NCBI RefSeq assembly: GCF_029581395.1
Contig: NZ_CP121113.1
Coordinates: 1,050,001 to 1,114,000 of the forward strand
Length of the DNA stretch: 64,000 nucleotides
Direction: 5' to 3'
DNA from: Roseinatronobacter sp. S2
GTDB lineage: Bacteria; Pseudomonadota; Alphaproteobacteria; Rhodobacterales; Rhodobacteraceae
The position numbers were made by a program, and so were the translations under genes. The notes beneath the pieces were generated by a model. That model was not told the origin of the DNA. It ran no database searches and saw only the letters and a list, made by a program, of their open reading frames with translations. The first letter of the stretch is position 1. Each line of letters begins with the position of its first letter. This document shows, piece after piece, positions 1 through 64,000 of the stretch.

Positions 1-2590
<2,590 letters not shown>

Positions 2591-2690
2591 ATCCAGTAAC
2601 AACCAAACTGATCAACAATCAAAGCAACCAAAAGCATTGACCAAAATACGTCGGGATTAAATAATCCCCGCTGATATGTGTTTCTTCTCA

Positions 2691-2810
2691 GGTTTGGTGG
2701 CAATAGCGCGAGCAAAACACCCGATCCCGTCCCGATCTCGGAAGTTAAGTGCCGCCGCGGCAATGGTACTGCGTCTCAAGACGTGGGAGAGTAGCTCACC
2801 GCCAAACCTG
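2691..2810 (+). rRNA. rrf: 5S ribosomal RNA
   Basis: About 118-120 bases with complementary ends (GGTTTGGTGG at the start, CCGCCAAACC at the end) and the conserved loops CCCGATCCCGTCCCGATC and GTGGGAGAGTAG. It sits about 100 bases after the 23S 3' end and is followed by tRNA-fMet, the usual order in Rhodobacterales rRNA operons. Exact ends are uncertain by 1-2 bases. Confidence 0.96.
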
Positions 2811-2856
2811 ACAAGAAACACACAAAAATCTCTCTCAACGATCAACAAAAAACCAA

Positions 2857-2933
<77 letters not shown>

Positions 2934-2965
2934 AATTACACCATAATATCAGTGCCTTACATAGC

Positions 2966-2993
2966 GCCACAAAGCGGGGCTTTCGCATGTGGC
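2966..2993 (+). terminator. Hairpin downstream of tRNA-fMet, possible rRNA operon terminator
   Basis: GCCACA (2966-2971) pairs with TGTGGC (2988-2993), with an inner AAGC/GCTT pairing. No T-run follows, so it may be a processing or Rho-related structure instead of a classic terminator. The rest of 2994-3450 is GC-rich and I see no convincing gene in it. Confidence 0.35.
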
Positions 2994-3450
2994 CAAGCCG
3001 TGGAAGCACTGTGGAAGCAGCAGACACCACATAAATGATGTGGCCGCAGCGCAACGCACAAGACATTCATTTCCAGACCAAACGCCCCGCAACAGCAGCC
3101 CGCACCTACCCTCGCTGCGCTTGGGCCACGACTGTCGCGCGGGATGCCGGGCCGCTTCCAACCTTGCACACCGCCGCCAGCCCCGAGGGGACCATTCGCC
3201 ATGGCCCCCTTCTCAATCCCCCTAGGCACCGCCCGATAGGGGGAAAGGAAGGGGGGAACGACGCATTGAGCCAGAAGCGATACTTATGCGTCCTGCCGCG
3301 CGACGAAACTGTTTGCGGTTGCGGCGACGTGGACGACCCTTGGACCAGACTTTCGACATTTGGTTCATCAATGCGGCAACGCGCTTCCTGCCTTGAAATT
3401 TCCTACCTTTGAGTAGACTATAGAAAAGAAAATTACTCGGAGCGATTTTC

Positions 3451-4722
3451 ATGACAGAGGCCGGTACATTTCACGTTGTAGTCTGCGAAAGTGGCGTCGA
3501 ACTGAATGACTACATAGATGACATTGCGAGCTTTGTTAGGCTCTTTGATCCTTTAGAAAAGAACAATCTCACTCTTCTAAAGGACCAGAGAACTGCGGCC
3601 GTTTTCATTGAATGCCATATACCGGCTTCGAAAATTACGAACCTTGGAACAACTGATGTTCCATTAGATGCTGATGCCTCTGCAGAGTATCGAGCTAATC
3701 GGGATGTGGTGGCGGACCACGCGGCCTTTGAACAAATGCGCAATGATGCTTTGGAAGGTAGGCGGTTCAGCAACATAGTGGCGGAGTTTGTCGAGGGAGA
3801 ACAACTACCCTTAAAGATTATTGGCGGACAGCATCGTTTTGAAGCGATCAAAGAAGCTCACGATGAAGGTATTGAAATTGAGCACGGCGTAAAAGTTTAC
3901 CTACAGCTCGACAATGAGCAGCGCCTAGATGTTCAAATCATCTCAAATACGAACATTTCAGTTTCAAAGGAGCTCTTAGATAGGATGTATGAAACGCTTG
4001 CCGGAGCCGAGCTTCGCGAGTGGTGCCAGAAGTGCGGGCTACTGGAAAGAAAGCAAGACTTCGCAGATAAGCCGGGTCGAGGCAACCCAATCACGGTAAA
4101 GGAAGCACGATCATTCATCTGCAACTATTATCTGGGCAAAGCCATACCTTCTAATGAGTTTCCTGTTCGTGATACCACTCCACAGCTGGTCGAGTCTGGA
4201 AAACGTGATCCAAAAATATGGAAAGACACGAAGCAAACTAATCCTGATTTGTGGAATGACAAGAAGCTGCAAGCAGCGGGAAAATCGTTTGCCGAGTTGC
4301 GAACAGCGCAAATGAAATCTTTCTTGGATCAGAAAACTGGTAAATATATCGGTCCCGCGGACTTTCGTCACAAAGCAAAGAACCTCGCACTTTTAGCGGG
4401 TTGGGCTTTCGTAGCTGGTTGTCTGTCCGACAACCCAACGCGCTTGAAACGCCATTATTCTCTTCCCGAAAAGGGAAAATCAAAGGACCCACTTCGAGCG
4501 GATCTTCTAGCCAATGGCCGACACTCCACAGACCCTGCAAACTATCGCGGACTGGGCTACCGCTCCGATCCCAAGGAGCGCGGCCGGTTCGCCGAGCTGT
4601 TTTGGCTTCAAGCTGAGAACGGAGCCGGAATAACGAAAGGCGGGATCGAACTAGCTATTCAGGAGTATGAGGCAAAGCAGGCTAATCTACGTGCAAAAGC
4701 TATGCGGGAAAAGCTTAAGTGA
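3451..4722 (+). CDS. DGQHR-like (ParB/DndB-fold) protein, putative defence gene
   Basis: A 423-residue protein. Residues 121-135 hold the block LKIIGGQHRFEAIKE, a variant of the DGQHR motif that defines the DndB-like branch of the ParB/sulfiredoxin fold. The following ISNTNISVSKELLDRM (about residues 163-178) corresponds to the Asn-containing segment common in such domains. The C-terminal half (about 210-423) is charged and not recognised. DGQHR proteins occur in phosphorothioation-related and other defence loci; no dnd or ssp modification genes are seen here. The stop overlaps the start of the next gene by 4 bases (GTGA), so the two are probably translationally coupled. The start ATG lies after GGAGCG. 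The base composition is AT-richer than the genomic average, suggesting acquisition by transfer. Confidence 0.7.
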   Translation: MTEAGTFHVVVCESGVELNDYIDDIASFVRLFDPLEKNNLTLLKDQRTAAVFIECHIPASKITNLGTTDVPLDADASAEYRANRDVVADHAAFEQMRNDALEGRRFSNIVAEFVEGEQLPLKIIGGQHRFEAIKEAHDEGIEIEHGVKVYLQLDNEQRLDVQIISNTNISVSKELLDRMYETLAGAELREWCQKCGLLERKQDFADKPGRGNPITVKEARSFICNYYLGKAIPSNEFPVRDTTPQLVESGKRDPKIWKDTKQTNPDLWNDKKLQAAGKSFAELRTAQMKSFLDQKTGKYIGPADFRHKAKNLALLAGWAFVAGCLSDNPTRLKRHYSLPEKGKSKDPLRADLLANGRHSTDPANYRGLGYRSDPKERGRFAELFWLQAENGAGITKGGIELAIQEYEAKQANLRAKAMREKLK

Positions 4723-5261
4723 GCGAGTTTGAAGCCTACTCAAGCGAACTACTGACATCGGCCAAGAAATTTCTTACCGAGGCGAAAGTGAATGACTTAA
4801 AAGCAGAGAAGCAGAGACTACTTAGGTCCGCTTTGACTCATGTTTTCTTTTTTCTTGAAGCTCAGTTGAATTATTTGGCATCACATTTCGCCAAGTCAGC
4901 GGATTTCAGCGTTGTAGAAAGATCACTCCTTACCGAGCGAGACATTGCATTGGTAAAAGGTCGTTTCGTTCTGACTGACAAAACGAAATTCTATCGTATG
5001 GAGGATAGGATTGAGTTCCTGTTGGCGAGGTTCTCAGCTGACCTGGAAGCATCAAAGAGTACATGGTTTTCAGATTTGACTTCGTCGATCAAGGTTCGAA
5101 ATCGACTCGTACACCCCAAAGAAGCTCACAGCATCAGCGAAGCGGAGGTGGAGAAAGCGCTATTGGCAGTTCTTGCCTGTTTGTCTGAAATGTATATCGC
5201 AATTTTTGGGAAAAAGTTTCCTCCTGCAGCGCTTGGACTTCATATCGGCCCCGAAACCTGA
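4719..5261 (+). CDS. HEPN-like protein, putative RNase effector
   Basis: A 180-residue, largely helical protein. Residues 127-132 read RNRLVH, which fits the HEPN ribonuclease signature R-X4-6-H with a polar residue directly after the Arg. HEPN domains are toxins or effectors in toxin-antitoxin, abortive-infection and CRISPR-linked systems. The GTG start overlaps the upstream DGQHR gene by 4 bases, implying a co-expressed two-gene module. Upstream helices (residues about 5-60) carry the usual hydrophobic pattern of a HEPN bundle. The partner relationship, with the DGQHR protein as sensor or antitoxin and HEPN as effector, is inference. The fold assignment rests on one motif plus helicity. Confidence 0.6.
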   Translation: MSEFEAYSSELLTSAKKFLTEAKVNDLKAEKQRLLRSALTHVFFFLEAQLNYLASHFAKSADFSVVERSLLTERDIALVKGRFVLTDKTKFYRMEDRIEFLLARFSADLEASKSTWFSDLTSSIKVRNRLVHPKEAHSISEAEVEKALLAVLACLSEMYIAIFGKKFPPAALGLHIGPET

Positions 5262-5361
5262 CCAGAGGATGTGTAGTAAAACCAACTTGGTTTCGGATAA
5301 AGACGACATGCAAACCAAGTGCAGCAAAAAGCCCGCTCCATCCCGCATAGCAGACACAGGA

Positions 5362-6525
5362 TCACTCACCGACCGCACCATACCGGCTTCTTGCCTGCGC
5401 CAGCTTTTCGCGAATGCGCGACTTGTCGTCGGACCACCCGCGAATGAGTTGATGGATCGTTCCTTCTGCGAAGTTAAGGAGCCGGTCTTCTTGTATCCCG
5501 AACAGCGCCGCGCGGGAGATCAGGCAGGATGTGATCTGGCGAAGCAGCGCATCATCGCTGCGCCCCAATAGGAGCGCGTCAATATGCGCCCGATCTACCA
5601 TGCTGGCGAGGTCTTCCATGTCTTGCGCAAAAGCATCATGGGCAATGGACCAGATCGGATGATCCGGCCAGCGCGCGCGGTTGCTGTCGCCTGTGGGAAG
5701 GGTGTAGCGCACATCGCATAAGGAATAGTGCAGGATTTCCGGCAGCTTCTCGCGCAGGTCACCCCATGTGGTCACGCCCCATTTGTCTTTCAGATGGCGC
5801 TTATAGGCGCGTATTTCGATGCGCCAGACCGAGGACTGGGCGCGGTCCGTGGGATCAAGTGGCGGCAGGCCCTGCGCGGCAAGCGCTGCATCCCAGATCG
5901 GCCACCAGTAGGACTTCCCCTTGGCGATCACTTCGGCCCGTTTGTCATAGAGCACAACCTGCCGCTGCGGGTTTTTGCCGATGGTGATGGTTTCGACCCG
6001 CCCAGACCTGCCGACGATCTGCATCAGGTCGGTCATGATCTCGCTGATGGTGCTTTGCGCATGCGCGACGAAATGATCACGATCCGCCACAAAGTCAGGA
6101 GCAAGAATATCGCAGGCCACATCAACCCGCCCGATACTTTCCCTGCCTGCTTCATATTTCATCCCAAGCGCCGACAGCGTGGCCTCAATAGACGCGCGCA
6201 CCTTGCTCAACCCATTCAGGGCAAGGGGAAGGGCATTGCAGGACACACGAACGCCCCAGTCATCTGCACGGCCATTCGGTTTCTTGAAGAACCAGTTTTC
6301 CCCGAAAGGACCACCCAGACCCGTATCGCAGCGAAACGCATAGCCACCTTTTGCGCCTGACGCATGCACGATCATTCTGACGCCATTGTGCTGGAGCAGG
6401 CCGAGGTAACTGTCAGGGGCTTCTGCAATTGCGCGTTGCGCTTCCAGCTTTTCGGCAAGCTCTTCACAGATGGTCAGCTTGTAGGAAATATCGAGGCCGT
6501 CAAAACCTGTTTGGATCAATTGCAT
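5362..6525 (-). CDS. Replication initiation factor (Rep_trans-like, rolling-circle type)
   Basis: A 387-residue protein. Two blocks resemble the replication-initiation-factor family of rolling-circle plasmids, ICEs and phages: IGRVDVACDI at 131-140, and TIGKNPQRQVVLYDKRAEV at 181-199 (an IG-x-n-LYDKxxE signature), followed by an SSVWRIEIR-like strand near 230-240. In this family the protein nicks one strand at a double-strand origin through a catalytic tyrosine. It lies just downstream of a GC-rich repeat structure at 6590-6790 that could be its origin, and of an AlpA-like gene. It probably belongs to an integrated plasmid or mobilisable element. The start ATG at 6525 has only a weak ribosome site. 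Confidence 0.6.
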   Translation of the reverse strand: MQLIQTGFDGLDISYKLTICEELAEKLEAQRAIAEAPDSYLGLLQHNGVRMIVHASGAKGGYAFRCDTGLGGPFGENWFFKKPNGRADDWGVRVSCNALPLALNGLSKVRASIEATLSALGMKYEAGRESIGRVDVACDILAPDFVADRDHFVAHAQSTISEIMTDLMQIVGRSGRVETITIGKNPQRQVVLYDKRAEVIAKGKSYWWPIWDAALAAQGLPPLDPTDRAQSSVWRIEIRAYKRHLKDKWGVTTWGDLREKLPEILHYSLCDVRYTLPTGDSNRARWPDHPIWSIAHDAFAQDMEDLASMVDRAHIDALLLGRSDDALLRQITSCLISRAALFGIQEDRLLNFAEGTIHQLIRGWSDDKSRIREKLAQARSRYGAVGE

Positions 6526-6623
6526 GATTGCTGCCGTTTTTTGGGGGTGATGTATTCATGAGGGGGGGTGTTACAAGGACCCCCCAATCGGGTCTGGCGT
6601 CGGGCAGGCGGGCGGTTCCCACC

Positions 6624-6787
6624 CGCGCCCCGCCCGCCCGCCGCCAGCTTACTGGCGAGCGCGTCGGTCGGTCGGGGCGCGATACGCTCGCACTTGGAGA
6701 AGGTTTGGCTGCGCACGGTTCCCGCCCTTGCCCTGCTTGCCCTTCGCCAGCTTTATGGGGAGCGCTACGGTCAAGCAGGGCAAGGGC
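6624..6787. repeat. Paired inverted/direct repeat structure, candidate replication or transfer origin
   Basis: Two copies of a 28-base sequence (6642-6669 and 6745-6772, 23 of 28 identical) share CGCCAGCTT, then TGG, then GAGCGC, then CGGTC. Each copy is enclosed by its own perfect inverted repeat: CGCGCCCCG (6624-6632) with CGGGGCGCG (6673-6681) around the first, and the 16-base GCCCTTGCCCTGCTTG (6724-6739) with its exact complement (6772-6787) around the second. A further pair, GCGAGCG (6655-6661) and CGCTCGC (6685-6691), overlaps the first. The structure sits between the Rep gene and the AlpA-like gene, so a double-strand origin or oriT is the natural reading. That function is inferred. 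Confidence 0.5.
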
Positions 6788-6831
6788 TTGCGTTGCGCCA
6801 TGATCCTGCTTGGGCCTGATGGGGAACATCG

Positions 6832-7053
6832 TCATTGGGAGGTATGGGCTTTGCGAGGGGCTTCAGCCCAATCCAAAACGTCGCTCATGCGATAGCGAAC
6901 GGACCGCCCCAGTTTGTAGAATTCCGGCCCAGTTCCAGTGACCCGCCATTTCTGAATGGTGCGGACCGATTGACACAGCCGCTCCGCAACCTGACATTCG
7001 TCAATGAATGTTCCGGCAGGGTCAGCTTCAGTTTTTGCGTAGGAATTTTTCAC
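6832..7053 (-). CDS. AlpA/excisionase-like helix-turn-helix protein
   Basis: A small (73-residue) DNA-binding protein. The segment FIDECQVAERLCQSVRTI followed by QKWRVTGTGPEFYKLGRSVR and YRMSDVLDW is the classic MerR-like HTH_17 layout: helix-turn-helix, wing with LGR.VRY, then a helix ending in a Trp. Such proteins act as excisionases or activators in integrated elements. The GTG at 7053 is preferred over the upstream TTG at 7059 because GAGG sits 7 bases ahead of it. It lies upstream of the Rep gene in the same direction, with the candidate origin between them. Confidence 0.75.
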   Translation of the reverse strand: MKNSYAKTEADPAGTFIDECQVAERLCQSVRTIQKWRVTGTGPEFYKLGRSVRYRMSDVLDWAEAPRKAHTSQ

Positions 7054-7112
7054 AGGCAATCCTCGTCGATACTTTCAATAACGACGATCTACGCCCTGAC
7101 ATTCTCAGAAAT

Positions 7113-7931
7113 CTATTCGAACTGCTTGCGGTAATGCTCCAACGCGTTGGGCAATTCCGCCAAGTTACTGACCTGAAATGACATTTCTCTGACCTTGCGG
7201 GACGCGGTTGCGATCTGTTGCAGGGTCAGGGACTGATCAACAACGTGCGCAATTCGAACGCTGAACTGAGCCGCGTCGGTGATCGGGTGTCCGTCCGACG
7301 CCCAATCCAGCTTGAACGGACGGCCTAGAACACTGGCCCAAACCTGAAAGCCCATGTGCAGCAGGTCCCACAAGCCTTGCTGTTCAGGGCGCCCTTTCCG
7401 GCTGGCTCTGGCCGCTGGACGCGCGTCAATGGCGCATTGGCCAAGCGCGGCCAAGATCGACCCGATATCCGCAAGGGGAATGCTCAGAGGCTGTTGGTTC
7501 GGTGAAGCCGCGTAGTGCAGGAGGGGCGCGTTGTCCGTTCCAGTAACACGCGGCAGATCAAACCCTTTCAGACTGCGCCCGACACCCGCTTCGTGCAATA
7601 TCCGCTGCGTTTGCAGTGAAATATTCGCTAAGGCGTTTAGCAACGACTTTGCTGCTTGGTCCAGCGCGTGAAGTTCTTTGCGTATCCGTTCAAAATCATG
7701 CGCCGCGCGCTCGGTCTCACAGGCATATTCGCTGGCTCCGAATTCCAGCACCTGCCCGATCTCATCCCGCATTTCAGCAGGAATGCCAAAGTCAGCACCG
7801 ATCTCGTCCATGATTTTCGGTGTGAACACTGTGCGCGGCAACGACAGCGCAGCTTGTGAGAACGGCAGTGCAAAAGTTGTCCACGGAAGTGGCGGGATAA
7901 TCTCGCTGCGGGCGGAGTAAAACTTTGCCAC
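7113..7931 (-). CDS. Hypothetical protein with N-terminus replaced by IS21 sequence
   Basis: A 272-codon reading frame of unknown function. About the first 25 codons (7857-7931) lie inside the left end of the IS21 element, so the present N-terminus (MAKFYSARSEIIPP) is IS-encoded and the native start has been lost. The remaining part (from about residue 26) has a helical, possibly coiled-coil stretch around residues 60-110 and no motif I recognise. It lies upstream of and codirectional with the AlpA-like gene, so it was probably part of the same mobile element. The matching 5' part of the gene is not found beyond the IS right end, which suggests a deletion. Confidence 0.45.
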   Translation of the reverse strand: MAKFYSARSEIIPPLPWTTFALPFSQAALSLPRTVFTPKIMDEIGADFGIPAEMRDEIGQVLEFGASEYACETERAAHDFERIRKELHALDQAAKSLLNALANISLQTQRILHEAGVGRSLKGFDLPRVTGTDNAPLLHYAASPNQQPLSIPLADIGSILAALGQCAIDARPAARASRKGRPEQQGLWDLLHMGFQVWASVLGRPFKLDWASDGHPITDAAQFSVRIAHVVDQSLTLQQIATASRKVREMSFQVSNLAELPNALEHYRKQFE

Positions 7932-7974
7932 TTTGGCCTTTTCTGGTTTCAGGGAGGGCGGGGGTATTTTCAGC

Positions 7975-9466
7975 GTGGAACTTTACAGGAAGGTCCGCCT
8001 CGCGCGTCGGGGCGGTATGAGCGAACGGGCAGCAGCGAGCCATTTTGGGATATCGCGTGCGAGCGTGAAGAAGATGATGATGTTTTCGGTGCCGCCCGGC
8101 TACCAGCGAACGGCGGATATCAAGCGGCCCAAGCTGGACGGGTTCACCGGCTTCATTGACCAATGGCTGCAAGACGATCTGAACCGTCCCCGCAAACAGC
8201 GCCACACCGCCAAGCGCATCTTTGAACGGCTGCGCAACGAGCACCGGTTTCAAGGCAGCTATACGACGGTCAAGAACTATGTCCGCGAACATGGGCGGCG
8301 CAGCCGTGAGATGTTTGTGCCATTGGCACATGCCCCCGGCCATGCCCAAGCGGATTTCGGCGAGGCGATGGTCGTGATTGGCGGGGTTGAGCAGAAGGCG
8401 CATTTCTTTGCACTGGATCTGCCTTACAGCGATGCCTGCTTTGTTCGGGCTTATCCTGCGGCGGTCTCCGAGGCCTGGGTTGATGGTCATGTTCATGCTT
8501 TTGCATTCTTCGGCCGGGTTCCACAGTCGGTTCTTTATGACAACGATCGATGTCTGGTCGCGAAGATCCTGCCGGACGGCTCGCGCAAGCGGACCAAGCT
8601 GTTCAGTGGGTTCCTGTCGCATTACTTCATCCACGATCGTTATGGCCGACCGGGTAAGGGCAACGATAAAGGTGCCGTCGAGGGTCTGGTTGGATATGCG
8701 CGGCGCAACTTCATGGTGCCCATCCCTCATTTTGCAACATGGGAGGCGTTCAATCTCTGGCTGGAAGAGCAATGCCGTAAGCGCCAGTCAGATGTCTTGC
8801 GCGGATATGACGACAGCATCGGGCAACGACTGGCGCGCGATCTTGAAGCGATGATGGATCTGCCGGCGACTCCATTTGATGCCTGTGATCAGGCCAGTGG
8901 CCAGGTAAACTCACAATCCCTGGTGCGCTACAAAACCAATGATTACTCGGTGCCGGTTGCCTATGGCCACCGTGACGTCTGGATCCGGGGTTATGTCGAT
9001 CAGGTTGTCATCGGCTGTGGTGGCAATGTGATCGCCCGTCACCCCAGATGCTGGGACCGGGAGAATATGGTCTTTGACCCGGTGCCTTATCTACCCCTTT
9101 TGGAGCAAAAGACCGGGGCACTGGATCAGGCTGCCCCATTGGTGGAATGGGAGTTGCCAGAGGAATTTGCAACCTTGCGCCGCTTGATGGAGGCCCGCAT
9201 GATCAAGGCAGGTCTTTGCTACGTATGTGCAGGTCTTGCGGTTGTTGGAAACGTTCGAGATGGCCGATCTGAATATCGCCGTCAAAAATGCGCTGCGCAT
9301 GGGCGCGATTGGGTTTGATGCCATCAAGCATCTTGTCTTGTGCCAGGTCGAGAAGCGGCCACCCAAGCTGGATCTGGATATCTATCCGTATCTGCCACGC
9401 GCCAATGTCGGCACAACGTCAGCGGCCAGCTACATGTCCCTGATGAAGCGGGGGAAAGCCGCATGA
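7975..9466 (+). pseudogene. istA: IS21 transposase IstA, frameshifted near the C-terminus
   Basis: An IstA-type DDE transposase. The N-terminus from the GTG at 7975 reads VELYRKVRLARRGGMSERAA (the HTH domain). Catalytic positions are visible as HAQADFGEA, LYDNDRC and DKGAVEGLVG (D, D, E). One extra base near 9223-9228 shifts the frame: the first frame ends in an unrelated tail at 9318, while the expected C-terminus (VQVLRLLETFEMADLNIAVK, ending MSLMKRGKAA) continues in the other frame to 9466. The corrected gene overlaps istB by ATGA, as usual in the family. The GGGAGGGCGGGGG stretch upstream can serve as ribosome site. The element is probably non-autonomous now, unless the shift is a sequencing error. 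Confidence 0.85.
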
Positions 9467-10227
9467 CACAAGCCCCGCAAATCCTACTGGAGCATCGGCT
9501 CAAATCTCTCCGCCTGCCAACGGTGCTGCGAGAATATGGCAAACTGGCCCGCCAATGCGCCACAGAAGGGCATGACCATGCTCAGTTCCTCGCACGTTTG
9601 GTCGAACTGGAAATGATCGACCGTGAACGGCGGATGATCGAACGGCGCATCAAGACCGCGAAGTTCCCAGCTGTCAAAAGCCTGGACAGCTTCGAGTTCA
9701 AGGCGATCCCGGCCTTGAACAAGATGCAGGTTCTGGAGTTGGCGCGCTGCGAATGGATTGACCGGCGCGAGAATGTCATCGCACTCGGACCCTCAGGCAC
9801 CGGCAAGACCCATGTTGCTTTGGGACTTGGTCTATCTGCCTGTCAAAAAGGTCTTTCTGTCGGCTTTGTCACGGCTGCAGCGCTGGTTCACGAACTGATG
9901 GAGGCCAGAGACGAACGCAGGCTCTTGCGGCTTCAAAAGCAGATGGTGGGTTACAAGCTGCTGATCATCGACGAATTGGGCTTTGTGCCGCTCAGTAAAA
10001 CCGGGGCTGAATTGCTGTTCGAGTTGATCTCCCAACGCTACGAGCGCGGCTCCACGCTGATTACCAGCAACCTGCCATTCGACGAATGGACCGAAACCTT
10101 TGGGTCAGAACGCCTGACCGGCGCGCTGCTCGATCGCCTGACCCACCACGTCAACATCCTGGAGATGAACGGCGAAAGCTACCGACTTGGCCAGAGCAAG
10201 GCGCGTCAGACAACACCCAAAACCTAA
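9463..10227 (+). CDS. istB: IS21 transposition helper ATPase IstB
   Basis: A 254-residue AAA+ ATPase that assists the IstA transposase in target choice and strand transfer. Walker A is GPSGTGKTH (about residues 109-117), Walker B is LLIIDELGF (about 168-176), and SNLPFDEW (about 207-214) is typical of IstB/DnaC-like proteins. The ATG at 9463 overlaps the corrected istA stop by 4 bases, so upstream start codons in the same frame are disfavoured. The length is normal and the gene appears intact. Confidence 0.93.
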   Translation: MTQAPQILLEHRLKSLRLPTVLREYGKLARQCATEGHDHAQFLARLVELEMIDRERRMIERRIKTAKFPAVKSLDSFEFKAIPALNKMQVLELARCEWIDRRENVIALGPSGTGKTHVALGLGLSACQKGLSVGFVTAAALVHELMEARDERRLLRLQKQMVGYKLLIIDELGFVPLSKTGAELLFELISQRYERGSTLITSNLPFDEWTETFGSERLTGALLDRLTHHVNILEMNGESYRLGQSKARQTTPKT

Positions 10228-10378
10228 ACCACAATCCGCATCAATTGGCCCTGCCGGGCCAAGCATCCGGGCAACCGCCAGCTATATGACAAGCGCGGCC
10301 GCCCGGATGCTGACGCTCGTCTATACGCTGATTATCCCAACCCCAAAGTGGCAACATTTTGCACTGCCCTTTGGCTCA

Positions 10379-10545
10379 CTCTTACTCTGCCGTTGACATG
10401 TCGCGCACTCGCAAGCGCAACTGGCCGGTCAGCACCTTGAAACGATACTTGGTCGACCAGACAATGTGATAGCGGTGATAGAAAAACGCAGTGCTTGCCG
10501 GTGTCATACTGCATGATGGTATCCTCCCGTCTGGAAGACGGGGGG
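10379..10545 (-). mobile_element. IS200/IS605-type remnant (left-end hairpin plus tnpA start)
   Basis: On the minus strand a hairpin CCCGTCT-TCC-AGACGGG (about 10523-10541), typical of IS200/IS605 ends, is followed by a tnpA-like start. The residues YHRYHIVWSTKYRFKVLTGQ and LRLRVRD match the N-terminus of Y1 transposases, whose first strand ends in a WSTKYR-like motif. A frameshift in a T5 run separates the start MQYDTGKHCVF from the rest, and the gene stops where the IS21 right end begins (10378). Only about 40 codons remain, without the HUH motif or catalytic Tyr, so the element is dead. Confidence 0.75.
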
Positions 10546-10756
10546 GTGGTACCAGAGCGTGGATACTAAAAGCAGACATTCGGCCCCGTCTGCAGCATAA
10601 TGCCCGGTTCGGCCTTCATGGGTTTTAGCCGCTGATCAGTGGCATTCATCTTGCGCTTCAGTGACAAAACAAAATCAAACAGACTGTAGGCGATGTACCC
10701 GCATCTGAAAGCGGTGGGCAGCGAAACAGCTGCAAGTGAAGTGATCGGCATCGCTT

Positions 10757-12085
10757 CTAGCGCTCGCCCATAGCATCTTGGATCGTCCGGACGATTGGGG
10801 CAAAGAAATAGGTTATGATGCGACGTTCTTCAGTTTGCACGTCTATAGTTGCTGTCATACCTGGCCGAAGCTGGAAGCGATTGGTGCCTGCTGACAGATA
10901 TGTCGTGTCGGGTGAAATGCGCACGATGTAGCCCCAATTGTTATTTCCTGCGTCAGTCGAGTCGGCTGCGATATCATTAACTGCGCCCTGTACAAAACCG
11001 AACCGCTCAGAGGGATAAGCATCAAACCGGAGGTTTGCGCGTTGGCCAATTTCCATAAAGCCAATATCCTGATTGGAAAATACTCCCTCTAATTCGATTT
11101 CGACGTTCGTCGGCACTATTCGTAAGAGTTCCGCTCCTGTTTGAGCTACACCACCGATAGTAAAGGCGGACAACTGGTCCACAATGCCAGCAACAGGTGC
11201 GCGAAGTGTGGCCGCATCCACGCGACGTAACAGCGCGCGGGCTTCCTCTTGCACTGTTGCAAGGCGAGCCTCTATCTGGGTTCGCCGCTCGAGGTGTTTG
11301 CTACGCTGGTTCGCAAGTAACCGCCGCCTTTCCATAGCCAGCGCGCCACGATCAGCGGCCCGGCGATCAAGCTCGCGTAGATTGACCTCGCGTTCCCTCT
11401 CAAGATCAGTAAAAGCCTGCTGAACGTCAAGAAACGCGGCACGGCTCGTCGTGCCTTGGCCCAGAAGCTGCTCGGCAGTCGCGAGTCGGTCAGCTTGAAT
11501 TGCAAGGGCGGCATCGGTCCGGTCAATGCTGGCTCGTGTCACTGCCTCTGCTCGCAGATTGGCTTCATCTTGAGCTTCTATCTGTGCAAGCGCGGAGAAA
11601 AGGTCTGCAATCTCTGCGGCGAGAAGTTCGCGCTGCTCACGCGTATAGGCTGAATCTGCGATCTCAGATTGAATTTGTAATTTCGCATTGGCTGATGCTT
11701 CAGCTAAATCCCCGCTCTGTTCAGCAAAAGATATCACTTTGACAATTTCTTCAATTCGCGCCCGCTCGATGATCAGCCGTTCCTGCTCCGACTGCGTATT
11801 TGCCAGTTCGGCCTTTGCATCTGTTGCATCCAGTTCGATAAGGATGTCACCCCTCTCAACAGACGCTCCGTTGCCAACATGAATCGCATCGATTCTGCCG
11901 TAGAACTCCGGCTGGATGACTTGCACACGATTGACAGGAACGACACGGCCCTGACCGCGAGCAACCACCTCAACCGTGAAGAAAATCGAAATCGCAATGA
12001 CCGCCGAAAAAACTGCAATCGTAAACCAGATAGTTCCGTGCAGCGTGGGTGACCTCAGGTCCATTGGATCTGCTATGCCATTCAT
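10757..12085 (-). CDS. HlyD-family membrane fusion protein (type I secretion adaptor)
   Basis: A 442-residue periplasmic adaptor for the ABC exporter encoded just upstream. There is a single membrane segment at about 19-41 (TIWFTIAVFSAVIAISIFFT), then a lipoyl-like half (ARGQGRVVP..VQVIQPEFYG), a long alpha-hairpin/coiled coil rich in Glu and Arg (about 100-275), the second lipoyl half (LRAPVAGIVDQL) and a beta-barrel ending in MTATIDV. This order is standard for HlyD. Its start overlaps the exporter stop by 4 bases. Together with a TolC-like outer-membrane channel, not in the window, they would export the peptide encoded at 14017-14316. It is the last gene of the minus-strand operon. Confidence 0.9.
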   Translation of the reverse strand: MNGIADPMDLRSPTLHGTIWFTIAVFSAVIAISIFFTVEVVARGQGRVVPVNRVQVIQPEFYGRIDAIHVGNGASVERGDILIELDATDAKAELANTQSEQERLIIERARIEEIVKVISFAEQSGDLAEASANAKLQIQSEIADSAYTREQRELLAAEIADLFSALAQIEAQDEANLRAEAVTRASIDRTDAALAIQADRLATAEQLLGQGTTSRAAFLDVQQAFTDLEREREVNLRELDRRAADRGALAMERRRLLANQRSKHLERRTQIEARLATVQEEARALLRRVDAATLRAPVAGIVDQLSAFTIGGVAQTGAELLRIVPTNVEIELEGVFSNQDIGFMEIGQRANLRFDAYPSERFGFVQGAVNDIAADSTDAGNNNWGYIVRISPDTTYLSAGTNRFQLRPGMTATIDVQTEERRIITYFFAPIVRTIQDAMGER

Positions 12086-13734
12086 CTTAGCCCCGCAAAA
12101 TCAACAACCTGGTCGGGGTTCGGGAAAACGTCAGGGCTATGGGTGATGATAATCAGCGTCGCCTCTTCTTTCAGCGCCTGCAACTCTGTCGCCATCCGTT
12201 TTTGTGCCTCATAGTCGAGAGAGCTTGTCGGTTCATCCAGGATAATGACTTTTGGACGGCGCATCAAAGACCGGGCGATTGCGACGCGTTGGCGTTGACC
12301 ACCAGACAAGGCCGAACCACGTTCGCCAACCGGTGTGTCCAAGCCCAAGGGTAATTGCGCCACCAGATCTGCGGCGGCTGAAATGCGCAAGGCACGCGTC
12401 AGATCCGCATCATTGGCGTGATAATCCCCCAGCAACAGGTTGTCGCGCAGGGTGCCCGAGAAGAGATACGGTTCTTGTGGAATATACGCAATTTTCGAGC
12501 GCACATCATGCGGGTCGAATTCGGCAATATCCTCACCACCCAGCAAAACCTGCCCGTGGTCAGGTGTATCAATGCCTGAAGCCAGTCTGCCAAATGTCGA
12601 TTTGCCAATGCCAGAGGGGCCGACAACTAATGTCAGGCTATTCTGGGCTGCTTCAAAACAGAAGTTGCGCAAAATTGGGGTCGATGGGTCATAGGCAAAA
12701 TCGACATCTCTGAAGCTCAGCCTGTTTTCGACCTGCGCGGGCAGCTTGGGCAACGCATCGAATGGCTCTATCGGGGTATTGACGATATCCCCAAGCCGTT
12801 GACGCGACACGCGCACATTTTGCCATGTCTCCCAAAGCGCCGAGAAATTCTCGATGGGGCCAGTGACTTTTTGGGCCAAAAGGTGAAACGCGATCAGCTG
12901 CCCAAGGGTCAGATCGCCTGCAAATACAAGCTGGGCACCCACGTAGATGATACTGATCGTGATCGCTTGTTCGACCACGAATAGCATTTTGCTGCTCCAT
13001 ATATTCAAAATGCCTACGCGATAACCCGCTTTCAAACTGCCATGCAGGGTTTGGTCCAACCGCGCGAGCATCTGGCGTTCAGCGCCAAGTGCCTTGACCG
13101 AAGCGATGCCAGAGATGTTCTCGACCATCTGTGATTGGTGCTGCGCGCCTGCATCAAATTGCGCGCGCAAGCGGCGGCGCAGGAACGGGCCAAAACCGAA
13201 ATAGATCAGAAACTGGATCGGCAGAGCGACAAGGATGATCAGGGTCAGTTCTGTCGAAAGGGTGAACAACACCGCAATATACACAACTACGAAAACCAGA
13301 TCGAGGAAAACGCCCGTTGTTGTGCCGACCAGAAAGGCGCGGATCGTGTCGGTTTCGCTGACACGGGTGATGGTCTCGCCCACATTCCATTTGCGCGAAA
13401 AGCGGAAGGGCAGCTTGAACAGATGGTCAAAAATGCGCGCACCGAGTTCGCGGGTGACGCGGTTGGCGGTAAGCATGCCCAGAAGTTCGGACAGGATTTG
13501 AAAGCCCACCTGAAACAGGGCGACGGCGGCGAATATGGCCACGACAACGACCAGCGATGCTTCGCGCTGGAAGGGCAGGATGCGGTCGATGATGACCTGA
13601 AAGATGAACGGCTCCACCAACCCCAGAAGGCGCAGGCAGATGGCGAGGAAGATCAGCTCCAGATAGAAGGGCGTGAACTTCCACAGCGTTTTGCCGAACC
13701 AGGAGAGGGGGATTTCGTTTGAACTATTGCTCAT
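12082..13734 (-). CDS. HlyB-like ABC exporter without C39 peptidase domain
   Basis: A 550-residue ABC half-transporter with TMD then NBD. Six membrane helices occupy about residues 20-320, starting with FYLELIFLAICLRLLGLVEP and FIFQVIIDRILPF, which aligns with the point where HlyB/LapB membrane domains begin. The NBD has Walker A GPSGIGKST, signature LSGGQRQRVAIARS, Walker B VIILDEPTSSLD and an H-loop HSPD. The N-terminal C39 peptidase or C39-like domain of bacteriocin and RTX exporters is absent, so leader removal must be done by another protein. It is co-transcribed with the HlyD gene (4-base overlap) and with the small genes upstream. Confidence 0.92.
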   Translation of the reverse strand: MSNSSNEIPLSWFGKTLWKFTPFYLELIFLAICLRLLGLVEPFIFQVIIDRILPFQREASLVVVVAIFAAVALFQVGFQILSELLGMLTANRVTRELGARIFDHLFKLPFRFSRKWNVGETITRVSETDTIRAFLVGTTTGVFLDLVFVVVYIAVLFTLSTELTLIILVALPIQFLIYFGFGPFLRRRLRAQFDAGAQHQSQMVENISGIASVKALGAERQMLARLDQTLHGSLKAGYRVGILNIWSSKMLFVVEQAITISIIYVGAQLVFAGDLTLGQLIAFHLLAQKVTGPIENFSALWETWQNVRVSRQRLGDIVNTPIEPFDALPKLPAQVENRLSFRDVDFAYDPSTPILRNFCFEAAQNSLTLVVGPSGIGKSTFGRLASGIDTPDHGQVLLGGEDIAEFDPHDVRSKIAYIPQEPYLFSGTLRDNLLLGDYHANDADLTRALRISAAADLVAQLPLGLDTPVGERGSALSGGQRQRVAIARSLMRRPKVIILDEPTSSLDYEAQKRMATELQALKEEATLIIITHSPDVFPNPDQVVDFAGLR

Positions 13735-13792
13735 CTAAAGCAAAATAAAGTCAAATGAGCACGTTATATCTGGAATTGGCATTCTGACCTGA

Positions 13793-13948
13793 CTATCGAA
13801 ATGCAATTGCAACAAGCATACCAGTAATAACTCCCGCAGCTACGCAGGCATTGTTCAAATCTTTATTGGGCTCTATACGGCGCGCGATAAGTTTTGCAAT
13901 ATAGTAGCCAACGACCGAAAAAATAGCAGCTAGGACATAGTTAACCAA
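13793..13948 (-). CDS. 51-residue membrane protein, candidate immunity protein
   Basis: A small gene with a TTG start at 13948, chosen because AAGGGAG lies 7 bases upstream. The protein has two hydrophobic helices, VNYVLAAIFSVVGYYIAKLI and ACVAAGVITGMLVAIAF, joined by a basic, polar turn (ARRIEPNKDLNN). It lies between the precursor-like peptide gene and the ABC exporter in the same operon. Bacteriocin operons often carry such tiny membrane immunity proteins next to the precursor gene, which is the basis of the guess; there is no homology evidence. It could also be an accessory export component. Confidence 0.55.
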   Translation of the reverse strand: MVNYVLAAIFSVVGYYIAKLIARRIEPNKDLNNACVAAGVITGMLVAIAFR

Positions 13949-13986
13949 TGCACTCTCCCTTCTTGACACGTGCAAAAAACGATAAT

Positions 13987-14006
13987 GGGGCACCCGGAGG
14001 TGCCCC
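13987..14006 (-). terminator. Hairpin after the precursor peptide gene (partial terminator)
   Basis: A perfect 8-bp stem GGGGCACC / GGTGCCCC with a 4-base loop lies 11 bases past the stop of the 99-residue peptide gene on the minus strand. It is followed by ATTATCGTTTTTT. Such leaky terminators behind bacteriocin precursors commonly give high precursor expression with reduced read-through to export genes. Confidence 0.6.
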
Positions 14007-14016
14007 GGTATTTGGG

Positions 14017-14316
14017 TTACGGCGCTGTCATCATCCCGTCGTATGAAGCTGAAGTGCTCAAAGACCCAACACAAGCCTCGTATGTAGCGTAGCCAACTGC
14101 ACCTCCAGCGGCCAAACCTGTATTGGGTGACTTAGTTGCGCCGCCGACAACTGTGGCAGTCGCGCCGCCGGCAACCGCACCAAGGGCAGCGCACGCTGCC
14201 TTCTCAGCATGATTAACATTCCGACCACCGCCACCATTGCCACCGCCGCCACCACCGCCGCCAAAGCTGATGTTCCCATAAAGATCGTTCATCACTTTCA
14301 CGAGCTCTTGTGACAT
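14017..14316 (-). CDS. Polyglycine precursor-like peptide, candidate bacteriocin/microcin
   Basis: A 99-residue peptide with a good ribosome site (AAGGAAG, 6 bases before ATG). Residues 1-18 (MSQELVKVMNDLYGNISF) resemble a helical leader. Residues 19-31 are almost all Gly (eight Gly, Asn, four Gly). Residues 39-84 form a glycine-zipper-like hydrophobic core (ALGAVAGGATATVVGGAT, LAAGGAVGYATYEACVGS) with two Cys at about 42 and 81. The tail is Ser/Thr-rich (SLSTSASYDGMMTAP). Double-Gly leader, Gly/Ala core and Ser-rich tail recall class II microcins, but I recognise no specific homologue. It sits in an operon with an ABC exporter, HlyD and a HlyC-like acyltransferase fusion. Function is inferred from context. 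Confidence 0.65.
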   Translation of the reverse strand: MSQELVKVMNDLYGNISFGGGGGGGGNGGGGRNVNHAEKAACAALGAVAGGATATVVGGATKSPNTGLAAGGAVGYATYEACVGSLSTSASYDGMMTAP

Positions 14317-14373
14317 TTCTGTCTTCCTTACTGTTACCGCGCGGATATAATTGCCGCTGCGACGTCGCTGTAT

Positions 14374-14395
14374 GCCGGGCTTTCCTTCGCCCGGC
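14374..14395 (-). promoter_or_regulatory. Hairpin in the 113-base gap before the precursor gene
   Basis: GCCGGGC and GCCCGGC form a perfect 7-bp stem with an 8-base loop between the 76-residue gene and the precursor peptide gene. It could be a terminator, an mRNA processing site or part of a separate promoter region for the precursor. No T-run follows, so the role is open. Confidence 0.3.
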
Positions 14396-14429
14396 GGTTC
14401 AACCGGGTGGAGGGTTCATCATCAACCCT

Positions 14430-14660
14430 TCACCCATTTTCGCCTGACATTAACCAGACGAAACCTTGACTGGCGCCGACAGCGCCAGGCGTAGCTGACC
14501 GACATGGTCGGGCTGTCCAATGCATAGACTTGATGGAACCACCCAGCTGGCTGGACCAGCAAGTCTCACGGTTCTCAAAGCTACCGTTCAAAAAATTGAT
14601 GAACCCTTTGCCCGATTGTTCCATGCAATCTAAATAAGTCTTTGGATATTCTACATTCAT
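14430..14660 (-). CDS. 76-residue protein of the peptide cluster, function unknown
   Basis: The start ATG (14660-14658) overlaps the stop of the peptidase/acyltransferase gene by 4 bases (ATGA), which argues it is real and translationally coupled. The protein (MNVEYPKTYLDCMEQSGKGF at the start) has three Cys at about 12, 34 and 53 and an aromatic-rich middle, with no signal peptide or membrane segment. It could be a partner or leader-binding subunit of the modifying enzyme, or a second substrate. I do not recognise a family. Confidence 0.5.
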   Translation of the reverse strand: MNVEYPKTYLDCMEQSGKGFINFLNGSFENRETCWSSQLGGSIKSMHWTARPCRSATPGAVGASQGFVWLMSGENG

Positions 14661-16189
14661 GCAACGACCTGCCTGCGCTGGCGGATCGCTGCGCCTGTCC
14701 AGCGGCTCACGCGGCGCACTGAACCGTCCATGTTGCGGCGCAGACTGGTTGCAGTCTGGTCAGGGAAAATGTTGTGGGTCATGTCATGGGCCACTTCCCG
14801 AATGTTCCCATAGGGCGTGATCCAGTCGTTGAAGAACAGCCGGTCGCCGCAGTTCCATTCTTCATGTGACAGCGCTCTACCTGATGCATGAACTTCACGC
14901 TCGACCTCAGCAGAAAGCCAAGCCCATGTCACCATCGCTGCCGGTACCCCGTCTTCGGTGACATAGAAGCGGCACTGTCCAGACCAGAGTGCCGGAAGGA
15001 TTTCAGTTCTAAAGTAATCTCCTAGCTGATGCTTCCCGTGATATGGGGATTGCGCAAGCAACTCGAGTGCATAGCCAGCACTAGGATTGAACGAAGACCT
15101 GCCTGTCTCGTGTTGTAGATGGCGATTTAGCGCGGATTGCAGTTCAAGATGATCTCCGAATGGCGCAGCTTGTCGGGTCAAAGTGATCTTGTTCGCAGAA
15201 GGTGGCTTGATCCAGGTCGCATAGCCCAGCGGCCTGTCGTGAAGATCAAGCGCTATGAATGCCGTTTGATCCCGCATATGGCCAAGCCATGTTTGATAAA
15301 CCTCTCCGATTGGTTTTTCGGAAACGCCTTTTCTGTATTCAGTCTCCAGAAGTGTCATCGCGCCAAGGCTGCGGTAGGGCCCGAGTGCTGGCAGGTCTTG
15401 GTCAGATCGTTGTAAAGCAGGCAAATAATTCGCAAATGTACCCGCCTTGCTGGCCATTTTCTCCACTGGCAGATGAGCCATCGCATCCTCGCCAGATGCA
15501 AACAGGCTTGTAAGCCACTCACCCCGGCCTTGCATAAACAATGCGCAAGCGAGCAATCGTGCAACAGGATAGTTTTGCCGATAGTGATACGGAGCTTTTG
15601 TTGCTTGCAAGGCTGCTTTCAGACTGTCCAGGTCGCGACCGAGGTAAAGCGCATTCTGGTCTTCCCATGCGCCCAGAAGTAACTCGAGAAGCCTTGGGTT
15701 TCTGTGCTTCTTTACATGAGAAATGAGAAGCAGTTCTCCAAGAAATGCACAGACTTCGCGCGCAAGTGGTGGCATATACGCCCCGCGTGACAAGGTGATC
15801 TGAACAGCATGCGCTACTTCATGTGCAAGAGTGAGAAGATCTGTCGGCTTTCCTGTCCATTGCAGGACCAGAACCGGCACCCGGCCAGGACCACGGTTAA
15901 TTGTGCAGGGATGGTTTGTCTCGCATTCTGCTGGTTCGCGGATCCGTATCCGCGCCAACGCTTCGCCAATTGCACCGCAGTTCTGGAACGCATCTTGAAA
16001 GGCGGGTCGGATAAGGTCTGACAGCGCTTTATCAAGAGGCCCGAGGCTTTCTGCTACTTCACCGGAGGGCGCCGCGCGAGTAAATGGCGGGTGTACGCGA
16101 AGTGCGCCAGCGTTATACGCCAATACAACGTCTGCTAACACATCTTCAGTTATCTCGTGAAGTTCTAACCACTCTTCGAAACTATGCAT
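14657..16189 (-). CDS. M3-peptidase-like / HlyC-type acyltransferase fusion protein
   Basis: About 510 residues from the ATG at 16189, chosen over the GTG at 16207 because AGGAG lies 6 bases upstream. The N-terminal part has TLAHEVAHAVQITL (zinc motif HEVAH, residues 123-127), followed about 20 residues on by REVCAFLGELLL (E145), the layout of M3 oligoendopeptidases. The C-terminal part (about 370-495) resembles HlyC-type toxin-activating acyltransferases: LLAQSPYHGKH (H384 as candidate catalytic His), ILPALWSGQCRFYV, VTWAWLSAEVE and RLFFNDWITPYGNIREV (D455). HlyC acylates lysines of RTX toxins; HlyC-like MceI/MchD act with MceJ/MchC to modify class IIb microcins. One protein here may both cleave and acylate the 99-residue peptide. 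That coupling is inferred; the fusion itself is read directly. Confidence 0.75.
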   Translation of the reverse strand: MHSFEEWLELHEITEDVLADVVLAYNAGALRVHPPFTRAAPSGEVAESLGPLDKALSDLIRPAFQDAFQNCGAIGEALARIRIREPAECETNHPCTINRGPGRVPVLVLQWTGKPTDLLTLAHEVAHAVQITLSRGAYMPPLAREVCAFLGELLLISHVKKHRNPRLLELLLGAWEDQNALYLGRDLDSLKAALQATKAPYHYRQNYPVARLLACALFMQGRGEWLTSLFASGEDAMAHLPVEKMASKAGTFANYLPALQRSDQDLPALGPYRSLGAMTLLETEYRKGVSEKPIGEVYQTWLGHMRDQTAFIALDLHDRPLGYATWIKPPSANKITLTRQAAPFGDHLELQSALNRHLQHETGRSSFNPSAGYALELLAQSPYHGKHQLGDYFRTEILPALWSGQCRFYVTEDGVPAAMVTWAWLSAEVEREVHASGRALSHEEWNCGDRLFFNDWITPYGNIREVAHDMTHNIFPDQTATSLRRNMDGSVRRVSRWTGAAIRQRRQVVA

Positions 16190-16451
16190 GCAAGCTCCTA
16201 AAAGCACAACACTCTAAAAACAATCTTAGGTTGCAATTACGCTGCAACAGAGAAATGCGTGATGTCAAGAATAGTTCTTTTGCAAAATTAATTGCTGAAC
16301 CAAATATATAAGCTTTAAGCGTGATCTTGCCGATTTCACCCCAAACACCTTGCAGTCTTGACTTGCTTAGAACACAATCCTGACGTGTATTTCGAACCCC
16401 ACGCCGCGGTGCTCCAACGGTAAAATGGCCTGATAACGAGTGCGATCAAAC

Positions 16452-16745
16452 ATGATAAAGATAGTGAACTCGTCGTCGTTTAGTGGTGAACGCCCTGAAA
16501 GGCGCACAGTTGCCAAACAGCAACTCTTCAACCGGAGTGATCAATCATTATTTTCACGATATGAAGACTGGGAGCGTCTGATATGCAGGTTGTTTCAGAT
16601 AAAACTGCAGCAAATATGCAAGGTAGAGAATGTTTTACCTGACAAAGCATATACTATAGATGAGCATCCGCTTAAGTTCTCGATGCAGCCATTTTATGTG
16701 CATAATTCAACTAATATTTGCTTTGTTAAAAATCCGAGCTCATGA
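16452..16745 (+). CDS. Small hypothetical protein upstream of M16 genes
   Basis: A 97-codon frame ending in TGA that overlaps the ATG of the following M16 gene (ATGA), the same tight arrangement seen throughout the cluster. The product is charged and polar without signal peptide. Codon use is AT-rich compared with the genes after it, and there is no clear ribosome site, so it may be spurious. The rest of 16208-16451 holds the divergent promoter region; I see no gene there. Confidence 0.3.
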   Translation: MIKIVNSSSFSGERPERRTVAKQQLFNRSDQSLFSRYEDWERLICRLFQIKLQQICKVENVLPDKAYTIDEHPLKFSMQPFYVHNSTNICFVKNPSS

Positions 16746-18043
16746 GGGCCACTGTAAGATCAAGTGCTATCTCAATTCTTGTGCTAGGCTTCTTGGGCCT
16801 GGCGGGTTGGGTCATCGCGTCCCAAAAGTTGCGGGTATCGCATTACATTACCCCCACAGACCGCGCGGGTCAGGTGCAGGTTATTTTGCGGATCGCGCGG
16901 CCCTTTGATCCGGATGAACAGGTGGGCATTGCCCATTATGCCGAGCATCTGGCGTGGTACGCAGCAATCGGCGAAGAGGCACGCGGCCCGGACCGGCATT
17001 CGGGCGCGTGGACCAGCCATCGTGCTATTTCCTACAGTCTGACCGGGCGATCTGAGGATTTGGCTGAAATGACTGCGACCCTTGCGCGTGTATTCGAACC
17101 AATCAATCTACCCGTCCGCTTCGCCGAGGAAGAGCGGAACATCATCCAGCGCGAGTATAACTCGGTGCTTGGCCAGAGTATCAGCGGCCGTGCTGAAGAG
17201 GCTTTGTTTGGCGTCCTGCATGCGGGCACACAGCTTGGCCCCTCGATCATTGGCACTCCTGAGCAGATTGATGCCTTGGAATATGACGCCGCACGCGCCT
17301 ATCATCTGGCCACGCATACCCCCGAAAACGCAGCGTTTATCTTTCGTGGCGATGTTGGGCGTTTGCAGGTCTGGCGTGCGCTGATGGGGCTGCAACTTGA
17401 TCTGACGGGCGAAAAACCTGTGCCGTCCGGCTATAACATGGGGCCGGACCTTGTGCATCTGGCCGAATTCCCTGACCCCAGTGCCGCACCGCGCATGATC
17501 TGGCGGCAGGTGGTTGCTCTGGATGCGCCAGTGCCCTTTGACCTGCTGCAAGCGCAGCTTGATCATCTGCGCGCCATGCTGGACACCAACCTGCCCGGGG
17601 GCTTGGCGGGTCCCTTGCGATTTGATGCCAAACTTGCGCGGGAGTTCCGCCTTAACCTGATCGCGATTGACGAGCAGCATGTTGAGTTGCGCTTTCAGGC
17701 CAGCCCTGATGCCGGTGTCAGCCTGCCAGACCTGCGCGCCGCGTTCGAAACCGTTCTGGCAGATAGCGCCGCCGCGGGCATCCCCGCGCCAACCTATAAC
17801 CGCGTGATGGCGCGCATGGAAAGCTATTGGCCTGACTGGGATGACCGTAACAAGGCCCGCCGGTGGGTGGCCGATTACACCACTGCCCGTGTTTTGGCGC
17901 TGCGCGACCCGCTGAGTGCCCGCGCCCTGCGCCAGATCAAGCCACAAATCACCCGCGACAGCCTAAACGCACTCTTGACCAACCTTTCCAAAGCCAGCCG
18001 CACGGCCATCGCCTTCATCGGACCACAGGAGAGTTTTGAATGA
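16742..18043 (+). CDS. M16 zinc protease, catalytic subunit, membrane-anchored or secreted
   Basis: A 433-residue M16 (pitrilysin-type) peptidase. An N-terminal hydrophobic segment (about 9-26, AISILVLGFLGLAGWVIA) acts as signal or anchor. The inverted zinc motif HYAEH is at 65-69 and the third ligand is E138 in RNIIQREYN, the expected spacing. It overlaps the next M16 gene by 4 bases. Active/inactive M16 pairs form heterodimers that trim small peptides, PqqF/PqqG on PqqA being the known case. It is divergent from the peptide operon, so a role in maturing or degrading the exported peptide is likely but inferred. Confidence 0.88.
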   Translation: MRATVRSSAISILVLGFLGLAGWVIASQKLRVSHYITPTDRAGQVQVILRIARPFDPDEQVGIAHYAEHLAWYAAIGEEARGPDRHSGAWTSHRAISYSLTGRSEDLAEMTATLARVFEPINLPVRFAEEERNIIQREYNSVLGQSISGRAEEALFGVLHAGTQLGPSIIGTPEQIDALEYDAARAYHLATHTPENAAFIFRGDVGRLQVWRALMGLQLDLTGEKPVPSGYNMGPDLVHLAEFPDPSAAPRMIWRQVVALDAPVPFDLLQAQLDHLRAMLDTNLPGGLAGPLRFDAKLAREFRLNLIAIDEQHVELRFQASPDAGVSLPDLRAAFETVLADSAAAGIPAPTYNRVMARMESYWPDWDDRNKARRWVADYTTARVLALRDPLSARALRQIKPQITRDSLNALLTNLSKASRTAIAFIGPQESFE

Positions 18044-19398
18044 TCCGTTTCGCCCTTGCCCTACCGCTTGTTCTTGGCCTGTCATTTTGCGAGGGCGACC
18101 AGTCCCCGGTGGCCACAGATCAGACCAGCCCAAATGGCACATCCTACCGCCTGATCCAGATGCCGGGCAATGATTACGCTGCAATTCTGGCCGCTTGGCC
18201 CAATGACTGGGCGTGGCAAGCAGGGCGGAACCCAACTACGCCCTATATTGGGGCCGAACTGATCCTGGCGGGCGGTGCGACAGGATATCCAGCAGGCGAA
18301 GTGGTTGAGCGCTTTGCCGATATGGATGCTGAAGGGGTTCTGGCGGTGAGTGCTGACCACCTGTATGGCCGGATCGTTAGCAAAAAGCAGGATCTTTCTG
18401 AAGCAATCACCATTGCCAATGCACATCTGACGCAACCCAGCTTCGACGACGAGTGGTTTGAGCGCATCCGGACGAGTTTCACACAAAGCATGGCTGAGGC
18501 GCAATCACAGACCATGCACCAAGGGTTTGAGGCATTGCGTTGGGCCGTCTTGGGTGAACAGCCTGTGCGGAAAATGCTGTCGCTGGATGATTCTGCCCAA
18601 TTTGCTGCGCTGTCGTTGGATGATCTGCGCGCATGGCACAGCGCCACGGTCACGGAGCAGCCCGAAGCAGTGGTGATCACAGGCGACGTGACGCCTGAAC
18701 AGGCGGGTGCTGCCCTTGACCAGCTTTTTGCAGGCCTGCCAGCAGACAACGCTGATACGCACGAAGTCACGCTGGATTACCGGCCACGCCAGATATTGCT
18801 GCACCTGCCCGATGCGACCGATGCACACCTCACCTTCATCGCGCCCCTGCCAGCCACCCGCAACGGCGGCGATCTTGAGGATCAGATCCTTGTCAATGCT
18901 CTGGGCGGCGATGAAGACAGCGTGTTGTTCGCAACTGTACGCGACGGGCTTCGCGCCAGCTACAGCTTTGATGCCGGGGTCGCCAATTATACGCGCGAAA
19001 ACCGTTTTCTGTTAATGGCCGGCACGCTGGAAGCCGATAAGCTAAATGACGCCGTGGATTTGGTACGGGATGCCTATACTGGGTTCCGCTCCACTGGCCC
19101 CGATGGTGACATTAATGACCGCAAAGAGCCGTGGCGTGCAGCTTTTGAGGAAAACCGCAATTATGTGGTCGATCAGGGCCGAATGGAGCTTGAGACCACA
19201 CTCGACGGGTTCGCCACAGGCCATTCGCTAACCACACTCGACATGCTCGACGCTCTGACTGCCACCGACTTGCGCAACCGCCTGCGCGATCACTGGCCAG
19301 ATGCGCAGGATTTCGTGATAATGGCTGTCTCGCCTGATGCAGATGCCCTTCCAGGGGCATGCGTGATCACACAGCCCGAAGAAGCGAAGGACTGTTGA
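18040..19398 (+). CDS. M16 protease-like protein lacking the zinc motif (partner subunit)
   Basis: A 452-residue M16-fold protein. The N-terminus MIRFALALPLVLGLSFC looks like a signal peptide, possibly with an atypical lipobox Cys at 17. At the place of HxxEH it reads GAELILAGGATGYPAGEV, so it cannot bind catalytic zinc. The conserved C-terminal M16 elements remain, for example LNDAVDLVRDAYTGF and LRDHWPDAQDFVIMAV. This is the usual inactive partner that completes the M16 chamber. The start overlaps the catalytic subunit's stop by 4 bases. Confidence 0.87.
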   Translation: MIRFALALPLVLGLSFCEGDQSPVATDQTSPNGTSYRLIQMPGNDYAAILAAWPNDWAWQAGRNPTTPYIGAELILAGGATGYPAGEVVERFADMDAEGVLAVSADHLYGRIVSKKQDLSEAITIANAHLTQPSFDDEWFERIRTSFTQSMAEAQSQTMHQGFEALRWAVLGEQPVRKMLSLDDSAQFAALSLDDLRAWHSATVTEQPEAVVITGDVTPEQAGAALDQLFAGLPADNADTHEVTLDYRPRQILLHLPDATDAHLTFIAPLPATRNGGDLEDQILVNALGGDEDSVLFATVRDGLRASYSFDAGVANYTRENRFLLMAGTLEADKLNDAVDLVRDAYTGFRSTGPDGDINDRKEPWRAAFEENRNYVVDQGRMELETTLDGFATGHSLTTLDMLDALTATDLRNRLRDHWPDAQDFVIMAVSPDADALPGACVITQPEEAKDC

Positions 19399-19960
19399 CT
19401 CAGACTACCCTCAGGAAGTCTTCAATGAGACGGCTTCACAAGCGTTTTTTCGATCTGTTCCTCGAAGGCGCCAAAAAAGCCACGACGGGTAAGACGGTTT
19501 GCAACGATGCTGCCGGCAATATGCTGCGCGAGGCCTGAATGGCCGCTTCGACGCTCCCAGGTCGTTTGCCCAACTGTCAGCAAAGGGCCGGGCGTGTCGC
19601 GCACGACGACGATGACCCGCGACTTTGCAAATTCAGCTAGCTGCCACAAGTCGCCGGTCCCTCTGTCGTGCGGCGTTCGCCAAAGCGGTCACTCGGGCAA
19701 GGGGCAGCGACGGACTGTTGCCAGCCTCATTGCGGACGGTCACGCAGGGTGCGGCATCTGCAGGGTCATAGACAGACAGGGCGGTAAGCCGTCTGTGAGT
19801 TTGCCGCATGGCAACCGCATCATCTTGGAAAAGCCGTCATTCGCGCCATGCTGCGGCTCCGGTGTTCGCACGATCCCGCTCAAGCATATTCCTGCATATT
19901 GCCCAGCAGAATGCCGGTCATCGAAAGATCAGCAACATCCCGGTCAATCGCGTCCACCCT
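19399..19960. other. Region without a supported gene
   Basis: Short frames exist on both strands, but none has a recognisable domain or convincing ribosome site. The stretch 19726-19760 shares an imperfect repeat (CATTGC.GACGGTCA.GCAG) with 23584-23610, so this looks like degraded intergenic DNA. Confidence 0.5.
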
Positions 19961-21332
19961 AACAGGGCGCTGAAATAGTCCCTGAGCCGGAAGGCTGTCC
20001 CTTCATCAGGGCTGGGTCGGGGGATTGCGATGTCTGTCGGCGCGTTCGACATACGCGCCAGGTGCGGTTCTTCCGCGTCACACAGCCAGCAACCGGGGCA
20101 GTCTTGCGAGGTTGTTGGCGGCCATTGTCAGGATGAACCGCGACCGGACGCGATCGACGCCGCGATACATGGTCTGTGCCATGCCGCCGACGGTTTTCGC
20201 CCAGCCGAACGCCTCTTCAATTTTCTTTCGGTGCTTCTGGGACAGGGCGTAACCGGCATGTCGGGTGGTTCGGCCATCGATTGCTGAATATCTCGTTTTC
20301 TGGGCGATATGGGGCGTGACGCAGGCTTTGCGCAGGTCGGCAACGAACCCACCCGCGTCATACCCCTTGTCGGCCCCCAGCGTCATCTGCCGGGTCGATC
20401 CAGGGGAATGGCGATGAACCATGTCCAGGGCGGCCGTACGTTCGGCATGGCCGTCAGCCTGGGTCAGGTCGCCTTGCACGATCAGCCCACTCCGGTTCTC
20501 CATCAGCGCATGCCCGATGAAGCAAAGCATCGCCCCGGTGCCCGGGGACTTCTTGTAAAGGCGCGCGTCCGGGTCGGTGGTCGAGGCGTGGGTGGCATTG
20601 GACCGTTTCTCGCCCTTGAAATCGACTTCGGCATTGCGGTGGGGTTTGGTGGTGCGGGGCATCGGGTCGGTCTCGGTTGGGGGTCTCGGAAGGCGCGGGC
20701 TCAAGCGTGGCATCTGGGGCGAGTGGATCGCATGGCCCGTCATCGTCAGGCGGGGTGGTCTCTGCCTTCGGCTGGAAGCTCTTCATCGACGCCCAAGCCT
20801 TCACCAGCGTGCCATCGACCGAGAAGTGGTCGTCCGACAGAAGCGGCGCGACCTCGCGATGGGCCAGAATCGCCGCCATCACCTTGCGCGACATCTGCGT
20901 GCTCAGCAGCCGGTCGCGGTTCTTCGTGAAGACGGTCGGGACCCAGACGGGATCATCGATACCCAGCCCGACAAACCAGCGGAACATCAGGTTGTAATTC
21001 ATCTGCTCCATCAACTGACGCTCGGATCGGACCGAGAACAGGAGTTGCAGCAGGCTGGCCCGGATCAGCCGTTCCGGCGGGATCGAAGGGCGGCCGAAAT
21101 CGGTGTAAAGCGCCTCGAACTCGGCATCGAGACTGGCGAGCGCGTCATTCACCACCTGACGGATCTTGCGCAAAGGGTGCCGCACCGGAATGCGCTCCTC
21201 CAGATCAACATAGCTGAACAGCGACCCGCTCGTCCCGTCCGTCCCGCGCATCGTCACCCCCGCCGTTACAGTGCAAAGAGTGAATCATGTTCTCAAACCG
21301 CTGTCGAGACAGGACTATTTCAGCGGCCTGTT
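19961..21332 (-). mobile_element. IS5-superfamily-type insertion sequence
   Basis: About 1.37 kb bounded by inverted repeats: AACAGGGCGCTGAAATAGTC at the left, and at the right the complement of GACTATTTCAGCGGCCTGTT. It encodes one transposase in two frames. The right end interrupts a dinB-like gene. The bases outside the two ends (CTAA left, TTAG right) are not direct repeats, so the exact boundary and any target duplication are uncertain. Confidence 0.85.
20078..21257 (-). pseudogene. IS5-type DDE transposase split by a frameshift
   Basis: The N-terminal part (from 21257, MTMRGTDGTSGSLFSYVDLE) contains the helical domain and SDDHFSVDGTLVKAWAS with the first catalytic Asp. The C-terminal part in another frame contains GADKGYDAGGF (second Asp) and KKIEEAFGWAKT with the catalytic Glu. 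The frames cross near 20680 in a CCCCC run (SETPNRDRP in one frame, PPTETDPMPR in the other). A single-base shift there restores one protein of about 390 residues. Programmed frameshifting occurs in some IS5 relatives, so it may be functional, a pseudogene or a sequencing error. Confidence 0.85.
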
Positions 21333-21510
21333 AGTCGTTCTAACATCAAGGCATCAGCCCAGTAAATGTGGTTCAGAGTAGCCGCAATCGATTGACAGAA
21401 CGCACCTCGATCCTTCCAACGACTGAATTTGTGAGTCCATCGGCAGCGTTTACCAAAGAGATGTTCTGCCATGTATTGTAGCGGGCCATGAGTCGGCAGT
21501 ATTCGGATGA
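21333..21510 (-). pseudogene. DinB-family protein, N-terminal remnant
   Basis: Reading the minus strand gives MISSEYCRLMARYNTWQNIS and LVNAADGLT, then after a frameshift RWKDRGAFCQSIAATLNHIY and WADALMLERL, which matches the start of DinB/YfiT-type four-helix proteins (MARYNxWQN, GTLNHxLWAD). The IS5-type element cuts it directly after LERL. The remainder is not found on the far side of the IS. 21511-21962 holds no gene I can support. Confidence 0.7.
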
Positions 21511-21962
21511 GATCATTTTCTCAGCTTCCAATAGTTCTTGATGTGAGTTGCTTTTAGGACGCTTACTCGGAAGCGTTGTCTGTGGCGCTATTCCGCGCCG
21601 GAATGTCCGGCACTAACACCCTGATCAGGATGCTAGCATGACCAGCCGACCATGGTAAAATCAGTCATTTTATGGGTTGCGTCAAGCGTCAGATACAACC
21701 TCTTTGTCCCGCATCGCCGTTATTAAACATCATGAAATGCTGCGCTATGGATGAATGGCCGGTCTCGTGAAGTTGTACCGCAGCGCTCGACCATGAAGCC
21801 AATGGCCGGTGAGGGCCGGGTGTGTCGCTGTCCCCTCGAAGCAGAACGTGGCCATGCTGCGCCGCCACAAGGCTGAAACGAGCCCAAACTGGACAAGCCG
21901 AGGCTTGTGGTCAAGCTGTGGGTTTGCTCTACTGATTTGAAACCAGAGATTGGAATAATGCC

Positions 21963-22577
21963 TTGGAACCGTTGACCGTCGCAATCTTCGCAGGTGCCCT
22001 GTTGCTTAACGCGGGGACGCCGGGACCCAGCATTGCGGCCTTGGTTTCCCGTGTGATCACCAGCGGATGGCGAGATGTAATTCCCTTTGTCGCCGCCATG
22101 TGGATCGGCGAAGTGATTTGGCTGTCCATGGCAATCGCTGGGTTGACCGCACTGGCCCAAACTTTCCAGTTCGGTTTTCATGTCCTGAAGTGGCTCGGCA
22201 TTGCTTATCTTTGCTGGCTAGCGTTCAAGATGTGGCGGCAACCAGTGATTGAAAGTCCTGACGAATTGCCCCGGCGTTCATCTTGTTTGTCGATGTTTGG
22301 CGCCGGGATGGCTCTTACGTTAGGCAACCCCAAAATCATGGTATTCTACATTGCGCTTCTCCCCTCGCTGATTGAACTTTCGACGGCTGGCTTTCAGGAA
22401 TGGGCGATGCTCGCTAGCGTTACGTTGATCACACTGGCGGCGATTGATCTGATGTGGGTATTCCTTGCTCACAAGGCACGTCTCTTGTTGCGGACCCCGC
22501 GTGCAACACGCATTGCCAACCGGATCGGAGCGGTTGCCCTTGGCGGAGCGGCAGTCACTGTAGCAACCCGGAACTGA
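21963..22577 (+). CDS. LysE/RhtB-family amino-acid exporter
   Basis: A 204-residue inner-membrane exporter. Helices include PLTVAIFAGALLLNAGTPGP with the family's N-terminal GTPGPS motif, VIPFVAAMWIGEVIWLSMAI, FHVLKWLGIAYLCWLAFKMW, and FGAGMALTLGNPKIMVFYIA with the GNPK motif of LysE translocators. The TTG at 21963 is the only start that includes the first helix, and the ribosome site is weak. The substrate cannot be told. It lies alone between IS debris and a recombinase gene. Confidence 0.85.
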   Translation: MEPLTVAIFAGALLLNAGTPGPSIAALVSRVITSGWRDVIPFVAAMWIGEVIWLSMAIAGLTALAQTFQFGFHVLKWLGIAYLCWLAFKMWRQPVIESPDELPRRSSCLSMFGAGMALTLGNPKIMVFYIALLPSLIELSTAGFQEWAMLASVTLITLAAIDLMWVFLAHKARLLLRTPRATRIANRIGAVALGGAAVTVATRN

Positions 22578-22862
22578 GGCACTTTTGCCATTGTCCGGTT
22601 TGTCCGCGCTGCTGCCACCCACCCTGCGAAAATGCTGCAACACCCACGAACGACTGGTCTTGTGAAGCGGCATCGGTTCTACCGGTGAACGGCGGCTCTG
22701 GGCCAACAGGTTGAAGCGCCCGCAAACAGATTCGCCTTACTTCAGGATGCATGAATGTCGCTGATGGGCTCCAACCTGCCTTGCGGCGCTGCAGTGTGCT
22801 ATTATCCCTGACCAGCGCGGTGTCGGTGTTGTGGTGGTGAGAGGCGGATTGGAAGATCCGTC

Positions 22863-23495
22863 GTGACTTCTATCAACCTTTCTGCCATTCGGGCGCGCCG
22901 CTCTGCATGGAACAAGGGCCGACTCGTGGGGCAAAAGCGTCCCCTTCTGCCAAAGCATGTCTGGGCGATTCGGGTGCGCCTTGAACTTGCGGAACGCCAT
23001 CGTGACCTAGCGCTGTTCAATATGGCAATCGACAGCAAGTTAAGGGGCTGCGACCTCGTTCGCCTGCGCGTCCCTGATATCTACGCTGCTGGCCAGGTGA
23101 AGGAGCGGGCCGCGATAACCCAAAGCAAGACCTCTCAGTCTGTTCGTTTTGAGATCACGGCCGGGACGCGGGCATCGCTGAAAGCGTGGATTGAGTCGCC
23201 GCAGATGTTGGGATCAGAGCACCTGTGGCCCGGGCGTTTGCACGACAGAGCACACATTTCAACGAGGCAATATGCCCGGCTGGTGCGGGAGTGGGTGACG
23301 TCCATTGGGCTTGAGCCAAGTACTTATGGCACACATTCCATGCGGCGCACCAAGGTTGCGCAGATCTATCGTAAGACTGGCAACTTGCGCGCGGTTCAGC
23401 TCTTGCTCGGTCACACCAAGATGGACAGCACGGTTCGGTATCTCGGTGTGGATCTTGAGGATGCGCTGACAATCTCGGAAGGGGTGGAAATCTGA
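22863..23495 (+). CDS. Short tyrosine recombinase (catalytic domain only)
   Basis: A 210-residue recombinase with all catalytic positions: R61 (SKLRGCDLVRLR), K89 (TQSKTSQSVRF), H158 and R161 (GTHSMRRTK), H184 (LLLGHTKMDSTVRYLG) and Y193. The N-terminal core-binding domain of normal integrases is missing. Such short forms are widespread in alphaproteobacteria, and the frame is intact. No attachment site, tRNA or partner excisionase is adjacent, so what it recombines is unknown. Upstream, 22578-22862 holds no gene I recognise. Confidence 0.88.
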   Translation: MTSINLSAIRARRSAWNKGRLVGQKRPLLPKHVWAIRVRLELAERHRDLALFNMAIDSKLRGCDLVRLRVPDIYAAGQVKERAAITQSKTSQSVRFEITAGTRASLKAWIESPQMLGSEHLWPGRLHDRAHISTRQYARLVREWVTSIGLEPSTYGTHSMRRTKVAQIYRKTGNLRAVQLLLGHTKMDSTVRYLGVDLEDALTISEGVEI

Positions 23496-23961
23496 AGTCG
23501 AGGGGGCAACCTTCCGGCCGCCCCCTCAAACGTTGCAAGACTGTTAGCTGCCGCTGAAATAATGCACCAGCATGCGCCCGCTCCAGCTTCATTGCAGACG
23601 GTCAGGCAGCAAGTGTCGGGTGATCGACGTGCAGAGGGCGGTTTCCGGACATGCGCGGCAGGCGCAGATACAGTGTTAGGCATCGCCGAAGCTGTCATTT
23701 AGGTATAACTCAGGATAAGGCAGGCCTCTGGGGCGCGGAACGCGTCAATGCTGCGAAGAATGCTCGGGAAGCACCCTCCTTGTGCAACCATCCCTGACAT
23801 CCAGCCCGGCCCCCTGCCGTGACGCGCAACAGATGTGGCATGGCCCGCTATCAGCGGCCTGCAGGGTGACTGCGTATTTGAGCGGGTGAGCCGCGGGGCG
23901 ACCTTGCTGCCGGTATTTGCTGTGGTTCGGAAGATCGCCGGAGCGACCGCCCCCGCTTCAG
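23496..23961. other. Gene-free stretch
   Basis: No supported gene. 23584-23610 is the second copy of an imperfect repeat also seen at 19726-19760. Confidence 0.5.
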
Positions 23962-24588
23962 TCAGGAGACAGGATCGCAGATAGGCAGGATGCTCGCGGT
24001 CCGGATTGCGGCGGCGATCCGGGAGGTCGTTTCGTCAAGGCCGAACTGGAGGCCGTCATTGATCGCGGCCATGCTGATCTCCTCGTCCACCAGCCGTATG
24101 GCGGCTGCGGTGGCGGCTGCGCAGAGCCGGACTTCGAAATCATCCTGGCTCCGTCCGGCCCGGTCGGCGACGATCCCGATAAGTTGCACCTCCGCCGCGT
24201 GACATGCCATCAGCCAGGATGACCGCAACGCGGGTTCGCGGTGCAGGATCGCCAGAATGCGGACGGCGAGCATGCCATCGCGGACAACATCCGCGTCGGA
24301 GGCGAATTCAACCACCGCTTTCGGCAGGTAGGTTTCAATACTTTCAGTTTTTGGCCATTTGCGCAGCAAGGCCGCGAAACTCAGCTCGCCGAACATCAGC
24401 ACGGGTTCGATGCAGGCCTCTTTGGAGCGGAAGTAGCGCCAGACAGTGCGCTTCGATATCCCTGCCGCAGCGGCGATATCATCCCCGCTGGTCGCGTCGA
24501 AGCCATTTTTCAGGAACAACCGCGCTGCATGGCGCGACACGTCAAGACGCGCCATGTCTCGTCTTGAGCCGCCGGTCACCTTGTTCAT
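23962..24588 (-). CDS. TetR-family transcriptional regulator
   Basis: About 208 residues from the ATG at 24588 (a TTG at 24624 is possible). The N-terminal HTH reads ARLFLKNGFDATSGDDIAAA, then AGISKRTVWRYFRSKEA, a textbook TetR DNA-binding domain. The C-terminal ligand domain is helical and unassigned. There is no divergent target gene next to it; the nearest is a secreted protein at 24877, transcribed in the same direction. Confidence 0.9.
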   Translation of the reverse strand: MNKVTGGSRRDMARLDVSRHAARLFLKNGFDATSGDDIAAAAGISKRTVWRYFRSKEACIEPVLMFGELSFAALLRKWPKTESIETYLPKAVVEFASDADVVRDGMLAVRILAILHREPALRSSWLMACHAAEVQLIGIVADRAGRSQDDFEVRLCAAATAAAIRLVDEEISMAAINDGLQFGLDETTSRIAAAIRTASILPICDPVS

Positions 24589-24876
24589 GTCCAGGTCCGT
24601 TCCCTTGCCGCGTGTGATTGTCAACCAAAGTCAATGCACATCGGAACGTCGCTGACGAATGACAATCTGCTATTTTAGCTTGGCACATAGAAGCATATAA
24701 TTCACCAGAATATTGGCCTGGCGGTGAACTGGCGTGACGCCTTCAGCGCGGAAGGACATGCCCTATTGAAAACGAATATCCAAGTCAGGCGCGGCCGCGC
24801 CCGATTGGGCGCGACCATCTTGTCCCTACCGGCTTATTGCAGTGTTCCGCAGGTAGGTCCGGTTTGTGATCACAGG

Positions 24877-25254
24877 TCAGCAGTTGTCTGATACGTGGAC
24901 CGATGTCACTTCAAGAACCATGTCATTGTCCGATCCAAACGAGGCAGAGCCGGTCACAATGTCGCCTGCATTGAGGCTACCGGAGATCAGCACCTCATCG
25001 ACTGTATCCAGACCGAAACGTTCGCCAGAGGTGGTTTGTGCAAAGAGGCAAGTCTCTGCCAGATCAACGGCGCTGTCAGACGTGTTGGTGAGGGAAAGGT
25101 CGAATGTCTTGGTGTAAGCGACAACATCGCCCATAGTCATCGATCCGGTTGAGCGGTCGACAGCCAGAACGGCTAACTGGTCGTTGGACATCGCGATCGT
25201 CGGAAGTGCCAGAAGCACAGCCGCCATGATGCCGGGAATGGCGTAATTTGTCAT
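24877..25254 (-). CDS. Small secreted protein of unknown function
   Basis: A 125-residue protein from the ATG at 25254, which has AAAGGA ahead of it. Residues 1-22 form a signal peptide (MTNYAIPGIMAAVLLALPTI, then AMS). The mature part is acidic and beta-rich with two Cys, one at CLFAQTTSGERF and one at the C-terminal SDNC. The pattern somewhat recalls the IrmA/DUF4354 fibronectin-like family, but this is weak. It would act in the periplasm or outside the cell. Confidence 0.7.
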   Translation of the reverse strand: MTNYAIPGIMAAVLLALPTIAMSNDQLAVLAVDRSTGSMTMGDVVAYTKTFDLSLTNTSDSAVDLAETCLFAQTTSGERFGLDTVDEVLISGSLNAGDIVTGSASFGSDNDMVLEVTSVHVSDNC

Positions 25255-25479
25255 GTATTTTCCTTTTTGGGCGCAGATTGCGCGCATAGATTTTCAGAAT
25301 TGAGGCCGCCACCAAAGGACAGCGAACACTCAGCCACAAACATTTTTTGTCACTAAGTGACACGTCCTTCAACCCTCGGCTTCTGGCCCCGGCATGTTTC
25401 CGCCGTCTTTTGAGGTGCGGATTGCCGATACTCGTGCGCCATTACTCACAATCGGATTTCCGGGGCGGCCAGGTATCGC

Positions 25480-26365
25480 TTAGCGGCTTGTCACGACATC
25501 CATGACAGCCTGCGAAAGCTCGATCACCGCGCCATTCCGCGCTTCAAAATCTGCATCGGCATCCGACAGGAACACCGAGATGAAGTAGGGTGCCTGTTCC
25601 GGTGGCGTCACCATGGCGATGATGTTGCGGTTGAAGTTGCCGCTGCCGGACCGGTCGGCGATCAGCCAGTCTGCCGGTGTGCTGGCCCGGATCAGGGGAC
25701 CGGTAACTCCGCCATGGCGCATCCAGTCGGTCAGCTGCGCGCGGGACTGCGGTGTCAGCACATCGTCGGTCAACATCGTTTCCAGCGTTGCCGCCATCGC
25801 CGCAGGTGTCGTCGTGTCGCGCGGATCGCCAGGTGCGAATGTGTTCAGCTCCGGCTCGCGCCGGTCCAGGCGACTGATCGGGTCACCGATATCGCGCAGA
25901 AAGCTGGTCACGGCTTCTGGCCCTCCGATGTGGTCGATCAGCAGGTTTGTCGCTGTGTTATCGCTCATGTCGAGAGAGGCGAAACACAGATCGTCGATTG
26001 TCATCATGCCGCCGACCATGGTTTCCGTCACCGGCGCATAGGAAAGGATGTCCTGCGCCGTGATCTCGACAGGCGCGTTCAGATCAAGCATGCCGTCATC
26101 TGCCAGGTGCAGAACAGCACCACAGAGCATCGGCTTGAACGTGCTGGTCATCAGAAACCGTTCATCAGCACGGTGGCTGATCGACCAGTCCGAACCGCTG
26201 TCGCGCAGATACAATCCGACGCGGGCACCAAGCCTTTGTTCGATCTCTGCGATTGTTCTCAAGCAGCCGCTGCTCTGGCTCCTCGGCAAGAGCAGCGGAG
26301 GTGTTCAGCAGACCAAGGACAAGCCCGGCAGCCATCAGCGGGCGTAAAGTAGAAAAATGGAACAT
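25480..26365 (-). pseudogene. bla: Class A beta-lactamase, frameshifted after the signal peptide
   Basis: The catalytic frame (25480-26289) holds the class A motifs in order: STFK (S70-x-x-K), SDN (S130), REPELN (E166) and DRSGSG at the KTG position, with Arg for Lys as in some class A enzymes. The signal peptide MFHFSTLRPLMAAGLVLGLL (from 26365) is in another frame and runs on through NTSAALAEEPEQRLL. The two frames meet near 26255-26265 (LLENN against CLRTIAEIEQ), so one base has been gained or lost. As it stands no exported enzyme would be made. It is divergent from a broken AmpR-like gene, the usual bla-ampR layout. Confidence 0.82.
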
Positions 26366-26552
26366 CTATTCATCCTTTGGGGGGGCGGACATGCCATATC
26401 TGCTTCACCCCGGTCACTCGGGATGACTGCAGACTTATGACCGATCCGGCGTCAACATGGAACGACATCACCTGATGTCATGACGCGCTGCATAAAGATG
26501 CGCTTTACCGACCTCAAACGACAAAGCATCAGGTACTGCATTAGCTGGAGTA

Positions 26553-27276
26553 ATGACCCTGGATCGACCGGATCTGCCTCTGAACGGATTGCGCGTGTTT
26601 GAAGTGGCCCTGCGGCAGGGCAGTTTCACCCGGGCCGCCATCGAATTACGGGTCACGCAAGCAGCGGTCAGCCATCAGATCGCAAGGCTGGAGGACCGGC
26701 TGGGTGTGACGCTGTTCTTGCGCACCTCCGGCGGGCTGGTGCCGACCGATGAAGGGCGGGCGCTATATCCGGTTGTGGAATACGGCTTTGACACTATCGC
26801 CCGCGCGCTTGACCGGATTACCGGGCAGCGCCAAGTCAGAAATCCTGAAAGTCGGCGTTGTCACCACCTTTGCGGTCGGCTGGCTTTTGCCGCACCTTGC
26901 CGCGTTTCAACGCAGCCATCCGGCAATCGATCTTCGGATATCGACGAACAACAACCGCGTGGTAATTCTGCGGCGTAGCTATCGTGACGACGAATGGCCG
27001 CGCTGGTTTGCGGGGGGCGAGGGGGCCTGCCCACCATTGACGGGGCCGATCTTCGAGTCATCCGTCGCAATCGCTAATATCGCGGTGGATGGTGGCGGCG
27101 TGGCGCTGCTACCTGTGGCGATGTTTACCCGCCACATAGATGAGCGACGGCTGGTGCAACCCTTTGCCGCGCGCGTCGCGGCGGGAAGCTATTACCTGAC
27201 CTAGCCCGCAGATCGGCCCGCCACACCGGAAATGGCGGATTTTGCGGGCTGGCTTCGCGCAGAGATATGCGAATAG
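26553..27276 (+). pseudogene. LysR-family regulator (AmpR/GcvA-like), multiply broken
   Basis: The N-terminal HTH is intact (LPLNGLRVFEVALRQGSFTR, AAIELRVTQAAVSHQIARLE). Three lesions follow. A frameshift near 26830 moves to the frame SAKSEILKVGVVTTFAVGWL. About 80 residues of the effector domain are missing between STNNNRV and RRSYRDDEWPRWF. An in-frame TAG at 27202-27204 precedes PADRPATPEMADFAGWLRAE. In the AmpR/GcvA family these parts form one protein of about 300 residues. It lies divergently beside the broken beta-lactamase, so the pair probably formed an inducible resistance unit that has decayed. Confidence 0.8.
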
Positions 27277-27423
27277 AATGCGTTCTTCATATTGATGTCG
27301 GTTACGATCGTGGCGGGCTGGCCTTAGAGTCAGTTCTTGTGCATTGCCACGTGAAGCCGGTCCAATCAGTGAGGAAGGCATCATCTGATATCGTGCGTGA
27401 CGCGACCAGATGGCGTATGTAAA

Positions 27424-27445
27424 GGCGGCGCTCAAGAGCGCCGCC
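27424..27445 (-). terminator. Strong hairpin downstream of aztD
   Basis: GGCGGCGCT / AGCGCCGCC form a 9-bp stem with a 4-base loop, followed on the minus strand by TTTACATA. It lies about 70 bases after the aztD stop and could also stop transcription from the left. Confidence 0.7.
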
Positions 27446-27517
27446 TGATATATTTCACAGTTACGAAGTTCTTATGCCGTGCCACTGCCGGTTTGAACGC
27501 GTGTCGACCGTGATGCG

Positions 27518-28726
27518 TCAGTGCGTGACACCAGATCCGCCAACCGCGACAATTGTGTAGGGCACGCCTTCGACGGCAATTGACTGTTCTACTTCGAATG
27601 TTTCGGTCGAGACAAGGTGGATCAGCCCTTGCAGCGGGTCGGTGATGGCGATGTGGTCACCTGCGACCGCCAGACGCGGGCGCGGGTCGCGCCAGTGACC
27701 ATCCATCGAATAGGGCTCGGTCACCTGCAGGCTTTGGGTAATCTCGCCTGACAGGATGTTCAGCAAACGTAGTTGGCCGTCCTCGGTCAGGATATAGGCG
27801 TTTTGTGCCAGGACCGGATCGAGGGCGAAATCCACGCGGCGGGTTGGCAAATCAACCTTGCGGAACGGCTCTTCGCTGCCCGGTTCGATAATGACCACGG
27901 CAGCAGGGCCAAAATTGCCAAGGAAGAACTGCATTGCAGTTCCGCCTTTCAGGGTTGATACATTGCCATCACCCAGATCAGCGGTCGGGATATGCTCTAA
28001 CGTTGGCTGTGTTGCGCCGGTGCCGGGGGTTGCAAGAACCACCCCGTCGTGGCAGCCGAAGGCAAAGACCCGCGCGGATTGCGCCTGTCCATGTACACCG
28101 GGACATTCCACCACGTCGCCGACCTCTGCGCCGTCCATATCAATCACCCGCAGCCCAAAGCGTGGTTGATCAGGGTCTTCATGCGGAACCGAGACGACGA
28201 GAAAGTCACCCATCGGCGCGGCAAGCCCGTGATGCGCGGCACCGGGTGAAAGGTTGAGCGGATCGAAGCTGCCGTTGATCACATCGCTTTCGGAAAACAG
28301 GACCACATCACCTGTGCCATCGTCAAAAATTGCGATCGTTCCTGACCCTTCGACAACATGGGCCGGCCGCGTGCCTTCGATCACGGTCGACAGCAGCTGT
28401 GCGTCGGTGATTTTGATATCCTGATGATCACCATGATCCTCGAAGGCGATTCCGGTATCGATGATCGCGACCTTACCGGCATCACCCTGCACGGCATAGA
28501 TTGTGCGCCCGCTGATGCTACGGGTCAATGCAGGTGTTTGGTCGATCTGGAAGGCGTCCATCTCCGTGCCGTCGTTGAGATCCACCGCGCGGATGATCCC
28601 GTCGACATGATCGCCAATGAACAAGCGATAGACCGTTTCGTCATGTGCAGCAGCGCTGCTGGCGACAAGGCCGGTGATGGCCACGGATGTCAAAAGAAGT
28701 TTCGTGAGTGTTGACGTGCGGGACAT
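27518..28726 (-). CDS. aztD: AztD-like periplasmic zinc metallochaperone
   Basis: A 402-residue exported beta-propeller protein. The start ATG at 28726 follows GGAGG. The signal peptide is about 1-28 (LLLTSVAITGLVASSAAAHD). His- and Asp-rich segments (GIAFEDHGDHQDIK, GAAHHGLAAPMGD, VPHEDPDQPRFG, CPGVHGQAQ) match zinc-binding loops of AztD, which delivers zinc to the binding protein AztC of the AztABC importer. A Zur-type palindrome overlaps its promoter (28756-28772), fitting zinc-starvation induction. No aztABC genes are adjacent in the window, so it is an orphan copy or the importer lies elsewhere. Confidence 0.85.
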   Translation of the reverse strand: MSRTSTLTKLLLTSVAITGLVASSAAAHDETVYRLFIGDHVDGIIRAVDLNDGTEMDAFQIDQTPALTRSISGRTIYAVQGDAGKVAIIDTGIAFEDHGDHQDIKITDAQLLSTVIEGTRPAHVVEGSGTIAIFDDGTGDVVLFSESDVINGSFDPLNLSPGAAHHGLAAPMGDFLVVSVPHEDPDQPRFGLRVIDMDGAEVGDVVECPGVHGQAQSARVFAFGCHDGVVLATPGTGATQPTLEHIPTADLGDGNVSTLKGGTAMQFFLGNFGPAAVVIIEPGSEEPFRKVDLPTRRVDFALDPVLAQNAYILTEDGQLRLLNILSGEITQSLQVTEPYSMDGHWRDPRPRLAVAGDHIAITDPLQGLIHLVSTETFEVEQSIAVEGVPYTIVAVGGSGVTH

Positions 28727-28755
28727 TCCCACCTCCAGTTTTGCTATAATGTGTT

Positions 28756-28772
28756 ATGTTATAATATAACAT
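28756..28772 (-). promoter_or_regulatory. Zur box in front of aztD
   Basis: ATGTTATAATATAACAT is a perfect 17-base palindrome matching the alphaproteobacterial Zur operator. It lies 30 bases ahead of the aztD start and overlaps a TATAAT-like -10 element, so Zur with zinc should repress aztD. Confidence 0.82.
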
Positions 28773-28986
28773 CAATGGATGCCAGTCCGTTTCTGAAAAA
28801 CGTGGCGCTAGAAAGCAACCGTGCATAGCCGACCTAGTCTGCAAACTGTCGACTCGATTGTTACGGAAAACCGTGATCTATTTGCGCAGATGCCTGAGAA
28901 GGCCGACGGGATCGACACAAAGACGAAATCCCAAGGATCCGGCACCCGGGACCGAAATGGCTCGCTACATGCAGAGATGTCAGAAA

Positions 28987-29868
28987 CTACAGCTTGTCCC
29001 TTTGCCTCAAAAGGCAGGCTGTGAAATCACGCATCAGGACAGATTTCTGTGAGTCGGCAGGGTAGATGATGTAGGATCTGAAATTGACCTTTGGGGCAAA
29101 AGGTCTGAACTGCAACGTCTTTCTATAGGTATGAGTTGCCATCGGATTCACCAAGCCGACTGCGTCGCCGCTAAGGCAAAGCGCGCAGATTGTCGTCGAG
29201 CTTGGAGTTTCGATGACATAATCGGGTTCAATACCGGCATGGGCGAGGACCTCATCAAACCTGTGGCGGGCCCTATCCTCTGAGGCTAGGCCGATGAGGG
29301 GTTGCCCCGCAAGCATTTCTGGCGTGATTTCTTCATGGCGGCACAGCGGATGATCAGGATTCATCGCAATTGTGCCTGAAAAATTTCCAAACAGCTGTGT
29401 ATCTACGCCGGATCGGTCAATCTCATCCGCGGCCAAACCGATGTCATACTGGCCATCGATTATGCCGTTGCGGATCGCGGCAGACCAAGTGATGTGGAAC
29501 GTAATCCGCACCTTTGGGTTGCGTTCCCGGAAATCACGGATCGCGGCAGGCACAAGCGTGCCTCCTCCCGCAGACAAGCAACCGATCTTTAGCGTTCCTT
29601 CACCATAATCTCTGATCGCCGCTGCTGCCGCGCGTATTCTGTCCATACCACGAAAACTCGCGGTGACCTCCCGATGGAACAACTTGCCTTCTGGCGTAGA
29701 GACCAGCCGCCCACGCACGCGATCAAAAAGCTGGAATTTCAGACTCTTTTCGAGTTCCGCGATAAGGCGCGAAATGGCCGGCTGGGTCACATTCATCAGT
29801 TCAGCGGCCCGTACCGTAGAGCCCGATATCATCACTGTGTGAAAGGCCTCTATCTGCCTGTGATTCAT
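28987..29868 (-). CDS. LysR-family regulator of the metC/aap locus
   Basis: A 293-residue LysR protein. The HTH is at 3-60 (HRQIEAFHTVMISGSTVRAA, ELMNVTQPAISRLIAELEK) and the effector-binding domain is at about 90-290, starting GTLKIGCLSAGGG. It is divergent from the MetC-like gene with a 100-base gap that contains an inverted repeat. By the usual LysR logic it controls the divergent metC-aapJQMP genes in response to a substrate or product; the ligand is unknown. Confidence 0.9.
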   Translation of the reverse strand: MNHRQIEAFHTVMISGSTVRAAELMNVTQPAISRLIAELEKSLKFQLFDRVRGRLVSTPEGKLFHREVTASFRGMDRIRAAAAAIRDYGEGTLKIGCLSAGGGTLVPAAIRDFRERNPKVRITFHITWSAAIRNGIIDGQYDIGLAADEIDRSGVDTQLFGNFSGTIAMNPDHPLCRHEEITPEMLAGQPLIGLASEDRARHRFDEVLAHAGIEPDYVIETPSSTTICALCLSGDAVGLVNPMATHTYRKTLQFRPFAPKVNFRSYIIYPADSQKSVLMRDFTACLLRQRDKL

Positions 29869-29872
29869 GTTC

Positions 29873-29899
29873 TACCTATAATATTTGGTTATTGAGGTA
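29873..29899. promoter_or_regulatory. Imperfect inverted repeat, likely LysR operator
   Basis: TACCTATAA (29873-29881) and TTATTGAGGTA (29889-29899) are inverted copies apart from two inserted bases. The repeat lies directly upstream of the LysR gene and between the divergent promoters, where LysR sites normally fall. Confidence 0.5.
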
Positions 29900-29970
29900 T
29901 GTCAGCCTATCAGTAGACCTTGGTGCGGTATCCTGCAACTATTGTGACAGTTCTCAAAAAAGGCACGACA

Positions 29971-31134
29971 ATGCGCGACGCAACCAAAGCAATCCTACAT
30001 CCTGCAATCAACGAAGACGGCTATGCTGCGTTAACCGTGCCGACACATCGCGCGTCGACCATCGTATTCACCAATGCCCAGTCTTATGCCAAGCGTGGCC
30101 AGCGCGATTTGGATAATTATTCCTATGGAATGCACGGAACGCCAACACAGCGTGTTCTGGAGGCGCAGCTGACCGCGCTGGAAAATGGTCAGCGCACCGT
30201 CATTGTTCCGTCTGGCCAGGCTGCCATCGCCATTGTCATGCTGTCGGTGCTGCAAACCGGTGATCATGTCCTGATCGCTGAGACGGCCTATCCACCGGCA
30301 ATCGGCTTTTGCAAAAACTTTCTTGCGCCACGTGGCATAAGCTATTCAACTTATGCACCCGGGATAGGGGCGGATATCGAAGCGCAGATCACTGACCAGA
30401 CACGCCTGATCTGGATGGAATCCCCCGGCTCGACAACTATGGAAGTTGAAGACGTGCCAGCGATTGTCAAGGTTGCCAAGAAGCACGGCATCTTGACTGG
30501 CATAGACAATACCTGGGCCACACCTTTGCTGTTCAAGCCGCTGGATCACGGTGTCGATTTTTCGATGCAAGCTTTGACCAAATATCCGTCCGGTCATTCT
30601 GATGTCCTGATGGGTTCGGTGACCGTCAATGATCTTGGCTTGCGCAAAAACCTGCGCGACCAGATGCGTATGCTGGGGATGCATACCGCGCCTGACGCGA
30701 TTTCGCTGGTCCTGCGCGGTCTGGAAACGATGGCCCTGCGCGTGGCCCACTCTGGTCGCATCGCTGGTGACATCGTCACAAAGATTGCTGCGCGGGGCGA
30801 TTGCGAAGTGCTTTACCCCGGTTTGGCCAGCAGCCCCGGACATGACATCTGGAAACGCGACTTCAACGGCGCAAGCGGCCTGTTTTCCGTGGTCCTGCCC
30901 ACCGCCTGGGATGCCCGGCTTGACGATGCACTTAATGCGTTGGAGGTCTTTTCGATCGGGGCGTCCTGGGGAGGGACGCATAGCCTGATGGCCCCGATGA
31001 CCGTCAAAGAGCATCGCAGCGCGACCCATCCGCGCAACGATTGCACCATCCTGCGCATCAGCATCGGGCTGGAAGATCCAGCCGATATCCGTGCCGATCT
31101 GGACGCTTTCTTTAACAGAATTTCCAGAACTTGA
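29971..31134 (+). CDS. metC: PLP-dependent cystathionine beta-lyase-like enzyme
   Basis: A 387-residue member of the Cys/Met-metabolism PLP family, from the ATG at 29971 (AAAGG 7 bases ahead). Features are LDNYSYGMHGTPTQRVLEAQ (cofactor and dimer contacts), VPSGQAAIAIVML, the Asp of GIDNTWATPLLFKP, and the Schiff-base Lys in SMQALTKYPSGHSDVLMG. Cystathionine beta-lyase splits cystathionine to homocysteine, pyruvate and ammonia, and relatives act on other sulfur amino acids. Linkage to aapJQMP is known in other alphaproteobacteria and suggests catabolism of an imported amino acid. The exact substrate is not settled by sequence. Confidence 0.85.
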   Translation: MRDATKAILHPAINEDGYAALTVPTHRASTIVFTNAQSYAKRGQRDLDNYSYGMHGTPTQRVLEAQLTALENGQRTVIVPSGQAAIAIVMLSVLQTGDHVLIAETAYPPAIGFCKNFLAPRGISYSTYAPGIGADIEAQITDQTRLIWMESPGSTTMEVEDVPAIVKVAKKHGILTGIDNTWATPLLFKPLDHGVDFSMQALTKYPSGHSDVLMGSVTVNDLGLRKNLRDQMRMLGMHTAPDAISLVLRGLETMALRVAHSGRIAGDIVTKIAARGDCEVLYPGLASSPGHDIWKRDFNGASGLFSVVLPTAWDARLDDALNALEVFSIGASWGGTHSLMAPMTVKEHRSATHPRNDCTILRISIGLEDPADIRADLDAFFNRISRT

Positions 31135-31189
31135 TCACCCCCCAAAGCGTCCAGAACGTGACGCGATCCAACAACCAACAGGAGATATC

Positions 31190-32200
31190 ATGAAATATAC
31201 AATAGCAATTGCCGCAAGCCTGAGCACCATTGCAACTGCCGGTGCTGCCCAGTCAATGCTTCAGACCGTCCAGGAGCGTGGGCGACTGATTTGCGGAGCC
31301 AGTCAGGGAACGCCCGGTTTTGGCGCGCCTGATGACAACGGATACTGGCGGGGTCTTGATATCGAGACATGTCGCGCAGTTGCCGTTGCTGTGCTGGGCG
31401 ATAAAGATGCAGTGGATTTCGTCCCCCTGTCGGGTCAGCAGCGTATTCCCGCACTCCAGACGGGCGAGATAGATGTTCTGCCGCGCACCTTGACCTGGAC
31501 GCTTCAGCGCGACGCTAACGGGATCAATTTTACCACGCCGAATTACTACGAATACACCGGGTTCATGATGCCGACATCACTGGGCATTACAGAGGTTTCA
31601 CAGATGTCCGGTGCCTCGGTTTGTGTTCAGACCGGCTCAACCACCGAAGTTGTCGTCAATGACGTTTCGACCAAGAACGATCTCGATCTGCAACCGATCA
31701 TTTTCGACAATACGGCCGCCGCGCGGCAGGCCTTTTTCGGCGGGCGGTGTGATGCCCTGATCACCGATGCAGGTGCTTTGGCATCGGTGCGCGCGACAAT
31801 GTCTGACAGCCCTGATGACTACATCATCTTTCCGGCCACCGAATATGCCGATGCGCTGACCCCGGCGGTGCGCGGCGGGGATGATCAGTGGATGGATATT
31901 GTTACCTGGTCGATCCAGGCGCTGATCGCGGGTGAAGCCTTTGGTCTGACCCAGGACAATGTGGAGGATGCGCTGAATTCAGACGATCCGCGCATCCGCC
32001 GGTTCCTTGGGACGGATCAGGGCAACGGGACGGCACTGGGTCTGTCGGATGATTTTGCCTATCGCATCATCAAGGAAATCGGAAACTACGGCGAAGTCTT
32101 TGACCGCAATATCGGCGCGGGCAGTCCGCTTGATCTGGAACGGGGATATAATGCGCTGTTTACCGACGGCGGCCTGATGTTCCCGCTGGCGTTCCAATAG
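31190..32200 (+). CDS. aapJ: General L-amino-acid ABC transporter, binding protein AapJ
   Basis: A 336-residue periplasmic protein. The signal peptide is about 1-20 (MKYTIAIAASLSTIATAGAA), followed by LQTVQERGRLICGASQGTPG and FGAPDDNGYWRGLDIETCRA, the AapJ/BztA signature. AGGAGATATC precedes the ATG at 31190. It captures amino acids for AapQMP and is first in the four-gene transporter set, 55 bases after metC. Confidence 0.93.
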   Translation: MKYTIAIAASLSTIATAGAAQSMLQTVQERGRLICGASQGTPGFGAPDDNGYWRGLDIETCRAVAVAVLGDKDAVDFVPLSGQQRIPALQTGEIDVLPRTLTWTLQRDANGINFTTPNYYEYTGFMMPTSLGITEVSQMSGASVCVQTGSTTEVVVNDVSTKNDLDLQPIIFDNTAAARQAFFGGRCDALITDAGALASVRATMSDSPDDYIIFPATEYADALTPAVRGGDDQWMDIVTWSIQALIAGEAFGLTQDNVEDALNSDDPRIRRFLGTDQGNGTALGLSDDFAYRIIKEIGNYGEVFDRNIGAGSPLDLERGYNALFTDGGLMFPLAFQ

Positions 32201-32202
32201 AC

Positions 32203-33348
32203 ATGTTCACGTCGCTTTGGTATTCCGCCCGCCTGCGTGGCTGGGCTGTTCAGATCGCCCTTGCGGGCGGTCTGATCGCCGTGCTGCTCTGGATTGCAGG
32301 CAATACGGCGCAGAATTTGACAGAACGCGGTATCCGGACGGGTTTCGATTTTCTGTCGCGCCCCGCACGCTTTCCGATTTCGGAATCGGTCATCCGGTAT
32401 GATCCGTCAGATACGTTCTTCTGGGCCTATGTTGTCGGTGTGGCCAACACACTCTGGCTGTCGTTTCTGACGATCCTTTTTGCGACCATTCTGGGGCTCG
32501 CTGTCGGCCTTGCGCGGCGCTCAGCGCATCCTTTGTTGTCGCAGATCGCCATGGTCTTCGTGACAATCATGCGAAATGTCCCGCTGATCGTACAGCTATT
32601 GTTCTGGTATGGGATCACGACATCGATATTTCCGGCACCCAGGGATGCGTTCAACCCTTTACCGGGCGTTTTCCTGTCGCTGCGCGGTGTCTATGCGCCC
32701 TCGCTTGTTGCGGGGCCGGGCGCAGTGGGGCTGATCGGCGTCGTTCTGGTGGCAGCTATGCTGATCATCTGGGTCAGCCGCAAGGCCCTGCGTGGCGGTG
32801 TCAGAATGCGTGTCGCCGTGCCCGCGGGAATCATATGCTTTGGCGTCGTCTGTGTGGTGTTCTACGGCCTGTTTGGCAGCCCGATTGGTCTGGAAATGCC
32901 TGAGCTGACCGGGCTGAACTATCGCGGCGGGCTGCATTTCACGCCAGAATTCGCTGCAATCGTCTTCGGAATCACACTCTACACATCCGCCTTTATCGGC
33001 GAAATCATCCGTGGCGGGATCGAAGCGGTCAAACAAGGCCAATGGGAGGGGGGGCGCGCACTGGGATTAAGTGAGCGCCATATCATGTTCCGAATTATTC
33101 TTCCGCAGGCGCTGCGCGTAATCATTCCGCCGATCACTTCGCAGTATCTGTCGACTGTGAAGAATACGACACTGGCCGTCGCAGTCGGCTATCCCGAACT
33201 TGGTCTGGTCGTGAATACGGTGATCAATCAGACAGGTCAGGCACTCGAAAGCATCCTGATCATGCTGGGTGTTTATCTGAGCATCTCGCTTTCGGTTTCC
33301 GTATTCATGAACTGGTATAACAGGCGCGTCGCGCTGGTGGAGCGTTAA
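32203..33348 (+). CDS. aapQ: Amino-acid ABC transporter permease AapQ
   Basis: A 381-residue polytopic permease of the His/Glu/Gln/Arg-opine type. It starts 2 bases after aapJ. It has a long N-terminal periplasmic segment, then the TMD starting ANTLWLSFLTILFATILGL. The cytoplasmic EAA loop reads EAVKQGQWEGGRALGLSERH with the conserved G. Length and layout fit AapQ. Confidence 0.92.
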   Translation: MFTSLWYSARLRGWAVQIALAGGLIAVLLWIAGNTAQNLTERGIRTGFDFLSRPARFPISESVIRYDPSDTFFWAYVVGVANTLWLSFLTILFATILGLAVGLARRSAHPLLSQIAMVFVTIMRNVPLIVQLLFWYGITTSIFPAPRDAFNPLPGVFLSLRGVYAPSLVAGPGAVGLIGVVLVAAMLIIWVSRKALRGGVRMRVAVPAGIICFGVVCVVFYGLFGSPIGLEMPELTGLNYRGGLHFTPEFAAIVFGITLYTSAFIGEIIRGGIEAVKQGQWEGGRALGLSERHIMFRIILPQALRVIIPPITSQYLSTVKNTTLAVAVGYPELGLVVNTVINQTGQALESILIMLGVYLSISLSVSVFMNWYNRRVALVER

Positions 33349-33349
33349 C

Positions 33350-34432
33350 ATGAAAATTGGCGAAACCAATGTGCCGGGGATGGTCCCGCCGCCAAGGCCG
33401 CGACAGAGCTGGCGGACATTGTTCTTTGGCGACTGGCTGTCGATCTGTCTGACCATCCTGTCAGTGCTGATTATCATCAGTCTGATCCCCGCATTCAGAT
33501 GGGCGGTTCTTGACGCCACATGGCCAGGCGGCACACCGGAGGCCTGTCGCACGGGCGGCGCCTGCTGGGCCTTTGTGGGCGCGAAGTCACGCCTCATCCT
33601 TTTCGGCCTGTATCCGCCGCAATATCAGTGGCGGGCGACCATCGTAATCGTGCTGATCATCGCAATGGTGCTTACATCGCTGTCACCACGCTTTTGGGGC
33701 GCGCGCCTTGCAGTGCTGTGGGTCGGGGGCATCCTGCTGATGCTTTTGCTGATGGGCGGGGGCTATTTCGGGCTGGACCGCGTGCCGACATCTCAATGGG
33801 GTGGCCTGCCGGTTATTCTGATGCTGGCAGTTCTGTCGCTGGGGATCGGCTTTCCCATCGCGATCCTGTTGGCGCTCGGGCGGCGCGGGTCGCTGCCAGT
33901 GACGCGCGCAATCTGCACATTCATTATCGAATTGGTGCGTGGTCTGCCACTTGTCGGGCTGTTGTTCGTCGCGGCCATTCTGCTGCCGCTGTTCCTGCCG
34001 CCGGACTGGACAATCGACAAATTGTTCCGCACGCTGGTTGCATTAACCATCTTTTCGTCGGCCTATCTCGCCGAAGTGGTCCGCGGCGGTTTGCAAGGGC
34101 TGGACAAGGGGCAAGGCGAGGCGGCCCGCGCGTTGGGCATACCTTACTGGAAAATGGTCTGGCATATCATCTTGCCGCAGGCGATCCAGAACGTGATTCC
34201 GCCACTGACAAACACCGCAATCGTCATGGTCAAAAATACCTCACTGGTGCTGATCGTCGGTATCTTCGACATGCTTAGTGCCGCGCGCAGCGCGTCAACT
34301 GATCCGACATGGCCAGCCCCATCGACCGAAGGCTATCTGTTTGTCGCCGCGATTTATTTCGCCATCTGTGCTGCGATTTCGATCTATGCACGCCACCTTG
34401 AAAACCGCGTCCGCGCCCGGAGCCACTCATGA
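33350..34432 (+). CDS. aapM: Amino-acid ABC transporter permease AapM
   Basis: A 360-residue second permease. The N-terminal half carries extra helices ([20 protein letters not shown]) and the C-terminal half has the EAA loop [20 protein letters not shown]. It begins 1 base after the aapQ stop and overlaps aapP by 4 bases. It pairs with AapQ to form the membrane channel. Confidence 0.92.
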
Positions 34433-35172
34433 CCAATACCCACAAAGCCATCACAGTGAATGGCCTTCAAAAATTCTACGGCGACTTTCACGCGCTCAAG
34501 AATATTGATTTTCACGTCGAACAGGGCGAGCGGGTGGTGATCTGTGGGCCATCCGGGTCTGGCAAATTGACGTTGATCCGCTGTCTGAACCGGCTTGAAG
34601 AACATCAGGCCGGTGAAGTCCGGGTTCAGGGAATCGAACTTGGCGACAATATCCGCAATCTGGATGCCATCCGCCGCGAGGCAGGTATGGTATTTCAGCA
34701 TTTCAATCTCTTTCCGCATCTGAGCGTCAAGGAAAACTGTGCGCTGCCGCAAATCCTGTCACGGGGCATCAAACGCCCTGCAGCAGAGAAAAAGGCCTGT
34801 GATGTTCTGGACCGGGTGCATATCCTTGATCAGGCTGACAAATTCCCCGGCCAATTGTCGGGCGGCCAACAGCAGCGTGTCGCTATCGCCCGGGCGCTTT
34901 GCATGGAGCCGAAAATCATGCTGTTCGACGAGCCGACCTCAGCGCTTGATCCTGAAATGATCCGTGAGGTGCTGGATGCCATGATTGATCTTGCCAAAGG
35001 CGGCATGACGATGGTCGTGGTCACCCATGAAATGGGTTTCGCGAAAGAAGTCGCTGATCGTGTAGTTTACATGGAGGCGGGTGAAATCGTGGAAACGGCA
35101 CCGCCGGACGTTTTCTTCCGCACCCAGAAAGACGACAGAACCAGGCGGTTCCTGTCCCGCATATTAACATAA
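34429..35172 (+). CDS. aapP: Amino-acid ABC transporter ATPase AapP with altered Walker A
   Basis: A 247-residue ATPase for AapQM. The Walker A reads GPSGSGKLT (residues 40-48): the Ser/Thr that should follow the Lys is Leu47, a TCG-to-TTG-type single change (codon at 34567). That side chain normally helps hold Mg-ATP. Other motifs are intact: [16 protein letters not shown] signature, [14 protein letters not shown]alker B, and H-loop THEMGF. The transporter may be impaired unless the next Thr compensates. Confidence 0.92.
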
Positions 35173-35911
35173 CCCCATGTGCATGAGGTAGGGCCCACCC
35201 CCCTGGTCCGGGCCGTTGCGAAGCTCAGGCCACGCAAGTCGGGGGCTTGGATTCAGATTGACGTAGACGGCCGGTACCAGCCCGCCGAGTGATTTGAGTG
35301 ACTGTCGCGCTATATGGCGGGACCATGTCGGGAACATCTTGATGCGAGCTTTACATTAAAACCTTCTGTGGTTGCCGCCCGTAGCGCAAGAAGTTTTTGA
35401 CCCTATTAGCGTGTGATCGAGTGCGGTCTTCTGTAATGCCTCAAGACACGGCATTTCCAGAAGCCGCAGGCCGGGATGGTGATCGGTGGATCAGGTCCAA
35501 ATCTCGCATGCGTACTTGTTGCACTCAGCTTTTGTCTGGTTTTCCCAAGCCGGATCTATTCGATCAATTTGCCCATTCAGGTCGTCGTCTTCTCACACCC
35601 CTTGACACCGTCGCGGGCAGTTTGGCATACGAATTAGGTGATCACGACCCAGCAATACGCCCATGTGCCGACACGCTTGATCCGTGATACGGGGGCAGTC
35701 CCTTCGAGACGCTGGCTCGGCCTGGAGGGCAATACGCCCTACCGACACCGGATTAGAACACGCGGGGAGCGTGCCCCGACCCAGTGCATGAGTTGTCCTA
35801 TGTTCCGGGCGGAAAAAAGCAGCACTTGCGGAAGGATTAGTCAGCGCAATCGCGGCCAAAGCTTTTCCGAAACAGCCCTCGATTAGGCGCTTCGCCAAGC
35901 GCTGTGAGGGC
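35173..35911. other. Gene-free stretch after aapP
   Basis: About 740 bases with only overlapping frames lacking recognisable domains or ribosome sites. The hairpin GCGCTTCGCCAAGCGC (about 35888-35903) lies just after the CopD-like stop at 35912 and may terminate it. Confidence 0.5.
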
Positions 35912-36256
35912 TCACGGCAGCAAGGTGATCTCGCCTCCGATCAGCGCCTTCTGGAAATCGGTGAACAGTATATCGGCGACCACGTCCCATGTGCCACCCT
36001 GCGGCAGATGGACGGGACCCGCCTGCCACAGTCCCTCCTCTGTGCGCGTCGCGCGCAGCTCAATCGGCTCCAACCCCTCGGCGGGGCGGCTGAAGAACAG
36101 CGTGATCTCCAGTGGTGTGAAGGGCTGAAAATCGCCGTCAAGTGGAACAATTTCGACCCGGTTCTGGCCCGGCCTGCCGGGGATGAGGGCGATGTCGGCC
36201 ATGGCCGTGGGGCCGTGCAGGTGTAGCTCGACGCGGGTTTCGGGGGCATCGGCCAT
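35912..36256 (-). pseudogene. Fragment of a CopC/CopD-type copper protein (C-terminal domain)
   Basis: A 114-codon frame whose protein resembles the C-terminal YtkA-like domain that follows the membrane part of fused CopC-CopD proteins: LHLHGPTAMADIALIPGRPG, then ALIPGRPGQNRVEIVPLDGD and VVADILFTDFQKALIGGEIT. There is no membrane region or signal peptide in front, so it appears to be the surviving end of a longer gene. It may still be expressed from its ATG. The gene upstream in the same direction is a DUF2946-like protein, a common partner of copper genes. Confidence 0.5.
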
Positions 36257-36274
36257 AGCGCGGGGAAGCAGACT

Positions 36275-36574
36275 TCAGACGAAAGAGGTAGTCGGCCCGC
36301 GCACAAGGGGGCCGCGCGGCGCATGCGCATTGGCGAGAAGATGACTTGCGCGCGGCAGCGCGAGGGTCGCAATCCGCAGAGATGTTCCCGCTTGCGGTCC
36401 GTCCTGCCCAGTGATGCAAAGATCATCCAGCGCACCGCCCATCTGCACATAGGCGGCCAGCATCCGATCATCAGCGGTGGCGGGGGCATGCTGATGACCA
36501 AAGCCCAGAACCATCAATCCTAGCGCAACAAGCGCAACGGAAAATCGGTTCGCTATGGTTTGGGTCAGCTGCAT
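36275..36574 (-). CDS. DUF2946-like small protein
   Basis: A 99-codon frame with an N-terminal hydrophobic segment (RFSVALVALGLMVLGFGHQH) and an LDDLCITGQDG segment, as in DUF2946 proteins found beside copper-handling genes. The usual second Cys of a CxxC is not seen and the C-terminus looks out of frame (RGPLVRGPTTSFV), so it may be damaged. It precedes the CopD-like fragment by 18 bases. Confidence 0.45.
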   Translation of the reverse strand: MQLTQTIANRFSVALVALGLMVLGFGHQHAPATADDRMLAAYVQMGGALDDLCITGQDGPQAGTSLRIATLALPRASHLLANAHAPRGPLVRGPTTSFV

Positions 36575-36771
36575 CTTGTTCAGATACTGTGGTTTTTTGA
36601 TCGGAACAAGCTTTTGTCATCGGTTAAGATTTTTCCTATAAGTTCATGGTCTCGTCGCGTCCTCGTTGTGGCCGCAACGGAATAGTGCAGAACCAGACAT
36701 CCGGCCTTGCCGCAGGGTTTTGAATCGGGCAATCTCGCCCGAGAATTCAGAACTTTTTGAGAGCTTACTGG

Positions 36772-37899
36772 ATGAAACTTGCGGTCGTCGGACGTGGGCT
36801 CATTGGTGCAGCTGCAGCGCGCCATCTGGCCGGAATGGGCCATGAGGTTGCGTTGATCGGGCCCGATGAGCCCGCGAACTTTGCGCGCCATGATGGCGTG
36901 TTCGGCAGCCATTTTGATGAGGGGCGGATCACCCGAAGCCTGGATTCAAACCCTTTCTGGAGCGAAGTGAACCGCGCCTCGATCGCGCGCTACGACGAGA
37001 TTACGGCGCAAAGCGGCGTGGACTTTTACTGGGAAGTCGGCGCGCTGCATATCGGCCTCGCCGAGGACGAAGACATCGCCGCCATCGGCAGGATCGCCGC
37101 CGAAGCGGGCATTCCCTGCGAAGCCTATACTGACGCGGAACTGGCCGTGCGGTTTCCGTATCTCGCCATCGCCGCCGGAACGAGGGGGTATTTCGAGCCG
37201 CGCAATGCCGGTTATATCAGCCCGCGCCGCCTTGTCCGGGCACAGACCATCGCCGCCGAACGCTTTGGGACGCGGATCATCAATGCAACCGCTCTGGGGA
37301 TTTCGGAAAGCGCCTCGGGCGTGACGATCCGGACGACATCGGGCGATGTCTGGGCCGCGCGCGCCCTTGTTGCGGCGGGCGGACATACCGAATCCCTGCT
37401 CGAGCAATCGTTGGGGTTCACGGTCTTTGCGCGCACGGTCGCATTGTTCCGGCTTGGTGCGGCAGAGGTGCAGCGCCTGTCCGACATGCCATCAATCCGG
37501 TGTTTTGGGCCCAAGGGCGAGACACCCTATATCCTGCCGCCAATCCCCTATCCGGACGGCCAGACATGGCTGAAGCTCGGGGGCGATCCGGTGGACACAC
37601 AGCTTGAGAACGAGGCAGAAATAAAAGACTGGTTCCGCTCGGGTGGCTCTGGCGTTGTAGCCGATATGCTTGAACAGCAGATTCTTGCCCGTATCCCCGC
37701 TCTCGCAATTGAAGAGCGCCGCGCGGTGCCTTGCATGACCACTTTCACCAGATCAGGCCTTCCCTGCATCGGCCCCTTGTCCGAGCACGTTTCGGTCGCA
37801 TCCGGCGGTTGCGGTGCGGGTGCCAAATGTTCGGACGAACTCGGCAGGCTTGGTGCCATGGCGCTGTTGGGCGAGGTCAGGCAGGAGCTTGCACCGTGA
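36772..37899 (+). CDS. FAD-dependent oxidoreductase (DAO/sarcosine-oxidase family)
   Basis: A 375-residue flavoenzyme. The Rossmann dinucleotide motif is at the N-terminus (VVGRGLIGAAAARHLAGMG). A substrate-domain stretch reads YFEPRNAGYISPRRLVRAQT, and the second FAD-contact region is at SVASGGCGAGAKCSDELGRL. Enzymes of this group oxidise amines such as sarcosine or D-amino acids and pass electrons to oxygen or a partner. The substrate is not evident. The ATG at 36772 places GRGLIG at the expected position. It stands alone between copper-gene fragments and an orphan gene. Confidence 0.85.
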   Translation: MKLAVVGRGLIGAAAARHLAGMGHEVALIGPDEPANFARHDGVFGSHFDEGRITRSLDSNPFWSEVNRASIARYDEITAQSGVDFYWEVGALHIGLAEDEDIAAIGRIAAEAGIPCEAYTDAELAVRFPYLAIAAGTRGYFEPRNAGYISPRRLVRAQTIAAERFGTRIINATALGISESASGVTIRTTSGDVWAARALVAAGGHTESLLEQSLGFTVFARTVALFRLGAAEVQRLSDMPSIRCFGPKGETPYILPPIPYPDGQTWLKLGGDPVDTQLENEAEIKDWFRSGGSGVVADMLEQQILARIPALAIEERRAVPCMTTFTRSGLPCIGPLSEHVSVASGGCGAGAKCSDELGRLGAMALLGEVRQELAP

Positions 37900-38201
37900 T
37901 CCGCGTTGGCGCTGATCCGGAACCCTTGGTGGGACCGGAGTTGGTCGTGCGCGGCCCTCTTCTGCCGTTCAGCTTGGCTCACATGCCGCGGTGCCGCTTC
38001 ATCAAACCGGACACACGGGCATCGCGCAGCAATTATTGATATTGAATGTCGCTGATGCGGGACCTTCCGGTCATTGGTTGCAAGCGCTCAGGCTTCGTTC
38101 GAGAAAGCGGCATCCCAGGCGCTGTTGGGCAAGAGCGGTCGTTCGCTCCAGTGAAGGCGACGATCAACCGTGAGCGCTTTGCTGCTGTTAGCGGATCTTT
38201 C

Positions 38202-38603
38202 TCATTGAGGCGTGTTCGCGAAAACTTTGAACCGAAACCCGTTCCACGTTGGCCCTGAATACCTTTCCCTAATCTTCCAGGTTTTGTCGAATGGTTCTTC
38301 GAGAACCGACCTAAACCAGCCGTAACGAATGCGATATCGACCGGAGAGGATACCGTCCATATCTTCAATAAAACCATCGAAAGCTTCTGGACAAGGAAAG
38401 GCACTACCGCCGAAAAACTCACCGACGCCAAACGAGATTTCATCAATGTTCCCAAAACACATCCAAACTTTCTCTTGCAAACCAATTTGGCGATCATAAA
38501 CAACACAAATGTCGCCATCGTCATAAGTTTTTCGCTCGCATATGAGATTGAACCTCCGTCCAAACCCAGAGAAAATCTCTTCTGCCTGCTCGGACAAATT
38601 CAT
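38202..38603 (-). CDS. Orphan 133-residue protein, possibly an immunity-type protein
   Basis: It starts at the ATG 38603 (MNLSEQAEEIFSGFGRRFNL). The product is acidic and aromatic-rich (VWMCFGNIDEISFGVGEFFG) without signal peptide or membrane segment. Small acidic orphan proteins with this look are often immunity proteins of polymorphic toxins, but I do not recognise a family and no toxin gene is adjacent. Its AT-rich codon use differs from its neighbours, suggesting transfer. A perfect palindrome TGCAACGTTGCA at 38642-38653, just upstream, could be an operator. 38654-38892 holds no other gene. Confidence 0.5.
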   Translation of the reverse strand: MNLSEQAEEIFSGFGRRFNLICERKTYDDGDICVVYDRQIGLQEKVWMCFGNIDEISFGVGEFFGGSAFPCPEAFDGFIEDMDGILSGRYRIRYGWFRSVLEEPFDKTWKIRERYSGPTWNGFRFKVFANTPQ

Positions 38604-38892
38604 TTGTCTTCCATTGTCTAATCTTGCCGCTCCTGCCAATATGCAACGTTGCAACAATCGTGTCGAGATTGCACTCCTACGTCGTGCAGGCCATCACTCA
38701 GCGGCGGTTTCCGTGACACGGGGTATTCCGACGTAAAAGCACCGCGACGACTCTCTCTGCCGGGGCACACTGACGTCACCACACAAGGTTCGGTTCAACA
38801 AAAGACTCTGTGCTGCTTAACCGTTTGAAACCGGCTGAAGAACATGAATTCTGTCAGTCGCGCATGCAAAAGCGTATGCTCCGATCCGGTGG

Positions 38893-42460
<3,568 letters not shown>

Positions 42461-42463
42461 CGC

Positions 42464-42685
42464 TTAGGCCAGTCGGCTGATCAGATCGGGGCGGAACCCT
42501 GCCCAGTGGTCTGTGCCCGCAACAACGACGGGAACCTGCCGGTAGCCCAGTTCTGTCACGCGGGTCATGGCATCGTCATTCCTGGTCAGGTCGATCACAT
42601 TGTAATCAAGGCCGCGCGCTTCCAGTGCGCGCGTGGTTGCAGTGCATTGCACGCAAGCGGGTTTGGAATAAACGGTGATGGTCAT
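42464..42685 (-). CDS. nrdH: NrdH redoxin
   Basis: A 73-residue glutaredoxin-like electron donor for class Ib ribonucleotide reductase. It starts MTITVYSKPACVQCTATTRA with the active CVQC and has the NrdH-type end QVPVVVAGTDHWAGFRPD. AAAGGGAC precedes the ATG at 42685, so upstream in-frame starts (which fall in the riboswitch) are wrong. First gene of the operon. Confidence 0.95.
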   Translation of the reverse strand: MTITVYSKPACVQCTATTRALEARGLDYNVIDLTRNDDAMTRVTELGYRQVPVVVAGTDHWAGFRPDLISRLA

Positions 42686-42796
42686 GGTCTGGTCCCTTTC
42701 ATTGTGCTGGGCAAGGGACACCGGACCGGCGGCTGCCTGCGGCAAACCGTCTGTCATGCGCGCCCCCAAGGCCCTCCGCCTTCGGTCGTCATCTCT

Positions 42797-42972
42797 CGCG
42801 CTCTGGCAGGTCTCCTGGCTTGCGGGTCGATGCGCGGCTGGCCTTCCCAGGGGTTCCCCCAGTGGCATGTCAGCTTCACTCGCCGCTTACAGTTGCGGGG
42901 GCAGCGCCGGATTTGACCTGATAATCGCACCGGCTTCCCTCTTAGCCCGTGATAGGAGTCGCGGGCACCAAA
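42797..42972 (-). promoter_or_regulatory. Cobalamin riboswitch controlling nrdHIEF
   Basis: Read on the minus strand it has the conserved elements in order: a GAGGGAAGCCGGTG region, the core GCCCCCGCAACTGTAAGCGG, GGGAAGGCC, and the B12 box AGCCAGGAGACCTGCC (42805-42820). It lies about 110 bases ahead of nrdH. With B12 bound it should lower expression of this B12-independent reductase, as reported for other bacteria that also have a B12-dependent class II enzyme (expected elsewhere in this genome). Confidence 0.92.
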
Positions 42973-42975
42973 GCA

Positions 42976-43019
42976 ACTGCATATTGGGGTAGGGGGCGCG
43001 TGGATGTCAATATATAGAT
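42976..43019 (-). promoter_or_regulatory. Possible tandem NrdR boxes
   Basis: GCATATTGG around 42979-42987 and CAATATATAG at 43008-43017 resemble the NrdR box core and are centred about 30 bases apart, the usual spacing of paired boxes in front of nrd operons. They lie just upstream of the riboswitch start. The matches are partial. Confidence 0.35.
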
Positions 43020-43079
43020 TTCAACTACGGAATGTAGAAACAGAACGCTTGCAGCCAGTAAATTTTGCGCATACGGATG

Positions 43080-43255
43080 TGGCGTCGGTTTCCGCAAGGA
43101 ATCAAAAGGGAATCCGTCGCCGGTTCGCCGGTGAAACGGAACTGCCCCCGCAACTGTAGGCGGCGAGCGTGCAGCGAAATACCACTGTGGCAATTGCCAT
43201 GGGAAGGTCGCTGTCCGTGATGACCCGTCAGTCAGGAGACCTGCCGACAATGTAG
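43080..43255 (+). promoter_or_regulatory. Cobalamin riboswitch controlling the importer operon
   Basis: Plus-strand elements in order: AAAAGGGAATCCG, the core TGCCCCCGCAACTGTAGGCG, CCATGGGAAGG, and the B12 box AGTCAGGAGACCTGCC (43230-43245). It is followed by about 180 bases of leader to the first transporter gene. It diverges from the nrd riboswitch, with only about 110 bases between them for both promoters. Confidence 0.92.
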
Positions 43256-43432
43256 CAACGCGAACCGGGCGGGGTGTCCGGAGAGGTGTCGAATGATTAA
43301 TTCCCAAAGACGTCCTTTCATGGCCGTCATAGCCAGAACACCTGCACCTGCCAGTCCGGCAGTCACGGCATTCAGCCCATGGGTCGGCAATCCCTCCCTG
43401 TCTCCGGTCGTATTATCTCTTGGAGACGACCC

Positions 43433-44443
43433 ATGTTCAGAAGATCACTTGCGGCAGCCAGCTGCGCTGCCCTCTCGCTTGCACTTCCCGTGCAAGCCGA
43501 CACCGTCTACCCCCTAACGCTGACCAATTGCGGGGTTGAAGTCACATTTGATGCTGCGCCCGAAAGCGTGGTCACTGTCGGACAGGCCGCAACCGAAATC
43601 CTGTATTCACTGGGCCTTGGCGACAAGGTTCAGGGCACATCTGTCTGGTTTACGGATGTCCTGCCAGAATTCGAGGTGTTGAATGCCGGTATCGCGCGGA
43701 TGGCCGATAATGACCCGAGTTTTGAAAGCGTCGTGGCCAAGCGTCCGGGACTGGTGGCCGTGCAGTATGAATGGCATGTCGGCGCGCAGGGAATTGTCGC
43801 AACCCGCGAACAATTCGCGGATCTTGGTATCCCGACCTATACATTGCCTGCCGATTGCGTTGGCAAGGATAACACTGCCGGGTCTGATGGCACCCGGCTT
43901 GAGATGTATGCGATGGACAGCCTCTATCAGGGAATCATGGAACTGGCGCAGATCTTCGATGTCAGTGAGCGGGGCGAAGCGCTGGTTGCAGATCTGAGAG
44001 CGCGCGAGGCGGCCGCGATTGAAAAAGCACAGGCGCTGGATCTTGATGGCGCCTCTGCGGTATTCTGGTTCTCCTCTGCCGAAATGGATATCGACCCCTA
44101 TGTCGCGGGGCAGGGGGGCGCGCCCGCCTATATGATGCATGCGCTTGGACTTGAGAATGTGGTCCGCAGCGATGAGGAATGGCCTGTCGTAAGCTGGGAA
44201 TCCATCGCGCGCGCCAACCCGACTGTCATTGTCGCCGCCCGGATGGAACGGCGCCGTTTCGACGCCGATGATATCGACAATAAGCTGGAATTCCTGCGCA
44301 GTGATCCTGTCGTCAGCCTGATGGATGCCGTCACGAAGGACAGGATCGTCATTCTGGACGCCCATAGCATGGACCCGTCGATCCGCAATATCGCAGCGCT
44401 CGAAACGCTGGCCGAAGCACTGGCAGGGGCTGATCTGCAATGA
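43433..44443 (+). CDS. ABC transporter binding protein (BtuF/iron-complex type), copy 1
   Basis: A 336-residue periplasmic binding protein from the ATG at 43433 (GGAGAC upstream). The signal peptide is about 1-20 (SLAAASCAALSLALPVQADT). It has a class III fold: VVTVGQAATEILYSLGLGDK at the N-lobe, SFESVVAKRPGLVAVQYEWH, and a helix-backbone hinge. Control by a cobalamin riboswitch makes cobalamin or another corrinoid the likely ligand. The signature DNDPSFE is shared with the paralogue at 47448. The stop overlaps the permease start by 4 bases. Confidence 0.87.
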   Translation: MFRRSLAAASCAALSLALPVQADTVYPLTLTNCGVEVTFDAAPESVVTVGQAATEILYSLGLGDKVQGTSVWFTDVLPEFEVLNAGIARMADNDPSFESVVAKRPGLVAVQYEWHVGAQGIVATREQFADLGIPTYTLPADCVGKDNTAGSDGTRLEMYAMDSLYQGIMELAQIFDVSERGEALVADLRAREAAAIEKAQALDLDGASAVFWFSSAEMDIDPYVAGQGGAPAYMMHALGLENVVRSDEEWPVVSWESIARANPTVIVAARMERRRFDADDIDNKLEFLRSDPVVSLMDAVTKDRIVILDAHSMDPSIRNIAALETLAEALAGADLQ

Positions 44444-45483
44444 CGATGCAGGCCGCTCCCGCCAGTTCAGCCCTGCGTCCCGTCGCGTACTGGGGCGTCT
44501 CGGGAGCGGCCATTCTTCTGGTGGCGATCCTTGCCGGTGTCGTCATCGGCGAAACGCCACTGTCCCTGGCCATGGTCGGCGCTGTCTTTGCAAACAACCT
44601 GTGGAACGCCGGGTTCGTTGTCGACCCGATTGATGCCGGCATTATCTGGAGTTACCGCCTGCCGCGCACACTGGTCGCTGCAGCTTGCGGTGCAGGGCTT
44701 GCGCTTTCGGGGGTCGTGCTGCAGGCGCTTGTGCGCAATGCGCTGGCCGATCCTTATCTTCTGGGTGTGTCTGCCGGGGCGGGAACCGGTGCTGTTGCGG
44801 TCACAATTCTTGGTCTGGGTGGCGGCGCCATCGGCATATCAGCCGGGGCGTTTGGGGGTGCGACGCTGGCCTTTGTGCTGGTCGCGGCACTGGCGCGCGC
44901 GGCGGGTGGCGGATCGGCGCAGCTGGTGTTGGCAGGTATTGCCGGATCACAACTTTTCAATGCGCTGACATCTTTCTTCATCGCGAAATCTGCCAATGCA
45001 GAACAGGCACGCGGCATCATGTTCTGGCTTCTGGGTAACCTGTCGGGCGTGCGCTGGCCGGATGTGTGGCTGGCCACGCCTGCCGCAGGGTTTGGGCTTC
45101 TCGCCTGCCTGTGGTTCACCCGCGCGATGGACGCCTTTTCCTTCGGTGCGTCTTCAGCGGCATCGCTCGGCATTTCGGTGCGTCAGGTGCAGATCGTGTT
45201 GATCGGGGCAGTCACGCTGATGACCGCCACAATGGTCAGCCTTGTCGGTTCTATCGGCTTCGTCGGACTGGTAATCCCGCATGCGATGCGATTTGTCGTC
45301 GGGTCGCGGCATGGCCTGCTGGTTCCGGCATCGGCTCTGGCGGGGGCGGTGTTCCTGATCGCCGCCGATATCGTATCGCGCATCCTGATCCCGGGGCAGG
45401 TGGTGCCCATCGGCGTTGTGACAGCATTGGTCGGCGCGCCCGGCTTTGCAATCATCCTGATCCGCAACAGGAGGCGGCTTTGA
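44440..45483 (+). CDS. FecCD/BtuC-type ABC permease
   Basis: A 347-residue permease with about ten helices, typical of the BtuC/FecCD family. Conserved blocks are YRLPRTLVAAACGAGLALSG, LVRNALADPYLLGVSAGAGT, IGFVGLVIPHAMRFVVGSRH and LIPGQVVPIGVVTALVGAPG. It forms the membrane channel for the binding proteins in this operon. The end overlaps the ATPase gene (TTGA). Confidence 0.93.
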   Translation: MTMQAAPASSALRPVAYWGVSGAAILLVAILAGVVIGETPLSLAMVGAVFANNLWNAGFVVDPIDAGIIWSYRLPRTLVAAACGAGLALSGVVLQALVRNALADPYLLGVSAGAGTGAVAVTILGLGGGAIGISAGAFGGATLAFVLVAALARAAGGGSAQLVLAGIAGSQLFNALTSFFIAKSANAEQARGIMFWLLGNLSGVRWPDVWLATPAAGFGLLACLWFTRAMDAFSFGASSAASLGISVRQVQIVLIGAVTLMTATMVSLVGSIGFVGLVIPHAMRFVVGSRHGLLVPASALAGAVFLIAADIVSRILIPGQVVPIGVVTALVGAPGFAIILIRNRRRL

Positions 45484-46253
45484 GACTTGAAACCCATGAT
45501 CTCGGGTGGAACGCTGGCGTCCGCCGGATCGTCAATGCGGTGTCGCTGGCAATCCAACCCGGCGAGACATTTGGCCTTGTGGGACCGAACGGATCGGGCA
45601 AGTCCACACTGCTGCGTCTGATGGCCGGGCTGGTCCCACGCGCGCAAGGAACGGTGTTGCTGGATGGCCAGCCCATCACGGCGCTGACCCGGCGAGAGGT
45701 GGCGCAACGGATCGCCATTGTCGAGCAAATGGCTGACACTTCTGAAGCGCTCACTGTCCGCGATGCGGTTGAACTTGGCCGCACGCCGTGGCTGTCGGCT
45801 TTAGCGCCCTTCGGCCCGACGGATACGATGATCGTGGATGAGGCGCTAAGTGCCGTCGGAATGCGCGACATGGCAAGCCACGCATGGTCAACCCTGTCCG
45901 GCGGGGAGCGCCAGCGTGTGCATATTGCCCGCGCGCTGGCCCAGCGACCGCGCCTGATGATGCTGGACGAGCCGACGAACCATCTGGACATCCATCATCA
46001 ACTTTCCCTGCTGCGCCTGATCAGCCGCCTGCCTGTCACGGTCGTCATGGCGCTGCATGACCTGAATCAGGCCATGGCCTGCGACCGGCTGGGGGTGATG
46101 CAGGACGGTCATCTTGTCGCCTGTGGCCCCCCGCAAAATGTTCTGACACCGCAACGGATGGCCGCCATTTTCCGCGTCCGCGCGACGCCGCTCTGCGATC
46201 CCGCCGACAATGCCACGATTTTCCGTTTTCACAATCTGGAGGAGTCTTCATGA
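45480..46253 (+). CDS. ABC transporter ATPase (BtuD/FecE type)
   Basis: A 257-residue ATPase. Walker A GPNGSGKST, signature LSGGERQRVHIARAL, Walker B LMMLDEPTNHLD, H-loop ALHDLNQA. The TTG at 45480 overlaps the permease stop and gives the usual N-terminus (LRLETHDLGWNAGVRRIVNA); far-upstream in-frame starts lie inside the permease gene. It energises import and overlaps the pseudoazurin gene by 4 bases. Confidence 0.93.
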   Translation: MRLETHDLGWNAGVRRIVNAVSLAIQPGETFGLVGPNGSGKSTLLRLMAGLVPRAQGTVLLDGQPITALTRREVAQRIAIVEQMADTSEALTVRDAVELGRTPWLSALAPFGPTDTMIVDEALSAVGMRDMASHAWSTLSGGERQRVHIARALAQRPRLMMLDEPTNHLDIHHQLSLLRLISRLPVTVVMALHDLNQAMACDRLGVMQDGHLVACGPPQNVLTPQRMAAIFRVRATPLCDPADNATIFRFHNLEESS

Positions 46254-46672
46254 AATACTTAGCCGCATTTTTCCTCGGTTGGCTGGCCGTCAGCCCCGCC
46301 CTGGCCGAGACCCATGAAGTCAAGATGTATTCGCGTAACGAACATGGGCCGATGATCTATGAACCCGAATTCCTGAACATCGAACCGGGCGACAGCGTTC
46401 GGTTTATCCCCACCCAGTCCGGCCATAATGCCGAAACGATTGCCACCATGATCCCGGCAGGTGCAGAGCCCTTCAGAAGCCGGATCAACGAGGATTTTAC
46501 CGTCACCCTTACCGAACCCGGCCTCTATGGCATCAAATGCACCCCGCATTATGCTATGGGAATGGTGATGCTGATCGAGGTTGGTGAACCAACTGCGCGC
46601 GCGCTTCCGCAAGACCTGCCGGAACGCGCCCGTGAACGGTTCGAAACGATTTTGAAGGCCGCGGCACAGTGA
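46250..46672 (+). CDS. Pseudoazurin (blue copper protein) within the B12 operon
   Basis: A 140-residue periplasmic cupredoxin. The signal peptide is 1-19 (KYLAAFFLGWLAVSPALAE). Copper ligands are at the expected places: H59 (SGHNAET), C97, H100 and M105 (GIKCTPHYAMGMVML). Pseudoazurins normally carry electrons to periplasmic reductases such as nitrite reductase. Here the gene overlaps both neighbours by 4 bases in a riboswitch-controlled corrinoid-import operon, so a redox role in handling the imported cofactor is possible but inferred. Confidence 0.93.
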   Translation: MKYLAAFFLGWLAVSPALAETHEVKMYSRNEHGPMIYEPEFLNIEPGDSVRFIPTQSGHNAETIATMIPAGAEPFRSRINEDFTVTLTEPGLYGIKCTPHYAMGMVMLIEVGEPTARALPQDLPERARERFETILKAAAQ

Positions 46673-47436
46673 CAGCAAACCATGATCTGGTCGAGGATAT
46701 TCGCGATTACTGGTCGCGGCGCGCGCAGACCTTTGATCTGGCTTTCGGGCATCATATCGCGCCGGGGCCAGAGGCTGCCGCATGGGCCGCACCGATGGCA
46801 CATCTGGGGGCTGCGCCCGCGCGCGTGCTGGAACTGGCCTGCGGGACGGGAGAGGTGACGCAGCTTGTTCATGGTCTGGGCCATGATGTGACAGCACTGG
46901 ATTTTTCGGAACAGATGCTGGCAGTGGCGCGGGCCAAACATGCCGGCAAGCCGCGCCTTCGCTTCATCCTGGCCGATGCGCAGAACACGATGGAGCCGGA
47001 GGCAAGTTTTGATGCGATTCTGTGTCGCCATCTGGTCTGGACATTGACCGACCCGCAAGCTGCATTTGCCGAATGGTTCCGGGTTTTGCGCCCCGGTGGG
47101 CGACTGCTGGTTTACGATGGCGACTGGACACGGCCGCGCCCTTCCGGGCGGCTGGCGGCGTGGATTCTGGCCCGGTGGGAGCAGATTGCCCCCGATCCTT
47201 ACTATGACGGCGCCCTGAGCGTGCGCCACGCCGGTATCATGCGGCGGTTGCCGTTCTCGCAAGGACTGACTTTTGCCCGGATTGCACCTGTGTTGCAGCA
47301 GGCGGGTTTTGCCGATGTCCGGAAGATTCCGCACGATCCCATCGCCAGGGCACAACGCGCCAACCAGGGTTTGCGCAATCGCCTGCGCACACGGGTCTAC
47401 CGTCGTTTCATCCTGATCGCAGAAAAACCACATTGA
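46669..47436 (+). CDS. Class I SAM-dependent methyltransferase
   Basis: A 255-residue methyltransferase. Motif I VLELACGTGEVTQLVHGLG, then ALDFSEQMLAVARAKH, FILADAQN, and FRVLRPGGRLLVYDGDW. The C-terminal region is specific to this subgroup and its substrate is unknown. The GTG start overlaps the pseudoazurin stop and its own stop lies beside the second binding-protein gene. Placement between transport genes under a B12 riboswitch suggests modification of a corrinoid or of a metallophore, without direct proof. Confidence 0.85.
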   Translation: MTANHDLVEDIRDYWSRRAQTFDLAFGHHIAPGPEAAAWAAPMAHLGAAPARVLELACGTGEVTQLVHGLGHDVTALDFSEQMLAVARAKHAGKPRLRFILADAQNTMEPEASFDAILCRHLVWTLTDPQAAFAEWFRVLRPGGRLLVYDGDWTRPRPSGRLAAWILARWEQIAPDPYYDGALSVRHAGIMRRLPFSQGLTFARIAPVLQQAGFADVRKIPHDPIARAQRANQGLRNRLRTRVYRRFILIAEKPH

Positions 47437-47447
47437 AAGGACAGCCC

Positions 47448-48461
47448 ATGAAAATTTACCCAGCTTTTGCCGCTCTGCTGGTTTCATCGTCTCTGATGTC
47501 AGGCGCCGCACAGGCCAACCCGACTGACTATCCGCTGACGATTGAGAATTGTGGCAGAACACTTGTTTTTGAAGAGCCACCTGAGAAGGTGGTCTCCCTT
47601 GGGCAAGCCGTCCATGAGATCCTGTTTGCGCTGGATCTGGGCGACAGGATCGCCGGAACTGCCGTCTGGCTTGGACCGTTGCCCGAAGCGTTTCAGGCTG
47701 CAAATGCCGGTATTCCCCGCCTCGCTGACGAGGCCCCGGGCTTCGAATCTGTGGTCAGTGTCAAACCCTCGCTGGTGCTGACAGAATTCGAGTGGCATGT
47801 CGGCCCTCAGGGTGCGGTTGGCACGCCTGGGCAATTCGCGGATCTGGGAATACAGACATGGCAAGCCCCGATGGATTGCACGGGGAAGGACAATTCCTCG
47901 GGCGGCAATGGCAAAAGAATAGAGCCGTTCACAATGGATCAGGTCTATCATGCGATCACGGACCTTGCCGCCATCTTTGATGTGCAGGATCGGGGTGCTG
48001 CGCTGATCGCCGGATTGAAGGCACGCGAAGCTGCGGCGATTGCCCGCGCCGCGAAGGCGAAAGATGTGCCTGTGCTGTTCTGGTTCACCAGTCCCGAGAT
48101 TGACGTGGACGCTTCGGTCGCGGGCAGCAATGGTGCCCCTGCCTATATGCTGAGCAGCCTGAGTGCGCGCAATGTCATCAGCTCTGACGATGAATGGCCA
48201 TGGGTCAGCTGGGAGACAATCGCCAGATCCGGCCCTTCTGTGATTGTCCTGGCCGGCATGGATCGCCGGTTCAATCAGGGCGACGATGCCGCAAACAAGA
48301 TCGCGTTTCTGACGCGTGACCCGGTTGCCAGCCAGATCCCTGCCGTGCAGGCCGGGCATTACTTCGTCATGCGCGCCAAGGCGATGAACCCTTCAATGCG
48401 CACGATCGACGGGATTGAGGAGCTGGCCGATAAGATCGTCGAGTTTGGTTTGACCCAATAG
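47448..48461 (+). CDS. ABC transporter binding protein, copy 2 (paralogue)
   Basis: A 337-residue paralogue of the protein at 43433, with the same layout and motifs (DYPLTIENCGRTLVF, VVSLGQAVHEILFALDLGDR, APGFESVVSVKPSLVLTEFE, DCTGKDNSSG against DCVGKDNTAG). The signal peptide is 1-25. AAAGGAC precedes the ATG at 47448. Two binding proteins for one permease suggest two related ligands, for instance cobalamin and a precursor, or distinct affinities. Confidence 0.87.
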   Translation: MKIYPAFAALLVSSSLMSGAAQANPTDYPLTIENCGRTLVFEEPPEKVVSLGQAVHEILFALDLGDRIAGTAVWLGPLPEAFQAANAGIPRLADEAPGFESVVSVKPSLVLTEFEWHVGPQGAVGTPGQFADLGIQTWQAPMDCTGKDNSSGGNGKRIEPFTMDQVYHAITDLAAIFDVQDRGAALIAGLKAREAAAIARAAKAKDVPVLFWFTSPEIDVDASVAGSNGAPAYMLSSLSARNVISSDDEWPWVSWETIARSGPSVIVLAGMDRRFNQGDDAANKIAFLTRDPVASQIPAVQAGHYFVMRAKAMNPSMRTIDGIEELADKIVEFGLTQ

Positions 48462-48479
48462 GCGCTGCGCTGTGCCGCA

Positions 48480-48672
48480 GACGCGATGGCATAGAGGAGA
48501 TCGCGGGTTTCGCGGATAGCGTCCACGCTGCGTCTGGTGTGGACGCTCCAAGCCCAAGAGAGCCCGGGGCACCGGCCTTCGCCACGGCGGCACCCATGGC
48601 CAGGGTGAAAACGTCGGCCATGGGTGCCCGTATAGTTGGGACGGCGAGAGGAAGATCATCTGGCAAGTCCAT
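48480..48672 (-). pseudogene. Nitronate monooxygenase N-terminal remnant
   Basis: From the ATG at 48672 the frame reads LAVPTIRAPMADVFTLAMGA then GAPGSLGLGASTPDAAW, the start of 2-nitropropane dioxygenase/nitronate monooxygenase proteins. It then shifts frame; AIRETRDLLYAIA continues in another frame. The rest of the gene, about 250 residues, is missing. A relic, possibly a source of intergenic DNA between the two operons. Confidence 0.7.
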
Positions 48673-48768
48673 GTCAGGCCAATTTGAACCTCGGCTAGTC
48701 AAGGTTCAGTGCCGCCAATACAAGTTCCGATCTCAAGACGTAATCCGGTCAATACCTCGTCCTCAGCA

Positions 48769-49440
48769 TTACCGGCTATCCGCAAGGGCCGCGACAATCG
48801 CCTCACGCTCCGCGCGGGACTTTGACAGGCGGTCACGGCTGCCGGCCAGTATCTCGGGGCGGGCGCTCTGTGGCGTTCCTGAAGTGAATGGTGGCGCAGG
48901 ATCGTATTCCAGCCCAAGCTGCACGATTTCTGCCGTATCCCGTCCGAACAGATCGGCGATGATTTCAAGGCCGAAGTCGATGCCCGACGTCACGCCCCCC
49001 GCCGTCACAATCGCCCCGTCGCGCACGATCCGGCCAGCGGTCGGAATGGCATCGAAATGATCCAGCAGATCCACCGCATTCCAGTGTGACGTTGCGCGTT
49101 TGCCAGCAAGCAGGCCCGCCGCGCCCAGAACCAGTGATCCGGTGCAGACAGACGTCACAAGGCGGCAGGACCGGGCGGCATTGCGCACGAATTGCAGGAC
49201 AACATCGTCGGTCAGCAGCGGGTTCACACCGCCCCCGCCGGGAATGCAGATCAGATCAAGGGTGGGGCAGGTATCGAATGTCACTGTCGGGGTAATCCAG
49301 AACCCGCTGGAGGACCTTAAAGGGGCGGTGTCTTTCCAGATCAGATTTACAGTAACTCCCGGGACAGCGGCAAAGACCTCATATGGTCCGCCAAGATCAA
49401 GCTGCTGGATGCCGGGGAAGACGAGGAAACCGATATGCAT
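48769..49440 (-). CDS. DJ-1/PfpI-family protein (isonitrile hydratase-like)
   Basis: A 223-residue cytosolic protein from the ATG at 49440 (MHIGFLVFPGIQQLDLGGPY). It has the nucleophile elbow SVCTGSLVLGAAGLLAGKRA with Cys, and RATSHWNAVDLLDHF and VTAGGVTSGIDFGLEII typical of the InhA/ThiJ-like branch. Some members hydrate isonitriles; the substrate here is unknown. It is divergent from a GlxA-type regulator with the same fold, a common pairing. Confidence 0.88.
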   Translation of the reverse strand: MHIGFLVFPGIQQLDLGGPYEVFAAVPGVTVNLIWKDTAPLRSSSGFWITPTVTFDTCPTLDLICIPGGGGVNPLLTDDVVLQFVRNAARSCRLVTSVCTGSLVLGAAGLLAGKRATSHWNAVDLLDHFDAIPTAGRIVRDGAIVTAGGVTSGIDFGLEIIADLFGRDTAEIVQLGLEYDPAPPFTSGTPQSARPEILAGSRDRLSKSRAEREAIVAALADSR

Positions 49441-49525
49441 GGGCGCGCTCCGCTGATGATTGACGTGATCATATTGCACGGCCCATATTGGCCGGGTCGC
49501 CAATTTTACCTCGGATCACGCCAAA

Positions 49526-50494
49526 ATGGCCCTTTCAATCGACATTCTTGCCTTTGAGGGCTGTCAGGTTCTGGACGTGACCGGCCCGTTACAGGTCTTT
49601 GCCACGGCCAATGATCTGGCAGCGCTTGACGGGCGCCCCACCCCGTATCGCGCGCGCGTCATCGCGCCAGCACCGATGATCACAACATCGTCCGGGCTGT
49701 CTATATCCGCCGCGCCGCTCAGCGCTGTTGATGTGCCGCCCGATACCTTGATCGTCGCCGGAGGGCAGGGGACAGAAGCGGCTTGTCGGGACGCAGCCTT
49801 GATCAAGGAAATCCGCACCCGCGCCGCCGTGGTGCGCAGGCTTGCATCCGTTTGTAGCGGTGCCTTCCTGCTGGCAACCGCAGGCCTGCTTGATGGGCGG
49901 CGCGCGGCGACGCATTGGCAGCGGGGTCCGGAGTTCAGCGCGCGGTTTCCGCAGGTGCGGCTTGATCTGGAACCCATATTCATCCGCGATGGCGCCATCT
50001 GGACATCGGCGGGCGTGACCGCCGGGATCGATCTTTGTCTGGCTCTGGTGGAGGACGATCTGGGGCATGCCACGGCGCTGGCCGTTGCGCGCCAGCTTGT
50101 TGTCTTCCTCAAGCGTCCGGGGGATCAGGCGCAGTTCAGCGCGCCGCTGGAGCGTCAGTCGCAATCCGGTCCCTTTGCCGCGCTGCATGGCTGGATGGCG
50201 GGAAATCTGCACCGTCCCCTGACGCTGGAGATACTGGCCGAACGTGCCGGTATGAGCACGCGCAGCTTTTCGCGGCATTACCGGCGGATCACGGGCCAGA
50301 CCCCGCAGGCCGCCATCAAGGCCATGCGCTGCGACCTCGCGCGCGATCTGCTGGACAGGCGGCTGTCGGTTTCGGAGGTTGCGCGCCGGTCCGGCATCGG
50401 CAGCCCGGAGACATTGCGGCGCGCTTTCCTCAATGCATACGGGCAGACGCCGCTTGCCTATCAAAGGCAATTCGCATCGAACCGCACAGGATGA
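49526..50494 (+). CDS. GlxA-type AraC regulator with DJ-1/PfpI sensor domain
   Basis: A 322-residue regulator. The N-terminal DJ-1-like domain (about 1-190) has SVCSGAFLLATAGLLDGRRA and GVTAGIDLCLALVEDDLG. The C-terminal AraC double HTH (about 215-315) has PLTLEILAERAGMSTRSFSR, HYRRITGQTP and SVSEVARRSGIGSPETLRRA. It is divergent from the DJ-1 gene at 48769 across an 85-base gap and probably controls it and itself. Confidence 0.92.
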   Translation: MALSIDILAFEGCQVLDVTGPLQVFATANDLAALDGRPTPYRARVIAPAPMITTSSGLSISAAPLSAVDVPPDTLIVAGGQGTEAACRDAALIKEIRTRAAVVRRLASVCSGAFLLATAGLLDGRRAATHWQRGPEFSARFPQVRLDLEPIFIRDGAIWTSAGVTAGIDLCLALVEDDLGHATALAVARQLVVFLKRPGDQAQFSAPLERQSQSGPFAALHGWMAGNLHRPLTLEILAERAGMSTRSFSRHYRRITGQTPQAAIKAMRCDLARDLLDRRLSVSEVARRSGIGSPETLRRAFLNAYGQTPLAYQRQFASNRTG

Positions 50495-50598
50495 TCCAAA
50501 ACCTGGCTTTTTGTCGATGACCTTCGCGATCAGGATGAATGGCCGTTAGGGGGTTCCTCTTGGAAATGTTGGCGCATATGCAGGAATCAGGAAGTCTC

Positions 50599-51078
50599 AT
50601 GCAAAGGACAAATGACGTGGAAAACGAAATCCATGTTCGAGATGTCATCGAAACCGATTTTGACCAATGGCGGCTACTGTGGGAGCAGTACAACGCGTTC
50701 TACGGAAGGACCGGCGCCACGGCGCTCTCCGATGAGATTGTCGTGACAGCGTGGCGTCGGCTCTTGGACCCACGTGAGCCGGTGCATTGTTTGATTGCCG
50801 AGTATGAAGATCAGCCGGTTGGGCTGGCGCATTTCATTTTCCATCGCAACATGATCACGATCGAGAACACCTGCTATCTTCAGGACTTGTTTTCGATAGC
50901 ATCGATGCGGGGTAAAGGTATTGGGCGCCGACTGATTGCAGAATTCTATGAGAGATCAAAGATCGCTGGGACGACTGGAGTCTACTGGCACACCCATTCT
51001 TCGAACCAGACCGCAATGAGGCTGTATGACACGATTGCAACGAACACCGGGTTTGTTGTCTACAGAAAGTCGCTTTGA
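50599..51078 (+). CDS. GNAT-family N-acetyltransferase
   Basis: About 159 residues from the ATG at 50599, which follows AGGAAG (starts at 50539 and 50578 are possible). The acetyl-CoA loop is SMRGKGIGRRLIAEFYERSK, preceded by CYLQDLFS and followed by GVYWHTHSSNQTAMRLYDTI. It transfers an acetyl group to an unknown small molecule or protein. A single gene between the GlxA and FabF/MarR loci. Confidence 0.9.
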   Translation: MQRTNDVENEIHVRDVIETDFDQWRLLWEQYNAFYGRTGATALSDEIVVTAWRRLLDPREPVHCLIAEYEDQPVGLAHFIFHRNMITIENTCYLQDLFSIASMRGKGIGRRLIAEFYERSKIAGTTGVYWHTHSSNQTAMRLYDTIATNTGFVVYRKSL

Positions 51079-51176
51079 CCGCGTTGAATGACAGCGGACC
51101 TTCTTGGACAATGCGGCAAAATCCCGGTTTGAGGCCTTAGCCGCCGTTCGCCGAACGTGAGCAGGAAAGGATGATG

Positions 51177-52448
51177 TCAGACCTCAACCCGGCTGAAGAC
51201 CAACGCCGCATTCACACCACCAAAGCCGAAGGCGTTTGACAGTACATGGTTCGACCCGGCGGCGCGTGCCCTGCCGCGAACCAGATCGAAACCTGCCGCT
51301 GTTTCCATCGGATCGGTGATATTGAGTCCGGCTGGTAACAGTTGATCGCGCAGCACCAACACCGAGAACACCGCCTCAATGGCCCCGGCGGCCCCCAGCA
51401 TATGCCCGGTCGCCGATTTCGTTGAACTGACCGGGACACCGCCGCCATTCGGGCCGAAGACCCTCTCCAGCGCCGCGAGCTCGGCCGCGTCCCCCACCGG
51501 CGTCGATGTGGCATGGGCATTCACATAGCCGATCTGCTCCGGCTCCAGCCCGGCCATGGCCATGGCCATTTCCATCGCCCGGGCAGCCTCGCGGCCGTCC
51601 TCCCAACCGGCTGTAACGTGATGAGCGTCAGTGGTGGTGCCATAGCCGGAGAGCACGGCGAGCGGGGTCGCTCGGCGCGCTCTTGCATGGCTGAGCCGCT
51701 CGATCACCAGCATCGCCGCGCCCTCGGAAAGCACAAAGCCATCATGCGCACTGTCGAAGGGGCGCGATGCATGAGCCGGATCGTCATTGAAACCGAAAGA
51801 CAGTGCCCGCGCCGCCGTGAACCCACCGATTGCGACGGGATCTACACAGGCCTCGGCCCCACCGCAAAGCGCAATATCGGCTTCGCCGCTGCGGATCAGC
51901 CGCATGGCGTCGCCGATGGCCTGGGCCGAGGCGGCACAGGCAGTGACGGGCGCGCCCGAGGGTCCATGGAAGCCGTAGCGGATTGAAATCTGGCCCGCCG
52001 CGAGGTTCGGCAGGAAAGACGGCACAACGAAAGGCGACAGCCTGCGCACCCCTGCAGTGCGGATGGTCTCGGTTGCGCCGGTAATCGCGGGAACGCCACC
52101 GACCCCGGTGCCAATCAGGGTCGCTGTGCGCGAGCGAGCCGCCTGATCCCGCGGATGCCATCCCGCCTGACGCAGCGCCTCATCGGCTGCGGCCATGGCG
52201 TAATGGATGAAAAGATCGGTCTTGCGGAGTTCCTGCAGTGACATTGCTGCCTCGGGGTCGAAGCCATCCTCTGCCTCGGCTTTTGAAGGCACCAGTCCGG
52301 CGATCCGGCATTTCCAGCCCTCGGTATCGAAGCGGTGGTTCAACCTGATCCCGCTTTCGCCTGCCAGCAGACGCCGCCAGGTGGCCTCAACGCCGGAGGC
52401 AAGCGGCGTGACAGCCCCAAGGCCAGTTACAACAATCGGATCCAGCAT
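51177..52448 (-). CDS. fabF: Beta-ketoacyl-ACP synthase II (FabF-like)
   Basis: A 423-residue condensing enzyme from the ATG at 52448. The catalytic triad is visible: Cys in VTACAASAQAIGDAMRLI, His in YVNAHATSTPVGDAAE, and His in STKSATGHMLGAAGAIE. The C-terminal NAFGFGGVNAALVF is standard. It elongates acyl-ACP in fatty-acid or polyketide-type synthesis. It stands without acpP or other fab genes, directly after a MarR gene, so it is probably a regulated second copy instead of the housekeeping one. Confidence 0.93.
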   Translation of the reverse strand: MLDPIVVTGLGAVTPLASGVEATWRRLLAGESGIRLNHRFDTEGWKCRIAGLVPSKAEAEDGFDPEAAMSLQELRKTDLFIHYAMAAADEALRQAGWHPRDQAARSRTATLIGTGVGGVPAITGATETIRTAGVRRLSPFVVPSFLPNLAAGQISIRYGFHGPSGAPVTACAASAQAIGDAMRLIRSGEADIALCGGAEACVDPVAIGGFTAARALSFGFNDDPAHASRPFDSAHDGFVLSEGAAMLVIERLSHARARRATPLAVLSGYGTTTDAHHVTAGWEDGREAARAMEMAMAMAGLEPEQIGYVNAHATSTPVGDAAELAALERVFGPNGGGVPVSSTKSATGHMLGAAGAIEAVFSVLVLRDQLLPAGLNITDPMETAAGFDLVRGRARAAGSNHVLSNAFGFGGVNAALVFSRVEV

Positions 52449-52465
52449 GGCGGGCGCCCTTTCAT

Positions 52466-52493
52466 GTGCAATTGCACTGTGCATATACACTAT
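52466..52493 (-). promoter_or_regulatory. Two palindromic boxes before fabF, likely MarR operator
   Basis: GTGCAATTGCAC (52466-52477) is a perfect 12-base palindrome. GTGCATATACAC (52480-52491), spaced about one helical turn away, is a near copy. Both lie in the 76-base gap between the MarR gene and fabF, so the MarR protein probably binds here. Confidence 0.6.
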
Positions 52494-52524
52494 ACTGATC
52501 GGACTCAACCCCTCAGTGCAGGCA

Positions 52525-52944
52525 TCACTCCTCGGAAAGCGCTCTGGCGACCCGCAGATAGGTATCCGCCTCGGCTTCTGACACCCGAGAGGTCAGCTCA
52601 TTCTGCGCCGCCAGCCATTCGCCATGCAGGGAATCCAGCAACAGGTCTCCGGCCTCGGTCAGGGCGCAAAGCCGGGCATTCCCGCTCCCCGCCACCCGGC
52701 GCACGAGGCCCTTTTTCTCCAGCAGATCAAGGCTGCGCGTCAGGCTGGTGCGATCCAGCGCAACCTTCTGCGCGAACGCTGCCACCGGCTCGGATGGGTG
52801 AAACCGGATCGCGGAGAGCAGGGCGAACTGCTGCACCGTCACGCCATGCGCCTTCAGCCGCTGATCATACCGACGCAACAGGACGCGGGCGGCCGAAACC
52901 GTGTTCAGCACTAGGCACTTCGAGAGATTGTCGGCGCTGTCCAT
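52525..52944 (-). CDS. MarR-family transcriptional regulator
   Basis: A 139-residue regulator. The winged HTH is at about 35-105: QFALLSAIRFHPSEPVAAFA, QKVALDRTSLTRSLDLLEKK and GLVRRVAGSGNARLCALTEA. The flanking helices form the dimer. It is codirectional with fabF 77 bases downstream, with paired palindromes between, suggesting control by an acyl or aromatic ligand. Ligand unknown. Confidence 0.92.
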   Translation of the reverse strand: MDSADNLSKCLVLNTVSAARVLLRRYDQRLKAHGVTVQQFALLSAIRFHPSEPVAAFAQKVALDRTSLTRSLDLLEKKGLVRRVAGSGNARLCALTEAGDLLLDSLHGEWLAAQNELTSRVSEAEADTYLRVARALSEE

Positions 52945-53184
52945 AGCGCCGGACCATGGGGCGCGACAGGCTTCCCGTCAAGAACGGAAGGCCGAACCGT
53001 TGAGAAAGGGGAAACCCAAACAGCAGCAATGTCCCGCATTGCTGCCAGCCGCGTGTTAATCAGCATGCTGCATCGCCGCAAGTCGGCAAGGATCCCAGCC
53101 TGCTCGTTCGTGGGGGTGCAGCGAGTGCCAGTTCGTGATACTTGCCTTCGGTGTCGGATTATGGAGTGCTGATAGTTCAAGCTT

Positions 53185-53322
53185 TTGGGAGCAGCTTCTT
53201 GTGGCAGTCCACGTGATTGACCGATGTGCAGCAGGCATATTCATATCCTTTGTAGCCCAGGGTCGCAGGCGTCGCGCCATGGGTCGCGGCAAAGTCAAGA
53301 ACGAAGGTGTTGATTTCGGCTA
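53185..53322 (-). pseudogene. Methionine aminopeptidase fragment
   Basis: Minus-strand residues AEINTFVLDFAATHGATPAT then LGYKGYEYACCTSVNHVDCH match the central part of methionine aminopeptidase, including the substrate loop and the catalytic His region (INHVVCHG in intact enzymes). Only about 46 residues survive; neither the metal-binding half nor the N-terminus follows. The intact essential gene must be elsewhere, so this is a relic duplicate. 52945-53184 and 53323-53528 show no supported gene. Confidence 0.75.
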
Positions 53323-53528
53323 AGGCAACGCCGTGTGACGCAGATCATGTCCACGCATGGACCTTCGGATTTTGGACGCTGCTTACATTAATGTCAGCCT
53401 ACGTGCTTGGAATATACAGGGTTTGGGGAGGTGATACTCATCGCCACCGTGATCCTACTTTGCGCACGCCGAGGCTTTGCGCCTCGAAGACTGTCCGTAC
53501 CGCTGAAGCGCCGGACGTTAGGCTAACG

Positions 53529-54174
53529 CTAACCTTCTCCGTCATCCGCCATCGCCTGGACGATCGTGCCGATCAGAAGCCCCGAGAATGTGATCTGGGC
53601 ATCGTCTATGTTCGCCGCCATGGTTCCCGGTCGACTGGGCGAGGTGATCAACACTGCAACAATGTCATCTCCGTGCTGCGTCAGGCATACCCTGTCCGAC
53701 AGCAAGATTGTCTCTGCCTCTCCCTCTTCACCCTCCCTTTCCTGAGAACGTTCGATAACCCCGCAGGCAAGTTCACCCGCCATGGCATCGCCGCCGCCAA
53801 TGCTGATGGAGAACAGGCGAACCGGGTTAGTCGTGTAGCCATCGCCCAAGGCATTGGTTCCCCCGGGTCAGATTCTCGGACAGCAGGTCCAGCATAGCGC
53901 GCTGCGCGGCGGGTGTCGCCCCGGAGGTCTCGGGATTTTCGGCTTGTTCGCCGCGGGGATCGGCCTCCGGCGCAGGAAAGATCCTAAGCGTCGCACGACC
54001 GATGGCCTCGCCGTAATATGCGACGAACTGATCATCGAGCAGCGTCCAATCCATGAGCTCCATATCGTTGATATTGTGAGGGATGTAGTCTGCGTAATCC
54101 TCTGGGGCTGCCACGACTGAATTCGTTGTCAGAAAGATGGCCACTGCGGTCGTCGCAAGTATCCTTCGAAACAT
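53529..54174 (-). pseudogene. Secreted protein of unknown function, frameshifted
   Basis: From the ATG at 54174 a signal peptide (FRRILATTAVAIFLTTNSVV) is followed by YADYIPHNINDMELMDWTLL and a central acidic region. The frame ends at 53827. The continuing frame carries DGYTTNPVRLFSISIGGGDA and ends at 53529 (SGLLIGTIVQAMADDGEG). The switch is near a GGGGG run at about 53860-53866, so a single base separates the two halves. A true gene would encode about 215 residues. I do not recognise the family. Confidence 0.55.
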
Positions 54175-54720
54175 GGGGAAGAACTCCGTTTTTTCGCTGA
54201 TCACCTGCAACCTAACGCATACAAGCGCGTCCTGGCCACCCTGGCGCCGCATTCTTCTGTTTGGCTGCTGAGGTTACTGCACCGCTAACCTAACTTGGGG
54301 TTCCGGGTAATCCGCTACAAACTGGTGATCTGAACTGTCCAGATCGTGTGAGGATGCGCCGAAGCGTGGAGGCACGCTGGGAGTTCTGGCTTGGTTTGTG
54401 GGTTTTGTCTGGAGGGAAGGGATGCCATGCCACTCCGGAACCGGATTGATTCCACGTTTTCCGGGTTCAGCACACACAAATAATTGGACGATCCATAAAG
54501 TCAGGATAACCCCATACGGTCATCGGTGTGGGGGCCGCAGCACGTTGCTGTCGGTGGGCAGCGGTTACTTCAGGCTGGATCTTGAAGAGGATATCCGATG
54601 CGTGAGTTGCGCGACTTCAGTATGTATTAGAAGAAATTTAAAGTCAAAGAATGTTCATTTTGCGAAGTAAATCTGGCCAGAGCTTAACTGAGCGTGAACG
54701 TGCTTATCCACATTCATTGA

Positions 54721-54769
54721 CATTAAACTATGCAAGCATTGCATTAAACAGTTGATTTTTGCGTTAAAC
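54721..54769. repeat. Three direct repeats with 20-21 base spacing
   Basis: CATTAAAC (54721-54728), CATTAAAC (54742-54749) and CGTTAAAC (54762-54769), each preceded by TTG within a few bases, repeat every 20-21 bases, two helical turns. AT-rich DNA surrounds them. They could be binding sites of a regulator or small iterons; no gene with a clear start follows closely. 54175-54720 otherwise holds no supported gene. Confidence 0.5.
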
Positions 54770-54878
54770 AATCTTGATCAGATGTTTTGCATATCAAATT
54801 AATTTTGAGATGTCGGATGCATGGAACTGGTGGGTTTCAGGGTATTCAGAAGAAGAAAACCAGCTCGAAACCGGAAGA

Positions 54879-54989
54879 ATCTGCGGGCGTTCTGTTCAAA
54901 AAAGCTCGTTTTGAAAGTTGCTCAATAACCAAGTGCAGCAAGCCAGTGATAGTTGATCAACTTTCAAAATGAGCTTTTCCGCACAGATT
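54879..54989. repeat. Long imperfect inverted repeat (foldback structure)
   Basis: The arms 54900-54920 and 54958-54978 are complementary over 21 bases with one mismatch that would form a G-U pair in RNA (AAAAGCTC.TTTTGAAAGTTG). The similarity extends outward to AATCTG...CGG and inward to TCAA. The sequence could be a miniature inverted-repeat element, a transcribed hairpin, or abutted IS ends. No gene is encoded in it. Confidence 0.6.
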
Positions 54990-55170
54990 TTACCTACCAA
55001 TCCGAGCGGAACACCGCGCCAAATCATCCTGATCACCATCTAATAGGGTCCCGGATTACCTGCCGTGAGGGATAGGTGTTCCCGGTAACGTCTTGGGCTG
55101 TCTCGGTCTGAGACGCTGATCAATTGTTTCGGTGTTAATCTTTTCCCGCATCCTGAGTGGAATTCAGGGT

Positions 55171-56379
55171 TCATCTGGATCTGCGCGGGAAAGGTGCCGC
55201 AAGCCTTGATGCCTGAAGTCCGGTCAGGACGGGAATTCCGACGACGACTGCCGCCAGGATTGACAGGATCGCAAAGAGGCAAAACATGCCCGGGTATCCC
55301 AGACTCGTTGCCACTATAGCTGCTGTCATCCCGGCACAAAAACGGATGGCCGCATCGAGTGAAGTAAGAACACCGTAATGGGTCACTGGCACTACATCCC
55401 GGCTGGCAGCCATATAGCATTGCCAGGTGGCGACTGTCAGCGCACCGGCCAGAACGAAGTCTGCCACGCCGAAAATACCGTCGGCGGAAGGCCCGAAGGC
55501 CAGCAACATGTAGACACCTGCCTTGGCCAGAAGAAGCATGCCAAGCACCATGGGCCAGCCCCAGCGTGCCATCGCAAACCCCGTAAGAAGGCCCGCAGGT
55601 ACAGCCAGCAGGGTTGCGACGGTGCCCAGCAGTATCAGCACCTTTTCCGTCGGAAGGCCTGCGTCAATCAACCTGGCCGGAATTGACATATCCGCACCTG
55701 ATGATCCCGCCAGCAGCAGGATAATAATCAATACACGCCCGCGCCCGGGTGCCTTCAGAACCTGAGAAAAGCTCTGAAGGGTCGTCGTCTCGGCGGCGGT
55801 GCCCGTGTCCCCCTCCAGCCAGTGGGCTGGTAGGGCTGCAAACGCAATGAGTACTGACAGCAGGGGCACGGCCACCGTCCAGCTGACATGGACAGCAAGC
55901 ACTGGCATCAGCCCGCCACCCGCAACTCCTCCGACCACCATGCCCGCGACTGCCCAGCCGTTCAGACGTGCGCGCGCTGCCTCGGTCCGGGTCGATATCT
56001 GCCATCCCGCCATCACCATTTGTATCGTGACGCCAATCGCGGCCGAAAGCAGCGATAAGGCCAGCAGGGGGACGATGGCCATGCCCTCGACCAGCCAGAC
56101 CACAGGCAGGAAACACAGGGCCAGGGTTGTGCAGAGGCCCATCAACCAACGGGTCCGGCTTTGCTGGTTCCGAAACGCTCTCTGGCCGACCCACGGTGCC
56201 CAAAGCCATTTCAGCGCCGAGGGTAACCAGACGATCCATGTCAGCCCGATTTCCATTAATGATGCCCCACCATCGCGCATGAATGTCGGCAGCGCGATCG
56301 TGAAGAAGGCCGCAGGCATGCCGATAGCGGCGGCGATATACGCGACCGCGAAAGACTGACGTATGGCAGCGCGACGCAT
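55171..56379 (-). CDS. MFS transporter of the RhtX/FptX siderophore type
   Basis: A 402-residue, 12-helix permease (SFAVAYIAAAIGMPAAFFTI, VIRL-like loops, and GVADFVLAGALTVATWQCYM). The GLTWIVWLPSALKWLWAPWV segment and overall length match RhtX/FptX proteins that move ferric siderophores across the inner membrane. It lies 3 bases behind the TonB receptor gene in the same operon. It may be an import route parallel to the fused ABC transporter. Confidence 0.82.
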   Translation of the reverse strand: MRRAAIRQSFAVAYIAAAIGMPAAFFTIALPTFMRDGGASLMEIGLTWIVWLPSALKWLWAPWVGQRAFRNQQSRTRWLMGLCTTLALCFLPVVWLVEGMAIVPLLALSLLSAAIGVTIQMVMAGWQISTRTEAARARLNGWAVAGMVVGGVAGGGLMPVLAVHVSWTVAVPLLSVLIAFAALPAHWLEGDTGTAAETTTLQSFSQVLKAPGRGRVLIIILLLAGSSGADMSIPARLIDAGLPTEKVLILLGTVATLLAVPAGLLTGFAMARWGWPMVLGMLLLAKAGVYMLLAFGPSADGIFGVADFVLAGALTVATWQCYMAASRDVVPVTHYGVLTSLDAAIRFCAGMTAAIVATSLGYPGMFCLFAILSILAAVVVGIPVLTGLQASRLAAPFPRRSR

Positions 56380-56382
56380 GGA

Positions 56383-58500
56383 TCAGAACTGCATCGCAAG
56401 GCCGAGGCCCACCACTCGTCCCGGACCGACCGAGACTGAATGCGCCGTGGGTGTATATGTCGATCCGAAATGCACGGGGCGTTCGTTGAACAGATTGTCA
56501 GCGAAGACATAGAGCTTGCGATCCGGCGCCATATCCCAGGTGATCCGCGCATTGACAATGTTGTAGGCTGGTATGTTCCACGTATTGCCGACATCGGCCG
56601 GGCGGCTGCCAACATGCGACCAGTCAGCCGCGAAATGCACATCGCCCCGTTCCGTGGCAATGGTGTAATCCAGTCCAAGGTTCGCGGTAACCGATGCGGC
56701 CAGCGGTATTTTCCTGCCACTTCCGGCAGGGGCGTTCACCAACCTGCTGCTGAGCAGTCCAAGGCCACCGCGCAGGATAAGCGCGTCAGTCGCGACATAC
56801 TCCGCTTCGAGTTCCGCGCCCCAGCTTTGGTAATCCTGATTGGTGAAAAAGTAGCGGAAGCCTGCGGGCACTGCTTCATATGTGAAAAGCTGACCATCTT
56901 TGACTGTGTTCCGGAACAGGCTGCCACTGGCCCGCAGCAATCCGTCGGCACTTTGATATTTCAGCCCCGCCTCAACGCTGCGTGATTTCGCCGGGCGGAA
57001 AGGCTCTGTCGCAACACCGATTGCTGATGCGATAGCCAGCCGTTCATAACCGCCAGCGGCATAGCCGGTCGATACCCCAACATAGCCCATCAGCTGGTCC
57101 GAGAAATCCCAGGCCAGCGACAGGCGACCTGTCAGTTGGCTGTCCTTAATCCCGGCCTTTTGATCGAATGAAGCCACAGTACCGGGATAGCCGTTGGTAA
57201 GATAGGCAGAGGTCAGATTCTGCGTTTCACGGGTATAGCGCAGCCCGCCCGTAAGACGCAGCCTGTCATTCAGCGGCAAACTGGCATCCGCAAAGGCCGA
57301 TATCGCCTTGGATACGATCTGCACACGGGTGGTGCCGTTTGAGTACAGATTAAGTGCATTCTCAGCGACGCGAAGGCCATCATATTCCGTGCGCAGCCAG
57401 TTCAGCCCTGCAACCCAAGAGGTGCTCGCCCCTTCCAGTGAAGAAAAGCGCAGCTCGTGGCTCCGCACTTTCTGATTCTCCCAGGTGCGGGTGTAGTCGG
57501 TGGTTGGATCGGTGAAGAAGGCAGGCGGCAAACCAGTGAACGCCGAGAAAAGCAAGCTGTCCGATCCATCTATATCCCCATGCAATTTCATGTGCTGCAC
57601 ACCGGAGATTGCGGTGAACCGAAAGCCTTCGAATTCACGCTCGACCTTCAGCACCGCCTGCCGGTTGTTGCGCGTGTTCAGGGGGATAGTATCGGCGCCG
57701 CTCTGCGGGAAAGGGTCTGCCTCGTAAAGCATTGTATAGGAATTGTGCCGGGTCTGGTCATCAGCCTGCGCCAGCAGCGAAACCTCCCAGCCGTTCTGGG
57801 TAAAGCCTTTAAGTGCGATGCGTCCACCGCTCAGACGGCGACCGCCTTCGGTGCCGCCCGCGATTGTATTGGGCACATCGCCACCGAAGTCGCGGAACTG
57901 CAAAGCAACCCGCCCTGCCAATTGGTCAGGCAAAATCCAGCCGCCATAGGCGAGTTCAGCCAGCCGGTGACCGTCGGTTCCAATTTCAGCGCGGAGGCTG
58001 CCACCTTCCTCGCCATCCGCTTCGCGTGGGACGAAATCTATTCCGCCCGCCAGCGCATTGCGGCCAAACATCGTGCCCTGGGGGCCGCGCGCCACTTCGA
58101 TCCGCGCCATGTCAAACATAGCTGGAGGAAAGCCAAAGTTGGTGGTTGGCACCCCGGCGAAAGAATACGCGATGGTGCTGTCATCAGCCGAAAGCGGATA
58201 GCCAAGTGGCCCAACGCCCCGGATCACGCCGAATTCGCTGCCCGGTTGGCCGAAGCCGGAATAGACGAATCCCGGCGTGCGGCGCGCAAGCTCGGCCGCA
58301 GGCTCCAGCGCCGCAGGCGACAATGTGTCGGCGTCCACGACGGTTAGCGATTGCGGCAGGTTCATCGCATCCTCGACACGTTTGTTTGCGGTGAAAAAGA
58401 TGGTGCCAAGCAGTGTCGGCGCTGCCTCTTCGGCTAGTGCCGGGACAGCGATCAGCGCAACCGAAGACATAAGTATTGCAAAACGGTTCATTCGTTCCAT
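56383..58500 (-). CDS. TonB-dependent siderophore receptor
   Basis: About 705 residues. The signal peptide ends near EEAAPTLL (NRFAILMSSVALIAVPALAE). The plug domain has RVEDAMNLPQSLTVVDADTL, VIRGVGPLGYPLSADDSTIA and IEVARGPQGTMFGRNALAGG, followed by a 22-strand barrel ending with an aromatic residue (VVGLGLAMQF), as outer-membrane proteins do. The ATG at 58500 or 58491 is the likely start. It carries ferric siderophore or another metal complex into the periplasm with TonB. The AraC regulator gene lies directly upstream. Confidence 0.9.
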   Translation of the reverse strand: MERMNRFAILMSSVALIAVPALAEEAAPTLLGTIFFTANKRVEDAMNLPQSLTVVDADTLSPAALEPAAELARRTPGFVYSGFGQPGSEFGVIRGVGPLGYPLSADDSTIAYSFAGVPTTNFGFPPAMFDMARIEVARGPQGTMFGRNALAGGIDFVPREADGEEGGSLRAEIGTDGHRLAELAYGGWILPDQLAGRVALQFRDFGGDVPNTIAGGTEGGRRLSGGRIALKGFTQNGWEVSLLAQADDQTRHNSYTMLYEADPFPQSGADTIPLNTRNNRQAVLKVEREFEGFRFTAISGVQHMKLHGDIDGSDSLLFSAFTGLPPAFFTDPTTDYTRTWENQKVRSHELRFSSLEGASTSWVAGLNWLRTEYDGLRVAENALNLYSNGTTRVQIVSKAISAFADASLPLNDRLRLTGGLRYTRETQNLTSAYLTNGYPGTVASFDQKAGIKDSQLTGRLSLAWDFSDQLMGYVGVSTGYAAGGYERLAIASAIGVATEPFRPAKSRSVEAGLKYQSADGLLRASGSLFRNTVKDGQLFTYEAVPAGFRYFFTNQDYQSWGAELEAEYVATDALILRGGLGLLSSRLVNAPAGSGRKIPLAASVTANLGLDYTIATERGDVHFAADWSHVGSRPADVGNTWNIPAYNIVNARITWDMAPDRKLYVFADNLFNERPVHFGSTYTPTAHSVSVGPGRVVGLGLAMQF

Positions 58501-58606
58501 TCCGAGAATCAAGGGGTGGTCGCGCAGTCACGCGACTCCAACGCCTGCATTCTGGCGGGAATAGGATCGCGCTGCTTTCGCGCCCAAGAGTTTGAGCTTT
58601 GTCAGT

Positions 58607-59644
58607 TCAAAGCGATCGGGTGGCGCGGACGGCCTCAAGGCTGGGCGGATGGCCAAACCGACGCCGATAGGCCGTGGAGAAAGCAGCAGGATTGGTGAAC
58701 CCGACGCTGAAGCAGACTTCGGTCACAGAAGTATTCCCGCTGCGCAAAAGGCTGCGGGCCTCATCCAGCCGAAGATTGCGGAACCAGGCAAAGATCGGGG
58801 CGCCATACAGGGCCTGAAACTGTCGCCCCAATGTTGTCGCATTGACCCCGGCCAACCGCGCCAGTTGTGCCAATGATGGCGTCTGGTCCAACGTGGCCCG
58901 CAGGTAATCCGCGACAAGCACCACGCGCCGCCATTCACGTTCCGAAAGCCCGGCCCGTGCGGGTTCGCTGTCGGCCCGGTGCAGCAGTTGGCATAGTTCT
59001 GCAAGGAAACTCATCAGCAACCCTTCCAGGAAAAGGGCCTTCACGGGGCCGTTCATATCGCTGTTCAAGGCAGCATCGGCCAGCGCGGTCAGGCGCGGCG
59101 ACGCGGGCAATATTTCGACCAACGCCGGATGCTGCAACCTGTGGCGGAACGGTTCCAGCGCGGATTTCAGCGTTTCGGGCGCGTCACTTTCAAAGAACGA
59201 TGCTTCGATCCGCAGGCCGATCCCCGCACAATGCTGGCCCGCGCGATGTTCCGCCACGCATTCCACGCTCTCGCTGAAACCAAGAATCAAGGGCTCGCCC
59301 ACACGCACTGTCACCCGCGTATCGGCACCGATGCGGGTAACCGATTGTTGGCCCGCAAGCAGGAATCCACAGAACAGGGCAGGAGGCTCTCTGACCGTCA
59401 GTTCGTTATCTTGAAGGTATTCAATGTCATAACCGCCGAAATAAAGACCTGCCCAAGGCTTGTGCGCGAACACACGTCCCTGCGACAACGGTGTGTCGAG
59501 GGTGAAGCGCTTCAAGGTGCGCCCTTCGACTTGCTGGCCAAAGTTCTCACCGATGTCGCGAAGATCGCCGCCATCAAACAGACGCTCTCCCGGCAAACGG
59601 GTAGGAAAGTGTTGAAGCTGGGTCATTCCTTGGTTCCATGACAT
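58607..59644 (-). CDS. AraC-family regulator (PchR-like)
   Basis: A 345-residue regulator. The N-terminal ligand domain has no clear motif. The C-terminal HTH pair (about 245-340) reads TPSLAQLARLAGVNATTLGR, QFQALYGAPIFAWFRNLRLD and TSVTEVCFSVGFTNPAAFST, matching PchR/YbtA-type activators that respond to ferric siderophores. It is embedded between the fused ABC gene and the TonB receptor gene, so it probably activates this operon. Confidence 0.9.
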   Translation of the reverse strand: MSWNQGMTQLQHFPTRLPGERLFDGGDLRDIGENFGQQVEGRTLKRFTLDTPLSQGRVFAHKPWAGLYFGGYDIEYLQDNELTVREPPALFCGFLLAGQQSVTRIGADTRVTVRVGEPLILGFSESVECVAEHRAGQHCAGIGLRIEASFFESDAPETLKSALEPFRHRLQHPALVEILPASPRLTALADAALNSDMNGPVKALFLEGLLMSFLAELCQLLHRADSEPARAGLSEREWRRVVLVADYLRATLDQTPSLAQLARLAGVNATTLGRQFQALYGAPIFAWFRNLRLDEARSLLRSGNTSVTEVCFSVGFTNPAAFSTAYRRRFGHPPSLEAVRATRSL

Positions 59645-59686
59645 CAGTGGAAATAATTACCCAACAAAAATACTCAAGATTTGTAA

Positions 59687-62600
59687 TCAATCAAGCACTA
59701 AGCGCTCCAGACTTACTGTGGTATCGACATTTCGCAGGGTTTCAGGGCGGTGGGCGATGACAATGACGGTGCGACCACGGCAAACTGCGGCAATCGCGGT
59801 GCGGATATCGTGCTCATTCTCGGGATCGACCGATGCGGTCGCTTCGTCCAGCAAGATGATAGGTGCATCCTTCAGGATGGTTCGGGCAAGTGCGATCCTT
59901 TGTCGCTCACCGCCGGACAAATGCACCCCCGCACCGCCAAGAAGGGTCTGGTAGCCTTCAGGCAGCGCCATGATGAGATCGTGGCAACATGCAGCTTTGG
60001 CGGCGGCGACCAGTTCCGCGTCGCTGGCCCCGCTGCGCGCGAGGCGCAGATTGGCCGCTATGGTGTCATCGAAAAGGAAGGTATCCTGAAACATCACCGC
60101 GAAAAGCCGTTCACGCATATCCGGGGCGATGTCGCGCAAATCCACGCCACCAATGGTGATGCGCCCGGTATCAGGGTCAAGAAATCGCGCAATCAGCGAG
60201 AGCGTGGTGGATTTCCCCGTACCGGAAGGACCGGTCAAGGCGTGAATCTTACCCGCTTCGAACGTGGCGCTCAGGTTTTGCAGGATCACGCGCCCATCAC
60301 GCGTAAGACCAACATTTTCCAGTTGAATATCCAGTGAAGCAGGGCATTCAGGCTGATCGCTTTCAGGAAGGGCAGGAAGGGACAGGACAGCATCCACCCG
60401 TTCCATGCTGCGCTTCATCAGCCGCATATGCGCAGAAAGTTCGAACAGATCACCAAGCGGGGCATGGGACACCAAACCGGCAACCATCGCAAGAAGCCAG
60501 ATTTCGGGGGTAATCATGTCCCCAGCCATCATTGCGCCACCGCCTGCCAGCATCAATACCATGCCAAAATCAACCGCCAGCCAGCCGGCTACCATCGGCG
60601 GAACCACCTTATGCAGTGTCGCCAGACCGGCATCATGGTGTGTTTCAAGTTCGACGGCCAGCTTCTCACGCCAGCCGACCATAAGCCCGAGGCTGCGCAG
60701 GGTTGGTAAACCCTCCAGCCATTCGGTCATCCGGGTGGACAAGCGGGCATTGGCATCCATCATCCGCGCCCATATCTGCAGATTGACCCGTTCTGCCCAC
60801 CAAAGCGTGCCGAGCACTGGCGGCACACCGGCAACAGCAAGAGCGGCCATCCGCCAATCCAGCCCGAAAATGACCAGTAACGCCAGTAACGGCCCGGCCA
60901 GCACCTTCATGAACTGGACAGGGGGGATCACGAAATTGATGCTGGCCGCATGGCGGGTGATTACTTCTTCCATCATGTTTGATGCGTGCGATTGAAAAAC
61001 ACTCAGCGGTATGCGCCGTAAATGGGCGGAAAGGCGCAATTGCAGATCGGCGACGGCCTGTGTCTGCACCTGCCACAGCAGCCGCAGCGCCCGCTGGTTC
61101 ACGAGGATTTGCCCCAATGCGCAAGCCAGCAATGCGGCGCTCATTAGCAAAGCAACGGACTGGGTCAGGTTTCCTGACAACACGACATGCAGGAAAGCAC
61201 AAACCACCAGCACCGGCGCCCCCATCAGTAGACCCTCAAGGAATAAAAGGGGCAGTGCGCGCTTCAAAAGAGGCCGCCCCTGCGGTCCTGCAAGTTGCAG
61301 CCAAAGATTGCGGGGCCTGTCAAGGCAGGCGATAGTGGTGGTCGGCACCGGGGGTGCGTCTGGTACCGGGCGCAATGCGCCAGGCGGCAGGTGCCAGCCG
61401 GCGACCGCCTCGTAGCTGGCCCAAAGGCGGGCATAAAGCGGGCAGCGCGCGATCAATTCCTCATGATGGCCGCTGTCAATCAACCGGCCCGCATCGATCA
61501 CCGCGATCTGGTCGGCATGTTGGATCGTGTGAAGCCGGTGCGCCACAACAACCACGGTGCGGCCTTGTTTCAGTGTGTCGAGTGCGGCCAGAACCTCGGC
61601 CTCGTTGACTTGATCCAGCGCGGCGGTTGCCTCATCCAGCAGCACCACAGGCGCATCGCTCAGAATGGCGCGGGCAATCGCGACGCGCTGCCGCTCGCCG
61701 CCGGAAAGATTACGCCCTCCTTCGCCGACCGGGCTATCAAGGCCGCGGGGCAACCCCTGCGCAAATGCCGTGACACGTGCGCGGCGCGCGGCCTCTTCCA
61801 CCTCTGGATCAGTGGCAGCAGGGCGACCGGCGCGAATATTCTCCCGAATGCTTGAATCCATAAGCCAGGCCCGCTGCAGGACAGCCGCGAACCGGGTTGC
61901 CAGCATTTCGGGCGGGATTTGCCGCAGGTCTGTGCCACCCAGGGTAACCGTGCCGTTGTCCGGATCCATGGCCCGCATCATCAGCCGCAGAAGTGTCGTC
62001 TTGCCCGCCCCAGAAGGTCCAACAATTGCAAGAGTCTGCCCTTCCGGGATAGCGAGGGTGACATGGTGCAGGATGATTTTATCATCTTGCGAAAGACACA
62101 CATCCTGCAGCGCCAGCCCGTTTCCATCCGGTATGTCGACGGGGGAAAGCAACGGCAGCGGCGGGATGCGCCGGAGTTCGGCCATCCGCGCCGTTGCGGC
62201 CTTCATCCGCCAGGTGAAATTTCCAGCCGTGAAAATCAGGCGCAGAACCGAAGCGTTCAGTCCCAGCCCAAGCAGCAGAAACAGGATCAGATCATGGGCC
62301 GTGACCGCACCGCTCAGGAAAAGCGCAGCACCTATGGGAAGCAGTACCAGCACATTGCCGCGCATCCCTGTGTAAAGAAGGCTCATCTGGCCCAAGGATG
62401 CGGTTCCGGCGCGGTATCCGGTGTCACGCACCGAAGCTACCGCATCCGCGAGGGCTGTAAAACTGCGGGCGTCACCGATGAATGCCCGTATCACGGCCAT
62501 GCCACTGATCAACTGACGGGTGGCTTCGCGTAGCTTCGACAATGCGCCATACCAGTGGCCATAATCGTCGCGCGTCGCGCGAATTGTCATCGGATACAGC

Positions 62601-63139
62601 CAAAGAAGCGCCGGGAACAGTGCGACCGCCGCCAGCGCAAGCCTCCAGTCAACCAGCGCGAGTGCGGCGAAGGTCAGACAAGGCAGGGCAAGGCCCTGTG
62701 CCAGATCAGGAACAGCGTGCGCGATGGAATCTTCAATCTGGTCGATATCTTCGATCACAAGCTGGCGCAGATCAGCAGTCCCCCGGCTTTCGAACACTGC
62801 CAGTGGAAGGGTTCCGATGCGGTCCACCATCTCACCACGCAGGCGCAGCAGCACTGCGAAGGCCGCCTTGTGGGAAATCGCCGTAGAGGCCGACAGTAAA
62901 AGCGATTTCGTGACCAGCGCGGCAGTGGCCATCAAGCTGACTTGCCAGACCTGCGCGGCAGATGCCGGTGCGGCAAGTGCCTCGCCTGCAAGCCACCAGA
63001 TCGCAAGAAATGGACCGAGTCCCGCTGCCGCGCCCAACACCGCCAGTATACTTGAAAAGACAAGCCAGAGGCGCGCACTACTGATCAGATCCACCATGTC
63101 TGGGGCCCTTTTCGCCGTTGTGATTCTGAAATCCGCCAT
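59687..63139 (-). CDS. Fused double ABC transporter, YbtPQ/IrtAB-like, in one polypeptide
   Basis: About 1,150 residues from the ATG at 63139 (63262 is also open). Two complete TMD-NBD units lie in tandem. The first NBD has Walker A GPSGAGKTT, signature [16 protein letters not shown] and Walker B VVLLDEATAALD. The second has GPSGTGKST, LSGGERQRIALARTIL and IILLDEATASVD. Exporter-type ABC pairs such as YbtP/YbtQ and mycobacterial IrtA/IrtB import ferric siderophores and are usually two separate proteins; here they are one. First gene of the siderophore-uptake operon. Confidence 0.9.
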   Translation of the reverse strand: MADFRITTAKRAPDMVDLISSARLWLVFSSILAVLGAAAGLGPFLAIWWLAGEALAAPASAAQVWQVSLMATAALVTKSLLLSASTAISHKAAFAVLLRLRGEMVDRIGTLPLAVFESRGTADLRQLVIEDIDQIEDSIAHAVPDLAQGLALPCLTFAALALVDWRLALAAVALFPALLWLYPMTIRATRDDYGHWYGALSKLREATRQLISGMAVIRAFIGDARSFTALADAVASVRDTGYRAGTASLGQMSLLYTGMRGNVLVLLPIGAALFLSGAVTAHDLILFLLLGLGLNASVLRLIFTAGNFTWRMKAATARMAELRRIPPLPLLSPVDIPDGNGLALQDVCLSQDDKIILHHVTLAIPEGQTLAIVGPSGAGKTTLLRLMMRAMDPDNGTVTLGGTDLRQIPPEMLATRFAAVLQRAWLMDSSIRENIRAGRPAATDPEVEEAARRARVTAFAQGLPRGLDSPVGEGGRNLSGGERQRVAIARAILSDAPVVLLDEATAALDQVNEAEVLAALDTLKQGRTVVVVAHRLHTIQHADQIAVIDAGRLIDSGHHEELIARCPLYARLWASYEAVAGWHLPPGALRPVPDAPPVPTTTIACLDRPRNLWLQLAGPQGRPLLKRALPLLFLEGLLMGAPVLVVCAFLHVVLSGNLTQSVALLMSAALLACALGQILVNQRALRLLWQVQTQAVADLQLRLSAHLRRIPLSVFQSHASNMMEEVITRHAASINFVIPPVQFMKVLAGPLLALLVIFGLDWRMAALAVAGVPPVLGTLWWAERVNLQIWARMMDANARLSTRMTEWLEGLPTLRSLGLMVGWREKLAVELETHHDAGLATLHKVVPPMVAGWLAVDFGMVLMLAGGGAMMAGDMITPEIWLLAMVAGLVSHAPLGDLFELSAHMRLMKRSMERVDAVLSLPALPESDQPECPASLDIQLENVGLTRDGRVILQNLSATFEAGKIHALTGPSGTGKSTTLSLIARFLDPDTGRITIGGVDLRDIAPDMRERLFAVMFQDTFLFDDTIAANLRLARSGASDAELVAAAKAACCHDLIMALPEGYQTLLGGAGVHLSGGERQRIALARTILKDAPIILLDEATASVDPENEHDIRTAIAAVCRGRTVIVIAHRPETLRNVDTTVSLERLVLD

Positions 63140-63281
63140 GCCAGTGCCTGCCAAACTCGGCTTTCGCGCGCCGGTATCCGTGTTTCGGCAGATCAAATGC
63201 CTGAATACCGCGCCAGGACGGCAGACATTGGGTTTGGGCGCCATCTGCGATACGACGAGCAAGCGGAACGGCAGGATGTCC

Positions 63282-63482
63282 CTACGGGGAGCACCTGATC
63301 TGGCGGGGCCAGTGCGCGACAGTGTCGCGGATATCTTCTGTGCGCTGAGAGTTTTGTAGGATGCGTGGTTGCGGGGCTTCTAACCAGGGCTTGAGCGCGG
63401 CGATGATCGGGGCCGAATTTTCGCTCCGGGCGGCGCGGCGCACAGCCGCGTCTTTGCCGCGCACGGTCGGCGGGCCAGTCAT
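63282..63482 (-). pseudogene. IS66-type transposase C-terminal remnant
   Basis: A frame reading GKDAAVRRAARSENSAPIIA, then LKPWLEAPQPRI and EDIRDTVAHWPRQ, resembles the end of the IS66 TnpC transposase (ARSxPLLxxLKxWLE...AIRYALxxW). About 60 residues remain, without the DDE core. It marks an old IS66 insertion beside the siderophore operon. Confidence 0.6.
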
Positions 63483-63832
63483 TCCGGCAGGTATGCTGCC
63501 CCACCAACTTCTATAATCTGTTCCTCACTGAGTGATCGGTGCCAGTGCGAATAGAGTACCTGCTGCTCGCGCGGTAACCGTATGTCCTTTCGTAAAATCC
63601 GATGGATTTCACGAAACGCCTTGTGCTCGCAACCACCCCAGAAGAACACTTTTTCAAGGTTAATTGGCCATTCCACTGGTCGGATTGCAGGGGCGGGGCA
63701 GGGCAGTCCAGAAGCGCGGTCGTCCCACCGATCAGGGTGCTCGTTTGAAATCAATCTCCGCCCTGTGCGAGGATAAGGATGATCTAAAAACTTCGGGGGA
63801 AGCCATGTTGATACAAGGTAGTCCATTGACAA
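63479..63832 (-). CDS. Hypothetical protein
   Basis: A 117-codon frame with a plausible globular composition, many Pro and Trp residues (STWLPPKFLDHPYPRTGRRL; KVFFWGGCEHKAFREIHRIL) and no signal peptide or membrane segment. I do not recognise it. It overlaps the IS66 remnant by 4 bases, and it may itself be part of that mobile DNA. Confidence 0.4.
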   Translation of the reverse strand: MSMDYLVSTWLPPKFLDHPYPRTGRRLISNEHPDRWDDRASGLPCPAPAIRPVEWPINLEKVFFWGGCEHKAFREIHRILRKDIRLPREQQVLYSHWHRSLSEEQIIEVGGAAYLPE

Positions 63833-63868
63833 CTCGATAGCCCATCGATGACAGGATCGTCCGCATCC

Positions 63869-64000
63869 TCAGGCGAAGAACCGTATTCCACCGATGGCAA
63901 TGTCAGCAGCAAAACTCCGGCCGATGGCCACGATGCCGATCCGGCGCAGACGCGACAGATCGAGCGGCGCATCGATCCTGTGTGCGGTGAAATCGGTGAA
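63869..64000 (-). CDS. CIA30-like (NADH dehydrogenase assembly) protein, C-terminal end
   Basis: Only the last 43 codons are in the window; the 5' part continues beyond it. The residues DAPLDLSRLRRIGIVAIGRS then FAADIAIGGIRFFA fit the C-terminal strands of the CIA30 fold (complex I intermediate-associated protein 30), found as galactose-binding-like domains in bacterial proteins. The frame ends TGA at 63869. Confidence 0.55.
   Translation of the reverse strand, partial: FTDFTAHRIDAPLDLSRLRRIGIVAIGRSFAADIAIGGIRFFA

Follow-up and report, generated by a model that had tools for sequence, protein, structure and literature searches.

Organization of the locus

The window, a stretch of 64,000 nucleotides of the Roseinatronobacter sp. 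S2 genome, contains at positions 10757–19398 a gene cluster flanked by IS21 and a split transposase, which the original prediction had proposed to be an undescribed modified-peptide system. All of the open reading frames (ORFs) that it described are present. The reverse strand encodes a type I HlyD-type periplasmic adaptor (10757–12085; TIGR01843, 304 bits versus a cut-off of 208.65), an ABC exporter without a C39 domain (12082–13734; ABC_membrane and ABC_tran), a 51-residue two-helix membrane protein with a TTG start and two hydrophobic segments (13793–13948), a 99-residue precursor peptide (14017–14316) preceded by a structured RNA element (14317–14453), and a fusion enzyme that combines a peptidase with an HlyC-like domain (14657–16207; HlyC, 1.6e-29). 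The forward strand encodes M16a, an active-type metallopeptidase (16742–18043; PF00675, Peptidase_M16), and its partner M16b, a lipoprotein-like M16 protein (18040–19398; PF05193, M16_C). Four-base overlaps occur at 12082–12085, 14657–14660, and 18040–18043, and a terminator-like hairpin of 8 pairs, 7 of them G-C, follows the precursor gene on the same strand (14006–13987), both as predicted. A hairpin scan found 11 terminator-like sites versus 9.7 expected in shuffles; the argument for the precursor hairpin is therefore its position and strength. The grouping of the genes itself goes beyond chance, as the core genes recur in other genomes and the RNA element preceding the precursor shows covariation.

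One further reverse-strand ORF (14430–14660) had been taken for a 76-residue protein. The ORF exists, but it is not an intact gene: by tblastn, its first ~46 codons match the N terminus of a JmjC/Cupin_8 hydroxylase gene (30% identity), and another frame at this place encodes the last 30 residues of a JmjC protein (77% identity). We therefore rejected it as a real protein and regard it as a JmjC remnant in separate frames. Relatives carry a JmjC/Cupin_8 gene at the same spot, mostly of 373 residues (387 in locus L047). Because just 18 of the other 37 loci, some of which are cut, showed a JmjC match, this gene seems optional; a JmjC or AspH hydroxylase is found in about half of the loci. We also considered a broken iron site (SxD for HxD) and rejected it, since 14 of 17 JmjC proteins have a true HxD; the Lys is kept in 16 and the distal His in 15. 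The JmjC model matched JMJD5 best, followed by JMJD7 and FIH.

Exporter and M16 proteins

Pfam and NCBIfam models confirmed the predicted C39-less exporter and its HlyD partner. Peptidase_C39 was detected in none of the 23 aligned ABC proteins (including that of the window) and in none of three divergent ones, and the single C39 match in the Roseinatronobacter genome lies elsewhere (C1:903360). OEP-family proteins are also encoded elsewhere in this genome, whereas the HlyD adaptor belongs to the cluster. The HYxEH motif of M16a is kept in all 18 aligned sequences, including that of the window, and this protein, which has an N-terminal hydrophobic segment, is probably periplasmic. M16a is divergently oriented in the window and in L047; in most other loci with an M16a gene, it forms part of the operon. 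Cys17 of the lipobox-like motif of M16b is kept in 15 of 16 aligned sequences.

Peptidase and acyltransferase domains

In the fusion enzyme, residues ~8–257 form a PepF/M3-like HExxH metallopeptidase, residues ~270–335 are weakly HlyC-like, and residues 373–516 are an HlyC-like acyltransferase. The predicted M3/HlyC-like fusion thus holds for the window, but in most relatives the two domains are encoded by separate adjacent genes. HExxH and Glu158 are kept in at least 93% of 33 aligned sequences, giving the combination of HExxH and a downstream Glu ligand in an M3 fold that characterizes M3 metallopeptidases. Compared with oligoendopeptidase F and M3 peptidases, only the catalytic part (about 250 residues) is present, joined or adjacent to the acyltransferase.

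The acyltransferase domain belongs to the toxin-activating family (PF02794, 102.8 bits versus a cut-off of 25). Its His18 and Asp89, which occupy the catalytic positions of HlyC-type acyltransferases, are each kept in at least 93% of 38 aligned sequences, and an alignment with ApxC agrees. The fold and these positions are shared with HlyC and ApxC; however, the apparent partner here is a small leader peptide rather than an RTX protein, and it has no conserved lysine. Lysine as the universal acylation site was rejected, because lysine is entirely absent from 4 of 40 precursors, so that RTX-style lysine acylation is not universal in this family; lysine after the leader is missing in 19 of 40, and the missing lysines would be awkward for a lysine acyltransferase.

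Precursor peptides and the upstream RNA element

The precursor of the window begins with a leader (14257–14316, MSQELVKVMNDLYGNISFGG), followed by poly-Gly and a hydrophobic Gly-rich core with two Cys. The leader motif D-L-x-x-x-x-S-F-G-G-(G)n is common to 40 precursors, with hypervariable cores; the leader ends in SFGG in most of them, and the poly-Gly hides any cleavage site, such as the double glycine at which the N-terminal signals of class II microcins end. Four of these precursors (in L074, L076, L080, and L083) were recognized through patterns added post hoc, those of L094 and L095 are truncated, and that of L053 may extend as far as the end of its contig. A leader-bearing precursor encoded next to putative modifying enzymes, as found here, is one of the features of a RiPP. 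Inspection of the 33 full precursors revealed no shared C-terminal motif, and C-terminal modification as in microcin E492 was rejected for this reason.

Directly 5' of most precursors lies a multi-hairpin RNA that covaries. In the window it comprises hairpins H1 (14435–14405), H2 (14395–14374), and H3 (14362–14337), followed by the ribosome-binding site. Of the five covariation measures, one (further pair types) was no higher than in shuffles (25 versus 24.8). The folding of H3 (mean z −1.5, with 21 of 35 below −1 relative to mononucleotide shuffles) is suggestive only. Used as a probe, the RNA pointed to further precursors at 13 of 15 untrained matches inspected, a set that leaves out G894:C57; the match in G867 had no recognizable precursor. 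The element is also present in L074 and L080, and the copy in the window is the only full-length one found in its own genome. No Rfam 15 family exceeded its gathering score in positions 10000–20000 of the window, where the best match was Collinsella-1 (E value 0.17; 19.1 versus 35 bits).

Distribution in other genomes

A first scan of genome contigs with a single protein gave no match, and a class-level search gave matches at E ≤ 1e-12 in 7 of 385 genomes, one of them the genome itself; in the other six, the match was confined to the HlyC part or its surroundings (29–35% identity). We defined 38 sources, the window and 37 public loci, with HlyC as the bait (hence present in 38/38); many of the loci are cut by contig ends. 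The original prediction hinged on its genes co-occurring elsewhere, and across these sources they do. The peptidase/HlyC pair is present in 36 of the 37 public loci, in Rhodobacteraceae, Hyphomicrobiales, Halomonadaceae, and Leucothrix, usually accompanied by a precursor and an exporter. By component, the peptidase domain was found in 37/38 sources, the precursor in 33/38, a close ABC and a close HlyD each in 24/38, M16a in 19/38, and M16b in 18/38. No M16, DUF2927, or DUF4344 protein was recognized in the exporter-bearing loci L048, L049, L060, L063, L074, L075, and L076, and no precursor in L064, L075, L078, and L079; L066 is cut.

Recurrence spans Alpha- and Gammaproteobacteria, and in the HlyC tree the seven gammaproteobacterial sequences require three changes, two of them forced by well-supported branches. 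Phage and plasmid carriage were both rejected: viral contigs had no match by protein patterns or one exact RNA pattern, and none of 154 matching plasmid records covered 80% of the fusion enzyme. We found no description of such clusters in the open-access literature searched; this scattered family is apparently undescribed.

Cores co-segregate with the two-helix gene

A downstream two-helix ORF accompanies 18 of 22 hydrophobic-core precursors versus 3 of 18 others (Fisher 8e-5, with thresholds set after seeing the data). We compared machinery and cargo among five Halomonadaceae loci (10 pairs). The enzymes of L062 and L072 are alike (82% identity for the peptidase, 92% for HlyC, and 85% for M16a), whereas their cargo is less so: the cores are 43% identical, and the two-helix genes are within chance (z 1.6). 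Conversely, in the pairs L061/L062 and L069/L072 the enzymes are further apart, yet both the cores (74 and 73% identity) and the two-helix genes (z 10.4 and 20.6) are similar. Thus, the core and the two-helix gene downstream of it assort together, irrespective of the enzymes. The exchange is a matter of degree, since the five cores retain some likeness in all 10 pairs (z 5.2 or more) and the two-helix genes of L069/L071 and L071/L072 show intermediate likeness (z 5.2 and 4.9). Co-segregation is what a bacteriocin–immunity cassette predicts and therefore counts for a bacteriocin, with the 51-residue protein as the candidate immunity protein. In L050, three tandem precursors share a repeat of 279–342 bp (88–95% identity) consisting of the JmjC 3' end, the RNA, and the leader, and then diverge.

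Comparison with known systems

The predicted analogy with class IIb microcins stands for the HlyC-family enzyme, but it breaks down at the C terminus, where there is no common motif, and at the exporter, which has no C39 domain. Like the siderophore microcins with MceI/MchD, the system has a small Gly-rich peptide apparently destined for export, an ABC transporter with an HlyD-type adaptor, an HlyC-family enzyme in the cluster (PMC3281104), and a small membrane immunity-like protein. However, PMC9746304 defines class II microcins by a C39 peptidase-containing ABC transporter and class IIb by a Gly- and Ser-rich C-terminal region, whereas here the transporter has no C39, the leader is different, and there is no common C terminus. 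The peptidase, M16 pair, hydroxylases, and RNA element are additional, and no MchC/MceJ-like gene was noticed, short of a dedicated search. Dcp belongs to the M3 peptidases. According to PMC13101503, an HlyC-like gene and a Dcp-annotated peptidase adjoin class II microcins of Serratia marcescens, but with peptidase-containing ABC transporters and MchC- and NRPS-like genes; the text examined mentions neither an enzyme combining peptidase and acyltransferase nor a leader family or an RNA element. The pfl/pos RiPP clusters (PMC12636437) also combine an HEXXH enzyme (PflC), a GNAT-family acyltransferase, and a leader-bearing precursor, but with an unrelated NHLP leader, an MNIO enzyme, and a different HEXXH family.

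A probable bacteriocin system and its alternatives

We consider it probable that the cluster encodes a secreted, post-translationally modified, microcin-like bacteriocin, as the original prediction held; co-occurrence and the co-segregation in five loci both support it. The peptidase/HlyC enzyme would recognize the conserved leader in the cytoplasm, where its zinc peptidase may cut at the point where the leader meets the poly-Gly, or close to it, and its HlyC domain may modify the peptide with an acyl or related group; the enzyme is best read as a possible cytoplasmic stand-in for the C39 exporter protease. A JmjC- or AspH-type oxygenase, present in about half of the relatives, would also hydroxylate the peptide, a JmjC step presumably lost in the window genome. 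The product would leave through the ABC–HlyD pump and a TolC-type channel; the M16 pair, where present and probably in the periplasm, could trim the peptide or destroy peptide that re-enters; and the two-helix protein would protect the producer. The structured RNA may tune precursor translation or mRNA stability, and the RNA, leader, and JmjC 3' end could together act as a constant stretch that allows new core and immunity cassettes to enter by recombination. A more specific proposal, tentative and on balance doubtful, is that the leader is cut off at the poly-Gly junction by the M3-like domain and that the HlyC domain, fused or adjacent, N-acylates the newly exposed glycine, yielding N-acyl-Gly lipopeptide bacteriocins.

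A non-toxic secreted peptide made by the same enzymes, such as a signal, a metal or haem carrier, or an adhesive Gly-rich peptide, with the two-helix protein as an export helper, appears unlikely. It would suit the 15 of 18 less hydrophobic precursors that lack the two-helix candidate immunity gene, three of which carry a c-haem-like CxxCH motif, and not all cargo need therefore be toxin; the NEG-repeat precursor of L081 and the hydrophilic tails ending in DWDGR in L058, L060, and L113 would also suit it. However, cargo that is exchanged along with a variable membrane gene as its partner is typical of toxin–immunity pairs, and an export helper should track the exporter, not the core. We give similarly little credence to the HExxH domain being an alpha-ketoglutarate-dependent oxygenase like PflC/ChlB, performing hydroxylation or oxidative cleavage, rather than a zinc peptidase. 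PMC12636437 describes HExxH enzymes of RiPP clusters that are oxygenases rather than proteases, and a GNAT acyltransferase gene in pfl. The domain weakly matches the ChlB HExxH structure 8s5f (Foldseek E value 0.07, probability 0.95), and no such oxygenase family was among the Pfam/NCBIfam models listed for the fusion enzyme at E ≤ 1.

HlyC, ABC, and HlyD together are also the RTX export set, and among the best 120 of 279 HlyC-related protein clusters (E ≤ 1e-25; context checked in the fetched loci only) the named ones are mostly toxin- or cytolysin-activating lysine-acyltransferases. An orphan RTX activation and secretion locus, its toxin encoded elsewhere, is nevertheless highly improbable: RTX-like repeats occur in L063 and L082, but the other 36 of 38 sources have no RTX-like ORF (by a crude repeat pattern, within 10 kb on each side), a small precursor adjoins the enzymes in 33/38, and HlyC is tied to a peptidase domain in 37/38. 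There is a somewhat greater, though still minor, chance that the copy in the window is decaying while the system functions in relatives, since its JmjC gene is a frameshifted remnant and it lies between IS elements; the fusion of peptidase and HlyC fits as well. Against this, the other genes are open with intact catalytic residues, and JmjC seems dispensable.

What is new here is the leader with hypervariable cores, the covarying RNA, the co-segregation of core and two-helix gene, and the JmjC/AspH enzymes in about half of the loci. If the bacteriocin reading is true, microcin-like, enzyme-modified bacteriocins would extend to Rhodobacteraceae, Hyphomicrobiales, and Halomonadaceae, and a set of HlyC genes whose current annotation is that of RTX-toxin activators would gain a likely role. 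The leader, the RNA tag, and the peptidase-acyltransferase would serve as handles for finding more such peptides, and in this small one-substrate system the role of microcin-associated HlyC enzymes would become directly testable. Should the N-acylation proposal also hold, it would be a bacterial analogue of N-myristoylation, with variable cores inserted after a constant RNA–leader cassette.

Gene content and recurrence of the cluster

All genes named in the original prediction lie where it placed them, and the cluster (10757-19398) contains three 4-base overlaps and, as predicted, a G-C-rich hairpin (14006-13987) 3' of the gene for the glycine-rich precursor peptide (14017-14316, reverse strand). 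Pfam and NCBIfam assignments bear out the ABC exporter without a C39 domain and its HlyD partner, assign the divergent protease pair (M16a and M16b) to M16/M16_C, and match the HlyC part of the fusion enzyme (14657-16207, reverse strand) at 102.8 bits against a cut-off of 25; the precursor, the 51-aa two-helix ORF, and a 76-aa ORF had no family above the cut-off in these databases.

A protein search gave a list of 46, counting the protein of the window itself. The peptidase and HlyC combination is present in 6 of 292 genomes of the order (the window's own, G000, and G084, G174, G065, G277, and G272); matches with E<=0.001 were found in 163 of the 292, those beyond the six cover one domain only, many in long proteins the size of PepF or in distant HlyC. 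When named genomes were scanned with an HlyC-domain alignment, 37 loci emerged, from Rhodobacteraceae sensu lato, Pannonibacter, Hyphomicrobiales, Halomonas/Vreelandella/Litchfieldella, Leucothrix, and Marinomonas. With the window, these make 38 sources, in which genes were identified by BLAST with window proteins and those of relatives; many of the loci are truncated by contig ends. The predicted gene set does co-occur elsewhere: HlyC, the bait, is in all 38 sources, the peptidase domain in 37 (the exception is L083), and the precursor in 33 (29 by pattern, plus L048, L049, L065, and L071 found separately). ABC (at least 40% identity) and HlyD (at least 30%) were each found in 24 of the 38, M16a in 19, M16b in 18, JmjC/Cupin_8 in 19 counting the window's remnant, AspH in three, DUF2927 in two, and DUF4344 in one. 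The nearest of the loci compared, L047 from Roseinatronobacter sp. HJB301 (HlyC 84% over 108 residues, M16a 72%, M16b 77%), has the same arrangement, with the M16 pair likewise divergent.

A divergent version in Amylibacter marinus (L081:8549-15945) has peptidase-HlyC in one frame, a TPM/DUF4344 putative metallopeptidase, a 2OG-Fe(II) oxygenase, a different ABC/HlyD pair, and a precursor with NEG repeats. A possible minimal relative on Sinorhizobium meliloti pSymB (L122:5406-9402) encodes ABC (44% identity), HlyD, and HlyC (31.5%); the opposite strand carries a Gly-rich ORF that lacks annotation, together with a small membrane ORF.

A JmjC hydroxylase gene and its remnant

Many relatives carry a JmjC/Cupin_8 gene, mostly of 373 aa (PF13621 at 5e-28 in L035), that overlaps the stop codon of HlyC and terminates immediately 5' of the RNA element described below. 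A tblastn search of the window with the L047 protein matched its C-terminal 30 residues (77% identity) and its N-terminal 46 (30%); because these pieces sit in different frames, the 76-aa ORF, originally read as a protein, is ruled out as a real one and is a remnant of this gene. In 17 aligned relatives, the HxD motif is retained in 14, the Lys in 16, and the distal His in 15. An AlphaFold2 model (pLDDT 86) is nearest to JMJD5, followed by JMJD7 and FIH, all protein hydroxylases. AspH-type hydroxylases occur in place of JmjC or alongside it in L065, L073, and L082, and two database proteins (P0041 and P0042) are HlyC-AspH fusions, which would tie acyltransfer to hydroxylation. HlyC is similarly joined to an aspartyl/asparaginyl beta-hydroxylase at L065:1044-2366.

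A structured RNA element precedes variable precursors

Comparison of 28 upstream regions yielded two hairpins, in which both partners change at 14 of the 18 pairs. On this structure, paired cells reached 92.0% versus 79.9% in shuffles, and double changes 66 versus 19.9 (in both cases 0/500 shuffles as high); sliding the structure lowers pairing to 30-50%, and further pair types showed no excess (25 versus 24.8). A third hairpin, whose loop is TARCA-like, lies 5' of the ribosome-binding site; the covariation counts refer to the first two hairpins only, on which the covariance model was also built. This model gave 35 strong full-length matches (E<=3e-10) in 30 of the 38 sources, seven of them outside the training set, and one full-length match in the window's genome; within the family it matched 4 of 295 genomes, the window's among them. 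It matched 17 of 20 locus-bearing genomes, which supplied 20 of the 37 loci, and gave five matches outside known loci; L081 had no match, and Rfam gave nothing for the window's region. A leader-bearing precursor comes next after 13 of 15 untrained matches inspected: 6 + 3 + 4 from successive searches, the six including the near-copies L048 and L049, the three including two truncated precursors, and the four including L113 with a variant leader. The other two are L066, cut by a contig end, and G867. In predicted folds, the precursor start codon would lie inside a short GACA...TGTC hairpin in the window (14312-14323, reverse strand) and in many relatives.

In 40 precursors located via the element, with positions counted from the SFGG Ser (a residue set by the search pattern), Asp is at position -6 in 37, Leu at -5 in 38, and Phe at +1 in 38. 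Poly-Gly usually follows the leader; the remainder is highly variable, with Gly-zipper hydrophobic cores, hydrophilic tails, or CxxCH (the L081 precursor is not among the 40). Lysine is absent after the leader in 19 of the 40 and altogether in four. A two-helix ORF of 40-100 aa lies downstream of 18 of 22 hydrophobic cores versus 3 of 18 others (Fisher 8e-5), by our own cut-offs, picked after inspection. The three CxxCH tails, after elements L057:11575, L063:13036, and L073:17079 (reverse strand), resemble c-type haem attachment sites; those in L057 and L073 adjoin a DUF2927-like protein. In G017, the element and leader occur in three scattered copies (L093-L095), two with truncated precursors adjoining a repeated ORF, acetyltransferase-like by eye, and HlyC is only a 76-aa remnant; this is a system in decay.

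Apparent exchange of precursor cores

Sequence comparison of five Halomonadaceae loci (10 pairs; peptidase, HlyC, and M16a versus core and two-helix gene) indicates that enzymes and cargo have different histories. L062 and L072 have the closest enzymes (peptidase 82, HlyC 92, M16a 85%), yet their cores are only 43% identical (z 5.2) and their two-helix genes show no likeness beyond chance (z 1.6). L061/L071 follow the same pattern (82, 76, and 86%; core 51%, z 9.7; two-helix z 1.4). Conversely, cores and two-helix genes are alike in L061/L062 (74%, z 27; z 10.4) and L069/L072 (73%, z 26; z 20.6), where enzymes are more distant. However, some core likeness is retained in all pairs, which blurs a clean cassette picture, and the L071 two-helix gene, intermediate to those of L069 and L072 (z 5.2 and 4.9), counts against it. 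L056 and L059 have JmjC and ABC in common at 94-95%, but not the core. In L050, three consecutive precursors have a common 279-342 bp repeat (88-95% identity) containing the JmjC 3' end, RNA element, and leader, and differ beyond it. The JmjC remnant of the window would be the expected outcome if a cassette had entered via such a repeat, deleting most of the gene.

Proposed export, protection, and mobility

C39 is absent from all 23 aligned ABC proteins, own included, and from three of three divergent ones; the L083 protein has ~190 residues before the membrane domain, with no family match. The exporter therefore seems unable to cleave the leader on its own, a task for which the peptidase domain is the obvious candidate. 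A periplasmic location seems likely for M16a (HYxEH) and for M16b, which is lipoprotein-like. In L057, L073, and L081, DUF2927- or DUF4344-type proteins lie near the precursor in place of the M16 pair, and in some BLAST-annotated sources none of the three types was recognised. TolC-family proteins are encoded elsewhere in the window's genome. Away from the cluster, a C39-type ORF of 753 aa adjoins a TolC-family ORF (G000:C1:903360-904972).

The cluster is flanked by an IS21 pair (7933-10227, forward) and a split transposase (20078-21257, reverse); with a nearby phage-type integrase (22863-23495, forward) and a tRNA-Met (2857-2933, forward), this is perhaps a mobile island. On an HlyC tree of 36 rows, the gammaproteobacterial label requires three changes, two of which well-supported branches make unavoidable; Marinomonas sits on a long branch.

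Relation to known systems

Class IIb microcin clusters are documented to include HlyC-family enzymes (PMC3281104), a Serratia locus has been noted in which a toxin-activating acyltransferase accompanies Dcp (PMC13101503), and the definition of class II microcins includes a C39 exporter (PMC9746304). Searches of an open-access library gave no description of this gene combination. We therefore file the cluster not as a class II microcin but as a new form of putative enzyme-modified, microcin-like bacteriocin system.
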